Positions 1-64,000 of a stretch of 64,000 bases of DNA are shown in pieces. A program made the position numbers and the translations under genes. The notes under the pieces are model-generated. The model was not told the origin of the DNA. It saw nothing but the letters and a program-made list of their open reading frames with translations, and did not search any database. Source of the DNA: Anaeromyxobacter diazotrophicus (GTDB taxonomy: Bacteria; Myxococcota; Myxococcia; Myxococcales; Anaeromyxobacteraceae); NCBI RefSeq assembly GCF_013340205.1, contig NZ_BJTG01000001.1, positions 124,001 to 188,000 on the forward strand, read 5' to 3'. Positions within the stretch are counted from its first letter, which is position 1, and each line of letters opens with the position of its first letter.

Positions 1-54
1 CTCGAACATGTCGACGCCGCTGCGCCGCGTCAACCGAACCGCCGCGAGGCCCCC

Positions 55-1005
55 TCAGGGCCAGCTGGACGCCGGCCCGTGCCAGTCGGCGGTGACCTCG
101 AGCCACATGGCGAGGCCGGCGAAGCGCCCGTACGGAGCGTACCAGGCGCGCAGGGCGCGGTCGGTGGGGACCCGGCGGCGCCCGCGCAGCCGCATGAGCT
201 TCGCACGGGTCCAGGAGTCGAGCGCCAGGTGGTCGTGGCGCCCGAGGAGCCGGAGCAGGTGCTCGGTGGCGTAGGGGCCGTAGCCCGCGAGCCCGGCGAT
301 CTCCTCCGCCAGCGCCCCGGTGGCGCGCGCCGGATCGCGCCAGGCCTCCACGTCGAGCTCCCCGCTCGCCACCCGGCGCGCCAGCTCGCGGAGGGCGCCG
401 GCGCGGTAACCGGCCCGGACGGCGTCGCGGTAGAAGCGCTCCGGCGCGGCCGCCATCGCCTGGGGCGACGGGAACGCGCGCGCGCCGCCGGGGCCCGGCT
501 CCCCGAGCCGCTCCACCAGGTTCGCGGTCATGACGCGGGTGAGCGCCCAGGAGCAGTTGGTCGTGCAGAGCGTCTTCACCGCGTCCTCGAAGACCGTCGG
601 CGAGCGCAGCAGGCGCCCAGCCCCGCGCTCCGCAGCCCAGGCGAGGGCAGGCAACGAGGAGCGTGCACGCCGTAGGGCGGGGGCTCGTCCCCTGCCCGCC
701 TCGAGCTCGCGGATCCTGGCGTAGAAGGGGGCGAGGTCCTCGTCGAGCCCGAGGCAGACGCGCACCTGCCGCCGCGCCTCCGCGGACTCGGCCGCCGAGA
801 GCCGGCCCTCCGCCCGGACGCGGAGCGCGAGCCCGCCGCCCGCGCCGTCCCGCGGCGCCACCTCGACGTCCACCACCCGGCCCGGCGCGAGCCGGAGCGG
901 GCGCGCGAGCACCTTCCGCCCGGCGTCGTAGCGCCAGGGCGCGAGGTCGTAGAACCCGTGGCTGCGGACGGTGAGGTCGAGGTCGAAGGGGGAGGGGGTG
1001 TCCAC
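55..1005 (-). CDS. HhH-GPD family DNA glycosylase (3-methyladenine/8-oxoguanine type)
   Basis: This 316-residue protein is probably a base-excision-repair glycosylase that removes damaged bases from DNA. The C-terminal third carries a helix-hairpin-helix (LAGYGPYATEHLLRLLG) followed by HLALDSWTRAKL, whose Asp fits the catalytic Asp of the HhH-GPD superfamily. No four-cysteine Fe-S loop follows, so the AlkA/OGG1 branch is likelier than the Nth/MutY branch. The start is a GTG without a clear Shine-Dalgarno sequence. Residues around 105-116 (GRGRAPALRRAR) are encoded by one copy of a 21-bp repeat that also occurs just upstream of the gene, so this loop looks like a repeat-derived insertion. The substrate cannot be read from sequence alone. 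Confidence 0.8.
   Translation of the reverse strand: MDTPSPFDLDLTVRSHGFYDLAPWRYDAGRKVLARPLRLAPGRVVDVEVAPRDGAGGGLALRVRAEGRLSAAESAEARRQVRVCLGLDEDLAPFYARIRELEAGRGRAPALRRARSSLPALAWAAERGAGRLLRSPTVFEDAVKTLCTTNCSWALTRVMTANLVERLGEPGPGGARAFPSPQAMAAAPERFYRDAVRAGYRAGALRELARRVASGELDVEAWRDPARATGALAEEIAGLAGYGPYATEHLLRLLGRHDHLALDSWTRAKLMRLRGRRRVPTDRALRAWYAPYGRFAGLAMWLEVTADWHGPASSWP
672..692. repeat. 21-bp repeat, copy inside the glycosylase gene
   Basis: Reads GTAGGGCGGGGGCTCGTCCC plus one C. It is the exact reverse complement of 1019-1039, 326 bp away, and can fold on itself (GGGG, CTCGT, CCCC). It sits in frame inside the HhH-GPD gene. Confidence 0.7.
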
Positions 1006-1018
1006 GGCGCTGGCGGCG

Positions 1019-1039
1019 GGGGACGAGCCCCCGCCCTAC
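1019..1039. repeat. 21-bp repeat, intergenic copy
   Basis: Exact inverted copy of 672-692, lying between the glycosylase start (1005) and the secA stop (1076). With flanking bases it forms an 8-bp GGCGGGGG/CCCCCGCC stem around ACGAG, so it could also end the secA transcript. No T-run follows. Confidence 0.65.
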
Positions 1040-1075
1040 CGGTCGTTGTCGGGGGGGCCCTGCGCCCCGCCGCCG

Positions 1076-3913
<2,838 letters not shown>

Positions 3914-4086
3914 CCGGCTTCCTTAATGAGCGGTCCGCCTCGAAACGACGCGAGCGCCCCACGCCGCGGTAGACGGCGCAAGCGCCCGTGACGAGGGCCG
4001 ATTCGGCTGGCTGCCCAGCCCCCAGGCGACAGGCGGGCCGAAGCTACCTTCTTAGGTAACGCAGGGCCAGCCCAAAGCAAATGGCG

Positions 4087-4103
4087 GGCGCGCGCCGCGC
4101 GCC
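4087..4103 (-). terminator. GC hairpin downstream of the M23 peptidase gene
   Basis: GGCGCGCGCCGCGCGCC forms a perfect 7-8 bp stem 20 bp past the peptidase stop on the minus strand. The minus strand then reads CGCCATTTGCTTTGGG, only moderately T-rich. It is a candidate terminator between the peptidase and secA. Confidence 0.35.
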
Positions 4104-4122
4104 GCAGGGCCCGCGCAGCCCC

Positions 4123-5037
4123 CTACTCGAGGATGAACTTCCGCGGATTCTCCGGGATCCCGTTCACGCGCACCTCGTAGTGGAGGTGCGGACCGGTCGA
4201 GCGGCCGGTGTTCCCGACCGCCGCGACCCGGGCGCCGCGCTTCACGCGCTCGCCCAGCTTGGCGAAGATCTCGGAGAGGTGGCCGTAGCGGGTCTTCACG
4301 CCGTAGCCGTGGTCGATGACGAGCACCTTGCCGTAGCCGCCCTCGGTCCCCGCGAAGACGACCGTCCCGTCCGAGGGGGAGTAGACCGGCTGACCGGTCG
4401 CGGTGGCGATGTCGAGCCCGCGGTGCATCATCCGCTCGGCGGTGTAGGGATCGACCCGCACGCCGAAGTCGGAGGTCACCCAGCCGCGGGCCGGCCACAG
4501 GGACGGCGTCGAGGCGAGCAACGACTTCTGGTCGTCGAAGTACTCCTGCAGCTCGCGCAGGGACGACTCTTGGCGCGTCGCCTCCGACTCGAGCGAGGCG
4601 AGGCGGCCCGGGAGCGCCGCCACGCTCTCGTGCGCGGCGGGCGCGGCGCCGGCGAGGGGCGTCTCCGCGCTCTTGCCGACCGGCCCGATGGCGAGGCCCC
4701 GCTCCGGATCCTGGAGCTGCGTGACGGCGGTGCGCAGCTTGGCGTCGAACCGCTCCACGCGGTCGAGGGTGGCGGAGATGTGGGCCACCTTCTCCTGGAC
4801 GAGCAGGATCTGTGAGCGCAGCTGCGCGTTCTCCTCGCGCAGGATGCGGTTCTCGGTGCCGGTGCCGAGCAGGCTGAAGTAGTGCCCGAGCGTGAGGAGC
4901 CCGACGAGGGCCACGCCACCCCCCGCGTAGGCGCCGCGGCGCAGCCAGCGACGCGGCAGGCGGAACTTCCGCACCGCCTGCGAGTGATCGCTGACGACGA
5001 TCAGGGTGTACTGCTGAGCCTTCGGAGGCGTCGGCAT
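4123..5037 (-). CDS. M23 family membrane-anchored murein endopeptidase
   Basis: Probably a zinc D,D-endopeptidase, or LytM-domain activator, acting on peptidoglycan in the periplasm. From the chosen start (MPTPPKAQQYTLIVVSD) the protein has a short cytoplasmic tail with a basic patch (RRWLRRG), one transmembrane helix near residues 37-55, a coiled-coil stretch (NRILREENAQLRSQILLVQEK) and a C-terminal LytM domain. The zinc ligands are present: HRGLD (HxxxD) and HLHYEV (HxH), so it may be catalytically competent. The frame is open back to 5136, but MPTPPKA preceded by GGTGAGGGG is the likelier start. Similar proteins are often placed close to secA in this lineage, which is recollection only. 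Confidence 0.88.
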   Translation of the reverse strand: MPTPPKAQQYTLIVVSDHSQAVRKFRLPRRWLRRGAYAGGGVALVGLLTLGHYFSLLGTGTENRILREENAQLRSQILLVQEKVAHISATLDRVERFDAKLRTAVTQLQDPERGLAIGPVGKSAETPLAGAAPAAHESVAALPGRLASLESEATRQESSLRELQEYFDDQKSLLASTPSLWPARGWVTSDFGVRVDPYTAERMMHRGLDIATATGQPVYSPSDGTVVFAGTEGGYGKVLVIDHGYGVKTRYGHLSEIFAKLGERVKRGARVAAVGNTGRSTGPHLHYEVRVNGIPENPRKFILE

Positions 5038-5222
5038 CCCCTCACCGTCTAGGGCCTCGTCACGCATCCGGCGAAAGCTAAGCGCGGACGTGCGGGCCGG
5101 GAAGCGCGGTCTGTCCCCCGACCGCGTTACAGGCAACCCATGACCGGTAACACTGCCCCTCTGGAGGAGTCAACCATTCAGGGTGCGAGCCCGGCCGAGC
5201 CGCGCCCACCACGGCGCACACG

Positions 5223-5978
5223 TCACCCGATGTGAACGACGATCACGGTGATGTTGTCGTCGCCGCCGCGCTCGTTGGCGAGGTCGATCAGCTTCCCCGG
5301 CGCGGCCTCCAGCGAGGTGCCCCCCGCTACCTCCAGGATCTCCTGGTCGTCGACGAGGTTCGACAGCCCGTCGCAGCAGATGACGAGTCGGTCGCCCGGG
5401 TCCACCTCGAGGCCCACCATGTCCACCGCCACGTCGGCCTCGAACCCGACCGAGCGGGTGATGATGTTCTTGAACCGGCTGTGGCGCGCCTCGTCGGGCG
5501 TGATGGCGCCAGCCTTGAGCTGCTCGTTCACGAGCGAGTGATCCTCGGACACCTGGTAGATGCGCCCGCGCCGCACGAGGTAGCAGCGGCTGTCCCCGAC
5601 GTGGGCGATGTAGGTGTTCCGGCCGGCGAGCACGGCGGCGGTGACGGTGGTGCCCATCCCCGCCAGCGCCGGGTCGCCCTGCGCCGCCTGGTAGATGTTC
5701 TGGCACGCGCTCTCGACGGCGTCGCGCAGCACCTCGCGGAGCGAGCTCTCCTCGAGCGGGGCGGGGCTGGTGAAGAGCTCCGGCTCGGCCTCCCGCGCGA
5801 CGCGCACCCGCGACTGGATGGTCTCGACGGCGAGGCGCGAGGCGGTGCCGCCGCCGGCGTGGCCGCCCATGCCGTCCGCCACGATGAAGAGGCCGAGCCC
5901 CTCGTCGACGAGGAACGAGTCCTCGTTGTGGTCGCGCTTGCGACCGACGTCGGTCTGGCCGCGGGCGGCGATCGTCAT
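5223..5978 (-). CDS. PP2C-family serine/threonine protein phosphatase
   Basis: A 251-residue stand-alone PPM/PP2C phosphatase that would reverse Ser/Thr phosphorylation by Hanks-type kinases, which are abundant in Myxococcota. Metal-binding motifs are in the expected order: RDHNEDS near residue 17, ADGMGGHAGG near 38, GTTVTAAVL near 110, HVGDSRCYLVR near 125, CCDGLSNLV near 200 and the final DDNITVIVV. The length matches bacterial Stp/PrpC enzymes. There is no transmembrane segment, so it is cytosolic. No kinase gene is adjacent, so its partner is unknown. Confidence 0.93.
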   Translation of the reverse strand: MTIAARGQTDVGRKRDHNEDSFLVDEGLGLFIVADGMGGHAGGGTASRLAVETIQSRVRVAREAEPELFTSPAPLEESSLREVLRDAVESACQNIYQAAQGDPALAGMGTTVTAAVLAGRNTYIAHVGDSRCYLVRRGRIYQVSEDHSLVNEQLKAGAITPDEARHSRFKNIITRSVGFEADVAVDMVGLEVDPGDRLVICCDGLSNLVDDQEILEVAGGTSLEAAPGKLIDLANERGGDDNITVIVVHIG

Positions 5979-6051
5979 GGGGGTCGGACTGGCGGGGATC
6001 GTACCAACGCGGGGTGCGGGCGGTCAACGCGCGCGCGCCCTCCACGGCCAT

Positions 6052-7860
6052 TTACTGGGCGCTAAGGCGCACCTTTCCCGCACGCCGGGCGGCGCTGCGC
6101 ACCGGCCGCCCACGACGCCCCGTCACGGGGGCCTCGCCGGAGGCGGCGGCCGCGGCGCGCGCCGCGGCGAGCAGCGCCCCCGCGTGCTCGACCGCCGAGG
6201 GGGTGAGCGTGGCGCCGGCCAGCATCCGCGCCAGCTCGGCGCGGCGAGCGTCGGGCGCTGCGAGCGGCACCACCCCGGTGGCGGTCCGCCCCGCCTGCAC
6301 GCGCTTTTCGACCCGGAGGTGCAGGTCGGCGAAGGCCGCGACCTGCGGCAGGTGCGTGACGCACACCACCTGCCGCTCCCGCGACACCTCGGAGAGCAGC
6401 CGGCCGACCGCGTCCGCCACCGCGCCGCCGATGCCGGCGTCGACCTCGTCGAAGACGTAGGTGTCCACCGGATCGGTGCGGGCGAGCGCGCGCTTCAGGG
6501 CGAGCAGGAGCCGCGACAGCTCCCCGCCCGAGGCCACGCGCGCCAGCGGCCGCGGCGGCTCGCCCGGGTTCGGCGCGATGAGGATGCGCGCCCGCTCCGC
6601 GCCTTCCCGGCCGAGCGCGGCGCCGGCCGCGTCGACGGCGCCCTCGGGCGCGAGGAACTCCACGCTGACGCGGCAGCGCGCCATGGCGAGCGCGGCGAGC
6701 TCCTGGCGGACCTCGCGCCCGAGCGCCGCGGCCGCCTCCCGCCGCGCCTCCGACAGGGCGGCGGCGAGGGCGCGGGCGGCCCGGCCCGCCTCCTCCGCGG
6801 CGCGCTCGAGCCGCTCGAGCTCCCCCGCGGCGCCCTCCGCCTGGGCCAGCTCGGCCCGCATGGCCGCGGCGCGCGCCAGCGCCTCCGCCACCGAGCCGCC
6901 GTGCTTGCGCGCCAGCGCCCGCAAGAGCTCCAGCCGCTCCACCACCTCCGCCAGCCGCTCCGGGTCGCCCGTCACCGCCTCGGCGTAGCGGGCGAGGAGC
7001 CGGCCCGCCTCGTCGAGCTCGGCCCCCGCCGAGCGCAGGAGCGCCAGCGCGGGCTCGAGCCGCGGGTCGAGCTGGACCGCCTCGGCGAGCGACCGCGCCG
7101 CCCGCCCCACCCGCTCGGCGGCGCTCCCCTCCTCCGCGTAGACCGCCGCCTCGGCCTCGCGCGCGGCGGCGCGCAGCCGCTCGGCGGCCGCCAGGACCTG
7201 CCGCTCCCGGTCGAGCTCGGCGTCCTCGCCCGGCCGGGGCGCCGCCGCGTCGATCTCGCGCAGCTGGTACGCGAGCCAGTCGGCCCGGCGCGCCCGCTCC
7301 TCGCGGGCGGCGAGCAGCTCCGCCTTCCGCCGCAGCGAGGTCTGGAGGACCTGGAACGCGGCGCGGTAGCTGGCGAGGAGGCCGCCCTCCCCGTCCACGC
7401 CCGCGAACGCGTCGAGGAGGGAGAGGTGGCTCGCCTCGTCGAGCAGCGCCACGTGCTCGTGCTGCCCGGTGAGGTCGACGAGGCCGCGCAGCGCCCCCTC
7501 CAGCATGCCGACGGTGCAGAGCGCCCCGTTCACGAAGGCGCGCCCCCGCCCGCTCCGCGTCGCCACCCGGCGCACGAGCACCTCGCCGCCGGCGGCGGGC
7601 ACCGGCAGCCCGGCCGCCTCGAGCCGCGCCAGCGCCGGGTGGCGGGCGGGCAGCTCGAACAGCGCCTCCACCACCGCCTCGTCGGCGCCCTCCCGCAGCG
7701 CCTCCGCGCTCATGCGGCCGCCCAGCACCAGGTGGAGCGCCTGCAGCAGGATGGACTTGCCGGCGCCGGTCTCGCCGGTGAGGACGTTGAGGCCCGGCCC
7801 GAAGGCCACCTCGACCTGGTCGACCACGGCGAGCCCGGAGATGCGCAGGGTCGTGAGCAT
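6052..7860 (-). CDS. recN: DNA repair protein RecN
   Basis: An SMC-like ATPase that acts on double-strand breaks in recombinational repair. Walker A (GETGAGKS, about residue 30) is at the N-terminus, then a long Ala/Glu/Arg-rich coiled coil, then the ABC signature SGGELSR and Walker B YVFDEVDAGIGG near residue 480, with the C-terminal H-loop VCVTHLPQVAAFAD. The length, 602 residues, is slightly above the usual 550-570. The frame extends to 7896 but MLTTLRISGL is the family N-terminus. A promoter-like TTGATC-N18-CATACT just upstream would put transcription initiation at the ATG, and paired TTCAGG sites precede it. Confidence 0.96.
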   Translation of the reverse strand: MLTTLRISGLAVVDQVEVAFGPGLNVLTGETGAGKSILLQALHLVLGGRMSAEALREGADEAVVEALFELPARHPALARLEAAGLPVPAAGGEVLVRRVATRSGRGRAFVNGALCTVGMLEGALRGLVDLTGQHEHVALLDEASHLSLLDAFAGVDGEGGLLASYRAAFQVLQTSLRRKAELLAAREERARRADWLAYQLREIDAAAPRPGEDAELDRERQVLAAAERLRAAAREAEAAVYAEEGSAAERVGRAARSLAEAVQLDPRLEPALALLRSAGAELDEAGRLLARYAEAVTGDPERLAEVVERLELLRALARKHGGSVAEALARAAAMRAELAQAEGAAGELERLERAAEEAGRAARALAAALSEARREAAAALGREVRQELAALAMARCRVSVEFLAPEGAVDAAGAALGREGAERARILIAPNPGEPPRPLARVASGGELSRLLLALKRALARTDPVDTYVFDEVDAGIGGAVADAVGRLLSEVSRERQVVCVTHLPQVAAFADLHLRVEKRVQAGRTATGVVPLAAPDARRAELARMLAGATLTPSAVEHAGALLAAARAAAAASGEAPVTGRRGRPVRSAARRAGKVRLSAQ

Positions 7861-7866
7861 GCGCGG

Positions 7867-7896
7867 AGTATGAGGCGCACCTCCGACACTGATCAA
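7867..7896 (-). promoter_or_regulatory. Candidate recN promoter
   Basis: On the minus strand TTGATC (7896-7891) and CATACT (7872-7867) are separated by 18 bp, each matching four of six sigma-70 consensus bases. The predicted +1 falls on or next to the recN ATG at 7860, implying a leaderless transcript. Confidence 0.4.
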
Positions 7897-7899
7897 ATT

Positions 7900-7922
7900 T
7901 TCAGGCGTATCTCCCGTTCAGG
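7900..7922. promoter_or_regulatory. Paired TTCAGG sites upstream of recN (possible SOS operator)
   Basis: Two direct TTCAGG copies begin 17 bp apart (7900, 7917), just upstream of the candidate recN promoter and before the nadK stop. The second, with its preceding G, gives GTTCAGG, the conserved half of the LexA motif I recall for Myxococcus. The other half of that motif is poorly matched. Confidence 0.25.
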
Positions 7923-7925
7923 TGC

Positions 7926-8783
7926 CTACCGCTCCCCCCACCGGAGCTTCGTCCGCAGGATGCCGAAGTAGTCGATCCGCGGGCTCTGCACGAGCAGCAC
8001 GCGGTTCTGCGACTGCTTGATCTGCACGCGGTCGCCGGGCTGCAGCTGCAGGCCGGTCTGGCCGTCGAGGGTGAGGTAGACCTCGCTCTCCGGCGCGAGC
8101 CGGATGTTGAGGGTGCGGTCGTCGGGCAGGACGATCGGGCGCTGCGTCAGCATGTGCGGGCAGATGGGGGTGAGGATGACGCCGCGCATGGTGGGGAAGA
8201 GGATGGGGCCATTCGCCGCCAGTGAATAGGCGGTCGAGCCGGTGGGGGTGGCGACGATGATGCCGTCCGCCTTGTAGGTGGTGACGAGGTCGTCCGAGCA
8301 GGTGACCTCGAACTCCGCCATGCGCGAGAGCGTCCCCTTCGCCATGACCGCGTCGTTCAGCACCTCGGTGTCCAGGAGCTTGAGCTCGCCGCCGCCAGGG
8401 GCTTGCCGGTGCACGTGCACCCGCAGCTTCATCCGCTCCGAGAGCACCGCCTGCCCGGACAGGACGTGGTCGAGCGCCTGGTAGAGCTCCGCCTGCGGCA
8501 CCTCGGTGAGGAAGCCGAGGCTCCCCATGTTGACGCCGAGGATGGGCGCCGGCCGGCCGGCCAGGATGCGCGCCGCGTGGATGAGCGTGCCGTCGCCGCC
8601 CAGCACGAGCACGAGGTCGGCCCGCCGCGCCGCCTCCTGCTCGTCGACGAGCACCGTGAGCCCCCGCGCCGCGATCGCGGCCGCCGCCTCCGCCGCGCAG
8701 GCGGCCGCGGCGCGCGAGCTCTGCTTGTGGACGATCCCTACGGAGCGGGGGACGGGGCAGGTCGTGGGCGGCATCCGGCGCAT
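7926..8783 (-). CDS. nadK: NAD kinase
   Basis: Phosphorylates NAD to NADP with ATP or polyphosphate. The 285-residue protein has the GGDGT motif (LVLGGDGTLIHAAR, about residue 60), MGSLGFLTE, and the second family block KADGIIVATPTGSTAYSLAANGPI near 185, with a C-terminal GDRVQIKQS barrel segment. Two ATGs compete: 8783 and 8774 (MPPTTCPVPRSVGIVHKQ). Neither has a Shine-Dalgarno sequence, but a perfect TATAAT at 8787-8782 on this strand would make the 8774 start leaderless. The gene diverges from rarA with only 18 bp between the start codons. Confidence 0.95.
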   Translation of the reverse strand: MRRMPPTTCPVPRSVGIVHKQSSRAAAACAAEAAAAIAARGLTVLVDEQEAARRADLVLVLGGDGTLIHAARILAGRPAPILGVNMGSLGFLTEVPQAELYQALDHVLSGQAVLSERMKLRVHVHRQAPGGGELKLLDTEVLNDAVMAKGTLSRMAEFEVTCSDDLVTTYKADGIIVATPTGSTAYSLAANGPILFPTMRGVILTPICPHMLTQRPIVLPDDRTLNIRLAPESEVYLTLDGQTGLQLQPGDRVQIKQSQNRVLLVQSPRIDYFGILRTKLRWGER

Positions 8784-8790
8784 TATATAA
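8782..8790. promoter_or_regulatory. TTATATAA element between divergent nadK and rarA
   Basis: This is an AT-only octamer in an otherwise GC-rich region. On the minus strand it supplies TATAAT for nadK; on the plus strand TATATA or TATAAG lies about 12 bases before the rarA ATG. No good -35 box is visible on either side. Confidence 0.4.
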
Positions 8791-8801
8791 GCTGGCGCGA
8801 C

Positions 8802-10115
8802 ATGGACCTGTTCGACCACGCAGCGGAGCAGGACGACTCCGGGCGGCCCCTGGCGGAGCGCCTCCGCCCGCGGCGGCTCGAGGACTTCGTCGGGCAGGAG
8901 CACGTGCTCGGGCCGGGGCGCGCGCTCCGGCGCGCCATCGAGGCCGACCAGGTGCCGTCGCTCGTGCTGTGGGGGCCGCCCGGCACCGGCAAGACCACCC
9001 TCGCCCGCATCATGGCCGAGCGCACCGGCGCGGTGTTCGTCCCCTTCAGCGCGCTCATGGGCGGGGTGAAGGAGATCCGGGAGATCGTGCAGGCCGCGCG
9101 CGACCGCCGGCGCATGCAGCGGCAGCGCACGCTCCTGTTCGTCGACGAGATCCACCGCTTCTCCAAGGCGCAGCAGGACGCCTTCCTGCCGCACGTCGAG
9201 GAGGGGGTGGTCACGCTCATCGGCGCCACCACCGAGAACCCGTCGTTCGAGATCAACGCCGCCCTCCTCTCCCGCTGCCGGGTGGTGACGCTGCGCGCGC
9301 TGACCGAGGAGGAGGTGGGCGCGCTGCTCGACCGGGCGGTGGCCTCGCCCCGGGGGCTCGGCGGCGACGTGGCGCTCTCGGCCGGCGCCCGCGAGCTGTT
9401 CGCCCGCTACGCCTACGGCGACGCGCGCCGGGCGCTCAACGCGCTCGAGGTCGCCGCGGCGGCGGCGCGGCTGGCCGGCCGCAAGGAGATCCTGCCCCCG
9501 GACGCGGAGGAGGCGCTGCAGCACAAGGCGCTGCTCTACGACAAGGCGGGGGAGCAGCACTACGACGTCGTCTCCGCCTTCATCAAGTCGCTGCGCGGCA
9601 GCGACGCCGACGCGGCGGTCTACTACCTGGTGCGGATGCTGGAGGCGGGCGAGGACCCGCGCTTCGTGCTGCGCCGGATGGTGATCTTCGCCAGCGAGGA
9701 CGTCGGCAACGCCGACCCGCGCGCGCTCGGGGTGGCGGTGGACGCGCTCCAGGCGGTGGAGCTGGTCGGGCTGCCGGAGGGCGTCCTGCCCATGACCCAG
9801 GCGGCGGTCTACCTGGCGCTGGCGCCCAAGTCGAACGCCGCGCTCACCGCCTACGCGGCGGCGCGGCGGCTGGTGACCGAGAAGGGGCCGCTGGGGGTGC
9901 CGCTCAAGCTGCGCAACGCGCCCACGAAGCTCATGCAGGGGCTCGGCTACGGCGGGGGCTACCGCTACCCGCACAACTTCGACGGGCACTACGTGCCCGA
10001 GCAGTACCTGCCCGACCCGCTGCGCGGGGAGCGGATCGTCGAGCTGTCGGGGAACGGCCTGGAGGAGGAGCTGGCCCGGCGCCTGGCGGCGCTGCGAGGC
10101 CGCTCGCGAGAGTAG
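8802..10115 (+). CDS. rarA: Replication-associated recombination ATPase RarA (MgsA)
   Basis: A 437-residue AAA+ ATPase related to clamp-loader subunits and RuvB that acts at stalled replication forks. Seen: the N-terminal LAERLRPRRLEDFVGQEHVLG block, Walker A GPPGTGKT (about residue 62), Walker B LLFVDEIHRF (about 112), sensor 1 ATTENPSFEIN, arginine finger SRCR, and the long C-terminal MgsA domain (DPRFVLRRMVIFASEDVGNADP, then LGYGGGYRYPHNFDGHYVPEQYLP). The frame is open much further upstream, but MDLFDHAAEQ at 8802 is the family start and lies beside the TTATATAA element. The short spacing before the ATG suggests few or no leader bases. Confidence 0.95.
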   Translation: MDLFDHAAEQDDSGRPLAERLRPRRLEDFVGQEHVLGPGRALRRAIEADQVPSLVLWGPPGTGKTTLARIMAERTGAVFVPFSALMGGVKEIREIVQAARDRRRMQRQRTLLFVDEIHRFSKAQQDAFLPHVEEGVVTLIGATTENPSFEINAALLSRCRVVTLRALTEEEVGALLDRAVASPRGLGGDVALSAGARELFARYAYGDARRALNALEVAAAAARLAGRKEILPPDAEEALQHKALLYDKAGEQHYDVVSAFIKSLRGSDADAAVYYLVRMLEAGEDPRFVLRRMVIFASEDVGNADPRALGVAVDALQAVELVGLPEGVLPMTQAAVYLALAPKSNAALTAYAAARRLVTEKGPLGVPLKLRNAPTKLMQGLGYGGGYRYPHNFDGHYVPEQYLPDPLRGERIVELSGNGLEEELARRLAALRGRSRE

Positions 10116-10211
10116 CGCCGCGCGCCGCGAACGAGTTGCGACAGGCGCCGGATGGACTAATCTCTCGGCCGCTTTCGACCAAGCGCCGCCGTCGCGGCGC
10201 CGGAGAGGTTC

Positions 10212-10595
10212 ATGCTCCTGGTGAAGACGTACCTCGCGGAGAGCGGCATCCACGGGATCGGGCTCTTCGCGGCGCAGCGCATCCCCGCGGGCACGGTGGT
10301 GTGGCGCCTCGAGCCCAGCCTCGACCTGGAGCTCTCCGCGGCGCAGATCGAGGCGCTCGCGCCGCCCGCCCGCGAGCAGGTCCGCAAGTACACCTACCTC
10401 GACCTCGTGCGGAAGAGCTACGTGCTCTGCGGCGACGACGCGCGCTTCTTCAACCACTCCGACGCGCCCAACTGCCACGACTTCCCCGACGCCGACGGCG
10501 GCGCCACGGTGGCGGCGCGCGACATCGCCGAGGGCGAGGAGCTGACGAGCGACTACGCCCGCTTCGACGCGGAGCACGTCCCGTACGGGAAATAG
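10212..10595 (+). CDS. SET domain-containing protein
   Basis: A 127-residue protein that is almost entirely a SET domain, the fold of protein-lysine N-methyltransferases that use S-adenosylmethionine. All hallmark blocks are visible: GIHGIGLFAAQRIPAGTVV (SAM-binding GxG), RFFNHSDAPNC (the RFxNHxxxPNC pseudoknot motif) and EGEELTSDYARF (ELxxDY). There is no pre-SET region and no cysteine-rich post-SET, so substrate recognition must be minimal or need a partner. GAGAGG lies about 5 bases before the ATG. Bacterial SET proteins are known, but targets are usually undefined; the neighbouring rarA and lipoprotein give no clue. Confidence 0.85.
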   Translation: MLLVKTYLAESGIHGIGLFAAQRIPAGTVVWRLEPSLDLELSAAQIEALAPPAREQVRKYTYLDLVRKSYVLCGDDARFFNHSDAPNCHDFPDADGGATVAARDIAEGEELTSDYARFDAEHVPYGK

Positions 10596-10596
10596 C

Positions 10597-10632
10597 AAGG
10601 GCCGGGCCCGCCGCTGGCGGACCCGGCCCCTT
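10597..10632. terminator. Bidirectional hairpin between convergent genes
   Basis: A 16-17 bp stem (AAGGGCCGGGCCCGCC against GGCGGACCCGGCCCCTT, one mismatch and one bulge, loop GCT) starts right after the SET-gene stop and ends 13 bp before the lipoprotein stop. The arms end in AA/TT but no long T-run follows. Confidence 0.55.
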
Positions 10633-10645
10633 CACGCTGCGACGG

Positions 10646-11530
10646 CTAGTGCGAGAGCGCCACGAGCGCCGAGCCGCAGCCGGTCCAGGTGATCTTGGCG
10701 GCGGCGTCCGCGTACTGGGGGCCGCTCGCGCCCTGGGGCAGCGCCGTCCAGACGCGCTTCGCCTCGAGCGTCCCGCCCGTCACGCAGGCGGGGGTCCCGG
10801 CGTAGGTGACGTCGATGACGAGCGCCTCGGCCACCCCGACCGACGCGGACTGGCCCTGCGCCGAGAAGGTCATGCCCATGTCGGCCAGGAACTCGCCCTT
10901 GAAGGTGGTGTCGGTCACCGCCAGGGCGCCAGACTCGTGGAACTTGACCGTGGCGGACCCCGGCGGCGTGAAGCTGGTGAGCGCGAGCGTGCTCGCCAGC
11001 GAGAGATCCCAGGCCAGCTTGGCGGCCGCCGGATCGTACGCCGCCCAGCCGTCCACCACGACCTTGCCGGAGGCGGACGGGTCCACGATGGTGAGGGTGC
11101 AGCCGCTCAGCGTGACCTTGGCGGCGGTCGCGACCACGCAGGTCGCCTCGTTGTCGAAGGAGGTGCTCGAGGTGCTCGAGGACGGCACCGCGGTCAGCGC
11201 CTTGCTGAGCGCCGCGCGCCGGCCGGCCGCGACGAGCTGCTGCTGGGCCGGGTCGGCCGAGGCGAGCGTCACGCCCGTACTGCTGCCGAGCAGCGCGTCC
11301 GTCACCCCGGCGAAGTCGCCCAGGGACTGCACGCCGTCGGCGCCGGGGGCGGACTTCACCGCCAGGGCGCTCGAGAGCTGCGTGTCGACCGCGCTCGTCT
11401 GCAGGCTGGTCGCCGTCGACGCCGTGCCGTAGCTGAACGTCTTGCCGGCCGCCGCGTTCCCGCTGCTGCCGCCGCCGCACGCCGCGAGCGCCAGGCACGA
11501 GGCCAGCGCCACCGCCATCCGCTTCGTCAT
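10646..11530 (-). CDS. Putative lipoprotein of unknown function
   Basis: A 294-residue protein that I do not recognise. It begins MTKRMAVALASCLALAACGGG: a basic N-region, a hydrophobic core and a lipobox LAAC at the end, so signal peptidase II processing and lipidation are likely. The mature part is Ala/Ser/Thr-rich, with several short beta-like repeats and two Cys pairs (TCVVATAAKVTLSGC and ACVTG...WTGC) that could form disulfides in the periplasm or on the outer membrane. GGAGGGA lies 6 bases before the ATG. It stands alone, convergent with the SET gene and divergent from the hydrolase. Confidence 0.7.
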   Translation of the reverse strand: MTKRMAVALASCLALAACGGGSSGNAAAGKTFSYGTASTATSLQTSAVDTQLSSALAVKSAPGADGVQSLGDFAGVTDALLGSSTGVTLASADPAQQQLVAAGRRAALSKALTAVPSSSTSSTSFDNEATCVVATAAKVTLSGCTLTIVDPSASGKVVVDGWAAYDPAAAKLAWDLSLASTLALTSFTPPGSATVKFHESGALAVTDTTFKGEFLADMGMTFSAQGQSASVGVAEALVIDVTYAGTPACVTGGTLEAKRVWTALPQGASGPQYADAAAKITWTGCGSALVALSH

Positions 11531-11559
11531 GAGATTCCCTCCGTGTGAGTGAGAGCCTG

Positions 11560-11576
11560 CCCCGGTCAGGCCGGGG
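11560..11576 (-). other. Hairpin in the lipoprotein leader
   Basis: CCCCGG-TCAGG-CCGGGG is a 6-bp stem with a 5-nt loop, 30 bp upstream of the lipoprotein ATG and inside the 195-bp divergent region. It may be an operator or an mRNA leader structure. Confidence 0.25.
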
Positions 11577-11725
11577 TCACTGCCGCGCAGGGTACAAGAC
11601 CTGTTCGTGACCGCAAGTGAACCAAGCGGCGCCAGCCGCGGGCGGAGTGCGTCTCGCCCCCACCTCCCCGCACCGGCGCCGCCGACCGGGGGCGCGCGCC
11701 GCCCCCGGGCGCTATCCTCCGCCCC

Positions 11726-12352
11726 GTGATCCTCTACCTGCACGGCTTCGCCTCCGGGCCCGGCTCCACCAAGGGCCGCGCGCTCGAGGCGCGCTTCGCC
11801 GCCCTCGGCGTCCCGCTCCACCGCGCCGACCTCACGCCAGGCGAGGACGGCTTCGAGCGCTCCACCCCGCTCACCATGCTGGCCGAGGCGGAGCGGCTGG
11901 TGGCGCGGCATCGCCCCACCGTCCTCATGGGTAGCTCGCTGGGCGGCTGGCTCGCGGCCGTCCTGGCCTCGCGCGACCCGTCGATCGAGCGGGTGGTGCT
12001 GCTCGCCCCGGCCTTCCGGCTCCACGAGCGCTGGCGGGCGCACCTCTCGCCCGAGGACGAGCGCCGCTGGCGGGCGGAGGGGCTCCTCGTCGATCACCAC
12101 GCCACCGGGACGAAGCGCCGGCTGGGCTGGGCGTTCCTGGAGGACGCGGCGAAGCTGCCCGCCTACCCCGAGGTGAAGGTGCCGGCGCTGTGCCTCGCCG
12201 GCCGGCGGGACGAGCTCGTGCCGCTGGCCGACGTCGAGCGGTTCGCCGCGATGACGCCGGGCGCGCGGCTCGTGCCCCTCGACGACGGGCACGAGCTGGT
12301 CGCGTCGGTCGACCGGATCTTCGAGGAGGCGCGGGCGTTCCTGGGGGTGTAG
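11726..12352 (+). CDS. YqiA/YcfP-like alpha/beta hydrolase
   Basis: A 208-residue compact esterase-like hydrolase. The N-terminus MILYLHGFASGPGSTKGRALEARFAALG is typical of the YqiA family, with the oxyanion-hole HGF. The nucleophile elbow is GSSLGG (about residue 72), the acid is likely the Asp of AGRRDELVPL, and the His is in DDGHEL near residue 191. There is no signal peptide. The start is GTG. YqiA-type proteins cleave short acyl esters in vitro, but their physiological substrate is unclear. Expression probably starts in the divergent region shared with the lipoprotein gene. Confidence 0.82.
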   Translation: MILYLHGFASGPGSTKGRALEARFAALGVPLHRADLTPGEDGFERSTPLTMLAEAERLVARHRPTVLMGSSLGGWLAAVLASRDPSIERVVLLAPAFRLHERWRAHLSPEDERRWRAEGLLVDHHATGTKRRLGWAFLEDAAKLPAYPEVKVPALCLAGRRDELVPLADVERFAAMTPGARLVPLDDGHELVASVDRIFEEARAFLGV

Positions 12353-12385
12353 TGGCGGAGGCGGGCGGGGTTGCGCGGCCCCGCG

Positions 12386-12452
12386 GCGACCGCGACTGCG
12401 ACCTCGACCTTCGACCGCGACCTCGACCTCGACCGCGACCGCGACCTCGACC
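12386..12452. repeat. Hexanucleotide tandem repeat (KCGACC)n
   Basis: Eleven head-to-tail hexamers alternate between GCGACC and TCGACC, with one GCGACT variant and one inserted T. The array lies 34 bp after the hydrolase stop, between two convergent genes. It is not plausibly coding. Confidence 0.75.
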
Positions 12453-12475
12453 TGCGGACGGCACCGCCGGCCAGA

Positions 12476-12696
12476 GGGCGGCGGGGTGGCCCTCCGAAGG
12501 AGCGGAGGCCGACCTGCGTGAGACTCCCGCCCGCCGTACTGCCGCCAGCAACGCCGGTGCCGCGCCGGCGCGCGGACCTCGTGCGCCGTGGCGGCGCGGC
12601 ACGATGCGTTGCCCGGCCTCCCCGCGTTTCTGAGCCGGCCGCCGTACCCAGCCGGAAGGTCGTCCGGAGCGACGCAGGAGGGCCACCCCGCCGCCC
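12476..12696. mobile_element. MITE-like element with 20-bp terminal inverted repeats
   Basis: GGGCGGCGGGGTGGCCCTCC (12476-12495) is exactly inverted at 12677-12696. Inside, a second inverted pair brackets the centre: CAACGC..GTGCCGCGCC on the left, GGCGCGGCAC..GCGTTG on the right. No open frame here has a credible start or family motif, and no transposase is present. No clear target-site duplication is seen. With the hexamer array it accounts for most of the 438-bp gene-free gap 12353-12790; in the rest I see nothing. Confidence 0.45.
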
Positions 12697-12790
12697 GCTC
12701 GGAACCGCCGCCAGCGTTTCCCTGCGCCGAGGCGGCGCCCCTCCCACCGTGGGGGACGGGCGCGGCCACCGGGTTCGGGTTCGGGTCGGC

Positions 12791-14269
<1,479 letters not shown>

Positions 14270-14280
14270 GATGCCCTCCC

Positions 14281-15840
14281 TCATGACTTCGACGGCGCCG
14301 GCGGGATCTCGACCACGAACGAAGCCCCGCCCTCCGGCACCGGCTCGTAGTGGATGCTGCCCCCGTGCTCCTCGGCGATGCGGTAGCAGATGGAGAGCCC
14401 GAGCCCGGTGCCCTGGCCCTCCGGTTTGGTGGTGAAGAACGGCTCGAAGATCCGCCCGGCGATCTGCAGCGGCACGCCCGGCCCGTCGTCGGCGACGGTG
14501 AGCCGCGCGCGCCCGCTCGGGCCGACGCCGGTGGTGACGGTGACCTTGCCCTTCTGCCCGACCGCCTGCAGCGCGTTCACGAGCAGGTTCACCGCGATCT
14601 GCTGGATCTGGTTGCCGTTGGCGAAGGCGCGGGCCGGCGCCAGGTGACGGACGACCTCGACCTGCCGCCCCTTCATCTGCGGCTGGGTGAGGAAGAGCGC
14701 GTCCTCGGCGAGCTTCGCCAGGTCCACCTCGCCGCGCTCGTCCTGCCGCGGCCGGCGGGAGAAGCGCAGGAGCGACTCGACGATGCGCTTCGCCCGGAGC
14801 GCCGCGTCCTGGATGAGCCGGAGCGACTCCTGGTCCTGCGCCGAGCGATCGTCCTGCGCCATGAGCTGGGCGAAGGCGAGGATGCCGCCGAGCGGGTTGT
14901 TGATCTCGTGGGCGACGCCGCCGGCGAGCTGCCCGACGGCGGCCATCTTCTCCGCCTGCAGGAGCCGCCAGGTGACCTCGCGCTCCTCGGTGACGTCCTT
15001 CCACACCGCCACCACCCCTCCCTCGGGGAAGGGGAAGGTCCGCACGAGCCAGGTGCGATCGCCCGCCTGCGCCTCGAAGGCCCGGCGCTCGAGCGGCGAC
15101 GCCGCCTCGTCCTCCTCGTGGCCGCCCCGCGGGCAGGGGAGCTTCCCGAAGCCGCCGCCGTCGGAGCGCAGGCCGGGGACCCCGTGCAGCGCGGCGCCCG
15201 CCTCGCGGGCGAAGGCGGCGTTGCCGCGCACCACCTCGCCGTCGCCCTTGATGATGGCGAGCGGGTCCTCGATCGCGTCGAAGCACGCGCGCCACTCGTG
15301 CGCGGCGCGGGTCAGCGCCTGCGAGCGCTGCTCGACCTTCGCCTCGAGGGCGCGGTTCGAGAGCTCGAGCTCGGCGTTGCGCTCGGTGAGGAGGTCGGAC
15401 AGCCGGACGTTCTCGACCAGCAGCCAGTACTGGTCGATGGCGCTCTGGACGGTGAGCAGGAGGTGCCCGTCGTCCCACGGCTTCCAGATGAAGCGGAAGA
15501 TCTCGGAGTGGTTGACCGCCTCCTCGATGGCGGCGGTGTCCGCCTGGCCGGTGAGGAGGACCCGCTGCACCCGGGGCCAGCGCTCCTTCACGACGCGCAG
15601 GAACTCGACCCCGGACATGCCTGGCATGCGGTAGTCGGAGACCACCACGTGCACCGGCTCGACGGCCAGGAGGGCGAGCGCGTGCTCGGCGTCGGGCGCC
15701 TCGTGCACGACGCAGCTGGCGCGCTTCAGCACGCGCTTCAGCGCGCGGCGGACGTGCTCGTCGTCGTCGACGACGAGGATCGAGGCGCCGCCGTGGGCGA
15801 CCTCGCCGGGGCCGGCGATGGGATGGATCTGAGCCTCCAT
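14281..15840 (-). CDS. Receiver-PAS histidine kinase, probable partner of the sigma-54 regulator
   Basis: A 519-residue cytosolic kinase. Order of domains: receiver (about 20-140; Asp in VVVSDYRMPGMSG; KPW signature FRFIWKPWDDGHLL), a short coiled coil (NAELELSNRALEAKVEQRSQAL), a PAS domain (about 185-290), then HisKA with LAGGVAHEINNPLGG (phospho-His) and an HATPase domain (NLLVNALQAVG, ADDGPGVP, FFTTKPEGQGTGLGL). There is no transmembrane helix, so it senses an internal signal or receives phosphate through its own receiver. The H-box matches the NtrB-like class that usually pairs with NtrC-type regulators, which fits the regulator immediately downstream. Confidence 0.93.
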   Translation of the reverse strand: MEAQIHPIAGPGEVAHGGASILVVDDDEHVRRALKRVLKRASCVVHEAPDAEHALALLAVEPVHVVVSDYRMPGMSGVEFLRVVKERWPRVQRVLLTGQADTAAIEEAVNHSEIFRFIWKPWDDGHLLLTVQSAIDQYWLLVENVRLSDLLTERNAELELSNRALEAKVEQRSQALTRAAHEWRACFDAIEDPLAIIKGDGEVVRGNAAFAREAGAALHGVPGLRSDGGGFGKLPCPRGGHEEDEAASPLERRAFEAQAGDRTWLVRTFPFPEGGVVAVWKDVTEEREVTWRLLQAEKMAAVGQLAGGVAHEINNPLGGILAFAQLMAQDDRSAQDQESLRLIQDAALRAKRIVESLLRFSRRPRQDERGEVDLAKLAEDALFLTQPQMKGRQVEVVRHLAPARAFANGNQIQQIAVNLLVNALQAVGQKGKVTVTTGVGPSGRARLTVADDGPGVPLQIAGRIFEPFFTTKPEGQGTGLGLSICYRIAEEHGGSIHYEPVPEGGASFVVEIPPAPSKS

Positions 15841-15921
15841 GGACCGGCCCCGAGGGGTTGCATGGGACGGTCCGAGTCTGGGTTATTCCCGCTCCACCTG
15901 TTTCCGGACACTTACCCGGCG

Positions 15922-15941
15922 ACCCAGTATGGGTGTAACAC
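15922..15941. promoter_or_regulatory. Overlapping palindromes upstream of the kinase operon
   Basis: ACCCA-GTA-TGGGT (15922-15934) overlaps GTGTAACAC (15933-15941) in the 142-bp region upstream of the kinase gene. On the minus strand CATACT (15931-15926) could be a -10 box, without a good -35. Candidate operator. Confidence 0.3.
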
Positions 15942-15982
15942 GACTCTGGGGGTCCTGGCGCACCCCTGCCCGCCTACATGGG

Positions 15983-17476
15983 TCAACGCACCCCGGCGTC
16001 GTAGCGGTACGACTGCGCCTGGTAGAGGCAGATGGTGTCGCGGCCTTCGCGCTTCGCGCGGTAGAGGGCCTCGTCGGCGAACTTCACGAGCGCCTCCGGG
16101 GTGGTGACGTCCTTCGACGGGTAGAAGGCCAGCCCGGCGGAGGCGGTGATCCGGATGACCGACGCCCGCTCCGGCTCGGAGCCGACCCCGTCCAGCGGGT
16201 AGGTCTTCTGGCGCAGCGACTTGAACACCCGCTCCGCCACCGTGAGCGCGCCCTGGAGGTGGGTCTTCGGGAGGATGATGGCGAACTCCTCGCCGCCGTA
16301 GCGCGCGCAGATGTCCGGCTCGCGGACGCTCGACCTGAGCAGCTCCGCCGTCTCCCGCAGCACCCGGTCGCCGAAGGGGTGACCGTAGCGGTCGTTCACG
16401 TCCTTGAAGTGGTCGAGGTCGAGCATGAGCAGCGAGACGGGGTCGCTGTAGCGCTGGCAGCGGCGGAACTCCTCGCGCAGCCGGTCCTGGAAGTGGCGGT
16501 GGTTGTAGAGGCCGGTCAGGCCGTCGGTGACCGAGAGCTTCTCCAGCTCCGACTTCGCCGAGCGGAGCTGATCCTGCAGCGACTTGATGCGCAGCATGGC
16601 CGCCGCGCGCGCCTGGATCTCGGCGTCGGCGAAGGGCTTGGCCAGGAAGTCGTCGGCGCCGATGCGCAGGCCCGCCACCCGCGAGTCGAGGTCGCCCTTC
16701 ACCGAGAGCAGGATGACCGGGATGAACTGCTCGTCGGCGCGCGCCTTCACGATGCGCAGCACCTCGAGGCCGTCCATGTCGGGCAGGATCATGTCGAGCA
16801 GCACCAGATCCGGGGGCTCCGTCCTGACCCGGCGGATGGCCTCACGCCCGTCCGGCGCCACCTGGACCTCGTACCCCTCGCGCGCGAGGACCTCCGCCAG
16901 CCACTCGGCCTGGGTGCGGGAGTCTTCGACGATGAGGACGCGGGCCGCTGCCACCTGCTGCGAATGTACCAGTTCGGGACGCGCGCTGGCACCCTCGGCC
17001 GCCGTGGGAGCGGGGGCGGGAGCGGGCGTGAGGGCGGGGGCCGGAGCCATCGCCGGGGGGACGGAGGGTGCGCGCGCCGGCGCGCCCCGCGCCTCGGCCT
17101 GGGCGCGCGCCTTCTCCGCCTGCAGCTGGACCGCCTGGCGCAGCTCCGCGTCGTCCCAGGGCTTCGTCAGGAAACGGTCGATGTCGCCGTCGCGGATGGC
17201 GGCCATGGCGGTGGGGAGATCGGCGTTCCCGGTGAGCATCACGCGGGCGGTGTGGGGGTGGGTGCGCTTCACGGCGCGCATCAGCTCGAGCCCGGTCATC
17301 CCCGGCATGAAGTGATCCGAGAGCAGCACGTCCACCGCGCGCTCCTCGAGGACCCCCAGCGCCGCCGCGCCCCCGGACGCGAAGAGCAGCTCGTAGCCGG
17401 TCTTGCGCAGGGTTCGACGCAGCGCGGAGCGGACGCTCTCTTCGTCGTCGACGATCAGGACCGAGACACTCGACAT
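15983..17476 (-). CDS. Diguanylate cyclase with two receiver domains
   Basis: A 497-residue protein predicted to make cyclic di-GMP. Receiver 1 (about 1-120) has DVLLSDHFMPGMTG and FLTKPWDD. A Pro/Ala-rich linker (about 130-170) joins receiver 2 (about 175-295; LVLLDMILPDMDG and FLAKPF). The GGDEF domain follows a linking helix (KSELEKLSVTDGLTGLYNHRHF). Its active site reads YGGEEFAI, which is compatible with activity. REPD five residues ahead is an RxxD inhibitory I-site, so product feedback is expected. This resembles PleD-type architecture. No kinase is adjacent in its operon, but receiver 1 shares the KPWDD signature with the neighbouring kinase. Confidence 0.94.
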   Translation of the reverse strand: MSSVSVLIVDDEESVRSALRRTLRKTGYELLFASGGAAALGVLEERAVDVLLSDHFMPGMTGLELMRAVKRTHPHTARVMLTGNADLPTAMAAIRDGDIDRFLTKPWDDAELRQAVQLQAEKARAQAEARGAPARAPSVPPAMAPAPALTPAPAPAPTAAEGASARPELVHSQQVAAARVLIVEDSRTQAEWLAEVLAREGYEVQVAPDGREAIRRVRTEPPDLVLLDMILPDMDGLEVLRIVKARADEQFIPVILLSVKGDLDSRVAGLRIGADDFLAKPFADAEIQARAAAMLRIKSLQDQLRSAKSELEKLSVTDGLTGLYNHRHFQDRLREEFRRCQRYSDPVSLLMLDLDHFKDVNDRYGHPFGDRVLRETAELLRSSVREPDICARYGGEEFAIILPKTHLQGALTVAERVFKSLRQKTYPLDGVGSEPERASVIRITASAGLAFYPSKDVTTPEALVKFADEALYRAKREGRDTICLYQAQSYRYDAGVR

Positions 17477-17586
17477 CGCGGCAAAGGAACCGAGCACCCG
17501 CCGTGCCGCCCCAATGGCCCGATTCGCCGCGCATGGCGACGGGGTCGCCGGACACCCGGGTACCGGGACTGCCGGAGCGGGCCCTC

Positions 17587-18921
17587 CTAGCCGAGCTGCG
17601 CCAGGACGTCCTCGGGCAGCACCGGCGCGACCCCGCCGCCGCCCAGGATGTTCACCACCGGCGAGGCGGCGGCGCGGACCACGCTGCCGCCCGGCGCGGA
17701 GGGGCCCAGGCCGCAGTAGGTGGAGACGTCCCGGTAGAGCGGCGCGTGCGCGGCGCCCTCCGGGGTGATCCGGGTCGCGGGCGAGCGGGAGGTCACGACC
17801 AGCGCCTGCGCCACGAAGCCCCCGCCGCGCCCGTCCGCGAGCGCCGCCTCGACCGCGGCGCGCCAGGCCTCGTCGCTCAGCACCGCCCCGAGGTGGACGC
17901 TCTTGCCGCCGTAGTCCCAGCTCCGCTTCAGGACCCACCGCTCGCGCTCGGCCAGCAGGCGGGGCGCGAGCGCCGCGTCGAGCCGCCGCGTGAACGGCAG
18001 CCGCGCCGCCGCCGCGCGCTCGGCCTCGTCGAGCCCGGCGCGGTCGGCCAGCGCGCGGTCCTCGCCCGCCTCGGAGAGGCGCGCGAAGAGCGCCTTGGCC
18101 TCCAGCATCCCGTTCACCGGGTTCGCGAGGACGAAGCGGGCCGGGTGGCGGAGCGCCTCGGCGAACGGGGCCCCGGGGGGCGTGTTGTGGGCCCAGACGT
18201 GGCGGTAGAGGACGTCCCAGCGGCGCGGGTCGCACGCCTCGGGCGTGAGGTGCTCCGCCTCGTGCCCGAGGTGCCGCAGGTGCCGCACGAGGAGCCCGAG
18301 CTCGCCGGTCTGCGAGTCGGCCGGGCGCGAGACGACGGCGATGGAGGGCCGCGCCCGCGTCCCGCCCCGCGCCTCGTAGAACGCGCAGAGCGCGACGCGC
18401 AGGTTCTCCATGTTGGACCCGGCGGCGGCGACGAGGTCCTCGCCCACCCGCGGCGGCAGCCCGCGCACCCGCGCGGCGGCCCTGAGCCAGGCGTGCGCGG
18501 CCAGGTCGGAGTAGCCGCTCATGGCCGGGATGGTGGCGTTGAGCTCGAGGGCGCGAGGGGGCCCGCCGCCCTCCACCGGCAGGAAGTCGACGCGCGCCAG
18601 CACCGCCGGGCAGGGCGCCTCGGAGAGGAGGCGCTCCATCGCCTCGCGCTCCAGCCCCTCGAAGGGGCCGAGCAGCGCGGCGCGATCGCGCGCGTCGCCC
18701 CCGGCGAGGAGCGCGCGCGCCAGCTTGACGGACCCGGAGAGGATGGCGCGCGCCTCGGCCGCCAGCGCCTCGAGCGCGGCGCGCGGGTAGACCGCCGGCT
18801 CCGCGACGAGCGGGATGGGCACGAAGGCGCCGTCCTTCAGGACGGTGAGGCCACCCTCCCAGGCGGCGCGCGCCGCCTCCCGGCCCACCTCGGTCAGCTC
18901 GCTGTCGGTGAAGGGGGTCAT
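17587..18921 (-). CDS. Uncharacterised ATP-grasp-like protein
   Basis: A 444-residue cytosolic protein without a name I can give. Two blocks suggest an ATP-grasp fold: VDFLPVEGGGPPRALELNATIPAMSGYSDLA in the first half, and RWVLKRSWDYGGKSVHLG in the second half, which resembles a nucleotide-binding Lys plus glycine-rich loop. The late placement of this loop recalls circularly permuted ATP-grasp and glutathionylspermidine-synthase-like families. If so, it would ligate a carboxylate to an amine using ATP, but no substrate can be proposed. It diverges from the cobalamin adenosyltransferase gene across 55 bp containing a perfect hairpin. Confidence 0.55.
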   Translation of the reverse strand: MTPFTDSELTEVGREAARAAWEGGLTVLKDGAFVPIPLVAEPAVYPRAALEALAAEARAILSGSVKLARALLAGGDARDRAALLGPFEGLEREAMERLLSEAPCPAVLARVDFLPVEGGGPPRALELNATIPAMSGYSDLAAHAWLRAAARVRGLPPRVGEDLVAAAGSNMENLRVALCAFYEARGGTRARPSIAVVSRPADSQTGELGLLVRHLRHLGHEAEHLTPEACDPRRWDVLYRHVWAHNTPPGAPFAEALRHPARFVLANPVNGMLEAKALFARLSEAGEDRALADRAGLDEAERAAAARLPFTRRLDAALAPRLLAERERWVLKRSWDYGGKSVHLGAVLSDEAWRAAVEAALADGRGGGFVAQALVVTSRSPATRITPEGAAHAPLYRDVSTYCGLGPSAPGGSVVRAAASPVVNILGGGGVAPVLPEDVLAQLG

Positions 18922-18931
18922 GGCGCGGGCG

Positions 18932-18949
18932 GCCGCCCTTGCGGGCGGC
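18932..18949. promoter_or_regulatory. Hairpin/palindrome in the divergent region before pduO
   Basis: GCCGCCC-TTGC-GGGCGGC is a perfect 7-bp inverted repeat in the 55-bp gap between the two start codons. It could be an operator for both genes or a leader hairpin. Confidence 0.3.
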
Positions 18950-18976
18950 GGAGCGGCGGTGTTACCTCGCGGTGGG

Positions 18977-19537
18977 ATGAAAATCTACACGAAGACGGGC
19001 GACGCCGGAGAGACGGGCCTCTTCGGGGGACCGCGGGTGGCCAAGGACGACGCGCGGGTCGAGGCGTACGGCGCGGTCGACGAGCTCAACGCCGTCCTCG
19101 GCGCCGCGCGGGCGCGGGGCGCGGACGCGGACCTGGGCGCGCTGCTCGCCGCCATCCAGGACCAGCTCTTCACGCTGGGTGCCGCCCTGGCGACGCCCCC
19201 GGCCGCCGCCAAGGCGCGCGCCGCGCTGCCGCCGCTCGATCCGGCCTGGACGGCGGCGCTGGAGGCGGCCGTCGACCGGCTGGAGGGGGAGCTCGCCCCG
19301 CTCCGCCACTTCGTCCTCCCGGGCGGCGCGCCGCTGGCGGCCGACCTCCACGTCGCGCGCGCCGTCTGCCGGCGCGCCGAGCGGCGGGTGGTGGCGCTCC
19401 ACCACCACGAGCCGGTGGCGGCGGAGGTGCTCGCCTACCTGAACCGGCTGTCGGACTTCCTCTTCGTCGCCGCCCGCGCCGCCAACCGGCGCGCCGGGGT
19501 GCCGGAGCCGATCTGGGACCCGAGGGCGCGGCGGTGA
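18977..19537 (+). CDS. pduO: Cob(I)yrinic acid a,c-diamide adenosyltransferase, PduO type
   Basis: A 186-residue enzyme that transfers the 5'-deoxyadenosyl group of ATP to cob(I)alamin, giving coenzyme B12. Family motifs are in order: KIYTKTGDAGETGLFGG (ATP-binding N-terminus), VEAYGAVDELNAVLGAAR, FVLPGG, ARAVCRRAERR and LNRLSDFLFVAARAAN. The ATG follows GCGGTGGG. The gene overlaps the next (SDR) gene by the 4 bases GTGA, so the two are co-transcribed. There is no B12 riboswitch-like segment in the 55-bp upstream gap. Confidence 0.95.
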   Translation: MKIYTKTGDAGETGLFGGPRVAKDDARVEAYGAVDELNAVLGAARARGADADLGALLAAIQDQLFTLGAALATPPAAAKARAALPPLDPAWTAALEAAVDRLEGELAPLRHFVLPGGAPLAADLHVARAVCRRAERRVVALHHHEPVAAEVLAYLNRLSDFLFVAARAANRRAGVPEPIWDPRARR

Positions 19538-20232
19538 GGCGCGTCGCGCTCGTCACCGGCGCCGGCGTGCGCGTGGGCGAGGCCATCGCCCGGGACCTGG
19601 CGCGCCAGGGCTGGCGCGTGGCGGCGCACTACCACGCGCACCGGCCCCGCGCGCCGCTCGTGCCGCTCCAGGCCGACCTGGCCCTGCCCACCGGGCCGGA
19701 CGCGCTGGCGCGCGCCTTCCGCGCGCGGTTCGACCGGCTCGATCTCCTCGTCTGCTCGGCGGCCGCCTTCGAGGCCCGGCCGCTCGCGGCCACCGACGCG
19801 GCGGCCTTCGACGCGCAGATGGACCTCAACGCGCGCGCGCCGTTGCTCCTCGCCCGCGCGCTGGCTCCCCTCCTGCGGCGGAGCGCGGGCTCCATCGTCA
19901 ACGTGGCGGACGTCGGCGGCGGGCTCGTGGCCTGGAAGGGCTTCGCCGCCTACGCGGCCTCCAAGGCGGCGCTGGTGCGCCTCACCGAGTGCCTGGCGCT
20001 CGAGCTGGCGCCGAAGGTGCGCGTGAACGCCGTCGCGCCGGGGACGGTCCTCTGGCCGGAGCGCTACCCGGCGAGCCAGCGCCGGGAGCTCACGCGCCGC
20101 ATCCCGCTCGGCCGCGCGGGCACGCCTGGCGACGTCGCGGCGGCCGTCCGGTACCTGGCGGACGCGCCCTTCGTCACCGGCGCGGTGCTCCCGGTGGACG
20201 GCGGGCGCCACCTCGCCGGCCGCTCGGGCTGA
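19534..20232 (+). CDS. SDR oxidoreductase resembling pteridine reductase (PTR1/FolM)
   Basis: A 232-residue short-chain dehydrogenase. The Rossmann motif is ALVTGAGVRVGEAIARDLARQGWRVAAHYHAHR, with the Arg and basic tail typical of NADPH users. The usual NNAG is replaced by CSAA (LLVCSAAAFEARPL). The catalytic region SIVNVADVGGG...YAASKAALVRLTE keeps Tyr and Lys, with Asp rather than Ser ahead, as in PTR1/FolM dihydropteridine reductases. The end GAVLPVDGGRHL is standard. It may reduce pterins or act on another carbonyl; the family assignment is firmer than the substrate. It starts at a GTG overlapping the pduO stop. Confidence 0.72.
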   Translation: MRRVALVTGAGVRVGEAIARDLARQGWRVAAHYHAHRPRAPLVPLQADLALPTGPDALARAFRARFDRLDLLVCSAAAFEARPLAATDAAAFDAQMDLNARAPLLLARALAPLLRRSAGSIVNVADVGGGLVAWKGFAAYAASKAALVRLTECLALELAPKVRVNAVAPGTVLWPERYPASQRRELTRRIPLGRAGTPGDVAAAVRYLADAPFVTGAVLPVDGGRHLAGRSG

Positions 20233-20324
20233 CGACCTGCCGGGGACGCGCGCTACATTGAAGCGGTCTGGGCCGCCTGTTAGATTCCTTGCGCGCCATC
20301 AAGGCCAACCTGAACGGAGAAGGC

Positions 20325-20711
20325 ATGGAGACCACCCTCGTCAACCCGACCACCCGCAGCGCCCCCGCCGAGCCGGCCACGGGCAGCCCGCTCCACTTCA
20401 CGGCCAAGGCGGTCGAGATGGTGCGGGACGCGATGACGCGCGAGAACCTCACCGGCTACGGCATCCGCATCGGCGTCGTGGGCGGGGGCTGCTCGGGGTT
20501 CCAGTACTCGATGGACTTCGAGAACGCCGAGAAGGACGGCGACGCGGTCTACGAGCAGGACGGGCTCAAGCTCTACGTCGATCCGATGAGCTCGATGTAC
20601 CTGCAGGGGGTCACGGTCGACTACGTGGTCGGCCTCCAGGGCGCGGGGTTCAAGTTCGTGAACCCGAACGCTCGGAACACCTGCGGCTGCGGCCAGAGCT
20701 TTAGTTACTAG
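20325..20711 (+). CDS. erpA: Iron-sulfur cluster insertion protein, IscA/ErpA family (HesB-like)
   Basis: A 128-residue A-type carrier that delivers Fe-S clusters to apoproteins. The three conserved cysteines are present in family context: VGGGCSGFQY near residue 50 and NTCGCGQSF at the C-terminus. The core (FTAKAVEMVRDAM..GIRIGV) is typical. An extra 25-residue N-terminal stretch precedes the domain; an upstream in-frame ATG at 20289 exists, but GGAGAAGGC before METTLVNP supports this start. Whether it is ErpA or IscA is not decidable here. The MBL hydrolase begins 3 bases after the stop. Confidence 0.9.
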   Translation: METTLVNPTTRSAPAEPATGSPLHFTAKAVEMVRDAMTRENLTGYGIRIGVVGGGCSGFQYSMDFENAEKDGDAVYEQDGLKLYVDPMSSMYLQGVTVDYVVGLQGAGFKFVNPNARNTCGCGQSFSY

Positions 20712-20714
20712 CCG

Positions 20715-21380
20715 TTGCTCGTCGTCCGGCACGCCGTCGTCGGCCCGTTCGCCGAGAACACCTACCTCGTCGGCGACAGCGAGACGGGTGAGGCGGCGCT
20801 CGTCGATCCCGGGGGCGAGCTCGATCGGATCCTGCCGCTGCGTGAGCCCGGAGGGCTCCGCGTCGGCAGGATCCTGCTCACCCACGGGCACATCGATCAC
20901 GCCGCGGGCTGCGCCGCCGCCATGAAGCGGCTCGGGGCGCCCTGCCAGATCCACCCGGCCGACGTCCCCTGGCTCGAGGCCTTGCCCCAGCAGGCCGCCA
21001 TGTTCGGGTTCGAGGAGGAGGGGCTCGCCGAGCCTCCCCAGGTCGGCCACCACCACCAGGACGGCGAGCCGTTCGCGCTGGGGCGACAGGCGGGCCGCAT
21101 CCTCCACACCCCCGGCCACTCGGCCGGCTCGTGCTGCCTCTTCTTCGAGGAGGCGCGGGTGCTCTTCGCGGGCGACACCCTGTTCGCCGGCTCGGTGGGC
21201 CGGACCGACCTCCCCGGCGGCGACTTCGAGGCGCTCGAGCGCTCCATCCGCGAGAAGCTCTTCCCGCTCGGCGACGACGTGCGCTTCTACCCCGGGCACG
21301 GGCCCTCGGGCCTGCTCGGCGACGAGCGGCGGGCGAACCCGTTCGTGGGCGAGGCGAGCCGGCGCGGCCGGTTCGTCTGA
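20715..21380 (+). CDS. MBL-fold metallo-hydrolase (glyoxalase II-like)
   Basis: A 221-residue metallo-beta-lactamase-fold hydrolase. The binuclear metal site is complete: THGHIDH near residue 56, TPGHSAGS near 132, AGDTLF near 153 and YPGHGP near 195. The sequence GSVGRTDLPGGDFEALERSI is typical of the YcbL/glyoxalase II-like thioesterases, which are shorter than true hydroxyacylglutathione hydrolases. A likely substrate is a thioester such as S-lactoylglutathione or a related thiol adduct. The start is TTG, only 3 bp after the Fe-S carrier stop, implying translational coupling. Confidence 0.85.
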   Translation: MLVVRHAVVGPFAENTYLVGDSETGEAALVDPGGELDRILPLREPGGLRVGRILLTHGHIDHAAGCAAAMKRLGAPCQIHPADVPWLEALPQQAAMFGFEEEGLAEPPQVGHHHQDGEPFALGRQAGRILHTPGHSAGSCCLFFEEARVLFAGDTLFAGSVGRTDLPGGDFEALERSIREKLFPLGDDVRFYPGHGPSGLLGDERRANPFVGEASRRGRFV

Positions 21381-21395
21381 CGCGGCCGAGCCGGC

Positions 21396-21755
21396 TCAGC
21401 GCGCCAGCGCGGTGACGCAGCGCCCCTGCTGGCAGCGCGCGCCGGCGATGGGCGGGCAGGCGGCGCCCGGCGCGGGGCAGCCGCGCGCCGTCCACCGCGC
21501 CTCGACCGCCTCGAACGGCGCGCGCGCGCTCGAGGCGGCGCGGGCGCGGTCGCACAGGCCGGGGCCCCCCGGCGGCAGCGGGTCGAAGACGCAGTCGGCG
21601 TCCGCGTGGCACGGCGCCTTGGCGGCGTCGTAGGTCGCCACGTAGCGGCGCAGGAGGCCGCCGCACGGATCGCGGAAGGTGCTGAAGAGGAGCAGCGCCC
21701 CCGCCACCCCGGCCAGGGCGGAGGCGACGAGGAGGTAGCGCGCCGCGCGGTGCAT
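21396..21755 (-). CDS. Small membrane-anchored cysteine-rich protein
   Basis: A 119-residue protein of unknown function. It starts MHRAARYLLVASALAGVAGALLLF, one hydrophobic helix that is either a signal anchor or an uncleaved signal. The exported part holds eight cysteines, which could form disulfides (DPCGG, APCHADADCVFD, GLCDRA, GCPAPGAACPP, ARCQQGRCV). The ADADCV and CQQGRCV spacing is reminiscent of short motifs in myxobacterial secreted proteins. It begins 16 bp after the fabI stop on the same strand, so it is probably the last gene of that transcript, although no functional link is evident. Confidence 0.65.
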   Translation of the reverse strand: MHRAARYLLVASALAGVAGALLLFSTFRDPCGGLLRRYVATYDAAKAPCHADADCVFDPLPPGGPGLCDRARAASSARAPFEAVEARWTARGCPAPGAACPPIAGARCQQGRCVTALAR

Positions 21756-21771
21756 GCGGCGCGCACTCTAC

Positions 21772-22542
21772 CTACTGCATGCTGACGCCGGCCATGATGT
21801 TCTGGCCCGCGTCGACGTGGAGCGTCTCGCCGGTCACGTTCTTGGCGAGGTCCGAGCAGAGGTAGACGGCCGCGCCGCCGACGTCCTCGTGGTCGATGTT
21901 GCGGCGGAGCGGCGTCTTCTCGGCGTTCTCGCCCAGCATGGCGCGCATGCCCTTGATCCCGGCGGCGGCGAGCGTCTTGAGCGGCCCGGCGCTGATGGCG
22001 TTCACCCGGATGCCGTCCTGCCCGAGGTCCTGCGCCAGGTAGCGCACGCTGCACTCGAGCGCGGCCTTGGCGACGCCCATCACGTTGTAGTTCGTGACCA
22101 CCTTCTCGGCGGCGAAGTAGCTGATGGTGATGATGCTCGCGCCCGGCTTCATGAGCGGCTTGTAGGCGCGGGAGAGCGCCACCAGGGAGTAGGCCGACAC
22201 CTCGAGGGCGGTCCGCCAGGCGTCGCGGGTGGTGACGTCGGTGAAGCGGCCCCCCAGCGCCTCGCGCGGCGCGTAGGCGATCGAGTGCACCAGCACGTCG
22301 ATGCGGTCCCAGACGCGCGCGATCTCCTCGGCGCTGCGGGCGATCTGCTCGTCGCTCTGCACGTCGCAGTCGAGGATGGCCTTCGCCATCGGCTGCACGA
22401 GCGGGATGACCCGCTTGCCCATCGCCTCGCCCGGGTAGGTGAAGGCGAGCTCCGCGCCCTGGCGCTGGAACGCCTGCGCGATGGCCCACGCGATGCTCCG
22501 GTCGTTCGCGACGCCGGTGATGAGCGCGCGCTTGCCCGCCAT
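21772..22542 (-). CDS. fabI: Enoyl-[acyl-carrier-protein] reductase (NADH) FabI
   Basis: Catalyses the last reduction in each cycle of fatty-acid elongation and is the target of triclosan in other bacteria. The 256-residue protein has the FabI-type nucleotide motif LITGVANDRSIAWAIAQAF, the VHSIAYAP block, and the catalytic pair Tyr-x6-Lys in NYNVMGVAKAALE. The C-terminus GETLHVDAGQNIMAG is standard. The open frame continues upstream to an ATG at 22605, but MAGKRALITG with GAGGG ahead is the conventional start. It diverges from mobA across 164 bp. Confidence 0.96.
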   Translation of the reverse strand: MAGKRALITGVANDRSIAWAIAQAFQRQGAELAFTYPGEAMGKRVIPLVQPMAKAILDCDVQSDEQIARSAEEIARVWDRIDVLVHSIAYAPREALGGRFTDVTTRDAWRTALEVSAYSLVALSRAYKPLMKPGASIITISYFAAEKVVTNYNVMGVAKAALECSVRYLAQDLGQDGIRVNAISAGPLKTLAAAGIKGMRAMLGENAEKTPLRRNIDHEDVGGAAVYLCSDLAKNVTGETLHVDAGQNIMAGVSMQ

Positions 22543-22706
22543 GAGCGTGCCCTCGGCGGCTGCGCCATGCTCCTGCGTGGTCCTCGTGGTGTCGTCGCCA
22601 GGCATCCTGCTCGCGCTCCTTCCCGTCGTTGGGGGCGCCCTACATATCGCAATCGAGGGCGAGCCTCCAGGCGTTCCGCCGCTCCGTCCGGCGTAGACTG
22701 TGCCGC

Positions 22707-23324
22707 ATGGCGCCAAAGCCTCACCGCCCTCGACTGCCCGACTGCACCGGCGCGCTCGTGGCCGGCGGCCAGGGCAGCCGCCTCGGCGGCGCCGCGAAGG
22801 GCCTCCTCCGGCTCGGCGGCGAGCCGCTCGTCGCCCGCGCGCTGCGCGTCTTCGACGGCCTCTTCGCGGAGTCCGTGCTGGTCGCGAACGACGCCGCGCC
22901 CTATGCCGCGCTCCCGGTGCGGGCCACGCCCGACCTGCTCCCAGGCCGCGGCGCGCCCGGCGGCCTGCACGCGGCGCTCTCCGCCGCGCGCACGCGCTGG
23001 GTGTTCACGGCGGCCTGCGACATGCCCTTCCTCGACGCGGCGCAGATCGCCTGGCTCGCCGCGCGGCGCGAGGGCGCGCCGGCGGTGGCGGTCGTGTGGC
23101 GCGGACGGCTGCAGCCGCTCCACGCCTTCTGGTCCACCGCCTGCCTGCCGGAGATCGACCGGCTCCTCCGTCAGGGCCAGCCCTCGATGTGGCAGCTCGC
23201 CACCGCGGTCGGCGCCCGGCTCGTGCCGGAGGAGTCCTGGCGCGAGGTCGATCCGGAGGGGCGCGCCTTCGAGAACGTGAACACGCCGGAGGACGCGGCG
23301 CGGCTCGGGCTCGAGGTGCCGTAG
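22707..23324 (+). CDS. mobA: Molybdenum cofactor guanylyltransferase MobA
   Basis: Transfers GMP from GTP to molybdopterin, giving the guanine dinucleotide cofactor needed by DMSO-reductase-family enzymes. The 205-residue protein has the nucleotidyltransferase loop GALVAGGQGSRLGGAAKGLL with its GG(x)RxGG..K pattern, the DLLPGRGAPGGLHAAL block, and the metal-binding Asp in TAACDMPFLDA. The usual end motif FENVNTPEDAARL (NINTPEDL) is present. A TAGACT -10-like hexamer ends 8 bases before the ATG. No other Moco gene is in the window. Confidence 0.92.
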   Translation: MAPKPHRPRLPDCTGALVAGGQGSRLGGAAKGLLRLGGEPLVARALRVFDGLFAESVLVANDAAPYAALPVRATPDLLPGRGAPGGLHAALSAARTRWVFTAACDMPFLDAAQIAWLAARREGAPAVAVVWRGRLQPLHAFWSTACLPEIDRLLRQGQPSMWQLATAVGARLVPEESWREVDPEGRAFENVNTPEDAARLGLEVP

Positions 23325-23397
23325 CCCGCGTGCGCGTCCTCCCCACCTCCTCCCCGGAGGTAGGCCCGGCCGAAGCCCAACCCCCAGGTCCCCCGAG

Positions 23398-23414
23398 CCT
23401 CCGCAAAGCGGAGG
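23398..23414 (+). terminator. Hairpin after mobA
   Basis: CCTCCGC-AAA-GCGGAGG is a perfect 7-bp stem with an AAA loop, 73 bp past the mobA stop. There is no T-run, so it may be rho-assisted or merely a structured leader. Confidence 0.35.
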
Positions 23415-23526
23415 TATGGCGCGGGATTGCGCACCGCGTTCGGGGCAGACCCATGTGGGCCATTGCAGACAAGCGATACCGGATCGTGGCCGGACCGTGG
23501 GTGTGTGGAAGCCGATTTCCCACGGG

Positions 23527-23556
23527 TTATCCACCTTTCCCACCGACCTATTCACA
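23527..23556 (+). promoter_or_regulatory. Pair of DnaA-box-like 9-mers
   Basis: TTATCCACC (23527-23535) and CTATTCACA (23548-23556) each differ by one base from the DnaA consensus TTATNCACA. They have the same orientation and start 21 bp apart, two helical turns, in an otherwise GC-rich region. Confidence 0.4.
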
Positions 23557-23686
23557 TCGCGTGCGACGCCGAGGTGACGGGAGCGTGTCACCTTGGGTGC
23601 AAGCCCCGCGGGAGGAGCGACCGCCTCGCGAGCGCGCGGGCAGGCGGGCGAGCGGCCGCCCGCGGTCTTGCTTCGAAGGCCGGTTG

Positions 23687-24859
23687 GTGGTCGGCTCGAC
23701 GCCCGTGCGCCTCCTCCTCCCGCTCCTCGCCGCCCTGGTGGCCGTCGCGCCGGCCGCGCCCGCCGCGGCCGAGCTTCCGCCCGCCGCCGCGGGCGCGTCC
23801 TTCGGCGCCGCGCCGCTCGGGCTCGGCACGCCCGGCCCGTTCCGGCAGCTCTTCCTCGACCCGCCGCTCTCGGACGCGCGCGCGGTGGGCACGCCGTCGC
23901 TCTCGGCGCGGCTCGAGAGCGCCAACAGCTGGTCCGTCCCGGCGCTCTTCGGCCGCGGCGGGCGGGTGGTGGCGGTGCAGAACGACGTCGAGGCGGACGC
24001 CCTCGTCCTCTCGGTCCGGCTGCCCTGGACCCTCCTCGCGCCGGGCGGCTTCCGGGAGCGGCTCACCACCACCCTCGGCTGGCGCGCCACCGCGTTCTGG
24101 GGCGGCTTCGAGGACGGGGGCATCGAGGCGTGGCACGGCCTCGTCGGTGCCTACAACTTCCAGCGCCAGCTCTACCCGCGCGACCACATCCACCTGCGCC
24201 TCCTGGAGCCGGGGGGGCCGCGCGCGCTCGACCTGGAGTCCGGGCGGTTCTCGGCCGGCGACCTCGTGCTCGCGACGCAGGCGCTGCTCGCCTCCGGCGG
24301 CCGGGCCGAGGCGCGCGGCTCTCCGCCCGAGGCGCCGGCCTGGGGGATCTCGGCCCGCCTCGACCTGAAGCTCCCCACCGGCTCGCTGGCGCAGGCGGGC
24401 GGGTCGGGCGGCTTCGACGCGGGCGTGGCGCTGCTCGGGTCGTTCGAGCTCACCCGCTGGGCGGTGCTGCACGGGATGCTCTTCGGCACCGCGACCTCGG
24501 CGCTCGCCTCGTCGGTGGCGCTGCAGCCCCGCACCTTCCACGCCGGCGTCGACCTCTCGCTCGCGGTGCTGCTCGGGCCGGTGACCCTGCTGGCCGAGGA
24601 CCGCTACCTCTCGGCGCTCATGGAGGGCGGCTGGACCTCGCTCGACGGCGGGAGCGACGACGCCTACATCTCGTCGGCCTACGCGGCGCTCTTCCGGCCG
24701 CACAACCAGGTCTCCTTCGGCCTGCGCTGGCGGGAGCTCACCCTCTCCTTCTCCGAGGACTTCACCCCCGGCTCGAACCCGCGCGGCGCCCGCTCCTGGT
24801 TTTACAACGAGAACGCGCCCGACACGGTGCTCGCGCTCACCTTCACGCTGCCGCTCTGA
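23687..24859 (+). CDS. Outer membrane protein, DUF3187-like
   Basis: A roughly 390-residue exported protein. The N-terminus (VRLLLPLLAALVAVAPAAPAAAE) is a signal peptide with an AAA-E cleavage site. The rest alternates polar and hydrophobic residues with many Trp/Tyr/Phe, as in a beta-barrel, and ends in alternating LALTFTLPL, a plausible outer-membrane C-terminus. Blocks such as SARLESANSWS, HGLVGAYNFQR and WGISARLDLKLPTGS recall DUF3187 proteins. The start is uncertain: GTG at 23687 (used) or GTG at 23705, which gives the tidiest signal peptide. Function unknown. Confidence 0.65.
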   Translation: MVGSTPVRLLLPLLAALVAVAPAAPAAAELPPAAAGASFGAAPLGLGTPGPFRQLFLDPPLSDARAVGTPSLSARLESANSWSVPALFGRGGRVVAVQNDVEADALVLSVRLPWTLLAPGGFRERLTTTLGWRATAFWGGFEDGGIEAWHGLVGAYNFQRQLYPRDHIHLRLLEPGGPRALDLESGRFSAGDLVLATQALLASGGRAEARGSPPEAPAWGISARLDLKLPTGSLAQAGGSGGFDAGVALLGSFELTRWAVLHGMLFGTATSALASSVALQPRTFHAGVDLSLAVLLGPVTLLAEDRYLSALMEGGWTSLDGGSDDAYISSAYAALFRPHNQVSFGLRWRELTLSFSEDFTPGSNPRGARSWFYNENAPDTVLALTFTLPL

Positions 24860-24946
24860 CCGCGCCGCCCGCGCGGCCCCTCGCGCTGACCCCTCCCCGG
24901 CCGTGCCGCCGGCAGGGCCGGTGCGTACGATCCCTCGGGGGGAGCC

Positions 24947-25441
24947 ATGACCCAGGCGAGGTGGTGGACGGCGCTCATCGTGGCGGGTTGGGCCGCCGCG
25001 GCGAGCGGGGAGGCGCGCGGCGCAGGCGCCGGGTGGACGGGCGGGCAGCCGCCCGCGACGAAGAGCGCGGGCCCGGAGGCCGAGCGGGCCGCCTCGGCCC
25101 AGCAGCAGCCGCCCCGGTTCGAGCGCGGGCTCGGCATGCTGGGCGCGGCCGGCGCCGCCCCCGACCGCCGGGGCGAGCTGCGCCTGGGCGGGTTCGGCCG
25201 CCTCCGGGCACCCTCCGCGGCGGCCTCCTACGGCGAGGCGGCTTCGGCGGGCGGCGGGGCGTCGTACCAGGCGTGGAAGTCCGGCGACCAGGTCCGCAGC
25301 ACGAGCGCGGCGGACGTGCGCTCGGCGCGGGTGCAGCAGGCGCCGGAACTGGAGTGGGCGGGCGGGCAAGCCGGCGCCAGCCGGGCGAACCTCCCGTACG
25401 GACTGAAGGTGCAGCAGGAGCAGGGGAGGCCCAGGCCATGA
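24947..25441 (+). CDS. Secreted low-complexity protein, unknown function
   Basis: A 164-residue protein starting MTQARWWTALIVAGWAAAASGEARG, a signal peptide. The mature part is rich in Gly, Ala, Gln and Arg, without domains I recognise, and likely disordered. GGGGGGAG lies 4 bases before the ATG, so it is probably translated. Its stop overlaps the start of the next secreted protein by ATGA, so the two form a pair made together. Confidence 0.55.
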   Translation: MTQARWWTALIVAGWAAAASGEARGAGAGWTGGQPPATKSAGPEAERAASAQQQPPRFERGLGMLGAAGAAPDRRGELRLGGFGRLRAPSAAASYGEAASAGGGASYQAWKSGDQVRSTSAADVRSARVQQAPELEWAGGQAGASRANLPYGLKVQQEQGRPRP

Positions 25442-25923
25442 GGCGTCGGGCGATCGGAGTGGGCTTGGCGGCTGCGGGCCTGGCGGCGGCCGCCCCCGCC
25501 TGGGCGCAGACGGCGGGGCAGTCCGGGCAGCCGATGGGCAGCGTGACGACCCCAGGCGCGGGGCCCGCCACGAGCGGCGCCGGAGCGACCGCCGCGCCCG
25601 GGACGGCCGCCGGCGGCGTGGGCACCGGCACCGGCACGAGCACCAGCCCCGGCGCGACCGGCACCGGGACGGCCGCGGGCGTCGGGACCCTCGACGGGGG
25701 CGCCGGCTCGTACGGAGGGATGAACACGATCGGCGGGACGCCGGGCACGACCTCCACCGGCACCGCCGGGGCGCCGGGGAGCAGCGGCGTCGGCGCCGGG
25801 GGCACCGGCGGCGTGGGCGTCGGCGGCGCGAGCGGTGTCGGCGCGCCCGGCGGGATCGCCCCGACGCCCGCCACCCCGCCCGCGCCGGCCACCCCGCCCC
25901 AGGCGCCGGGCGCGAGTCCGTAG
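25438..25923 (+). CDS. Secreted Gly/Thr/Ala-rich protein, unknown function
   Basis: A 161-residue protein with a clear signal peptide (MRRRAIGVGLAAAGLAAAAPAWAQ, AWA-Q cleavage). The mature part consists almost entirely of Gly, Thr, Ala, Ser, Pro and Val in irregular GTGTGTST and GVGAGGTGGVG repeats. It contains no Cys, no charged clusters and no catalytic motif, so it could be a flexible surface or matrix protein. Its ATG overlaps the previous stop. It converges with mrpD, with 5 bp between the two stop codons. Confidence 0.55.
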   Translation: MRRRAIGVGLAAAGLAAAAPAWAQTAGQSGQPMGSVTTPGAGPATSGAGATAAPGTAAGGVGTGTGTSTSPGATGTGTAAGVGTLDGGAGSYGGMNTIGGTPGTTSTGTAGAPGSSGVGAGGTGGVGVGGASGVGAPGGIAPTPATPPAPATPPQAPGASP

Positions 25924-25928
25924 GTCGC

Positions 25929-27746
25929 TTACCCGAGCGCGAGCGCCGCCGCGGAGATCGCGGCGGCGCCCAGCGCGAGCCAGGCGACCGACTCGCCGAT
26001 GCGCCCGCCGTGCAGCTGCCGCAGCGCCCGGATCGCCGGCCCCCAGGCGGCGGCGACGGCGGCGCGCAGCCGCTCCGGCAGCCGCCGTCGCAGGAGCACG
26101 GCCAGCGCCAGCGCCAGCGCGCCCGCCGCGAACGCTCCGCCTCGCGCGGCGGCCGGCCCGAGCGGCGCCTCCAGGGTGCGGGACACCGGGGGGAGCGGGG
26201 TGCCCTGCAGCACGCGCGCGGCGTAGCCGGGGCCGTCGGCGAAGCGCGCCCCGGCCGCGCGCGCCCCCTCGCCCAGTCCGGGCCACAGCCCGGCGGCGAG
26301 CCCGAAGCCGAGGAGGAGGAGCGCCGGCAAGGACATGGTGAGCGGGATCCGCTCGCGGGAGGGGCGCGTCTCCGGCGCCTCCGACGTCTCCCCGCCGGTC
26401 TCGGGCGCGTCGGGCTCGCGCGGCCCCAGCCCGGCGAAGATGCGGAGCGCCGCGCGCAGCACGGCCGCCCCGGTCACCGCCGCGGCCAGCGTGAAGAGCC
26501 AAGCCAGCGCCTGGTGGCCGGAGGCGCGCAGCGCCTCGTCGAGCAGCGCGTCCCCGCGGAAGAGCGCGAAGGGCGGCGCGCCGGCGAGCGCCAGCCCGCC
26601 GGCGCCGAGCACCACCGCCGGGACGGCGAGGCGCCGCCCGCGCCCGCGCAGCGCCACCTCGTCCACCGAGCGCAGCCGGTGCAGCACCATCCCGGCGCCG
26701 AGGAAGAGGGCGCCCTTCACGAGCCCGTGGCCGAGCGCATACACCGCCGCCGCGGCGTAGCCGCCCGGGGTGGCGAGCGAGAGCGCGGCGAGGAGCAGGC
26801 CGCCGTGGGAGACGGTCGAGAAGGCGAGGAGGCGTTTCAGGTGCCGCTGCGCGAAGGCGAGCGCCGCGCCCACCCAGGCCGTGAGGAGCCCGAGCCCGAG
26901 CAGCGCCGCCCCCAGGGCGTGGCCGCCCGGCGGCAGGAGGCCGTGGAAGGCGGTCGCGGCGAGCCGCATGACGGCGTAGAGGCCCGCCTCCACCATGACC
27001 CCGGAGAAGAGGACGCAGGCCGGGGTGGGCGCCACGGCGTGCGCGTCGGCCAGCCAGAAGTGGAACGGGACGGCGGCCCCCTTCACCAGGAACCCGGTGG
27101 CGAGCAGGGCGAAGGCGAGCAGCGTCACCGGCCGGGGCGCCCCCGGGACCGCGACCGTGAGCTGCGCCAGCGAGAGCGCGCCGGTGGCGCCGTAGAGGAG
27201 GGAGAGCCCGAAGAGCACCAGCGTGGCCCCGAGCGTGTTCACCACCGCGAAGTGGAGCGCCCCCTGCACCACCGCCGGCTCCTCCGTCTTGTAGCCGGCG
27301 AGCGCGTAGGCGGAGACGCTCATGAGCTCGAAGAACACGAACAGGTTGAAGAGGTCGCCCGTGAGGCCGAAGCCGGTGAGCGCCGCGACGAAGACGAGCA
27401 GGAGGACGTGGAAGTGCCCCTCGGCCGAGTCGAAGTAGCGGAAGGAGAAGACGAGCGCGGCCGCCCCGAGGCCGCAGGAGAGCGCCGCGAGCCCCCCGCC
27501 GACCGGGTCCACCGCCAGGGCCACCCCCACCGCGATCCCGCCCCGCGGCCTCCAGCCGCCCAGCCACGAGACGACCAGGTCCTCCCGGCCGCGCCAGGCG
27601 CACGCGGCCGCGAGCGCGCCCGCCGCGAGGAGCGCCAGGAGCGCGACGGCGTCGCGGGCCCAGCGCGGCAGGTGGCGGCCGACGGCGGCGAGGAGCGCCG
27701 CCGCGAGCACCGGGAGGACCACCGCCAGCGGCGCCAGCCGCTCCAT
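25929..27746 (-). CDS. mnhD: Na+/H+ antiporter subunit D (MrpD/MbhH-like)
   Basis: A 605-residue multi-pass membrane protein of the NuoL/M/N proton-channel family. Conserved elements include ALAVDPVGG, LFNLFVFFELMSVSAYALAGYK with the key Glu, the proton-path Lys in TGFLVKGAAVPFHFWLADAHAVAPT, and the HGLVKGALFLGAG block. It has about 14 hydrophobic helices plus a C-terminal extension after residue 500. It is the only NuoL/M/N-type subunit in this operon, so it should carry the proton translocation. It is the last gene, 7 bp after mnhC. Confidence 0.93.
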   Translation of the reverse strand: MERLAPLAVVLPVLAAALLAAVGRHLPRWARDAVALLALLAAGALAAACAWRGREDLVVSWLGGWRPRGGIAVGVALAVDPVGGGLAALSCGLGAAALVFSFRYFDSAEGHFHVLLLVFVAALTGFGLTGDLFNLFVFFELMSVSAYALAGYKTEEPAVVQGALHFAVVNTLGATLVLFGLSLLYGATGALSLAQLTVAVPGAPRPVTLLAFALLATGFLVKGAAVPFHFWLADAHAVAPTPACVLFSGVMVEAGLYAVMRLAATAFHGLLPPGGHALGAALLGLGLLTAWVGAALAFAQRHLKRLLAFSTVSHGGLLLAALSLATPGGYAAAAVYALGHGLVKGALFLGAGMVLHRLRSVDEVALRGRGRRLAVPAVVLGAGGLALAGAPPFALFRGDALLDEALRASGHQALAWLFTLAAAVTGAAVLRAALRIFAGLGPREPDAPETGGETSEAPETRPSRERIPLTMSLPALLLLGFGLAAGLWPGLGEGARAAGARFADGPGYAARVLQGTPLPPVSRTLEAPLGPAAARGGAFAAGALALALAVLLRRRLPERLRAAVAAAWGPAIRALRQLHGGRIGESVAWLALGAAAISAAALALG

Positions 27747-27753
27747 GGCGCGG

Positions 27754-28128
27754 CTAGCCCCTGAGCCGCGTCAGGCGGTCGGGGTGGAGCGAGTGCGCGG
27801 CGGCGTGCGCCTTCACCACCAGCGCGAGCAGGAGCGCCGTCACCGTCGCCCCTACCACCACGTCGGTCAGCATGAGCGCCTGCACGATGGGGTCCACCAG
27901 CGGCGCGCCGGGCGGGGGGTAGCCGTCGGACGGCAGCGTGAGCGGCGCCGCCCCGCCGCGCCGCCAGCCCACGCCGAGGAGCACGAGGTAGGTCGAGCTC
28001 TGCACCACCGAGAGGCACACCACCAGGTGGACCAGGTTCTTGCTGGTCGCGACGCCCCACACGCCGCAGAGCAGGAGCCAGGCGGCGGCGGCCCACGGCA
28101 GCGCTCCGGCGGCGCCCGCGAGCGTCAC
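27754..28128 (-). CDS. mnhC: Na+/H+ antiporter subunit C (MrpC/NuoK-like)
   Basis: A 124-residue protein with three hydrophobic helices, related to NuoK and MbhG. The core WGVATSKNLVHLVVCLSVVQSSTYLVLLGVG and the DPIVQALMLTDVVVGATVTALLLALVV block with its acidic residue are typical of MnhC. The GTG start overlaps the previous stop as GTGA. It would form part of the membrane arm next to subunit D. Confidence 0.9.
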   Translation of the reverse strand: MTLAGAAGALPWAAAAWLLLCGVWGVATSKNLVHLVVCLSVVQSSTYLVLLGVGWRRGGAAPLTLPSDGYPPPGAPLVDPIVQALMLTDVVVGATVTALLLALVVKAHAAAHSLHPDRLTRLRG

Positions 28129-28889
28129 CAGCCCCCCTCCAGCCGCTCCTCGAGCGCCTCGGCCAGGAAGACGGTGAGGAGGAGCAGGAGCCCGCCGGCG
28201 ACCGCGAGCGCCACCGCCAGGTTGAGCGGGAGGATGGTGCCGGCCGAGAGCACGTCCCCGATCTGCCCGGCCGGCAGCACGTTCTCGAGGTAGGCCCGGC
28301 GGGCGAGGAGCCCGAGGAGCCCGGTCGCGGCGTAGAGGCCGATCCCGGCGCCCTCGCCGATCGCGACCAGCAGGCGCGGCGCGATCCGGCGGAAGACGTC
28401 CGCCTCCATCGCGAGGTAGACCGAGAGCGGCACCGTCGCGAGCACCACCCCGCCCTGGAACCCGCCGCCGGGCGAGACCTGCCCGTGGGTGGCGAGGTAG
28501 AGGCCGAGGCAGACGCCGGCGCCCGCGAGCCCCCCGCCGAGCACGCGCACCGCGCTGCTGGTGGGGGGCGGCCGCCGGCCGGCCGCGCGGTCGCGCTCCT
28601 CCGCGTGGCCCTCGCGGCGCGGGCCCTGCCGGAGCAGGAGGCCCGCGCCCGCGACCGCCGTGAAGAGGATGAGCTCCTCGCCGAGCGTGTCGAAGCCGCG
28701 GTAGTCGAAGTTGACGGCCGCCACCGCGTCCCCGGCGCTCCGCTCGGGCGCGGACCGCCGCGCCAGGAGATCGCCGTAGGCGCTCGCCCCCTCCCCCGCG
28801 GGCGGCAGGCGCGCCAGGCCGGCGGCGAGCGCGGCGGCGAGGACCAGGAGCCCCGCCCACAGCACGGCCGCGCGCCCGCGCGCGCTCAC
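28125..28889 (-). CDS. mnhB: Fused MbhE-like and MnhB antiporter subunit
   Basis: A 254-residue membrane protein in two parts. The first 90 residues (VAAVNFDYRGFDTLGEELILFTAVAGAGLLL) match the extreme C-terminus of MrpA, which is the separate subunit MbhE in archaeal hydrogenases. The rest is MnhB: LYLATHGQVSPGGGFQGGVV near residue 135 and a four-helix region ending EALEERLEGG. A polar linker (GPRREGHAEERDRAAGRRPP) joins them. GTG start in a GTGA overlap with the previous gene. The fusion shows how the MrpA tail can be divided differently from the usual bacterial operon. Confidence 0.85.
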   Translation of the reverse strand: MSARGRAAVLWAGLLVLAAALAAGLARLPPAGEGASAYGDLLARRSAPERSAGDAVAAVNFDYRGFDTLGEELILFTAVAGAGLLLRQGPRREGHAEERDRAAGRRPPPTSSAVRVLGGGLAGAGVCLGLYLATHGQVSPGGGFQGGVVLATVPLSVYLAMEADVFRRIAPRLLVAIGEGAGIGLYAATGLLGLLARRAYLENVLPAGQIGDVLSAGTILPLNLAVALAVAGGLLLLLTVFLAEALEERLEGGW

Positions 28890-29164
28890 CGCGCCGCCCC
28901 GCCGGTGCGCTCGCGCCGGTGGCGCTCCGCGTCGCGCCGGATCTTCGCCAGCGAGAGCAGGATGACGAGCGGCAGCGCCACCGCCCCCACCACGAGCTGC
29001 GAGAGCGCCACGTCCGGCGCCTGGTGCAGGAAGAAGAGCAGCGCCAGCACGAGCCCGAAGAGGCTCACCACGAGCGCCTGCGCCAGCGGCTCGCGGGTGA
29101 GCACCACCCCGGTCCCCACGGCGGCGGCCAGCACGAGCACGGCGATCCGGAGCGCCTCGATCAC
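28886..29164 (-). CDS. DUF4040/MbhD-like antiporter subunit
   Basis: A 92-residue protein with three hydrophobic helices. Its VVSLFGLVLALLFFLHQAPDVALSQLVVGAVALPLVILLSL pattern, with the APDVA acidic motif, is the MbhD segment found inside the C-terminal part of MrpA in ordinary Mrp operons. Here it is a free gene. GTG start overlapping the mnhG stop (GTGA) and GTGA overlap with the next gene. Confidence 0.82.
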   Translation of the reverse strand: MIEALRIAVLVLAAAVGTGVVLTREPLAQALVVSLFGLVLALLFFLHQAPDVALSQLVVGAVALPLVILLSLAKIRRDAERHRRERTGGAAR

Positions 29165-29490
29165 GCGCCCTCCTCCCGCTCCGGCGGCCAGCGCCGGTGC
29201 TGGCGCACGAAGGCGGCGCGCGCCAGCGCGTGCGTCACCACCCCGTTCAGCACCGTCAGGAGCGCGGTGACGAGGAGCGGCTTCACCGCCGCGAGCGGGC
29301 CCGCCTCGAGCGCGATGGCGCCGGTGAGCAGCGCCGCGCCCAGCGTCGAGGGCGGCGCCACGAAGTGGAGCCGCTGCCACGGGTCGCGCATCACGGCCAG
29401 CCCGAGCGCGCAGGCGAGCGTGAGCAGCACGGCGGCGCCGGCCAGGAGCGCCGCGAGCCCGTGCTGGAGCGCGCCCCAGCTCACAGCCAC
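29161..29490 (-). CDS. mnhG: Na+/H+ antiporter subunit G (MrpG/MnhG)
   Basis: A 109-residue protein with three membrane helices. The MnhG signature RDPWQRLHFVAPPSTLGAALL is clear (family pattern MRLPDxYTRLHAxxxxxTLG), as is the KPLLVTALLTVLNGVVTHALARAA helix. The start may be GTG at 29490 or, giving the GTGA overlap seen at most other junctions, GTG at 29484. Required for assembly of Mrp complexes in studied bacteria. Confidence 0.9.
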   Translation of the reverse strand: MAVSWGALQHGLAALLAGAAVLLTLACALGLAVMRDPWQRLHFVAPPSTLGAALLTGAIALEAGPLAAVKPLLVTALLTVLNGVVTHALARAAFVRQHRRWPPEREEGA

Positions 29491-29729
29491 CGCTCCAGGA
29501 AGCGCGCGAAGACGAGGCCGCCGCCGAAGGACATCACCCCCAGGGTGAGGGCCAGGTCCTGGAACGCGGCCGGCCCGAAGGCCTGCGCCAGGGCGAGCAG
29601 GAGGAGCGTCAGGATCACCCCCGCCATCTGCAGCCCGGCGGCGCGGTCGACCGGGTCGCCCCGCAGCACGACCACCACCGGCCCGAGCAGCGCCAGGAAG
29701 AGGCCGGCGGCGGCGAGCCGGAAGATCAC
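29481..29729 (-). CDS. mnhF: Na+/H+ antiporter subunit F (MrpF/MnhF)
   Basis: An 82-residue protein with three membrane helices. ALLGPVVVVLRGDPVDRAAGLQMAGVILTLLLLALAQ carries the conserved GPxxxDR block of MrpF/MbhB, including the Asp implicated in ion transport. GTG start overlapping the mnhE stop as GTGA. It is short enough to be missed by gene finders requiring an ATG. Confidence 0.87.
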   Translation of the reverse strand: MIFRLAAAGLFLALLGPVVVVLRGDPVDRAAGLQMAGVILTLLLLALAQAFGPAAFQDLALTLGVMSFGGGLVFARFLERWL

Positions 29730-30232
29730 GGCCGCGCCCCCAGCCGCCGGGTCATGTCGGGCACCTCGCTCCGCTCGAGCTGGTGGAACCAGAGGAGCCC
29801 GCGCTCCGCGTCCACCCCGAGCACGATGAAGTTCGGGGTCATGGTGGTGTAGGCGACCGCGAGGGCGCGGCGCGCCTGCTCGCGCGGGCCCGGACCGCCG
29901 GCGTCGAACCGGACCGCGAGGAGCAGCGAGGGGGCCGGCCGCCCGCCGAGCTGGCGCGCCAGGACGCGCAGGATCTCGACCGTCCCGGTGAAGGCGTAGG
30001 GCGCGACCTGCCAGCCGGCGAGGAGCCACCGGCCCGCCCCGGCGAAGGTGGCGCCGTTGCGCGACCAGACGAGGCGCGAGGCGACCGCGGCCAGCAGCGC
30101 CGCGCCCGCGCCGACCGCGAGCTCGGAGGGCGCGAGCCGCTGGGTGAACGCGAGCCAGGCCGCGTAGGCGCCCGCGAGGTGGAGCGCCCATTCGACGGCG
30201 CGGCGACGCACGGTGGGCGCGGGCTCGGGCAT
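29726..30232 (-). CDS. mnhE: Na+/H+ antiporter subunit E (MrpE/MnhE)
   Basis: First gene of the antiporter operon, 168 residues. Two or three hydrophobic helices (WALHLAGAYAAWLAF, ELAVGAGAALLAAVASRLVW) precede the soluble domain with the MnhE hallmark VAYTTMTPNFIVLGVDAERGLLWFHQLE (family TPGT...D...L..H). The ATG at 30232 is preceded on the minus strand by a perfect 11-bp hairpin ending 6 bases upstream of it, which would block ribosome loading when folded. No Shine-Dalgarno sequence is obvious. Confidence 0.88.
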   Translation of the reverse strand: MPEPAPTVRRRAVEWALHLAGAYAAWLAFTQRLAPSELAVGAGAALLAAVASRLVWSRNGATFAGAGRWLLAGWQVAPYAFTGTVEILRVLARQLGGRPAPSLLLAVRFDAGGPGPREQARRALAVAYTTMTPNFIVLGVDAERGLLWFHQLERSEVPDMTRRLGARP

Positions 30233-30238
30233 GGCGCT

Positions 30239-30263
30239 GAGGCGCCGCGGTGCGCGGCGCCTC
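30239..30263 (-). promoter_or_regulatory. Perfect 11-bp hairpin at the head of the antiporter operon
   Basis: GAGGCGCCGCG-GTG-CGCGGCGCCTC is fully self-complementary with a 3-nt loop. It ends 6 bases from the mnhE ATG, in the mRNA leader, so it could be a translational switch, an attenuator or a protein-binding palindrome. Confidence 0.5.
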
Positions 30264-30366
30264 GGGAGAGCTTGCCCACGGCGGGGCCAAAGCTCACCGC
30301 CCCGGCGCGGTCGGGACGCCTGCCCGGCCTCCGAGCGGCCGCCCCCCGGCGCCGCGACACCCCGCC

Positions 30367-30396
30367 GCGACACGCGGGGCGCGGGTCGCGTAAGAT
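30367..30396 (+). promoter_or_regulatory. Candidate promoter of the CBS gene
   Basis: GCGACA (30367-30372) and TAAGAT (30391-30396) are 18 bp apart, matching four and four of six sigma-70 consensus bases. The predicted start site leaves a leader of about 13 bases carrying GGAGGA. Confidence 0.4.
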
Positions 30397-30415
30397 GCGC
30401 GGCCCCGGAGGATCC

Positions 30416-30844
30416 ATGCCCAGCATCGAGAAGTACATCAAGCGCGACGTCATCGCCCTCGACGCGTCCACGACCTGCGCCGACGCCGCCCACCTCATGG
30501 AGGCGCGGCGCATCGGCTCGGTCGGCGTGCGGCGCGACGGCAAGCTCGTCGGCCTCGTCACCGAGCGCGACCTCGTCTACGGCGTCATGGCCAAGGGCGA
30601 GAGCCTGCAGAAGCCGCTCGGCGAGGTCATGCGCGCGGACCGGCCGGCGGTGACGCCCACCACCACCGAGCGGGACGCCGCGCACCTCATGCAGGCGCAC
30701 CAGACGCGGCACCTGCTGGTGAAGAGCGACGGCGAGGCGATCGGGGTCATCTCCATGCTCGACGTGCTGTCGCTCATGCTCGAGGACAACCGCTTCCTCA
30801 TCGAGCAGCTGCACACGTACATCCGCGGCGGCCGCGGCGGGTAG
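30416..30844 (+). CDS. CBS-domain pair protein
   Basis: A 142-residue protein made of two CBS motifs, one Bateman module. CBS1 is around residues 5-60 (VIALDASTTCADAAHLMEARRIGSVGV..GLVTERDLVYGVM) and CBS2 around 70-130 (VTPTTTERDAAHLMQAHQTRHLLV..GVISMLDVLSLM). Such stand-alone pairs bind adenine nucleotides or other small molecules and regulate a partner. The two ERD or LDV sites after the last strand of each motif are the usual phosphate-contact positions. GGAGGA lies 4 bases before the ATG. It converges with the sensor-kinase gene, stops 11 bp apart. The partner protein is unknown. Confidence 0.9.
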   Translation: MPSIEKYIKRDVIALDASTTCADAAHLMEARRIGSVGVRRDGKLVGLVTERDLVYGVMAKGESLQKPLGEVMRADRPAVTPTTTERDAAHLMQAHQTRHLLVKSDGEAIGVISMLDVLSLMLEDNRFLIEQLHTYIRGGRGG

Positions 30845-30855
30845 CCGCCCGGCCG

Positions 30856-33078
30856 TCAGGGCCCCGCGCGCGGCGCGGCGCGCGCCGGCGGCCGGGCCGG
30901 GAAGGTCACCTCGAAGAGCGTGCCGGTGGCCTCGTCGGAGCGCACCACCACGCGCCCGCCGTGCGCCCGGACGATCTCGCCCACGATGTAGAGCCCGAGC
31001 CCGACGCCGCCCCAGGAGTTCCCGGCCCCGTCGCCGCGCTTGAACGGCTCGAAGAGGTGCTCGCGCAGCCGCGGCGGGATGGGCGTGCCCTCGTTGTGCA
31101 CCGAGAGGATCCGCTCCTCGCCCTGCCCGCGCCAGGCCAGCGCCACCGGCGTGCCGGGGGCGCCGTAGCGCACGGCGTTGGTGAGGAGGTTCATCACCAC
31201 CTGCTGCATGCGGTCGGGGTCGAACACGCCCGAGCCGTCGCCCTGCGGCTGGTAGACGACGGTGCGGCCGGGGTGGGCGGCCTCGACCTCGTGGACCGCC
31301 TCGCGGCAGAGGGTATCGAGGTCGGCCGGCCGGAACGACACCGGCAACCCTTGGCCCAGCCGCGCCCGCGAGTAGTCGAGCAGATCGCTGATGAGGCGCG
31401 ACATGCGCGCGGCGCCGCTCGTCACGCGCTCGAGGGCGCGGCGGTGGCGCTCCGGCAGCGCGCGGTCGCGCAGCACCAGCGCCGCCGAGGCGCTGAGCGC
31501 GGTGAGGGGGGTGCGCAGGTCGTGGCCCACGATGCCGAGCAGGTGCGCCTGCACCTCCTGCGAGCGGCGGCGCTCGGTCACGTCGCGCAGGTAGGCGGAG
31601 AGCCCGCCCTGGTGCGGGAAGGCGCGCACCTCGAACCACCGCTCGCCGGCGCGCGTCTCGAAGGTGATGGGGGCGTGCTCCTCGGCGGCCCGCCGCAGCT
31701 CGTGCTCCGCGGCGGGGCCGCACAGCGTCTGGCAGCTCGACCAGAGATCCGCGCCCAGCAGCGCGTCGTGCCGCGCGCCGAGCAGCTCCTCGAAGGTGCG
31801 GTTCAGGTAGACGAGGCGCCAGGCGCGGTCCACCGCGAAGAAGGCGTCGGCGATGGTCTCGAGGATGGCGGCGTTGCGGGCGAAGGCCTCGCGGGCGCGG
31901 TTCTCGTCCTCGTACTGCTTGCGCCGGAGCTGCGCGTGGACCCGCGCGCGCAGCACGGTCAGCCCGCGCGCCGTCGAGACGTAGTCGTCGGCGCCGGCCT
32001 CCACCGCCGCCGCCATGGCCTCGTGCTCGTCGCGCGGCCCGAACAGCACGAGCGGCAGCTCGCGGCGCGCCGGGTCGGCCTGGGTGCGCCGGCTCGCCTC
32101 CAGCGCGGCCGCCAGCGAGGGCGTGGCGTCGAGCACGATGCCGTCCACCCGGTCCACCGCCAGGAGGTCGAGCGCGTCCTGCAGCGAGGTGGCGACGGCG
32201 ACGTCGTGCCCCTCCCCCCGGAGCTCCTCCAGCGCCGCCTCGGCCGGCGGCGCCCCCAGCCCGACCGCCAGGATGCGCTTCGGGGCCAGCGCCCCCGCCG
32301 TCCCCAGCTCCGCCGGCGGACGCGCCCCGCGCAGCAGCGCCTCCAGCCGGGCCAGCACCAGCGGGTCGGAGCCCTCGCCCTTCGCTACGTAGGCGTCGGC
32401 GCCCGCCTCGAGCGCGCGCACCTCGCCCTCCGGGCCGGCGGCGGTGAGGAGGATGCACGGGGTGGTGCGCAGCACGGCGTCGCCGCGGAGCCGCCGGATG
32501 AAGGTCGCGCCGTCCATCCCCGGCATGACCCCGTCCACCACCACCGCGCTCGGGCGGCGGTCGGCCGCCGCCCGCAGCCCCTCCCCGCCGGAGTCGGCGG
32601 TCACCACCGTGAAGCCGGCCCCCTCCAGCGCGGCCCGGAGCGCCTCGCGGGCGGTGGCGCTGTCGTCGATGACGAGCACCGGGCGGCGCGGCGGCGCCGG
32701 CTCGTCCGAGCCGGTCCGCCGCACCAGCTCGCGGGCGCGGGCCACGAGCAGGCTCGCGTCGTAGGGCTTCCCCACGTACTCGTCGGCGCCGGTCTGCAGC
32801 CCGCGGATGCGGTGCTGCACCTCGGCCTCGCTGGAGAGCAGCATGACCGGCGTCTCGCCGTGGTCAGGGGAGCACTTGATCTCCGCCAGCAGCTCGAGCC
32901 CGTCGCCGTCCGGCAGGAGCACGTCGAGCACCACCAGCGCGAACCGGCGGCGGGCCAGCGCGGCGCGCGCCTCGCCGGCGCCGGCCGCCAGCTCGGGCGC
33001 GAACCCGGCGGCGGAGAACGCCTCCTGCAGGTCCATCCGGACGGTCAGGCTGTCGTCGACCACGAGGACGGGGATCAC
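30856..33078 (-). CDS. Multi-receiver hybrid histidine kinase of the chemosensory operon
   Basis: A 740-residue cytosolic protein and the last gene of the chemosensory operon. Three receiver domains come first: about 1-120 (VVLDVLLPDGDG), 130-250 (VVVDGVMPGMDG) and 262-385 (a more divergent one, GIVLDATPSL). A PAS domain follows (about 405-510; ILETIADAFFAVDRAWRLVYLNRTFEELLG), then HisKA (LLGIVGHDLRTPLTALS with phospho-His) and HATPase (NLLTNAVRYG, GVGLGLYIVGEIV). There is no membrane helix. Its GTG overlaps the cheB stop (GTGA). It may receive phosphate from CheA through its receivers and act as the output branch, as no free CheY is encoded here. Confidence 0.9.
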   Translation of the reverse strand: MIPVLVVDDSLTVRMDLQEAFSAAGFAPELAAGAGEARAALARRRFALVVLDVLLPDGDGLELLAEIKCSPDHGETPVMLLSSEAEVQHRIRGLQTGADEYVGKPYDASLLVARARELVRRTGSDEPAPPRRPVLVIDDSATAREALRAALEGAGFTVVTADSGGEGLRAAADRRPSAVVVDGVMPGMDGATFIRRLRGDAVLRTTPCILLTAAGPEGEVRALEAGADAYVAKGEGSDPLVLARLEALLRGARPPAELGTAGALAPKRILAVGLGAPPAEAALEELRGEGHDVAVATSLQDALDLLAVDRVDGIVLDATPSLAAALEASRRTQADPARRELPLVLFGPRDEHEAMAAAVEAGADDYVSTARGLTVLRARVHAQLRRKQYEDENRAREAFARNAAILETIADAFFAVDRAWRLVYLNRTFEELLGARHDALLGADLWSSCQTLCGPAAEHELRRAAEEHAPITFETRAGERWFEVRAFPHQGGLSAYLRDVTERRRSQEVQAHLLGIVGHDLRTPLTALSASAALVLRDRALPERHRRALERVTSGAARMSRLISDLLDYSRARLGQGLPVSFRPADLDTLCREAVHEVEAAHPGRTVVYQPQGDGSGVFDPDRMQQVVMNLLTNAVRYGAPGTPVALAWRGQGEERILSVHNEGTPIPPRLREHLFEPFKRGDGAGNSWGGVGLGLYIVGEIVRAHGGRVVVRSDEATGTLFEVTFPARPPARAAPRAGP

Positions 33079-34139
33079 GCGCCGCCCCCCGGCCGCGCCG
33101 CCTCGAGCAGCGCCGGCCCGATCTCCTGCAGCGGGAGGACGCGCTCCGCGGCCCCGAGCAGGATGGCCTCGCGCGGCATGCCGAACACGACCGAGGTGGC
33201 CTCGTCCTGCGCCACGGTGGCCGCGCCGGCGCGGCGCATCGCCAGGAGCCCCTCGGCGCCGTCCTTGCCCATCCCGGTGAGCAGGCACCCCAGCGCCGCC
33301 GGCCCGAGCGCGCGCGCCAGCGACTCGAACAGGACGTCGACCGAGGGCTTGCACGAGAGCCGCTCGGGCCCGTCGTCGAGGCGGAGCGCCCCGCGCTCGA
33401 CCACCAGGTGCCGGCCGGGCGGCGCCATCAGGACCCCGGCGCCCGGCGCCAGGCGCTCGCCGTCCCGCGCGTAGCGGACGCGTACCGAGAGCTGCGCGTC
33501 GAGCCACTCCGCGAACGCCTTCCCGAACGGCTCGTTGATGTGGATGACGAGCAGCACCGGCAGTCGGAAGCCGCGCGGCAGCGCGCGCAGGATCTCCACC
33601 ACCGCGCCCGGCGAGCCGGTCGAGCCCCCGAGCGCGAGCACCTCGAGCGGCGGCCGCCCGGCGGAGGGGAAGACCGGCGTCGCCGCCGGCCGCCCGCGCG
33701 CGCTGCCGCTGAACCGGCCGCGCAGGTGGGTGATGACCTTGATGCGCGCCACGAGCTTCACGGTGGCGCGCAGCCGCGCCTCCCAGTCGCCGTCGAGCTC
33801 GTCGCCGCGGGGCTTGTCCAGCACGTCGATGGCGCCGGCGGCGAGCGCGTCGTAGGTGCGGTAGAGCTCGCCGCGGTTGGTCGAGGCCGACACCACCAGG
33901 ATCGGCGTCGGGCAGTACGCCATGATGTGCTCGGCGGCGGCCACGCCGGTCATGACCGGCATCATCATGTCGAGCGTCACCACGTCCGGCCGCAGCCGCT
34001 CGCACAGCTCGATGGCCTGCTTGCCGTCCTCCGCCTCGGCGATCACCGCGATCTCGGGATCCTGCGCCAGCACCTCCACCAGGCGCTTGCGGATGGTGAG
34101 GGAGTCCTCGGCGACGAGGACGCGGATCCGGGGGCTCAC
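33075..34139 (-). CDS. cheB: Chemotaxis protein-glutamate methylesterase CheB
   Basis: A 354-residue CheB that removes methyl groups from the receptor when phosphorylated, providing adaptation. The receiver domain (about 5-125; VLVAEDSLTIRKR, Asp in VVTLDMMMPVMTG) is joined to the methylesterase domain, whose triad is visible: Ser in ALGGSTGSPGAV near residue 170, His in LLVIHINEPFG near 196 and Asp in LLTGMGKDGAEG near 293. GTG start, GTGA overlaps at both ends with cheA and the kinase gene. Confidence 0.95.
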   Translation of the reverse strand: MSPRIRVLVAEDSLTIRKRLVEVLAQDPEIAVIAEAEDGKQAIELCERLRPDVVTLDMMMPVMTGVAAAEHIMAYCPTPILVVSASTNRGELYRTYDALAAGAIDVLDKPRGDELDGDWEARLRATVKLVARIKVITHLRGRFSGSARGRPAATPVFPSAGRPPLEVLALGGSTGSPGAVVEILRALPRGFRLPVLLVIHINEPFGKAFAEWLDAQLSVRVRYARDGERLAPGAGVLMAPPGRHLVVERGALRLDDGPERLSCKPSVDVLFESLARALGPAALGCLLTGMGKDGAEGLLAMRRAGAATVAQDEATSVVFGMPREAILLGAAERVLPLQEIGPALLEAARPGGGA

Positions 34140-36241
34140 GCGAGCAGCTCCTCGATCTGGGCCAGCAGCTTCTGCTGGTCGAACTCGGACTTCACCACGT
34201 AGGCGCGCGCGCCCGCCTCGAGCCCGCGCCGCCGGTCCTCGGGCGCCGCGCGCGAGGTGACGAGGATGGCCGGCGTGACGGCGAGCGCGGGGTCGGCGCG
34301 GGTGGTGCGCACGAACTCGAACCCGTCCATCCCCGGCATCTCCACGTCCACCAGGAACAGCCCGAAGCGGCGCCGCCGCGCCTTGTCGAGCGCCTCCTCC
34401 GCAGAGACCGCCAGCTCGACCTCGTAGCCGGCCGACTCCAGGATGCTCTGCTGCAGCATGCGGGTGGTGAGCGAGTCGTCCACCACCAGCACCGGCGCGC
34501 GGGCGCGGCGCGGCGCGGGGGGCGGCGCGGCGGCGCGCGCCGCGGCGGCCAGCCCGGCGGGGTCGAGCACCAGCCGCGGCTGGCCCTCGCCGTCGAGCGC
34601 CGCGCCCAGCACGAAGGGCTCCGCGCGCGCGTGCTCCGGGACCGGGTGCACCACGATCTCCGAGGTGCCGAGCAGCCGGTCCGCGCCCAGCGCCACGCGC
34701 TCGCCCCCGGCGCGCACCACGAGGGCCGCGAAGGCCCGCCGCGGCCGCTCCGCGCCGCCGTCGCGCAGCAGGCGGCCGAGCGGCAGGAACGGGAGCACCT
34801 CGCCCTCGTGGGAGAGGCCCGCGCCGCCGGGCCCCTGCGCCAGCCGCTCCGGCCAGACGTGCACGGTACGCTCGACCGCCTCGAGCGGCACGGACGCCAC
34901 CGCCCCGCCCGCCTCGACGTGCAGCGCGCGCACCGACGAGAGCGAGAGGGGCACCGCCAGCTCGAGGGTGGCGCCGCGCCCGGGCTCGCTCTCCAGGCTG
35001 GCGGTGCCGCCGAGCCGCGTCGCGCTGTCGCGCACCACGTCCAGCCCCACCCCGCGCCCGGCGAGGTCGTTCACGGCCGGGCTGGTGGAGAGGCCGCCGC
35101 GCAGGAGGAGCGCCGCCAGCGCCGCCGGCGCGAGCGCGGGCGCCTCGGCCGGCGTCGCCAGCCCCTTCCGCACCGCCGCGGCGCGCACCGCCTCGGCGTC
35201 CACCCCGCGCCCGTCGTCCCGGCACCTGAAGACGAGGGTGGCGCCCCGCCGCTCCACCTCGACCCGCACCCGGCCCGCCGGCGGCTTGCCGCGCGCCGCG
35301 CGCTCCGGCGCGGGCTCGATCCCGTGCGCGACCGCGTTGCGGACGGCGTGCAGGAGGGCGTCGCGGACCGGCGTCAGCAGGTGGGCGTCGATGCGGACCT
35401 CCCCCCCGCTCGCCTCGAAGGCGACCTCCCGGCCCAGCGCGTGCGCGGCGTCGCGGGTGGCGCGCTGGAGCGCGCCGAAGACGGCGCGCGCCGGGACGAG
35501 CCGCAGGCGCTCGGCGGCCCCGCGCAGCTGCGCGATCTCGCGCTCGGCCCGGTCCGCCCGCGCCGAGAGGCTCCGCTGCACCGACCCGAGCGCGCGCGCC
35601 AGCTCGTCGACCAGCCCGCGCAGGCGCGCCGGCGGGGGCGCCGGCTCGGCCTCGCCGTGCCGCGGGGCGAGCTGGTCGGACAGCGCGCGGGTGAGCTCGC
35701 GCGCGTGGCCGAGGGCCGCCAGCCCGCGCCGGAGCGCGCCCGCCTGCACCCCGGCCTCGAGCGCCGAGGCGAGCAGCGCGTCCGCCTCCGGCAGGTCCAC
35801 CCGCAGGCTCTGGTAGGGCGGCTCGCCGGCAGCGGCCCGCCGCGGCGCCTCGGCGGCCGCGGCGTCGCCCGTCGCCCCGGGGCCGGCAGCGGCGGAGGCG
35901 GAGGAGGCGGCGGCGGCGGCGGGCGGCGCGTCCACCTCGGCCAGCCGCGCCGCCATGCCGTCGACCGCGCGGAGGAGCGCGTCGATCCCCTCGCGCGGGA
36001 GCGGCGGCGTTCCCTCGTCGCGGTGGGGAGCGAGCTGATCCTCGGCGGCGTGGGCGAGCTCGGCGATGGCGGGCAGCTGCACCACGCGCGCGGCGCCCTT
36101 CAGCGTGTGGGCGAGCCGGAGCAGCCGCGCCACCACGGCGCGGTCGCCCGGCGCGCGCTCCAGCTCCAGGATGCCCCGCGAGAGCCCGTCGAGGAGCTCG
36201 CGCGCCTCGACGCGGAAGTACTTGTACTTGTCGCGCCCCAC
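34136..36241 (-). CDS. cheA: Chemotaxis histidine kinase CheA with C-terminal receiver
   Basis: A 701-residue CheA-CheY fusion of the FrzE kind. P1/HPt at the N-terminus has the phospho-His in RLAHTLKGAARVV (His45). An Ala-rich linker replaces a clear P2. Dimerisation and ATPase domains follow (NAVAHGIEP, DDGRGVD, GRGVGLDVVRD, GRGATLELAVPLSL), then a CheW-like P5 domain, and a receiver at about 580-700 (VLVVDDSLTTRM, FLVDVEMPGMDG). The built-in receiver probably serves as a phosphate sink or output. The GTG start overlaps the MCP stop by one base (TAGTG). Confidence 0.95.
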   Translation of the reverse strand: MGRDKYKYFRVEARELLDGLSRGILELERAPGDRAVVARLLRLAHTLKGAARVVQLPAIAELAHAAEDQLAPHRDEGTPPLPREGIDALLRAVDGMAARLAEVDAPPAAAAASSASAAAGPGATGDAAAAEAPRRAAAGEPPYQSLRVDLPEADALLASALEAGVQAGALRRGLAALGHARELTRALSDQLAPRHGEAEPAPPPARLRGLVDELARALGSVQRSLSARADRAEREIAQLRGAAERLRLVPARAVFGALQRATRDAAHALGREVAFEASGGEVRIDAHLLTPVRDALLHAVRNAVAHGIEPAPERAARGKPPAGRVRVEVERRGATLVFRCRDDGRGVDAEAVRAAAVRKGLATPAEAPALAPAALAALLLRGGLSTSPAVNDLAGRGVGLDVVRDSATRLGGTASLESEPGRGATLELAVPLSLSSVRALHVEAGGAVASVPLEAVERTVHVWPERLAQGPGGAGLSHEGEVLPFLPLGRLLRDGGAERPRRAFAALVVRAGGERVALGADRLLGTSEIVVHPVPEHARAEPFVLGAALDGEGQPRLVLDPAGLAAAARAAAPPPAPRRARAPVLVVDDSLTTRMLQQSILESAGYEVELAVSAEEALDKARRRRFGLFLVDVEMPGMDGFEFVRTTRADPALAVTPAILVTSRAAPEDRRRGLEAGARAYVVKSEFDQQKLLAQIEELLA

Positions 36242-37713
36242 TACGCGGCGGCCCTCGGCTGCACCAGGCGCGCCAGGTCGCGCGACATCGAGGCGAGCTG
36301 CGAGGCCGTCTGGAGCGACTGGCCGGAGCTGGCCTCGGCCTCCCGGGTGGCCTGCGCGACGTTGGAGATGGCGACGTTCACCTGCTCCACGGCGGTGGTC
36401 TGCTGCTTCGTCGAGAGCTCGATCTCCCGCGCGGCCTCGGTGGTGGTGGCGACGAGCCGCGCGATGTGGCCGAAGGAGCTCGCCACCTCCGCGAACTGGC
36501 GCGCGCCGGCGTCCACCGTCTTCGAGCCGCTCTCGGTGGCCATGACGGTGGTGTTGACCGCCGAGCGGATCTCGTCGACCAGCGCCCGCACGTCCTTGGT
36601 CGAGCCGCCGACGCGGTCGGCGAGCTTGCGGATCTCCTCCGCCACCACCGCGAAGCGGCGCCCGCCCTCGCCCGCCCCGGCCGCCTCGATGGTGGCGTTG
36701 ATGGCGAGGATGTTCGTCTGCTCGGCCAGCTCGTCGATGATCTCCACGATGCCGCCGATCTGCTGCGACTTGCGGCCGAGCTCGAGCATGTGGTTCACGA
36801 CCAGGTCGACCTGGCGCCGGATGCTGCCCATCGACTCCTGCCCCATGCGCACCGTCGCGTCGCCGGCCCGGGCCGCCCCGGCGGTCTCGGCGGCGACCGC
36901 CGCCACCCGCTGCGCGCTCTCCGCGATCTGGCGCGAGGTGGCGAGCAGCTCGCTGATGGTGGTGGTGATCTCGGCCATGGCGGTCGCCTGCTGCTTGGCA
37001 CCGGTGGCCTGCTGGCCCGCCGCCGCCTGCAGCTCGGCCGACGAGCTCTGGACGTGCTGCACGGCGCCGAAGATGCGGCGGGAGAGGGCCCGCGCCAGCA
37101 GCACCGCCAGGATCGCGGCCAGCGCCACCCCGCCGGCCGCCAGCAGCACCACCAGCCGGACGGCGCGCGCGGCGGCCTCGCTCGAGGCCGCGCGCTGCTC
37201 GCGCAGGAGCCGGTCCTCGCGGGCGATGAAGCGGTCCACCAGCTCCTCGAGCCTCGCGCGGGCCGGGCGCACCTCGCGCTCGAGGCGCACCGCCAGCGCG
37301 TCGAGGTGCGCCTCCGGGGTGCGCGCCGCGAGGAGCGCGTCGACCACGCGCTGGTGCTCGTCCTCGGCGCGCCCGATGTCCGCCAGCAGCTGGCGCCCCT
37401 CGTCGGTCTGGACCTCGCGCTCGAGCGTCTGCACGACGTCGTGGAACTTGTCGCGCGCCTCGCGCATGTTGCCGCGGTACTGCGGCTCGCCGGTCATGAG
37501 GAACGCGCGCGCCTCGGCCCCCTTCCGCAGGAGGAGCGCGTGCAGCCGCTCGGTGTCCACCATGCGCTGGGCGGCGACGTCGATGACCTGATCCTTGCGC
37601 TCCACCACGTCGTGCAGGGCGTAGACCGCCACCCCGGCCACCGCCACCGCGACGGCCACCACCGCGGCCAGCGCGCCGACCAGCTTCTGTGAGTACGTGA
37701 ACCGCTCCGCCAT
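36241..37713 (-). CDS. Methyl-accepting chemotaxis protein
   Basis: A 490-residue receptor. Transmembrane helix 1 (about 11-33) and helix 2 (about 185-207) enclose a periplasmic four-helix-bundle (4HB_MCP-like) sensor with the [12 protein letters not shown] motif of such bundles. No standard HAMP is obvious after helix 2. The cytoplasmic coiled coil carries the conserved hairpin tip ([42 protein letters not shown]), which contacts CheA and CheW, with Glu/Gln pairs for methylation nearby. GAGGG precedes the ATG. It lies directly before cheA, so it is likely the dedicated receptor. Confidence 0.95.
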
Positions 37714-37756
37714 CGCGCCCTCGCTCCCGTGCGCCGGGGGTCTCTCCCCGGCGCCG

Positions 37757-38248
37757 TCAAGATAGACCGATCTCGCGCAGCAAGGCGGGCAGGCTCGCCA
37801 CCGGCACCGCCGCGCCCTCGAGCCGCACCAGCTCCCGCAGCGGACCCGCGCCGCCGCGCGCCGCCTCGAGCGCCGCCGCCGGCACCCGCCGGTACGCCTC
37901 GAGCGCCCCGAAGGCGAGCCCGAGCCGCGCCGGCCCGCCGGCGAGGAGCAGCCACCGCGGCGCCTCGCCCCCTTCTTCCAGCCCGAGCAGGCGCGCCAGT
38001 CCGTAGACCGGGAGGAGCGTCCCGCGCAGGCCCGTGACCCCCAGGAGCTCCCGGCGGCGGCTGGGGACGGGCTCGATGCGCCCGCAGGCCACGAGCCCCC
38101 CGGTCTCGAGCGCCCGCACCGCCACGCGGCCCGCGCCGGCCCGCAGCACGAGCAGCGGGACCTCGGCCGGAGCGGGGCCCGCCGGCGGAGCGTCGAAGGC
38201 GGCGTCGAACTCCGCCCGCAGCTCCTCGAGCGTCGCGCGCGCGCTCAC
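37757..38248 (-). CDS. cheW: CheW-like coupling protein (first copy)
   Basis: A 163-residue CheW-domain protein linking receptor to CheA. The domain starts about residue 30 ([60 protein letters not shown]), with the RGxxxPVYxLxxLLGL core. A 28-residue acidic N-terminal extension precedes it. GTG start overlapping the cheR stop (GTGA). Low overall similarity to the second CheW suggests different binding partners. Confidence 0.88.
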
Positions 38249-39762
38249 GGCTCGCCCCCGGCCGCCCGCAGCTCCGCCCGGCACAGCTCCGCCAGCGCGT
38301 CGCGGCTGAAGCCGCCGCCGAGGAGCAGCACGCGCGAGGCGTCCTCGCCGGCGAGCAGGGCCAGCGCCCGCGAGAGCTCGCCGCGCGCCTTCTCGCGCTC
38401 GCCAGCCCGCTGCGCCATGAGCCCGAGGTGGAGCCGCGGCAGGGCGAAGGTCGGGTCGAGGTAGAGGGCGTAGTGATCCTGGTTCCTGGCCCCCTCGGCG
38501 TCGCGGGCGTGCTCGCGGCAGAGCGCCATGACGTAGTGCGCCTCGGCCGAGAGCTCGTCGAGCGCGAGGACCCGGGCGCAGGCGGCCTCGGCGCCCGCGG
38601 GGTCGCCGCTGCTCGCGAGCACCACCGCGCGCAGGAGCAGCGCGTCGGGGTCGGTCTCGGCCTCGAGCGGCCGGGCCGCCAGCAGCGCCAGCGCGTCGGC
38701 GTAGCGCTCCTGCCGGGCGAGGTCGAGCGCGGCCGCGAGCTGGAGCGGTCCGCCCGGGGGCGGAGGCGTGGCCGAGTGCCCGGGCGCGGAGGCGCCGCCC
38801 GTGATCGCCGCCACGCGCGCCGAGGCGGCGCGGATGGCCTCCGGCCAGCCGGGGTCGGCGGGGGCGGCGGCGAGCGGCGGCGCCGCGGCCGGCGCCCGGC
38901 GCGGCGCGACCGCCCCGGAGACCGCGTCCTCGCCCGCGCCGCGCAGCTGGTAGTAGAAGGTGTCGTGCGAGTGCCGCAGGTGGAAGCGGCCCGACACCCC
39001 CCGCAGCGTCTCGGCGTGCCCCAGGAACAGGAAGCCGCCCGGCGCCAGGGACGCGGCGATGCGGTCGACGACGCGCCGGCTCACCTCGGGGGCGAAGTAC
39101 ATGGTCACGTTCCGGCAGAAGATCGCGTCGTACGCCCCGGGGGTCCAGAGCGCGGGATCCTCCGCGACGAGGTTCCGCTGGTCGAAGGATACCATCGCCC
39201 GCACCGCGGGCCTGACGGTGAACTCCCGGTCGGTCCCCTCGAAGAACCGCGCGCGCGCCTCCGCCGACGTCTGGCGCAGCGACCACTCGCCGTACCTTCC
39301 CGCCCGCGCCCGCTCCAGCGCCGCCGGGTTCACGTCCACGCCGCGCACGGAGACGTCCCAGCCCGCCAGGCCGGGGGCGTCCTGGAGGAGCATGGCGAGG
39401 GTGTAGGGCTCCTCGCCCGAGGAGCACCCGGCCGACAGGAAGCGCAGCCGCCGCTCCCCGTCGCGGGCCGCCAGCCGCGCCGGGACCACCACCTCGGCGA
39501 ACGCGCGTAGGTCGTTGCCGTTCCGGAAGAAGTAGGTCTCGCCGACGGTGAGCCGCTCCGCCAGGAACGCGAGCTCCTCCGGGTCGCCCGCCTCGACGCG
39601 CCCGAGCCAGACGCCGGCCGGCACGTGCCGCAGTGCGCCCAGCCGCTTCGCGGCCACCGCGTCGAGGTCGTCGAGCTTGGTGTCGTCGAAGTGGAGCCCG
39701 AGCCGGGCCGCCACCGCGACCCGCAGCCGCTCCAGCTCGTCGCCGCGGAGGCCGAGCGTCAC
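38245..39762 (-). CDS. cheR: Chemotaxis methyltransferase CheR with TPR extension
   Basis: A 505-residue fusion. Residues about 1-265 are CheR, which methylates receptor glutamates with SAM: the N-terminal helical part, VGETYFFRN, the SAM loop RFLSAGCSSGEEPYTLAMLL, FDQRNLV and AIFCRNVTMYF. A Pro/Ala-rich linker follows, then about 170 residues of TPR-like helices (LALDLARQERYADALALLAARP, AEAHYVMALCREHARDAEGA, LPRLHLGLMAQRAGEREKA). CheR-TPR proteins are typical of alternative-function systems in myxobacteria. GTG start in a GTGA overlap. Confidence 0.93.
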   Translation of the reverse strand: MTLGLRGDELERLRVAVAARLGLHFDDTKLDDLDAVAAKRLGALRHVPAGVWLGRVEAGDPEELAFLAERLTVGETYFFRNGNDLRAFAEVVVPARLAARDGERRLRFLSAGCSSGEEPYTLAMLLQDAPGLAGWDVSVRGVDVNPAALERARAGRYGEWSLRQTSAEARARFFEGTDREFTVRPAVRAMVSFDQRNLVAEDPALWTPGAYDAIFCRNVTMYFAPEVSRRVVDRIAASLAPGGFLFLGHAETLRGVSGRFHLRHSHDTFYYQLRGAGEDAVSGAVAPRRAPAAAPPLAAAPADPGWPEAIRAASARVAAITGGASAPGHSATPPPPGGPLQLAAALDLARQERYADALALLAARPLEAETDPDALLLRAVVLASSGDPAGAEAACARVLALDELSAEAHYVMALCREHARDAEGARNQDHYALYLDPTFALPRLHLGLMAQRAGEREKARGELSRALALLAGEDASRVLLLGGGFSRDALAELCRAELRAAGGEP

Positions 39763-40208
39763 GGCGCCTCTCCCGCCGCGCGCAGCACCTCGTCCGGGAC
39801 GAGGCGGCCCGCCTCGAGCACCACCAGGAGCTCGCGGTCGAGGGCCCGCAGCGACGCCAACGCGCCCTCCGCCGCCCTCGAGAGGAGCGGGAGCTCCCCG
39901 GCGGCGCCGGGCAGCGCCCGCACCCCCGCGACCTGCCGCACCGCCAGCGCCGCCACCCGCGCCCCGCAGCGGAGGATCACCCAGCGCGCCGGCGCGGCCT
40001 CCGCGGCCCCCCCGAGGAACGCCGCCAGGTCCACCACCGGCGCCGGCGCGCCCCGCACCAGGCCCACCCCGGAGACCCACGGCGGCGCGCCCGCCAGCGG
40101 GCGGACCGCGGCCGGCCGCCGGGTCTCGACGACCGCCTCGACGGGCAGCGCGCAGAGCCCCCCGCCCGCCCGGACGACGACGACACGCTGCGGCAACGGC
40201 TCGGACAC
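39759..40208 (-). CDS. cheW: CheW-like coupling protein (second copy), first gene of the che operon
   Basis: A 149-residue CheW. The fold is seen in VVVVRAGGGLCALPVEAVVETRRPAAVRPLAGAPPWVSGVGLVRGAPAPVVDLAAFLGG and RWVILRCGARVAALAVRQVAGVRALP. It is the first gene of the chemosensory operon, and GAGGAGGCCTC before the GTG is one of the best Shine-Dalgarno sequences of the cluster. The upstream 69 bp to the glgB stop must hold the promoter, or transcription reads through from the glycan operon, which is on the same strand. Confidence 0.88.
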   Translation of the reverse strand: MSEPLPQRVVVVRAGGGLCALPVEAVVETRRPAAVRPLAGAPPWVSGVGLVRGAPAPVVDLAAFLGGAAEAAPARWVILRCGARVAALAVRQVAGVRALPGAAGELPLLSRAAEGALASLRALDRELLVVLEAGRLVPDEVLRAAGEAP

Positions 40209-40277
40209 GAGGCCTCCTCAGGAGTGAGATAGGCGAGCGGGAGCCCCGGCCGCAAGCGCGGCGTGCGGCGGCCGCCG

Positions 40278-43200
40278 CTACCCGGCGCCGCGGAGGAAGA
40301 GCGCCGCCATGGGCGGGAGGGTGAGGACGAGGGACCAGGGGCGGCCGTGCGCCGCCACCGGCGCCGCCTCCACGCCGCCGAGGTTCCCCCAACCCGCCCC
40401 GCCGTACACCACCGCGTCTCCGTTGAGCGCCTCCTGCCAGAAGCCGCCGCGCGGCACTCCGACCCGGTAGTTCACCCGTGGCACGGGGGTGAAGTTCAGC
40501 ACCACCAGGATGTCGGCGTCCCCCTCGTCGCCGTGCCGCAGCAGCGTCAGCACGCTCGACTCGGCGTCGGTGCAGTCGACCCACGCGAAGCCGGCCGGGT
40601 CGAAGTCGTGGCGGTGGAGCGCCGGCTCGGCGCGGAGGAGGCGGTTGAGGTCGCGCACCCAGGCGCGAACGCCCTCGTGGCGCTCGTCGCCGAGCAGGTG
40701 CCAGTCGAGGCTCCGCTCGTGGCTCCACTCCTGCCCCTGCGCGAGCTCGCCGCCCATGAAGAGCAGCTTCTTCCCCGGCTGCGCCCACAGATCGCCGTAG
40801 AGGAGCCGCAGGCCGGCGAACTTCTGCCGGTCCTCGCCCCACATCTTCCCGAGCAGGGAGCCCTTCCCGTGCACCACCTCGTCGTGAGAGAGCGAGAGCA
40901 CGAAGTTCTCGGAGAACGCGTACATCATCCGGAACGTGATCTCGTTGTGGTGGTACTTCCGGAAGACGGGGTCGTGGCGCAGGAAGCCGAGCGTGTCGTG
41001 CATCCACCCCATGTCCCACTTCATCCCGAACCCGAGCCCGCCCAGCCAGGTGGGCCGCGAGACCATGGGCCAGGAGGTGGACTCCTCGGCCACGGTCTGC
41101 ACGTCCGGGTGCTCCTGGTAGACGACCTCGTTGAGCTTCCGCAGGAAGGCGACCGCCTCGAGGTTCTCGCGCCCGCCGAAGCGGTTCGGGACCCACTCGC
41201 CCTCCTTGCGCGAGTAGTCGAGGTAGAGCATCGAGGCGACCGCGTCCACGCGCAGCCCGTCGGCGTGGAAGACGTCGAGCCAGAAGAGCGCGGAGGAGAG
41301 GAGGAAGCTCCGCACCTCGTTCCGGCCGTAGTTGAAGATGTAGCTGTCCCAGTCCTGGTGGTGACCCTGCCGCGGGTCGGCGTGCTCGAACAGGTGCGTG
41401 CCGTCGAAGTACGCGAGCGCGTGCTCGTCGGTGGGGAAGTGCGAGGGGACCCAGTCGAGCAGGACGCCCACCCCGCGCTGGTGGAGCGTGTCGACGAGGT
41501 ACATGAAATCCTGCGGGGAGCCGTAGCGGCTCGTGGGCGCGAAGTAGCCGGTGCACTGGTAGCCCCAGGAGCCGTAGAACGGGTGCTCCATGACGGGCAG
41601 GAGCTCGACGTGGGTGAAGCCCATCTCCACGGCGTAGTCGGCGAGCGCCGGCGCCAGCTCGCGGTAGGTGAGCGGCCGGTTCCCCTCCTCCGGCACGCGG
41701 CGCCACGACCCGAGGTGGACCTCGTAGATGCTCATCGGGCTCCCGAGCCCGTTGCGCGCCGCGCGATCCCTCATCCACGCTTCGTCGCCCCACGCGTGAT
41801 CGTGGCTCGCCACGACCGAGCCGGTCCGCGGCGCCACCTCGGCGCGGAAGGCGAACGGGTCGGCCTTGTCCACGGCGTAGCCGGCGTGGCGGGAGCGCAG
41901 GTGGTACTTGTAGACGGTCCCCTCCGCGAGGCCGGGGACGAAGCCCTGCCAGACGCCCGAGGCGCCGAGCGGCCGGAGCGCGTGGCGCTCCTTGTCCCAG
42001 CCGTTGAAGTCGCCCATGACCGAGACGCGCTCGGCGTTGGGCGCCCAGACGGCGAACGAGACCCCCGCCACGCCGCCCACGACCGCGAGGTGCGCCCCGA
42101 GCGCGCGGTAGGCGCGGTAGTTCGTCCCCTCGTTCCACAGGTGCAGGTCGGCGTCGGAGGGGCCGCCGGCGTGGAGCACGGCGGGCGTGGGGAGCGGGGT
42201 GGCGATCGGCGCCGCGGGCGCGCGCGGCGCCGCGGCGCGCGGGGTGGCCCTCTTGCTCTTCACCGCGTCTCCCTCCTCCGCGCCGCCGGGAGCGGCGCGC
42301 CCGAGGAGATCTTCGAGCCCCGAGAGCGGCAGCGCCACCCATTCCGGCCGGTGATCGAGCTCGTAGCCGAGCTCGTAGGCGGCCTTCTCCACCAAGAAGA
42401 GATCGAGGAGCGCGCGCAGCTCCTCGGGACGCTGCGGCAGGAAGGCGGCCCCGCGGGCGGCGCCGAGGTAGGCGCGGAGGAAGGTGCTCGCGACGGCGCG
42501 GTACCAGGCGTGGGCCCAGGGGGAATTCGACCGCTCGGAGCACGCCGCGTAGTGAAAGCTGCGGATCATACCGGCCACGTCCCGCAGCGGGGAGCGCAGC
42601 GTGCGGCGCTCGGCGAGCGGCTGCGCGGGCTCGCCCTCGAAGTCGATGAGCACGAAGTCGCGGCCGGTCCACAGCACCTGGCCGAGGTGGTAGTCGCCGT
42701 GCGTGCGGAGGCGCAGCGACCCGAGCTCCTGATCGCCGAGCGCCCGCGCCAGCCCGAGGATCTCGCCCTCGCGCGCCAGCACGGCCTCGGCGGGCCGGCG
42801 GACCTCGGGCGGCAGCGCCGGGAGGCGCGCGCGGAGGAGGCCGAGGTTCCGGCGCACGAGCGCCGCCACCCCCTCGCGCAGCGCCGCGCGGTCGGAGGGC
42901 GCGAAGGGCGCGGGCTCGAAGCCGGGGTGACCGCGGGCGCCCGCCAGCGCCAGGTGCAGCTCGGCGGTGCGCCGGCCGAGCAGCGCCGCCGCGTCGAGGT
43001 ACGGGCCCACCAGCTCGCGCGCCCACTCCGGTGGCCCGGCCGCCGCGAGCTCGAGGAGGTGCCCGTCCCAGGCCGGCGGCGGCCCCCGGCCCCGGGCGCG
43101 CTCGAGCGCCTCGGCGACCGCGCGGAGCGTGTACGACCACGCGTCGCCCTCGTTCGGCACGAACGCCTGCAGGACCCCGAGCGCGAGGGGCTCCCCGTGG

Positions 43201-43901
43201 CGCGGCCGGTACTCGAGCCCGCCCAGGGTGGGCGGCGTGTGCGGGAAGTGCGCCACGTCCGTCAGGAAGGCGCCGACCTCGAGGTCGGGGCTCGGCCCGG
43301 GCTCGGTCTTCCGGAACAGCTTCAGGATGAGGTGGTCGCCGAACCGGATGGAGGTGTTGCTCTGCTCGGCCAGCACGGGCCGCGGCTCGAGCCGGCTCGC
43401 GTCCACGGCGAGGCGCTCGAGCGCCGCCCCGTGGAACGCCACCAGCGCTCCGGCGCTCCCCTCGAACCGCCCGCCTCGGGCCACCGCCTCGAGCAGCGCC
43501 CGGCCGAAGGCGGGCTCGCGGTCGGCGGCGTACACGACGCCGCGCTCGCGCCCGGCGGTCGCCGCGGCGAGCTCGGCGCCGGGCTGCTCGCGCCGCAGCG
43601 CCTCGGCGCGGGCGCCCGGGGCGAAGGCGAGCGGCAGCGCGTACAGCTCCTCGCCGCCCCCGGCGTAGCGCACCCGCAGCAGCGCGAGGCGCGCCAGCCC
43701 GGGGCCCATCGGGATCGGCACCGCGTCCACGATCTCGACCCGCTCGACCGGGCGCGCCTTGCCGCCGAACCAGCGCCGCCCCGCGAGCCAGGCCGGCAGC
43801 GCCCGCTCGATCGCGCGCCGGACGGGCTCGTCGAGGCCGTCCTCCCAGGCGCGGGAGGCGCCCGGGGCAGCCGGTTCGGAGCCCTGGGTCGTCCGTGCCA
43901 T
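40278..43901 (-). CDS. glgB: Maltokinase fused to 1,4-alpha-glucan branching enzyme
   Basis: A 1207-residue bifunctional protein. Residues about 1-540 are a maltokinase (Mak/Pep2, making maltose 1-phosphate): an N-terminal cap ([15 protein letters not shown]), then the aminoglycoside-phosphotransferase-like core with catalytic [15 protein letters not shown] near 400 and [12 protein letters not shown] Pro/Ala-rich linker (about 545-580) leads to GlgB (CBM48, [22 protein letters not shown], then a GH13 barrel). The catalytic residues are in [15 protein letters not shown] (nucleophile, near 885), VAEEST (acid, near 938) and LSHDEV (near 1003). The two steps flank GlgE, whose gene ends 7 bp upstream, so one operon supplies the GlgE pathway. 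Confidence 0.93.
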
Positions 43902-43908
43902 GCCACCC

Positions 43909-45915
<2,007 letters not shown>

Positions 45916-45958
45916 CGTCCAAGATGGTGCGGACGCGCCCCGCCGGCCGCCACGCGGC

Positions 45959-47725
45959 TCAGGGGGCGTGGTCGAGGGCCGCGAGCAGCGCCTCGTGGCG
46001 GGCGGCGAAGGGAGCGCCCCGGGAGCGGAGCGCCCGCGCGAGCGCCCGGGGCAGGTCGAGCGCGCGCCCCTCCGCCAGCCGCCGGCGGTAGAGCGCGCGG
46101 AAGTCGGCCGGCAGCCGCAGGGACCAGTTCGCCGGCGAGACCGTGCCGGGCACGTTGTACGGCTCGCGCTCGCCGAAGAGGTCGGTGAAGAAGATCATGA
46201 CCTGGCGCGCCGGCCCCGCGAACAGGTCGGCGGCGCGCGCTTGTACGAGCGCCCCGGCGCTTCCCGCCACGCGCCGCACCCAGGCCTCCTGCGGCTCCCC
46301 GGGCGCGAGCAGCCGCGACGCGAGGTACTCGGCCTGCCGCGGCGCCGCGCCGGTCGCGATCCACCGCTCGGCGGCCGCGAGGATCGTCGGCGTGTCGTGG
46401 TTGCCGAGCATGATCCAGTCCTCCGGGCGCGCGTTCTCGCCGCGGTAGCCGTCCTCGGGGCGCGCCAGGTCGGCCTTCTGCGTCACGCGGAAGCGGCCGA
46501 GGCCGTGGCGCTCGAGCGCGCGCGCGAGCGGGTAGGGCTCCGTGCTCAGGATCTCGCAGGCCACCGCGTCGGCGCCGAGCCCGCGCCGCGCCGCCGCCGC
46601 CATGAGCGCGTCGAGGAGCACGCCGTAGCGCGTGACCTGCTCCGGGTCGAGGCGCGCCACCCACCCGTCGGCGTGGCGCGGCAGCTCCCGCCTGAGCTGG
46701 TCCGGGCGCGCCACCGCCAGCGGCCCGAGCGCGGGGTGATCCTCGAGGTCGGGGGAGGAGAAGAGCCGCGCCCCGGCCCGCACCGCCGCGCCCGGCTCCC
46801 CCTCGTCCCGGTACACCCACGGATCGACGAGGCCGTGCGGGTGGTCGAGCCGCAGCCCATCGTAGGCCGCGAACATCCGCTCGACGCGGTCGCGGAAGAA
46901 GCGCAGGGCCGGGCCGTCGCCGCCCGCCTCGCGGTATCGCCGCGGGTCGAGGAGCGGGTAGTGCCACGGCTGGCCGTCGGGGTTCGTGCGCGACGGCGGC
47001 GCGCCCATGCGGTAGCCGGGCAGGAGGAACGCCGCCGCGGCGTGCGCGTCGCGCGCCGAGATCCCGGCGTGGAGGTCGCCGAAGAGCGCGAGCCCCAGCG
47101 CCCCGGCGCGCTCGCGCAGCTCCGCGTGCTGCGCCTGCGCCAGGTACTGCGCGAAGGCGTAGCGGGCGCGCGCCTCGCCGTCCGGCGCGCCCTCGAACGC
47201 CGCGTCGCGGGCGAGCCAGGCCGCCTCCCGCGCCTGGAAGGCTTCGAGGTCCCGCGCCAGCGCCGCCACGGGGGGCGCCTCGCGGCGGCGCTCGAGCTCG
47301 GCGAAGGCGCGGCCGAGCGCGTCGTGGACGGCCTCGCGCGCGAACGCGAGCTCGGCGCGCGCCCCACCCCCGGGCCTCCCGGCGAGGCGCCGTGCCAGCC
47401 AGCCGCGGTCGAGGAGCTCCCCGAACGCCGGCCGGGTGAGCGGCAGGAGCGCCACCGAGGTGGGCTCGCGCGAGAAGAAGGCCCCGTCGTAGGGCGAGGC
47501 GTGGCCGGGCGGGAGCGCGCCCTGCGGGCCGAGCTGGAGGCCGTCGAAGCCGAGCTCGGCCGCGAATTCCAGCAGCGCGACGGCCCCGTCTCCGTAAGGC
47601 GTGCCGCGGCCGGTGTCCTCCTCCGGCGTGGAGGGGAAGGCGGCGTCGTGGAGGCCGAGGAGCAGCCGGCGGATCCCCAGCACCGCGAGCGCCTCCCGGA
47701 TCGCGCCTGGCCGAGGCGAAGGCAT
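45959..47725 (-). CDS. malQ: 4-alpha-glucanotransferase (GH77 family, MalQ-like)
   Basis: A 588-residue divergent amylomaltase that would shuffle maltosyl units between alpha-glucans, releasing glucose or maltose. Recognisable blocks are the N-terminal GFDGLQLGPQG and SPYDGAFFSREPTSVALLPL, ALFGDLHAGISARDAH, the nucleophile region MFAAYDGLRLDHPHGLVDPW, and the end RPEDWIMLGNHDTPTIL, which correspond to the GH77 D...E...D set. It is somewhat different from canonical MalQ. As the first gene it may generate maltose for the maltokinase downstream, replacing treS, which is absent here. It diverges from the copper-protein gene across 100 bp. Confidence 0.87.
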   Translation of the reverse strand: MPSPRPGAIREALAVLGIRRLLLGLHDAAFPSTPEEDTGRGTPYGDGAVALLEFAAELGFDGLQLGPQGALPPGHASPYDGAFFSREPTSVALLPLTRPAFGELLDRGWLARRLAGRPGGGARAELAFAREAVHDALGRAFAELERRREAPPVAALARDLEAFQAREAAWLARDAAFEGAPDGEARARYAFAQYLAQAQHAELRERAGALGLALFGDLHAGISARDAHAAAAFLLPGYRMGAPPSRTNPDGQPWHYPLLDPRRYREAGGDGPALRFFRDRVERMFAAYDGLRLDHPHGLVDPWVYRDEGEPGAAVRAGARLFSSPDLEDHPALGPLAVARPDQLRRELPRHADGWVARLDPEQVTRYGVLLDALMAAAARRGLGADAVACEILSTEPYPLARALERHGLGRFRVTQKADLARPEDGYRGENARPEDWIMLGNHDTPTILAAAERWIATGAAPRQAEYLASRLLAPGEPQEAWVRRVAGSAGALVQARAADLFAGPARQVMIFFTDLFGEREPYNVPGTVSPANWSLRLPADFRALYRRRLAEGRALDLPRALARALRSRGAPFAARHEALLAALDHAP

Positions 47726-47825
47726 GCCCTGGCCTATCGGGCGGCCGCGAGGGCGGCACGCAGTTGATGGGGACAGGACCCGTCGCCAGGCTCAGCGGTG
47801 AACCCCTCACCGAGAAGGAGAGACG

Positions 47826-48227
47826 ATGGCCACCGCGAGCGGTCAGACCAGCTGGCAGCCGGGCTTCCAGGCGACCCCCCACTTCGGCCACATGGCCGAG
47901 CAGCTGCGGCGCTGCATCCAGGAGTGCCTCTCGTGCTTCAGCGTGTGCGAGCAGACGCTGGCGCACTGCCTCCGCAAGGGCGGGAAGCACGCCGCGGCCG
48001 AGCACGTGAAGCTGCTCGTCGACTGCGCCGAGTGCTGCCGCGCGGGCGCCTCGATGATGTCGCGCGAGTCGGCGTTCCACGCGCGGATGTGCGCCCTCTG
48101 CGCGGACGTCTGCAAGGCGTGCGAGGAGTCGTGCGAGGAGTTCCGCGACGATCAGCAGATGACGGCGTGCGCGGACGCGTGCCGCTCCTGTCACGACGCG
48201 TGCCGCGCCATGGGCGCGAGGGCCTAG
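47826..48227 (+). CDS. Csp3-like four-helix-bundle copper-storage protein
   Basis: A 133-residue cytosolic protein with 17 cysteines, most in CxxxC pairs along predicted helices: RRCIQECLSCFSVC, VDCAECC, RMCALCADVCKACEESC and ACADACRSCHDAC. This is the DUF326/four-helix-bundle pattern of copper-storage proteins, which line a helical core with Cys thiolates to bind many Cu(I) ions. There is no signal peptide, so it is of the Csp3 type rather than the exported Csp1. AAGGAGAGACG precedes the ATG. Metal content is inferred, not visible. It lies alone, divergent from malQ. Confidence 0.88.
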   Translation: MATASGQTSWQPGFQATPHFGHMAEQLRRCIQECLSCFSVCEQTLAHCLRKGGKHAAAEHVKLLVDCAECCRAGASMMSRESAFHARMCALCADVCKACEESCEEFRDDQQMTACADACRSCHDACRAMGARA

Positions 48228-48429
48228 CGCTCGCCGGCCCGACCTGCGGGAGCGGGACCCGGCCGGGGCGGAGACGCTGTCGGTGCGTCGGGGCGTCCGA
48301 CCCACCCGCACGCGTCGTGGCGTCGAGGGATGCCGGTTCCTGGCGAAAGCGGTAGGTTCCGCCCCCCTCGACGCCGGCCGCGCCCGTACGGCAGCGGCCG
48401 TCGAGCGCCGCGAGTAGGAAGAAGGAAGA

Positions 48430-48615
48430 ATGGACATGTCCCTGCTCTACGCCGTCCCCATCTCGCTCCTCGTCGCCGCGCGCCTGGCGCGCAAGCGGCG
48501 CGTGGTCGTCGTCTCGCGCTTCGACTCCGTCTCGACGCTCAATTCCACCCTCGCGAAGCGGCGCACGCACCAGTCGGAGCGCGCGCTGGACGCCGCCTCG
48601 GAGCTCCTCAAGTAG
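48430..48615 (+). CDS. Small protein (61 aa) of unknown function
   Basis: MDMSLLYAVPISLLVAARLARKRRVVVVSRFDSVSTLNSTLAKRRTHQSERALDAASELLK has one short hydrophobic helix (about 4-17) followed by a basic stretch and a Ser/Thr-rich tail. It looks like a membrane-tethered small protein. AAGGAAGA just before the ATG supports translation. No homologous family is recalled. The region 48228-48429 upstream holds its promoter, in which I see no convincing box. Confidence 0.5.
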   Translation: MDMSLLYAVPISLLVAARLARKRRVVVVSRFDSVSTLNSTLAKRRTHQSERALDAASELLK

Positions 48616-48621
48616 ATCGCC

Positions 48622-48640
48622 GGCCGGCGCTGCGCCGGCC
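48622..48640 (+). terminator. Hairpin after the 61-aa gene
   Basis: GGCCGGCGC-T-GCGCCGGCC is a perfect 8-9 bp stem 7 bp past the stop codon, without a following T-run. Candidate terminator. Confidence 0.45.
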
Positions 48641-48688
48641 CCGCCGCGAGCCCTTCCCCCCGGGCGCCGTCGTCACCATCCCAGGAGC

Positions 48689-49291
48689 ATGAGCGCGCTC
48701 CTGCTCGCGTCTCTGCTCGCGGCCGCGGGGACGCCCGGCGGGCAGGCGGACGCCGGCGCCCCGCCGGAAGCCGACGCCCGGGCCGCGGCGGACCGCGCGG
48801 CCCTGCAGGCGGCGCTGGAGCAGGCGCGCGCGGCGACCGCCCGCGCGGCCGCCCTGGAGCAGCAGGTGGGGGCGCTGCAGGCCGCGCAGGCCCGCGACGC
48901 CCAGCGCATCGCGGCCCTCGAGGCGGACCTCGCCGCCGAGCGCGCCCGGCGCGAGCAGGCGCAGCGCGACCAGGCGGCCGCCGGGCAGGACCTCGCGGGC
49001 GCGGCGGCGGGCGCCGGCAGCGCCTCGACGGCGCTGGCAGGGGGCTCGGGCGCAGAGGGTGACGTGGCGCGGGCGCAGGCGCTCGCCGCAGACGCGGCCC
49101 GCCTCGCCGGCCAGGGGTCGCCGCAGGCCGCGGCGCTCGCGGCCGCCGCCCAGGCCTCGCTCGCCGCCTCGCGGCAGGCGCTCGCGAACGGCGACCTCTT
49201 CCACGCGCGCGCCGCCGTGAACGAGGCGCGGGCGGCGCTCCAGCGCGCCCAGGCGCTGCAGCCCCCCGCCGGAGGCGCGGCTTCACCCTGA
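48689..49291 (+). CDS. Secreted coiled-coil protein of unknown function
   Basis: A 200-residue protein whose short N-terminal hydrophobic segment (MSALLLASLLAAAGTPG) may be a signal peptide. Residues about 30-100 are a strong Ala/Glu/Arg coiled coil (ALEQARAATARAAALEQQVGALQAAQARDAQRIAALEADLAAERARREQ). The second half is Ala-rich helical (LAADAARLAGQ, AAQASLAASRQALANGDLFHARAAVNEARAALQRA). No catalytic motif. It may be a periplasmic structural or adaptor protein. No gene partner is evident. Confidence 0.6.
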   Translation: MSALLLASLLAAAGTPGGQADAGAPPEADARAAADRAALQAALEQARAATARAAALEQQVGALQAAQARDAQRIAALEADLAAERARREQAQRDQAAAGQDLAGAAAGAGSASTALAGGSGAEGDVARAQALAADAARLAGQGSPQAAALAAAAQASLAASRQALANGDLFHARAAVNEARAALQRAQALQPPAGGAASP

Positions 49292-49366
49292 GGCGGTGGC
49301 GGCGCCTGGCCATCGGCGGCGCGCGTCCCCAACGTTCAGAGGATCCTGGCGAGGAGGCGCGTGCGC

Positions 49367-50542
49367 ATGGCCGATCGACGCGGCGTCCGGCGTGGTCAAG
49401 TGGTCTACGGCTCGGACGGCGTCCACCTCGGGCGCGTCTTCCACTGCGAGGCCGCCGGCTTCGTGGTGGAGCGGGGGCTCGTGTTCGCGGAGGACTACCC
49501 CGTCTTCTACGACGAGGTCGGGACCGTCGAAGGGGAGGAGGTCCGGCTCCGCATCCCCTCCCACGCGCTCGTGCGCGAGGAGGAGGCGGAGCGGTGGGAT
49601 CCTCCGCGGGACCCGGTGGGGAGCGCCGGCGGCACGGATCTCGAGCCCCTCCGGGCCGGCATGGCCGAGGTCGAGGAGGATCTCCTGCACCTGAGCGCCC
49701 TCGAGGCGGGGCTCGTGGTCGAGGTGCCGCGCCGCGGGGCCGGCTGGGCGGTCCGCGCCCGCCTGGCGCGCCCGCAGCCGAGCGGCGCGCCCGCCGGAGC
49801 GCGGGGCCAGGCGGTGCCCGCCGGCGCGGAGGAAGCGCCCCGGAACGCGGCCGCGGCCGCGATGGAGCTGGAGCGGCGGATCGCCGAGGAGGTGGAGGAC
49901 TTCGAGCGGGAGGGCGGCTGCGCTCTCCCGGGCGCGCTCGGCGAGCGCGAGCTCCGCGCCGCCGCCGCCCTGGCCGCGCGGCTGAAGCGGCGCCTGGACG
50001 CCGCCGCCCGGCGCGGGGTGGCCCTCCTGCGGCGCGGCGCCGGCGCGAGCGGCGGCGAACCCGCGGCGGCAGCGGAGCCCCCGGCGCCGCGCCGCGCCGA
50101 CTACGCGCGCACCGCCCCCGGCGCCCTGGCCGCCCTGCGCCGGCTCGAGACCTACGTCCGCCGGAGCGACCTCGAGCCGCCGCTGCTCGAGCTCGTGAGG
50201 CTGCGCGTCTCGCAGCTCAACGGCTGCGGCCCGTGCGTCGAGCTGCACGCGGCGGCGGCGCGGCGGCGGGGCGTCGACGACGAGCGGCTGCGGGAGCTGG
50301 AGGCGTGGCGGGAGAGCGATCGGTTCGCAGAGCGAGAACGGGCCGCGCTGGAGTGGACCGAGGCGGTCACCCGCGTCGGCGCCGCCCGGGTGGACGACGC
50401 GCTGTACCAGCGCGCCCGGGAGCACCTGGGGGAGCGGGGGCTGGTCGACCTGACGATGGCGGTGGTGGCGATCAACGCCTGGAACCGGCTCGCGGTCGCC
50501 TTCGAGCCGGGGCTCGGGGCGTACGGGCACGCGTTCGCGTGA
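49367..50542 (+). CDS. PRC-barrel-like domain fused to an AhpD/carboxymuconolactone-decarboxylase-like domain
   Basis: A 391-residue fusion. The N-terminus (VRRGQVVYGSDGVHLGRVFHCEAAGFVVERGLVFAEDYPVFYDEVGTVEGEEVRLRI, about 5-65) resembles a PRC-barrel/YsnF-type small beta domain. A charged, Ala-rich helical region spans about 90-240. The C-terminal 130 residues are AhpD-like: [30 protein letters not shown] with the CxxC redox pair, then WTEAVTRVG and AVVAINAWNRLAVAF. Known CxxC members reduce peroxides as part of alkyl hydroperoxidase. GAGGAGG is at optimal distance from the ATG at 49367; a GTG lies at 49361. The combination is unusual. Confidence 0.7.
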   Translation: MADRRGVRRGQVVYGSDGVHLGRVFHCEAAGFVVERGLVFAEDYPVFYDEVGTVEGEEVRLRIPSHALVREEEAERWDPPRDPVGSAGGTDLEPLRAGMAEVEEDLLHLSALEAGLVVEVPRRGAGWAVRARLARPQPSGAPAGARGQAVPAGAEEAPRNAAAAAMELERRIAEEVEDFEREGGCALPGALGERELRAAAALAARLKRRLDAAARRGVALLRRGAGASGGEPAAAAEPPAPRRADYARTAPGALAALRRLETYVRRSDLEPPLLELVRLRVSQLNGCGPCVELHAAAARRRGVDDERLRELEAWRESDRFAERERAALEWTEAVTRVGAARVDDALYQRAREHLGERGLVDLTMAVVAINAWNRLAVAFEPGLGAYGHAFA

Positions 50543-50590
50543 GCGCGGCCGGCCAGGGTCGCGAGGCCGGCCCCGTCCGCAGCGCGCCCG

Positions 50591-51262
50591 TCAGACGAAG
50601 CGCGGCATGAGGACGTGGTTCTCGAGGTGGACGTGGCGGAGCACGTCCGTCTCGAGCGCCTCGAGCTCCGCCATGAGCACGCGGTAGCTGTTGCAGCCCC
50701 ACTCCGGCACGGTGAAGCCGTCGGAGAGCGAGCGCGAACGCTCGAGGAGCGCGCCCACCGCGCGGTGCTCCTCCAGCATCCCGGCGAGCTCGCCGCGCAG
50801 CGCCGCCGGATCGCTGGAGGCCGCGACGAGCGCCGGGAAGAGCGTGCGCTCCTCGTCGTCGATGTGCGGCTCGAGCGCCGCCCGCAGCTCCGTGAAGGTC
50901 TCGAGGAGCGGCGCGAGCTTCGGGTTGTGCTCGCCGTGCACGCGCGCGACCTTGGCCGCGAGCGGCGCCAGGTACGGCAGGGCCTGCCGGAGATAGCCGT
51001 GGTGGCGCTCCACGATGAGGCCGATGAGCTCGGGGGTGGAGAGCGCGCGCGGGTCCTCGGCGTCGCCGGCGCCCGCCTCGGGGAGCGTCGCCTCGAGCTC
51101 CGCGAAGAGCGCGTCCGGCTCGACCGGCCGGTTGCGGCAGGCCTCCGCCACGGTGACGTCGCCGCCGCAACAGAAGTCGATGCGGTGCTTCTGGAACACG
51201 CGCGCGGCGGCGGCGTGCTCGGTGACGATCTGGGCGACGGTGGCGGTGCGATCGAGGGTCAT
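50591..51262 (-). CDS. ric: Iron-sulfur cluster repair di-iron protein (RIC/ScdA/YtfE)
   Basis: A 223-residue di-iron protein that helps restore Fe-S clusters damaged by nitric oxide or peroxide. The N-terminal ScdA_N domain has the hallmark FQKHRIDFCCGGDVTVAEAC. The hemerythrin-like domain that follows carries metal ligands in ERHHGYLRQ, HIDDEERTLFPAL, MLEEHRAVG and HVHLENHVLMP. AAGGAGATC precedes the ATG. The long divergent region to rpiA contains two direct ATCGCGGTG repeats. Neighbours suggest a stress context, but no NO-responsive FNR-type palindrome is seen. Confidence 0.93.
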   Translation of the reverse strand: MTLDRTATVAQIVTEHAAAARVFQKHRIDFCCGGDVTVAEACRNRPVEPDALFAELEATLPEAGAGDAEDPRALSTPELIGLIVERHHGYLRQALPYLAPLAAKVARVHGEHNPKLAPLLETFTELRAALEPHIDDEERTLFPALVAASSDPAALRGELAGMLEEHRAVGALLERSRSLSDGFTVPEWGCNSYRVLMAELEALETDVLRHVHLENHVLMPRFV

Positions 51263-51392
51263 GTCGTGATCTCCTTGTTGGCCCCTCCCGACTGCACCGC
51301 GCGTGCCGCGGTGGCGCGGGCCGCGCGCTCCGCTCTGCCCCAGCGTGATCCTCGCCCTCCGGCGCGCGCGCCCGCCGCCCGCGGCCCACGGC

Positions 51393-51419
51393 ATCGCGGT
51401 GCGCACCCAAATCGCGGTG
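51393..51419. promoter_or_regulatory. Direct repeat between ric and rpiA
   Basis: ATCGCGGTG occurs at 51393-51401 and 51411-51419, starts 18 bp apart, each followed shortly by ACCCAA. This arrangement in a divergent promoter region suggests a regulator-binding site. Confidence 0.3.
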
Positions 51420-51478
51420 GCGCGTCACCCAAGGAGCGGTGCAGGAAGGGATGGAGACCTTCGCGGGGAGGAGTGAAC

Positions 51479-52174
51479 GTGGGAGCGCTCGCACCGAACG
51501 AGGCGATGGCCAGGCGCGCGCTGGAGCTCGTCCCGCAGGGCGCCCGGCTGGGGCTCGGCAGCGGGCGCGCCGCGCAGGCGTTCGTGCGCGTGCTCGGCGA
51601 GCGCGTGCGGGAGGGCCTTCAGGTCCGCTGCGTGCCCACCTCGCGCGCCACCGAGGCGCTGGCCGCCCGGGAAGGCGTGCCGCTCGCGACGCTGGAGGAG
51701 CTGGGCGAGCTCGATCTCGCGGTGGACGGGGCGGACGAGGTCAGCCCCGCCCTCGACCTCGTGAAGGGCTACGGCGGCGCGCTCGTCCGGGAGAAGATCG
51801 TCGCCGCCGCCTCGCGGCGGCTCGTCATCCTGGCGCAGCCGGCGAAGCAGGTGGCGGCGCTCGGCGCGCGCGGCGTCCTGCCGGTCGAGGTGGTCGCCTT
51901 CGGCTGGTCCTACTGCGCCCGGCGCCTCGCCGAGCTGGGCCTGCGCCCCGCGCGGCGGCTGGCGGGCGAGGCGCCGTTCGTCAGCGACGGCGGCAACCAC
52001 GTCCTCGACTGCGCCGTCTCGCCCATCGCCGATCCGGCGGACCTCGAGCGAAGCCTCGCGGCGATCCCGGGCGTGGTGGGCACCGGCCTCTTCCTCGGCC
52101 TCGCCAGCGTGGTGTTCCTCGAGGACGAGCGCGGCGAGGTGACCGTGCTTCACCGGCCGGGCGCCGCGCCGTAG
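51479..52174 (+). CDS. rpiA: Ribose-5-phosphate isomerase A
   Basis: Interconverts ribose 5-phosphate and ribulose 5-phosphate in the pentose phosphate pathway. The 231-residue length and motifs fit RpiA: LGLGSGRAAQAFV (GxGSG), VPTSRATEALA, the active-site ELDLAVDGADEVSPALDLVKGYGGALVREKIVA, and the C-terminal SDGGNHVLDC and PGVVGTGLFLG. GGGAGGA sits ideally for the GTG at 51479; another GTG at 51473 is too close to it. Pathway partners are not adjacent. Confidence 0.93.
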   Translation: MGALAPNEAMARRALELVPQGARLGLGSGRAAQAFVRVLGERVREGLQVRCVPTSRATEALAAREGVPLATLEELGELDLAVDGADEVSPALDLVKGYGGALVREKIVAAASRRLVILAQPAKQVAALGARGVLPVEVVAFGWSYCARRLAELGLRPARRLAGEAPFVSDGGNHVLDCAVSPIADPADLERSLAAIPGVVGTGLFLGLASVVFLEDERGEVTVLHRPGAAP

Positions 52175-52260
52175 CCCCCTCCGCGCGGACTCGCCCCACC
52201 CGAGGCGCGCGGCCCCTCCCCGCTCCCGGTATGCGGCCCAGTCGTCCCCCGGAGCCCGCC

Positions 52261-53157
52261 ATGCCGAAGCCCATCACCGTCCTCGTCGCCGGCGCCACCG
52301 GGCGCCAGGGCGGCGCCGTCGCCCGGGCGCTGCTCGACCACGGCCACGCCGTGCGCGCGCTCACCCGCCGCCCGGGCTCGGAGCGCGCGGCGGCGCTCCA
52401 CGCGGCGGGCGCCGAGCTCCACGAGGGCGATCTCGACGACGGCGCGGCGGTCGAGCGCGCCGCCGCGGGCGCCGACGCGTTCTTCCTGATGGCGACGCCG
52501 TTCGAGGAGGGCGCCGGGGCCGAGGTGCGGCAGGGGCAGCGCGCCGCCGAGGCCGCGCGGCGCGCGGGCGTGAAGCACCTCGTCTACTCGTCGGTCGCCG
52601 GCGCCGACCAGGGCACCGGCATCCCGCACTTCGACAGCAAGGCGGAGATCGAGCGGCACGTGCAGGCGCTCGGGGTGCCGTACACCATCGTGGCGCCGGT
52701 GTTCTTCATGGAGAACCTCCTCTCCCTGGCCGTCCTGCGGGGCCTGCGCACCGGCACCCTGGCGCTGCCGCTCCCCGCCGCGCGCTCGCTGCAGATGGTG
52801 GCGGTCGAGGACCTCGGCGCGTTCGTCCGGCTGGTGGTGGAGCGGCCGGGGTCGTTCCAGGGGCAGCGCGTCGAGATCGCCTCCGACGAGGTCACCGGGC
52901 GCGAGGCGGCGCGCGCGCTGGCCGAGGTGACGCGGAGCGCGATCGGCTACTCCGAGGTGCCGCTCGCGGAGGTCCGGCGCCAGAGCGAGGACCTGGGCCG
53001 GATGTGGGCCTGGTTCGACCTGAAGGGCTACGGCTGCGACCTCGCGGCGCTGCGCTCGGCGTACCCCGAGGTGGGCTGGCACGATCTCAGGGCGTGGGCG
53101 CGCGAGCAGGACTGGAGCGAGCTCGATCAGGCCGGCGCCGAGCAGCCCACCGCGTAG
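52261..53157 (+). CDS. NmrA-like NAD(P)-binding protein
   Basis: A 298-residue atypical SDR. The dinucleotide motif VLVAGATGRQGGAVARALLDHGHAVRALTRRPGS (GxxGxxG plus Arg) indicates NADP(H) preference. The motifs FFLMATPFEEG and HLVYSSVAGADQGTGIPHFDSKAEIERHVQALGVPYTIVAPVFFMENLL are those of the NmrA/azoreductase-like TMR branch, which bind nucleotide but often lack the usual Tyr-Lys catalytic pair, here replaced by a Phe-Asp-Ser-Lys arrangement. It may be a redox sensor or reductase with an unknown substrate. CCGGAGCC precedes the ATG. Confidence 0.82.
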   Translation: MPKPITVLVAGATGRQGGAVARALLDHGHAVRALTRRPGSERAAALHAAGAELHEGDLDDGAAVERAAAGADAFFLMATPFEEGAGAEVRQGQRAAEAARRAGVKHLVYSSVAGADQGTGIPHFDSKAEIERHVQALGVPYTIVAPVFFMENLLSLAVLRGLRTGTLALPLPAARSLQMVAVEDLGAFVRLVVERPGSFQGQRVEIASDEVTGREAARALAEVTRSAIGYSEVPLAEVRRQSEDLGRMWAWFDLKGYGCDLAALRSAYPEVGWHDLRAWAREQDWSELDQAGAEQPTA

Positions 53158-53179
53158 CGGCGGCGTGGATGAGCGGCCC

Positions 53180-53242
53180 CTCTCCCCCGCTCCGCGGGGC
53201 GAGGGGAGAGAGATCACCGTGCCGCGGGGGGCTCGCCCCGCG
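53180..53242. repeat. Two adjacent hairpins (possible REP-type repeats)
   Basis: First, CTCTCCCC (53180-53187) pairs with GGGGAGAG (53203-53210) around CGC-TCC-GCG. Second, CGCGGGG-GGCTCG-CCCCGCG spans 53223-53242. Both lie between the NmrA-like gene and the EamA gene and could serve as terminator or extragenic palindromes. Confidence 0.45.
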
Positions 53243-53283
53243 CGCCAGCGGCCCCGGCGCGCTCGTGGTAGGACTCGCGGCCC

Positions 53284-54316
53284 ATGAGCGCCCCCCGCAA
53301 GCCCCTCGACGGCTTCGTCGTCGCGACCATGGTGGTGCTGTGCGCGATCTGGGGCGCGCAGCAGGTCGCCATCAAGCTGGCGGCGCACGACGTCGCGCCC
53401 ATCATGCAGGTCGCGCTGCGGTCGGGCCTGAGCGCCGCGCTGGTGGCGTTGCTCATGGCCGCGCGGGGCGAGCGGTTCGCGCTCGGGGACGGGACGCTCG
53501 GGCCGGGGCTCGTCGCCGGGGCGCTCTTCGCGGGCGAGTTCCTCTTCGTCGCCGAGGGGCTGCGCCACACCTCGGCCTCCCACATGGCGGTGCTCGTCTA
53601 CACCTCGCCGGTGTTCACGGCCATCGGGCTGCACTGGCGGATCAGGTCGGAGCGGCTGCGCCGCCGCCAGTGGCTCGGGATCGCGGTGGCCTTCGTGGGG
53701 ATCGCGGTCGCCTTCGCGGGGGGCTGGCTCGGCGCCGGGGTGAGCCTGCGCACGCTGCAGGGCGACGCGATGGGCGTGCTGGCCGGCGCCGCCTGGGGCG
53801 CGACGACGGTGGTGGGTGCGCGCCTCCGCCCTCTCCGACGCCGCGCCCTCGAAGACGCTGCTCTACCAGCTCGCCGTCGGGTGCGCGCTCCTCCTCGCGG
53901 CGGCGGTGGGGCTGGGCGAGGTGAGCCACGTCGCCTTCACCCGCGTCGCCTGGGCGAGCCTCCTCTTCCAGGGCGTGGTGGTGTCCTTCGCGAGCTACCT
54001 CGCCTGGTTCTGGCTGCTCCGGCGCTACCTCGCCTCGCGGGTGGCGGTCTTCTCCTTCATGACGCCGCTCTTCGGCGTCAGCTTCGGCGTGCTCGTCCTT
54101 CGCGAGCCGGTGGACGGCTGGTTCGGCGCGGGCGCCGCGCTGGTGCTCCTCGGGATCACGCTCGTGAGCGCCCCGAGCCGCGTCCCGAAGGAGGCGCCCG
54201 CCGCGACCCCGCCCGGAGCTCACCGCGGGAGGCCACCCCAACTGCCCGTGGAAGCCGTCCCCTGCGACGGCACATCGGACCGAGCGTCGCCCCCGCGACG
54301 GAGGTCCCATCCATGA
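53284..54316 (+). pseudogene. EamA/DMT-family transporter interrupted by a +1 frameshift
   Basis: Two frames together make a typical ten-helix EamA permease. Residues 1-175 (MSAPRKPLDGFVVATMVVLCAIWGAQQVAIKLAAHDVAP to GVLAGAAWGATTVV) are read from 53284. The second repeat (RASALSDAAPSKTLLYQLAVGC to FGVLVLREPVDGWFGAGAALVLLGITL) continues one base later from 53816. An extra G in GGTGGGTGCG (53811-53820) explains the shift. The first frame runs on as Arg-rich junk. Either the gene is broken, or the base is a sequencing error; the intact second half argues for a recent event. The downstream gene starts by ATGA overlap. Confidence 0.75.
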
Positions 54317-55383
54317 GCGCCCTCACGAAGCCACTCGCCCTCGCCGCGGCCCTGCTCTCCGCCGCCGCGCTGCCCGCGCCGGCGAGCGCGTGGAACCGCG
54401 GCCCGGCCCGCGTCTTCGCCACCCTCCCCGCCGGCGCCTCCGGGCCCGAGGGGCTGGAGGTGGGGCGCGACGGCCAGGTCTACGTGACGACCTTCGGGTT
54501 CACCTCGAGCGGCCCCGCCGCAGGGCCGGGTCAGCTCTACGTCTTCGACCGCAACGGCGGCCTCGTGCGCCAGGTCTCGGTGAGCGGCTCGAGCCCGCAC
54601 CTGCTCGGGCTCCGGCTCCACCCCTCGACCGGCGCGCTGCTCGTCGTCGACTTCGGCGCCGGCCAGGTCCTGGAAGTCGACCCGCGCACCGGCGCCTCGA
54701 GCGTCTTCCTGACGCTCCCCTCCTCGCTCCCCCACCCCGGCGGCTCGGGCCTCAACGACCTCACCTTCGACCACGCCGGCAACGTCTACGTGTCGGACTC
54801 GTCGCAGGGCATCGTGTGGACCACCGGCCCGCAGGGCGGCCTCGCCTCGGCCTGGGTGGACTCGGCCCTCCTCCGGACCTCCGGCGTGCCGCCCTTCGGC
54901 GCGAACGGGCTGCGCTTCAACCACGCCGAGACGAAGCTCTTCGTCGCGAACACCGGGAACGACACCGTCGTCCAGATCCCGGCGACGTCCGGGGGCGCGG
55001 GGCCGGTGGCCGGCGCACCCGCCGTCTTCACGAACGGCATCAACGGCGCGGACGGGCTCATCGTGGACGAGGACGACAACCTCTGGGTGGTGGCGAACCA
55101 GGCGGACGAGGTGGTGGTGGTGGATCCGACCGGCAAGGCCATCGCCAAGCTGGGCGACTTCAGCGGCATCGAGCGCGGCGGCGCCCCGGTGCACCTGCTC
55201 TTCCCCGCCAGCCTGCGCTTCCTGGGCGACGACCTGCTCGTCACCAACCTCTCGCTCGACCTGCGCCTGTTCGACCCATCCTTCCAGTCGGTCGATTCCC
55301 AGTGGTGCGCGCAGGTCTCGCGCTACACCATCGTGAGGATGCACCCTCGCCTGCGGCGGTCCGCCGGCGAGTGGATCGACTGA
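54313..55383 (+). CDS. Secreted SMP-30/NHL-like beta-propeller protein
   Basis: A 356-residue protein with a signal peptide (MSALTKPLALAAALLSAAALPAPASA-W). The remainder has the repeated blades of a six-bladed propeller of the SMP-30/gluconolactonase or NHL type: GPEGLEVGRDGQVYVTTFG, LHPSTGALLVVDFGAGQVLEVD, GLNDLTFDHAGNVYVSD, GLRFNHAETKLFVANTGN, GLIVDEDDNLWVVANQADEVVVVD. The Asn/Asp residues between strands could bind a divalent metal as in SMP-30. Possibly a periplasmic lactonase or a binding protein. It overlaps the upstream transporter frame by ATGA. Confidence 0.78.
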   Translation: MSALTKPLALAAALLSAAALPAPASAWNRGPARVFATLPAGASGPEGLEVGRDGQVYVTTFGFTSSGPAAGPGQLYVFDRNGGLVRQVSVSGSSPHLLGLRLHPSTGALLVVDFGAGQVLEVDPRTGASSVFLTLPSSLPHPGGSGLNDLTFDHAGNVYVSDSSQGIVWTTGPQGGLASAWVDSALLRTSGVPPFGANGLRFNHAETKLFVANTGNDTVVQIPATSGGAGPVAGAPAVFTNGINGADGLIVDEDDNLWVVANQADEVVVVDPTGKAIAKLGDFSGIERGGAPVHLLFPASLRFLGDDLLVTNLSLDLRLFDPSFQSVDSQWCAQVSRYTIVRMHPRLRRSAGEWID

Positions 55384-55428
55384 CGCGCCGCCGCCGGGTC
55401 CTCGCGGCCGGCGGGCGAGGGTGGGGCC

Positions 55429-56121
55429 ATGAAGACCATCGGGCTCATCGGCGGGATGAGCTGGGAGTCGACGGCGCACTACTACCGGCTCCTCAACGAG
55501 GCGGTGAAGGCGCGGCTCGGCGGGCTCCACTCGGCGAAGTGCCTCCTCGCCTCGGTGGACTTCGCGGAGGTCGAGCCGCTGCAGCGCGCCGGCCGCTGGG
55601 ACGAGGCGGGGGCGATCCTGAACCGCGCCGCGCTCGGGCTGGAGCGCGCCGGCGCCGACCTCCTCCTCATCTGCGCCAACACCATGCACAAGGTGGCGGA
55701 CGAGGCGCTGCGCGGCGTCCGCGTCCCGCTCCTCCACATCGCCGACGCGACCGCCGACCGCATCGCCGCCGCCGGCGTCCGCCGGGTGGCGCTCCTCGGG
55801 ACCCGGTACGTGATGGAGCAGGACTTCTACCGGGAGCGCCTGGCCGCGCGGCACCACCTCGAGGTGATCGTCCCCGGGCCGGCGGACCGCGCCGAGGTGA
55901 ACCGGGTCATCTTCGAGGAGCTGTGCCTGGGCCGGGTGGAGCCGCGCTCGAAGGCGCGCTACGCCGCGATCATGGAGGCGCTGGTCGGCGCGGGCGCGCA
56001 GGGCGTCGTCGCCGGCTGCACCGAGATCACGATGCTCGTGCAGCAGCCGGACGTGACGGTCCCGCTCTTCGACACCACCGAGATCCACGCGCTCGCCGCG
56101 GTCGAGCGGGCGCTCGCGTGA
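55429..56121 (+). CDS. Aspartate/glutamate racemase family protein
   Basis: A 230-residue PLP-independent racemase of the YgeA/aspartate-racemase type. Both catalytic cysteines are present: LLICANTMHK near residue 83 and GVVAGCTEITMLV near 196. The N-terminus KTIGLIGGMSWESTAHYYRLLNEAV is diagnostic of the family. It would interconvert L- and D-forms of Asp, Glu or related amino acids. The FMN reductase begins 10 bp downstream, so the two may be co-expressed. Confidence 0.9.
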   Translation: MKTIGLIGGMSWESTAHYYRLLNEAVKARLGGLHSAKCLLASVDFAEVEPLQRAGRWDEAGAILNRAALGLERAGADLLLICANTMHKVADEALRGVRVPLLHIADATADRIAAAGVRRVALLGTRYVMEQDFYRERLAARHHLEVIVPGPADRAEVNRVIFEELCLGRVEPRSKARYAAIMEALVGAGAQGVVAGCTEITMLVQQPDVTVPLFDTTEIHALAAVERALA

Positions 56122-56131
56122 GGGCGCCCCC

Positions 56132-56779
56132 ATGAAGATCCTCGCCTTCGCGGCCTCGCTCCGGCGCGGCTCGCTCAACCGGAAGCTCATCGCGCTCGCG
56201 GCCGAGGTGGCGCGCACCGCGGGCGCCGAGGTCGACCTGGCGGAGTTCCGGGAGTTCGAGCTGCCCATCTACGACGGCGACCTCGACGCGAGCGCCGGGC
56301 TGCCGCCCGGGGCCCAGGAGCTGAAGCGCCGGCTCGACCAGGCCGCCGCCGTCCTCCTCGCCGCGCCCGAGTACAACTACTCCGTCGCCGGCCCGCTCAA
56401 GAACGCCATCGACTGGGTGTCGCGGGCGCGGCCGATGCCCTGGCGCGGCAAGAGCATCTACCTCCTGTCGGCCTCGCCCTCCCCCATGGGCGGCATCCGC
56501 GGCCTGTGGCAGACGCGGATCCCGCTCGAGGGCTGCGGCGCGCTCGTCTTCCCCGACATGTTCGCGCTGCCGCACGCGAACGAGGCGTTCGACGGCGCCG
56601 GCCGGCTGCGGGACGCGGCGGTGGCGGCGCGGCTCGAGCGCGAGGTGGTCGGCTTCGTGCGGCTCGCCGAGGCGGTCGCGCCGGCCTGCAGCGCGCACGC
56701 CCCGGCCGCGCCCGTGAAGCAGGCGGAGATCGCGAAGGCGCTCGAGAGCGAGACGGAGCTCCAGCCGCCGACGCGCTGA
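56132..56779 (+). CDS. NADPH-dependent FMN reductase-like protein
   Basis: A 215-residue flavodoxin-fold oxidoreductase. The FMN phosphate loop is FAASLRRGSLNRKLI, the isoalloxazine-contact block is APEYNYSVAGPLKNAIDWVSR, and SASPSPMGGIRG follows, as in azoreductase/chromate-reductase-like ChrR proteins. It probably reduces quinones, azo compounds or free flavin with NADPH. A C-terminal extension (AACSAHAPAAP and following residues, about 30 residues) is not part of the core fold. It sits directly after the racemase gene. Confidence 0.88.
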   Translation: MKILAFAASLRRGSLNRKLIALAAEVARTAGAEVDLAEFREFELPIYDGDLDASAGLPPGAQELKRRLDQAAAVLLAAPEYNYSVAGPLKNAIDWVSRARPMPWRGKSIYLLSASPSPMGGIRGLWQTRIPLEGCGALVFPDMFALPHANEAFDGAGRLRDAAVAARLEREVVGFVRLAEAVAPACSAHAPAAPVKQAEIAKALESETELQPPTR

Positions 56780-56859
56780 GCGCACCCACATCCCCGCACC
56801 GCCGCCGACGACCGCCCACGGCTTGCCCCGGGCGCCCGAGTCGTGCTGCAACTTCCCCG

Positions 56860-58704
56860 ATGATCCGGGGCCTCGAGAGCGCGCGGGCGTGGCTGGGGAA
56901 GGTCCAGGTGGCGACCGAGCTGGAGCGCCGGCAGGCCGTCTCGCTGCAGGTGTTCGCCCTCTTCGGCCTCACCTGCACGGCGGGCCTCGAGTGCTGGCGC
57001 GCGGTGTGGGGCGTCCACGTCCTCGCCGCGACCATCTCGAACACGCTCACCATGCTGGCGCTCCTCGCCGGCGTGTGGGCCATCCGCGCCGGCCGCTTCC
57101 GGCTGGGGGCCTGGATCATCGCCTCGGGCTCGACGCTGGTCCTCGGCGCCGCCATCGGCGCCTCCGGGCTCGTCTACGCGCGCGACGCGCTCAAGAACCT
57201 CGCCATCCCGCTGGCGCTGGCGGCCCTCGTGCTGGGCCGCCGCGCGCTCTGGACCGCGCTCGCGGCGATGCTGGCGTTCATGGCGCTCGCCCTCGGGCGC
57301 GACCACCACCTCCTGGGCGGCGCCGGGCCGCGCCCGAACCCCTCCTCGGAGGAGGTGATGTTCGCGGTCTCGGCGATCGTGCTCGTCCTCCTCGCGATCG
57401 TCCTCGACCGGTTCGGGCTGACCGTGCTCGACGCCTTCGCCGACTCGGAGAGCCGGCGCCGGCAGCTCGAGGCGGCGACGGCCGAGCGCGATCGGGCGGC
57501 GCTCGAGCAGGAGCAGCTCCGCGGCCAGCTCCTGCAGGCGCAGAAGCTCGAGTCGGTGGGGCGCCTGGCCGGGGGGATCGCCCACGACTTCAACAACCTC
57601 CTCACGGTGATCAACGCCTGCAGCGACAGCCTGGTGGCGGAGCTCCCGGAGGGCAGCGCGCTCCAGGGCGACGCGGCCGAGATCCGCGACGCCGGGGCGC
57701 GGGCCGCCGCGCTCACCCAGCAGCTCCTCGCCCTGAGCCGCCAGCAGGTGCTCGAGCCTCGCGTGCTCCAGCTCGACGGCGTGGTCGCGGACGCGCGCCG
57801 GCTGCTGCAGCGGGTCCTCGGCGAGGACGTCGAGCTCGTGATCTCGCTCGGCGACGCCGGCCGGGTGCGGGCCGATCCCAACCAGCTGCACCAGGTGCTC
57901 ATGAACCTGGCGGTGAACGCGCGCGCCGCCATGCCGTCGGGCGGCCGGCTGGTGATCGAGACCTCGCCGGTCGAGATCGACCGTCCGCCCGCCGCAGGCG
58001 CCGCCGGGCCTCGCCCGGGCCGCTACGCCCGGCTCCGGGTGACGGACACCGGGACCGGCATGGACGCCGCGACCCGGCAGCGCATCTTCGAGCCCTTCTT
58101 CACGACCAAGCCGCACGGGCTCGGGACGGGCCTCGGCCTCTCCACCGTCCACGGCATCGTCGACCAGAGCGGCGGGTGCATCGCGGTCGTGAGCGAGGTG
58201 GGCGCCGGCGCGACCTTCGATATCCACCTGCCGCGGGTGGAGGACGCGGCCGACCCGGCGCCGCGCGCGCCGGCCTCGTCTCCGGGCTCGAGCCGCGGCG
58301 GGACGATCCTCGTCGTCGAGGACCAGGCGGAGGTCAGGCGCGTCACCTCCCGGATGCTCCGCGCCGAGGGCTACCAGGTGCTCGAGGCGGGCGGCGCGGA
58401 GGCGGCGCTCGCGGCGGCGGCGGCCCACGCCGGCGCGATCGACCTGCTCGTCTCGGACGTGGTCATGCCCGGCACCTCGGGCCCCGCCCTCGCCGAGCGC
58501 CTCGCCGCGGTCCGGCCCGCGCTCCGCGTCCTGTTCGTGTCGGGCTACGCGCCCGAGGTGGTCGCCCACCACGGGCTCCTCGAGAGCGGCCGCGGCGTCC
58601 TCCAGAAGCCGTTCACCGCCGCCGCGCTCGCCGAGAAGGTGCGCGCGGCGCTGGCGGACGCGCCCGCTGGCGAGGAGCGGGCCGGGGGGCGGCGCGCGAG
58701 CTGA
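56860..58704 (+). CDS. Membrane histidine kinase with C-terminal receiver
   Basis: A 614-residue hybrid kinase. Five to six hydrophobic helices form the N-terminal sensor (about 30-185; SLQVFALFGLTCTAGL, VLAATISNTLTMLALLAGVWAI, VMFAVSAIVLVLLAIVLDRFG). A short coiled coil leads to HisKA with LESVGRLAGGIAHDFNNLLTVINAC, and to HATPase (MNLAVNARAAMPSGG, TDTGTGMD, FFTTKPHGLGTGLGL). A receiver (about 490-605) has ILVVEDQAEV and LLVSDVVMPGTSG. The AHDFNN box is typical of hybrid kinases with receivers on the same chain. No Shine-Dalgarno sequence is visible. No response regulator is adjacent. Confidence 0.9.
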   Translation: MIRGLESARAWLGKVQVATELERRQAVSLQVFALFGLTCTAGLECWRAVWGVHVLAATISNTLTMLALLAGVWAIRAGRFRLGAWIIASGSTLVLGAAIGASGLVYARDALKNLAIPLALAALVLGRRALWTALAAMLAFMALALGRDHHLLGGAGPRPNPSSEEVMFAVSAIVLVLLAIVLDRFGLTVLDAFADSESRRRQLEAATAERDRAALEQEQLRGQLLQAQKLESVGRLAGGIAHDFNNLLTVINACSDSLVAELPEGSALQGDAAEIRDAGARAAALTQQLLALSRQQVLEPRVLQLDGVVADARRLLQRVLGEDVELVISLGDAGRVRADPNQLHQVLMNLAVNARAAMPSGGRLVIETSPVEIDRPPAAGAAGPRPGRYARLRVTDTGTGMDAATRQRIFEPFFTTKPHGLGTGLGLSTVHGIVDQSGGCIAVVSEVGAGATFDIHLPRVEDAADPAPRAPASSPGSSRGGTILVVEDQAEVRRVTSRMLRAEGYQVLEAGGAEAALAAAAAHAGAIDLLVSDVVMPGTSGPALAERLAAVRPALRVLFVSGYAPEVVAHHGLLESGRGVLQKPFTAAALAEKVRAALADAPAGEERAGGRRAS

Positions 58705-58837
58705 GCCTTCGCTGGTGCGCCGACGGCCGAGGGATCGGCCGGCCGGCTCCTGATGGCGGGTCCCCGGTTGCGCGTCGCCGTGGAGCTGGCCGGGGGCTAT
58801 CGCCCTCGCACCGTCACCGCCGGCGGGAGGACCCGAC

Positions 58838-59878
58838 ATGAAGGCGCTCGTCTACCACGGACCCGGAAAGCGCTCCTGGGAGGAGAAGCCGCGGCCCGCG
58901 ATCCAGAAGCCCACCGACGCCGTCGTCCGCGTCGAGCGGACCACCATCTGCGGCACCGACCTGCACATCATGAAGGGCGACGTGCCGGCGGTGACCGACG
59001 GCCGCATCCTGGGGCACGAGGGGGTGGGCGTGGTCGAGGAGGCCGGGCCCGCCGTCTCGAACTTCAGGAAGGGCGACCGGGTCCTCATCTCCTGCATCAC
59101 CTCCTGCGGGCGCTGCGAGGCCTGCAAGAAGGGCATGTACTCGCACTGCGCCGACGGCGGCTGGATCCTCGGCCACCGCATCGACGGCACGCAGGCCGAG
59201 TACGTCCGCATCCCGTACGCGGACACCAGCCTGCACGCCGTCCCGCAGGGCGCGGACGAGGACGCGCTCGTCATGCTGAGCGACATCCTCCCCACCGGGT
59301 TCGAGGTGGGCGTGCTGAACGGCAAGGTGAAGCCGGGCGACACGGTGGCGATCGTCGGCGGCGGCCCGGTCGGCCTGGCGGCGCTCCTCACCGCGCAGTT
59401 CTACTCGCCGGCCGAGCTCATCCTGGTGGACCTCGACGACAACCGCCTCGAGGTGGCGAAGCAGCTCGGCGCCACCCGGCTCGTGAACAGCGGCGACGGG
59501 AAGGCGGTCGCGAAGGTGATGGCGCTCACCGGTGGCAAGGGGGTGGACGTCGCCATCGAGGCGGTCGGCGTCCCCGCCACCTTCGACGTCTGCCAGGACG
59601 TCGTCGCGGCGGGAGGGCACCTCGCCAACGTCGGCGTGCACGGCAAGAGCGTCGCGCTGAAGCTGGAGAAGCTCTGGATCCAGAACGTCACGATCACGAC
59701 CGGGCTCGTGGACACGTACACGACCCCGATGCTGCTCAAGATCGTGACGGCCGGGCGGCTCCAGCCGCGGAAGCTCATCACCCACGAGTTCAAGCTCGAG
59801 GAGGTGATGAAGGCCTACGACACGTTCGGGAACGCCGCGAAGGAGAAGGCGCTGAAGGTCATCCTCCGGGGGGCGTAG
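58838..59878 (+). CDS. Zinc-dependent alcohol dehydrogenase
   Basis: A 346-residue medium-chain dehydrogenase. Catalytic zinc ligands are in TTICGTDLHIMKGD (Cys near residue 38), LGHEGVG (His-Glu near 60), and a further Asp/Cys later. The structural zinc cysteines are SCGRCEACKKGMYSHC (about 90-105). The coenzyme fold has VAIVGGGPVGLAALL, and the Asp in LVDLDDNRLEVA suggests NAD rather than NADP. Sequence style is close to threonine-dehydrogenase-like or broad-range secondary alcohol dehydrogenases. It is read on its own, convergent with a membrane-protein gene. Confidence 0.93.
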   Translation: MKALVYHGPGKRSWEEKPRPAIQKPTDAVVRVERTTICGTDLHIMKGDVPAVTDGRILGHEGVGVVEEAGPAVSNFRKGDRVLISCITSCGRCEACKKGMYSHCADGGWILGHRIDGTQAEYVRIPYADTSLHAVPQGADEDALVMLSDILPTGFEVGVLNGKVKPGDTVAIVGGGPVGLAALLTAQFYSPAELILVDLDDNRLEVAKQLGATRLVNSGDGKAVAKVMALTGGKGVDVAIEAVGVPATFDVCQDVVAAGGHLANVGVHGKSVALKLEKLWIQNVTITTGLVDTYTTPMLLKIVTAGRLQPRKLITHEFKLEEVMKAYDTFGNAAKEKALKVILRGA

Positions 59879-59917
59879 CCGCGCGCGTGCACCCTTCTCC
59901 CGGCGGTGGGCGCGGCG

Positions 59918-60520
59918 CTACTCGCCCGAGGCGCCGCTCCCGGTGCCCCCGAGCGTGCTCTGCGGTTCGGCGACGGAGGCGTCCGCGCCCGGCGCAGGCG
60001 GCGCGCGACCCCCGCCATGGCCGGGGGATGCGCCCCCGTCCTCGACCGCGAGAGACAGCCCTCCCGCCGGCATGGTGCGCGGGAGGTCGATGCCAGGCAT
60101 GAGGAGGAGCAGCCTCGGCCGGGGCGGCTCGGGCGTGAGCTCCGGTGGCGTTCCGGAGCTGAACAGGTCCCAAGCCAGGAGCGCCGCGCAGGGAAGGATC
60201 CGGGTCAACAGATCCGCGCGGACCTCGGACGGATAGGCAGGCCCAGGGTTGGGTGGGGCGTGGAAGAAGGTCTCCTGAGTCAGCGAGAGCGCGATCCACG
60301 ACAAGCCGGCCGTCCAGAGACCCTTGCGACCGCCGACGAGCTTGCCCGCGAGAGGGACAGCGAGCGACCACCCGATATGGGCCGACGCGTTGGTCAGCGC
60401 GGCGTCGCTCTCGAAGATGTTGACGAACTTGCCGCCTCCAAAGACCGGAAGGTTGGGCGCGGTCGGCTGGAGACCCACCGGGAGGGCGACCGCGAGCGAG
60501 AGCAGGAGCGGCGCGAGCAT
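59918..60520 (-). CDS. Probable exported membrane protein, unknown function
   Basis: A 200-residue protein starting MLAPLLLSLAVALPVGLQPTAP, a signal peptide or first helix. FVNIFESDAALTNASAHIGWSLAVPLAGKLVGGRKGLWTAGLSWIALSLTQETFFHAPPNP has one or two further hydrophobic segments with a conserved-looking HIGWSL and ETFFH, recalling YfiM-like small membrane proteins. A Pro/Gly-rich tail (about 150-200) is probably disordered. The frame is open to 60673 upstream, but this ATG is the first that gives a signal sequence. Its codon use is less GC-biased than its neighbours, which might reflect acquisition. Confidence 0.6.
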   Translation of the reverse strand: MLAPLLLSLAVALPVGLQPTAPNLPVFGGGKFVNIFESDAALTNASAHIGWSLAVPLAGKLVGGRKGLWTAGLSWIALSLTQETFFHAPPNPGPAYPSEVRADLLTRILPCAALLAWDLFSSGTPPELTPEPPRPRLLLLMPGIDLPRTMPAGGLSLAVEDGGASPGHGGGRAPPAPGADASVAEPQSTLGGTGSGASGE

Positions 60521-60650
60521 ATGCTGCCTCGCTCCAAGCGTCCGCTCGCCAGTTCGCTCAACACAGGCCTGCTGTGGGTTGGAGCACGTCGGTGACGCGT
60601 ACGGATGGCTTTGGAGGCCTACTCGCACGCCTGCGCTCCGAGCTCCGCGG

Positions 60651-62138
60651 CTACCCCTGCCCGAGCTCGCCAATCCGCGCCGCCGCCGCGCGCAGGCCCC
60701 ACCGGCTCAGCTCCACCGCCCGCGCCGGCGTCGCCGCCTCGGCGTAGCAGCGCAGCTCGGGCGCGTTACCCGACGGGCGGAGGTGCACGATCTCGCCGCT
60801 GGCGAGCGTGACGCGCAAGCCGTCGACCTGGTTCACCTCCGCCACCCCGCCCAGCTCGCGGAAGAAGCCGGCGAGCGCGTCGGGCGACCCGGCGAGCTCG
60901 TCGATGAGCCGGCGGCTCACCGCCGTGGCGAAGTTCCGCAGCCGGTCGCTGGCGGTGTAGCGCGCCGGCAAGCCGGCGCCGAGCTGCGAGAGCGGGACGC
61001 CCCGCTCGGCGGCCAGGGCGAGGAGCGACAGTATCGGCAGCAGCGCGTCGCGGGTGGGCAGCGCGGCCAGGGTGCGCTCCGCGCCGTCCGCGGCGCGCCG
61101 GACCTCGCTCCCCAGCAGGAACCCGCCGTTCGCCTCGTACCCGGCCACGGGGCCCTCGCCGCCGCGGCCCGCCTCGGCCATGGCGGCGATGACGTAGGGC
61201 GAGCCGATCCGCGTACGGATCACCCTGGGGAAGATGCCCCATCGCTCGACGGCGGTGTTGCTGCTCACCGGCGTGACCACGGTGCGCGCGCCCAGGAATC
61301 GGGCGCACAGCATCCCCACCACGTCGCCGCGGAAGAGCGCCCCGGTCTCGTCGCCGACGAGGGGCCGGTCGGCGTCGCCGTCCGTGGAGACGAGGCCGTC
61401 GAGCCGGTGCGCCATCACCCAGGCGCGCGCCTGCTGCTCGTCCGCCTCGCTCACCGCCTCGGTGTCCACCGGCACGAAGGTGTCGGTCCGGCCCAGCGAG
61501 ACGACGTCCGCGCCGAGCTCGGCCAGGAGCTCGGTGATGAGGTCGCGAGCGACGCTCGAGTGCTCGTACACGCCGAGCCGCTTGCCGCGCAGCAGGCCCG
61601 GCGGGAAGAAGCGCAGGTAGCGGTGCCGGTAGAGCTCGCGCGCGGCCTCGTCCACCGCTGGCAGGCGCGGAGGGCTCCGGAGCATGCCGTGCTCGAAGGC
61701 GCCCTCGTCGAGCTCGACCACCGCGTTCACGATGGCGGTCTCGTCCTCCTTCAGGATCTCGCCTGCGCTCCCGTAGAACTTGATGCCGTTCCGGTCGAAC
61801 GGGATGTGGCTGCCCGTGACCATGACCGCCGGGATCCCCTGCTGGAGCGCGTAGTGAGCCAGCGCCGGCGTGGGCAGCGCGCCGCACTGCACCGCGCGCC
61901 AGCCGCGCGCGTGGCAGGCCGCGAGGCACGCCGCCACCATGCGCGGGCTGCTCGGCCGGAGGTCGTGGCCGAGGGCGACCACGGCGTCCCGCCGCGGCGG
62001 GAGGGTGCCCAGGAAGCCGGCGGTGTAGGCGAAGCAGACCCGGTCGGTGAGGGCGTCGACCGTGCCGCGCACGCCGCTCGTGCCGAAGGCTGCGCCCGAT
62101 TGCGCCAGGCTGCTGATGGGGGTTTGCGTGATCGGCAT
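60651..62138 (-). CDS. Phosphohexomutase (phosphomannomutase/phosphoglucomutase family)
   Basis: A 495-residue alpha-D-phosphohexomutase that moves phosphate between C1 and C6 of glucose, mannose or glucosamine. Conserved elements: GTSGVRGTVD at the N-terminus, the phosphoserine loop VTGSHIPFDRNGIKFYG (Ser near residue 108; in this branch HIP replaces the usual HNP), metal-binding STDGDADRPLVGD near 250, sugar-binding GYEANGGFLLG near 325, and the phosphate-binding RPSGNAPELRCYAEA at the end. It fits as a supplier of mannose- or glucose-1-phosphate for surface polysaccharides, next to the dehydratase gene at 62638. Confidence 0.92.
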   Translation of the reverse strand: MPITQTPISSLAQSGAAFGTSGVRGTVDALTDRVCFAYTAGFLGTLPPRRDAVVALGHDLRPSSPRMVAACLAACHARGWRAVQCGALPTPALAHYALQQGIPAVMVTGSHIPFDRNGIKFYGSAGEILKEDETAIVNAVVELDEGAFEHGMLRSPPRLPAVDEAARELYRHRYLRFFPPGLLRGKRLGVYEHSSVARDLITELLAELGADVVSLGRTDTFVPVDTEAVSEADEQQARAWVMAHRLDGLVSTDGDADRPLVGDETGALFRGDVVGMLCARFLGARTVVTPVSSNTAVERWGIFPRVIRTRIGSPYVIAAMAEAGRGGEGPVAGYEANGGFLLGSEVRRAADGAERTLAALPTRDALLPILSLLALAAERGVPLSQLGAGLPARYTASDRLRNFATAVSRRLIDELAGSPDALAGFFRELGGVAEVNQVDGLRVTLASGEIVHLRPSGNAPELRCYAEAATPARAVELSRWGLRAAAARIGELGQG

Positions 62139-62292
62139 CGTTCCAACCCTCCGCGAGGGGTCGCGCCATATCGGGCGCTCGCAGGGCGCGAATCCTGCCG
62201 GAACGAACGGGGGATGTCGAAGAGACTTCCAGGCCGATACGACAGATTTCGCGATCCGCTTCCTCCGGGGAAGAGGGCGCGGCCCCTGATCC

Positions 62293-62520
62293 CTACGCCG
62301 CCGTCCCTGGCAGCTCCCGGCCGTCCACCAGCTTCCCGAGCCGCGTCACGTTTCCGGACGGATCCCTGAGCTCGACCAGCTGCAGCGGGCCGACCCGGGC
62401 GATGGCCTGCGAAACCGCCTCGTCACGCGATTCGGCAGTGCCCCGCGCACGCTGGCTGTTCACGCCGACTGCGGCCCACGTCCAGACGTCGGGCTCGGCT
62501 CGCGCAGCGCTTCGGGCCAC
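62293..62520 (-). CDS. Small hypothetical protein (75 aa)
   Basis: A 75-residue soluble protein with a start chosen at the GTG at 62520 because GGAGG lies 5 bases ahead of it; the frame also opens at TTG 62544. Sequence: AEPDVWTWAAVGVNSQRARGTAESRDEAVSQAIARVGPLQLVELRDPSGNVTRLGKLVDGR. The W-T-W-A..., repeated VxELRDPSG and length recall small DUF2188-like proteins, without certainty. It lies between the phosphohexomutase and the dehydratase, transcribed in the same direction, and is less GC-rich than most genes here. Confidence 0.5.
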   Translation of the reverse strand: MARSAARAEPDVWTWAAVGVNSQRARGTAESRDEAVSQAIARVGPLQLVELRDPSGNVTRLGKLVDGRELPGTAA

Positions 62521-62637
62521 GGCATCCTCCCCAGACAAGTGCAAGACTGGAGAATAACCATGCGGTCTGCGCTGCGCTTTGCCCAGTGCGCGTAACCGCG
62601 CACCCCCACTCTGTTGAGCCGAACCCCTGGGATTCGC

Positions 62638-64000
62638 TCAAGAACGCGCCTGCTGCGCCGGGCGAAACTCCACCACGTTGAGATCGACATCCTCATTTCG
62701 ACTGGGGATCTTCGACACTGGCGCCGGGCGCGTACTCCGGCCACCGGTGTAGGTAGGCACCACGCGCCGGATCGCGTCGAGGACGCCGTCCCTGTCACCG
62801 GTGCTTGCGCTCGCACGCAGCTCCTTCAGCCGCTCCGGTAGATCGGAGGGCGGGGCCGGGCTGCGCGCGACGAGGATGCGGTTCCGGACCTCGCTCGTCT
62901 CCTCCTCCTCTTCGGTGAGCAGCTCCTCGTAGAGCTTCTCTCCCGGCCGGAGGCCGGAGAAGACGATGGGGATGTCCTGGCCCGGCACGTACCCCGCCAT
63001 CGTGATGAGGTTCCGCGCGAGCTGGGCGATCTTGATGGGCTCGCCCATGTCGAGCACGCACAGGTCGCCATAGCCGCCGAGCCCCGCGAGCAGCACGAGC
63101 CCGACCGCCTCGGGGATGGTCATGAAGTACCGGGTGCAATCCGGGTGGGTGACGGTCACCGGCCCGCCGCGCTCGATCTGCTGCTTGAAGATGGGGACCA
63201 CACTGCCGGCCGACCCGAGCACGTTGCCGAACCGGACCGCGGTCATCTTGGTCTTCGAGGCCCGGTCGAGATCGCGGATCACGAACTCCGCGATGCGCTT
63301 CGTGGCACCCATGACCGACGTCGGACGCACCGCCTTGTCGGTCGAGATGAAGACGAGCCGCTCGGCGCCGCAGGCGATCGCCATGCGGGCGACGTTCATG
63401 GTCCCGAAGACGTTGTTCTTCACCGCCTCCTCGGGTGCGTCCTCCATGAGCGGCACGTGTTTGTGCGCCGCCGCGTGGAACACGAGCTGCGGGCGATAGC
63501 GCTCCCCCAGCCGGCCGAGCCGGTCCGGCTCGCGGATGTCGGCCACCTCGGCATGGACGCGCAGCTCCGGGCAGTCCTCCTGGAGCCGGCGCGTCTTGAG
63601 GTAGAGCTCGTTCTCGTTCATGTCCACGAGCACGAGCTCACTCACCCCGTTCATCGCGAGCTGGCGGGAGATCTCGCCGCCGATGGAGCCGCCGGCGCCG
63701 GTGACCATCGCCCGTCGTCCGGAGACGAGCTTCCTGATCTCGCGGTCGTCGAAGGCGATGGCGTCGCGCGGGAGCAGGTCCTCTGGCGAGAGGTCGTGCA
63801 GGATCGCCGCGGAGATCCGCTCGTCCATCTGGGCGAAGGACGCGGGGATTATTTTGAAGCTCGCCTTCGAGCTCTCGCACATCCGGAGGATCTCGCGCAG
63901 CCGCGCCGCCGGCAGATGGGTGATGGCGAGCAGGACCATCGAGACGCCGCGCTCGGCGATGAGCCTCGGCAGCTCGGCGATGGTGCCCAAGACGGGCTTG
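62638..64000 (-). CDS. WbpM/CapD-type nucleotide-sugar dehydratase (5' end outside window)
   Basis: At least 454 residues are present, the N-terminal membrane region lying beyond 64000. The frame is open to the edge (KPVLGTIAELPRLIAERGVSMVLLAIT). The Rossmann motif is RAMVTGAGGSIGGEISRQLAMNGVSELVLVDMNENELY, followed by VFHAAAHKHVPLMEDAPEEAVKNNV and STDKAVRPTSVMGATKR, in which Met replaces the usual Tyr in the S-M-K catalytic set of WbpM-like UDP-GlcNAc 4,6-dehydratases. The product would be a UDP-4-keto-6-deoxy sugar for O-antigen or capsule. The TTG at 63990 is internal, not a real start. Confidence 0.88.
   Translation of the reverse strand, partial: KPVLGTIAELPRLIAERGVSMVLLAITHLPAARLREILRMCESSKASFKIIPASFAQMDERISAAILHDLSPEDLLPRDAIAFDDREIRKLVSGRRAMVTGAGGSIGGEISRQLAMNGVSELVLVDMNENELYLKTRRLQEDCPELRVHAEVADIREPDRLGRLGERYRPQLVFHAAAHKHVPLMEDAPEEAVKNNVFGTMNVARMAIACGAERLVFISTDKAVRPTSVMGATKRIAEFVIRDLDRASKTKMTAVRFGNVLGSAGSVVPIFKQQIERGGPVTVTHPDCTRYFMTIPEAVGLVLLAGLGGYGDLCVLDMGEPIKIAQLARNLITMAGYVPGQDIPIVFSGLRPGEKLYEELLTEEEEETSEVRNRILVARSPAPPSDLPERLKELRASASTGDRDGVLDAIRRVVPTYTGGRSTRPAPVSKIPSRNEDVDLNVVEFRPAQQARS

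Follow-up and report, generated by a model that had tools for sequence, protein, structure and literature searches.

Does a Mrp-type antiporter operon that lacks mrpA exchange Na+ for protons, as its name implies? The question is raised by seven genes within a 64,000-nucleotide stretch of Anaeromyxobacter diazotrophicus DNA (the window). Debate continues over proton-to-sodium coupling in Mrp, MBH, and complex I; few structures and mutants underlie the Na+ path that has been proposed. The operon encodes an Mbh-like antiporter module that stands alone, has a single MrpD, and carries an MbhE–B fusion. This architecture is already known (group 3, or stand-alone, Mrp); what stands out is the clade to which the operon belongs, in which residues of the Na+ path have been replaced.

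Operon Organization

Seven intact open reading frames (ORFs) on the minus strand, at 25929–30232, read in the order E-F-G-MbhD-(MbhE+B)-C-D (Table 1); the ORFs and Pfam domains agree in this with a preliminary description of the locus. Adjacent genes overlap by 4–10 nt at five of the six junctions, for the most part at GTGA; the sixth (C–D) is a gap of 7 nt. This spacing indicates one operon and no chance run of ORFs. Pfam scores lie above the cut-off for six domains (MrpF, PhaG/MnhG, MbhD, MnhB, Oxidored_q2 in C, and Proton_antipo_M in D) and below it for two, MNHE (24.2 bits) and the MbhE half (19.6 bits; cut-off 27 for each). MrpE is also identified by a clade E model (90 bits), with which the position of the gene agrees. 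NCBIfam names, all below their own cut-offs, agree with the Pfam identities, and matches to solved structures (PDB) give the same subunits.

Table 1. Genes of the operon and the divergent neighbouring gene (positions are those of the window)
Feature	Coordinates	Strand	Product and evidence
mnhE / mrpE / mbhA homologue	29726..30232	-	168 aa, full length with C-terminal soluble domain
mnhF / mrpF / mbhB homologue	29481..29729	-	82 aa, GTG start; MrpF_PhaF 37.9 bits
mnhG / mrpG / mbhC homologue	29161..29490	-	about 108 aa; PhaG_MnhG_YufB 44 bits
mbhD-type subunit (part of MrpA C-terminal domain)	28886..29164	-	92 aa; Pfam MbhD 53.2 bits
mbhE + mnhB fusion	28125..28889	-	254 aa; MnhB 70.2 bits, MbhE 19.6 bits; 6u8y_E E=2.8e-16
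mnhC / mrpC / mbhG homologue	27754..28128	-	124 aa; Oxidored_q2 58 bits; 6cfw_G E=7.8e-16
mnhD / mrpD / mbhH homologue	25929..27746	-	605 aa; Proton_antipo_M 171.5 bits; 6cfw_H E=4e-43
neighbour with two CBS domains	30416..30844	+ (divergent)	Pfam CBS; neighbour only, not assigned to the system

Pfam domains and operon content also bear out the fusion of MbhE to B, the single MrpD, and the lack of an MrpA gene in the operon. The whole genome holds a single MbhD domain, that of the operon, so it has no mrpA, orphan or otherwise. The hallmark of group 1 and 2 Mrp, an MrpA whose NuoL-like half is fused to the MbhD/MbhE domain, is lacking, MbhD being a gene of its own. The contents are those of stand-alone group 3 Mrp (CPA3): subunits B–G, no mrpA, an antiporter subunit of the mrpD type only, and no redox module. 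The genome holds ten NuoL/M/N-type genes: two complex I sets account for six, a Hyf-like cluster for three, and the operon for one. A 690-aa NuoL-type gene on C8, considered as an orphan MrpA, was rejected because it adjoins NuoM and NuoN.

Distribution and Phylogeny

Contrary to what had been supposed, the arrangement is not unusual in kind. Absence of mrpA defines group 3, Pyrococcus furiosus has the same arrangement (mrpEFGBB'CD) (PMC8415708), and the same gene order is seen in other bacteria and archaea (L125 is archaeal), where the number of D genes ranges from one to several. Neither is it the standard form of the phylum, since the stand-alone type occurs in three of 195 Myxococcota genomes and one of the 24 in the family. 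Homologs of the adjacent CBS-domain protein are present in 19 of these 24, and among those the MbhD gene is found only in the window's own genome. No clean empty or insertion site could be demonstrated in the family genomes, because the mobA and CBS homologs lie at unlinked places.

In the tree of D subunits, the window sequence belongs to a clade that forms a single branch (100% support) with a long stem; where MrpA and MrpD part, this branch falls with MrpD. Its members share the layout [E F G] mD mEB C D (mD, MbhD; mEB, MbhE+B) and are widely scattered across taxa: Streptomyces and other Actinomycetota, Planctomycetota, Methylobacterium, and two other myxobacteria. No description of the clade was found by title or abstract, the depth at which most papers were judged.

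Residues of the Ion Pathways

MrpD of the window comprises a core (residues 1–515) and a C-terminal extension (516–605) with a partial NuoL match; among solved chains, it is nearest in sequence to 6cfw_H and 6u8y_H. In its AlphaFold2 model (pLDDT 87.6), the core superposes on 7qru_D with Z 44.5 and rmsd 1.9 over 481 residues, and E. coli NuoL chains lengthen the fold match from residue 515 to 588. The MbhE+B model (pLDDT 69.7) was excluded from the fold search owing to low confidence. Glu140 (TM5), Lys222 (TM7), and His340 are retained in all 31 clade sequences. Glu253 stands in place of the TM8 Lys, and Asp399 in place of the TM12 Lys; the TM8 Lys is found in 0/31 of the clade versus 32/32 MrpA and 80/89 other D-like sequences, and its position holds an acid in 28 of the 31.

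Key residues of the Na+ path have been defined in A. flavithermus Mrp (PMC7419157), the one structural paper from which the residue roles below are taken and whose Na+ path is itself debated. MbhD of the window has Gln56 and Gly60 at the positions of the coupling Glu (E69d of Mbh and E706a of Mrp), and MrpF has Gln34 at the site of the essential Asp35 (alignment with 6z16_F). In a comparison with outside sequences picked by similarity to D, which are therefore not a random sample, an acid at either MbhD coupling position occurs in three of 32 clade members versus 56/61, and Asp35 of MrpF in 0/32 versus 50/63 (position-checked counts). Nor are these acids strictly invariant outside the clade: both MbhD acids are missing from five of the 61 outside domains, and Asp35 from 13 of the 63 outside MrpF. 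Four single-D loci with no detected MrpA (L084, L092, L096, and L125) retain a coupling Glu, indicating that its loss is not a consequence of lacking MrpA.

Other sites of the path persist in the window: Asp28 of MrpF (equivalent to D29f), His42g of MrpG, and Asp67 and Glu71 of the MbhE half (D792a/E796a; invariant in A3). In MrpG, Pro86g is replaced by Gly (alignment with 6z16_G). MrpC carries Gln43-Ser44-x-x-Tyr47 in TM2 and a new Asp89 in TM3, directly after Thr88. The Gln, the Tyr, and the TM3 Asp are present in 32/32 clade members, and the TM3 Asp in none outside; the clade columns hold Gln at S36c/D37g, Ser, Ala, Thr, or Val at H37c, and Tyr at H40c. The MrpC histidines also vary in other Mrp-type loci, where the second site is mostly Asn.

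In Streptomyces, MrpE is shortened to about 55 aa and MrpF bears a two-helix remnant of MrpG, in contrast to the full-length MrpE and MrpG of the window. Four core genes (D, mEB, C, and mD) are under purifying selection there, with median dN/dS of 0.18–0.28 in ten Streptomyces.

Proposed Function

We infer that the operon encodes a Mrp complex that translocates protons, is derived rather than ancestral, and has changed in its coupling to cations (probability about 0.6). Most Na+-carrying residues are replaced across the subfamily, making the role of an ordinary Na+/H+ exchanger improbable; the exchange implied by the name is probably not its function. The cation pathway between MrpF, MbhD, MrpC, and MrpD is rebuilt in the clade, with conserved acids lost, the central TM8 Lys of MrpD changed to an acid, and a new acid gained in TM3 of MrpC. 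Protons would pass through MrpD, whose half-channel residues are intact, driven by the proton-motive force. The new acidic site and the retained Asp and Glu of MbhE would link this flow to a process other than canonical Na+ antiport: either transport of a different cation along a new path, or the movement of protons by themselves to maintain pH homeostasis. That protons move, that Na+ transport is lost, and that the new Asp has a role are all predictions from sequence. A narrower version is put forward only tentatively, namely that this widespread, Mrp-derived complex may have given up Na+ transport and may carry protons or another substrate via the charge-swapped MrpC/MrpD site, its former Na+ module (E, F, G) shrinking in Streptomyces.

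Several features of the window weigh against the reading of altered cation coupling: MrpE and MrpG are full length, and Asp29 of MrpF, His42 of MrpG, and both MbhE acids are kept. With every Na+-module subunit present, the operon could be an ordinary group 3 Na+/H+ (or K+/H+) antiporter for Na+ and pH homeostasis, its residue changes tolerated or compensated, for example by the MrpC Asp standing in for the MbhD Glu. The P. furiosus Mrp, also without MrpA, reportedly couples to Na+ and aids growth as the pH falls, but its authors report that its ion-path residues are conserved (PMC8415708), unlike those of the clade. With the coupling Glu, MrpF Asp35, and the MrpD TM8 Lys lost clade-wide, and MrpE and MrpG truncated in Streptomyces, we consider ordinary antiport rather unlikely.

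The subunit set equals that of MBH, and it had been suggested that the module docks onto one of the cell's redox complexes, much as MbhA-H joins the hydrogenase module; the two complex I sets and the Hyf-like complex would be the candidates. Each of these carries its own antiporter-like subunits, however. As the preliminary description held, no hydrogenase genes flank the operon; no redox gene of any kind adjoins it, no linked NiFe-hydrogenase-like or sulfane reductase module (J-N subunits) was found, and the genome's 49-kDa-type genes lie away from it, on C3 and C6. Across the clade loci there is no common redox neighbour, nor any neighbour-based partner beyond local Streptomyces synteny (e.g., VanZ-like and DUF4230 genes). 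Docking is thus very improbable.

An ancestral single-channel Na+/H+ module, the source of later Mrp and MBH, had also been proposed. The minimal subunit set and the occurrence of the same gene order in archaea (L125) are in keeping with such an origin, but the clade has a long stem within the MrpD half, most of its relatives keep the Na+-path residues that it has lost, and E and G are shortened in Streptomyces. These features look derived, a polarity read from an unrooted tree, and leave ancestral status very improbable. Decay into a non-functional operon, for which lost functional residues and the patchy occurrence in the family could speak, is the least probable reading given seven intact, coupled ORFs, new invariant residues, and above all the Streptomyces dN/dS values.

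The clade that we regard as derived and altered in its cation coupling offers a natural test of the Na+-path model: it keeps the proton-channel residues of MrpD and lacks the proposed Na+-binding residues, and one of its lineages also lacks much of MrpE and MrpG. Continued Na+ exchange by its members would show the model to be wrong or incomplete; a lack of such exchange would reveal what the bare module does.

Comparison with Known Systems

With group 1 and 2 Mrp (Anoxybacillus flavithermus, Bacillus pseudofirmus, and Dietzia), the operon shares the families of the common subunits and the core fold of MrpD; it differs in that the N-terminal antiporter domain of MrpA is absent, with MbhD and MbhE separate from it, and in its replaced Na+-path residues. 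The fold match of E. coli NuoL reaches into the D extension, to residue 588, but covers it in part only, and D groups with MrpD and not on the MrpA/NuoL side. The membrane halves of MBH and MBS (MbhA-H and MbsA-H) have the same subunit order, and the MbhE+B fusion resembles MbsE of the P. furiosus MBS; the operon differs from both in the lack of a hydrogenase or sulfane reductase module and in the extra C-terminal segment of D. The stand-alone Mrp of P. furiosus likewise has no MrpA, one MrpD, the domain order E-F-G-(MbhD/MbhE)-B-C-D, and no redox module. There, MbhD is fused to MbhE, whereas in the window MbhE is fused to B and MrpD has its C-terminal extension; and where ion-path residues and Na+ use are reported for P. 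furiosus, the window has the coupling Glu, MrpF Asp35, and the MrpD TM8 Lys replaced.

Organization of the Operon

Seven genes make up the operon, and six of their seven proteins exceed the curated Pfam cut-off; NCBIfam names agree with the Pfam assignments, all scores being under the NCBIfam cut-offs. Within the operon genes overlap by 4 to 10 nucleotides, mostly at GTGA; the exception is a 7-nucleotide gap between C and D. The preliminary description of the genes, with its MbhE fused to B, is correct.

Genes of the Mrp-type antiporter operon and their Pfam matches
Gene	Position	Strand	Pfam result
mnhE	30232-29726	minus	MNHE 24.2 of 27 bits, under cut-off; expected position
mnhF	29729-29481	minus	above curated cut-off
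mnhG	29490-29161	minus	above curated cut-off
mbhD	29164-28886	minus	above curated cut-off
mbhE+mnhB	28889-28125	minus	above curated cut-off (MnhB); MbhE half 19.6 of 27 bits, under cut-off; expected position
mnhC	28128-27754	minus	above curated cut-off
mnhD	27746-25929	minus	above curated cut-off

An AlphaFold2 model of D (25 sequences; pLDDT 87.6, pTM 0.92) matches B. pseudofirmus MrpD over residues 1-513 (Z 44.5, rmsd 1.9, 481 residues), and NuoL chains lengthen the match to residue 588 (Z ~40, rmsd ~3.2); Foldseek agrees on the fold matches. D thus has an MrpD core followed by an extension like part of the NuoL C-terminus.

The genome contains ten genes with an antiporter-like domain: NuoL, M, and N on each of contigs C6 and C8, three in a Hyf-like cluster on C3, and D of the window. 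The MbhD domain, searched for genome-wide, occurs only in the window's operon; the genome therefore contains no MrpA. The NuoL-M-N genes on C8 (8302-13416, L045) stand alone, adjoining selA/selB-like genes; together with a NuoK-type gene on C5 (57204-57482) and a further NuoD- and NuoH-type set on C6, they apparently form a split second complex I. The C3 cluster (~488281-497544; L043:8281-17544) encodes HycE-like, HyfE-like, and NuoH/HycD-like proteins beside its three antiporter-like genes. No CxxC motif is present in its 49-kDa-like (HycE-like) protein, which is therefore not a NiFe hydrogenase; the cluster resembles Ehr-type complexes related to hydrogenase 4, apparently with the NiFe site lost.

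Distribution and Phylogeny

The MbhD domain is found in one of 24 genomes of the window's family, and D relatives (E < 1e-60) in three of 195 Myxococcota genomes, where the two besides the window's share 52% and 58% identity with it; in many other Myxococcota with MbhD, the domain lies inside an open frame of MrpA size. In the genome collection, D relatives of ~38-59% identity form a separate set, the remainder being at 36% and lower (except L088, a truncated Streptomyces locus). The set includes Streptomyces, Kitasatospora, Nocardia, Pseudonocardia, Amycolatopsis, Actinomadura, a Thermoleophilia, Planctomycetota, Methylobacterium, and myxobacteria.

A quick maximum-likelihood tree built from 150 domains, D-like and MrpA-like, unites all members of this clade (the window and at least 31 loci, L055 duplicating record L051) in one branch (stem 0.92 changes per column; SH-aLRT 100%), which falls with MrpD in the MrpA/MrpD split; an apparent second label change is due to the duplicate alone. 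The root serves for drawing only, and the findings give no support to the proposal that the module is ancestral. The nearest outside branch (support 84, long branch) is a Desulfurococcaceae locus (L107) with one D and the order F-G-MbhD-B-C-E-D; its two MbhD coupling positions carry Tyr/Ser, and its MrpC has an Asp in TM2.

Clade members share the layout E, F, G (intact or remnant), MbhD, MbhE+B, C, and a single D, with a conserved motif (LHSGxxGDYxAWL) close to the D end. E and G are full-length in the window. The examined Streptomyces loci encode an MrpE of ~55 residues, with one or two membrane helices (hydropathy) and the soluble domain gone, and a two-helix MrpG remnant follows MrpF in frame upstream of MbhD (L061-L083). 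Because median dN/dS is 0.18 to 0.28 for D, MbhE+B, C, and MbhD among ten Streptomyces, these four genes are maintained there.

Residues of the Proposed Na+ Path

The Na+ path proposed by Steiner and Sazanov comprises MrpF Asp35, MrpA Glu706 (corresponding to MbhD Glu69 in MBH), MrpC His37 and His40, MrpD Glu137, and MrpA Asp792/Glu796 (PMC7419157). The window has instead MrpF Gln34, MbhD Gln56 and Gly60, MrpC Ser44 and Tyr47, and Gly at MrpG Pro86; MrpD Glu140 and MbhE Asp67/Glu71 are retained. An acid at either MbhD coupling position is present in three of 32 clade members versus 56 of 61 outside sequences, and MrpF Asp35 in none of 32 (Glu in five) versus 50 of 63. Because the MrpC histidines also vary outside the clade, usually with Asn at the second site, their changes weigh less than those at other sites. 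All 32 clade MrpC proteins have Gln...Tyr in TM2 and, following a conserved Thr in TM3, an Asp absent from every outside sequence compared.

In MrpD, 28 of 31 clade members carry an acid at the position of the TM8 Lys, and none has Lys there; outside the clade this position is Lys in 32/32 MrpA and 80/89 other D-like sequences. The TM12 Lys is found in 24 of 31 (Asp399 in the window), and Glu140, Lys222, and His340 are invariant in the clade. The residue signature spans four different genes, the clade having been selected by D alone.

The kept residues suggest that D still moves protons. Loss of the other residues, to which a single structural model assigns their roles, suggests that Na+ may no longer be the coupled ion; the new MrpC Asp could act as a replacement site.

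Docking with a redox complex, also proposed earlier, is unsupported: clustering of flanking proteins revealed mainly local synteny among Streptomyces and no redox-related neighbor common to the clade. A divergent two-CBS-domain gene (30416-30844) adjoins mnhE in the window; family genomes lacking the operon also carry homologs, and a second homolog (51%) lies on contig C13.

Comparison with Known Mrp Systems

Mrp complexes without mrpA are known as "group 3" (PMC8415708). Among the other loci compared, archaeal and bacterial, this gene order recurs with a single D in L125 and with several in L048, L049, L089, L095, L099, and L120. Given this recurrence and the operon of P. furiosus, the stand-alone architecture without MrpA is already known. 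The coupling Glu is kept in L125 and in three further loci with one D (L084, L092, and L096), where no MrpA was detected (contig ends may hide one); because these four loci keep it, loss of the Na+-path acids is a trait of the clade and not a result of lacking MrpA. The P. furiosus stand-alone operon, mrpEFGBB'CD, resembles that of the window in lacking mrpA and having one MrpD; its deletion leads to greater sensitivity to acidification, and its authors concluded that Na+ is the coupling ion (PMC8415708).
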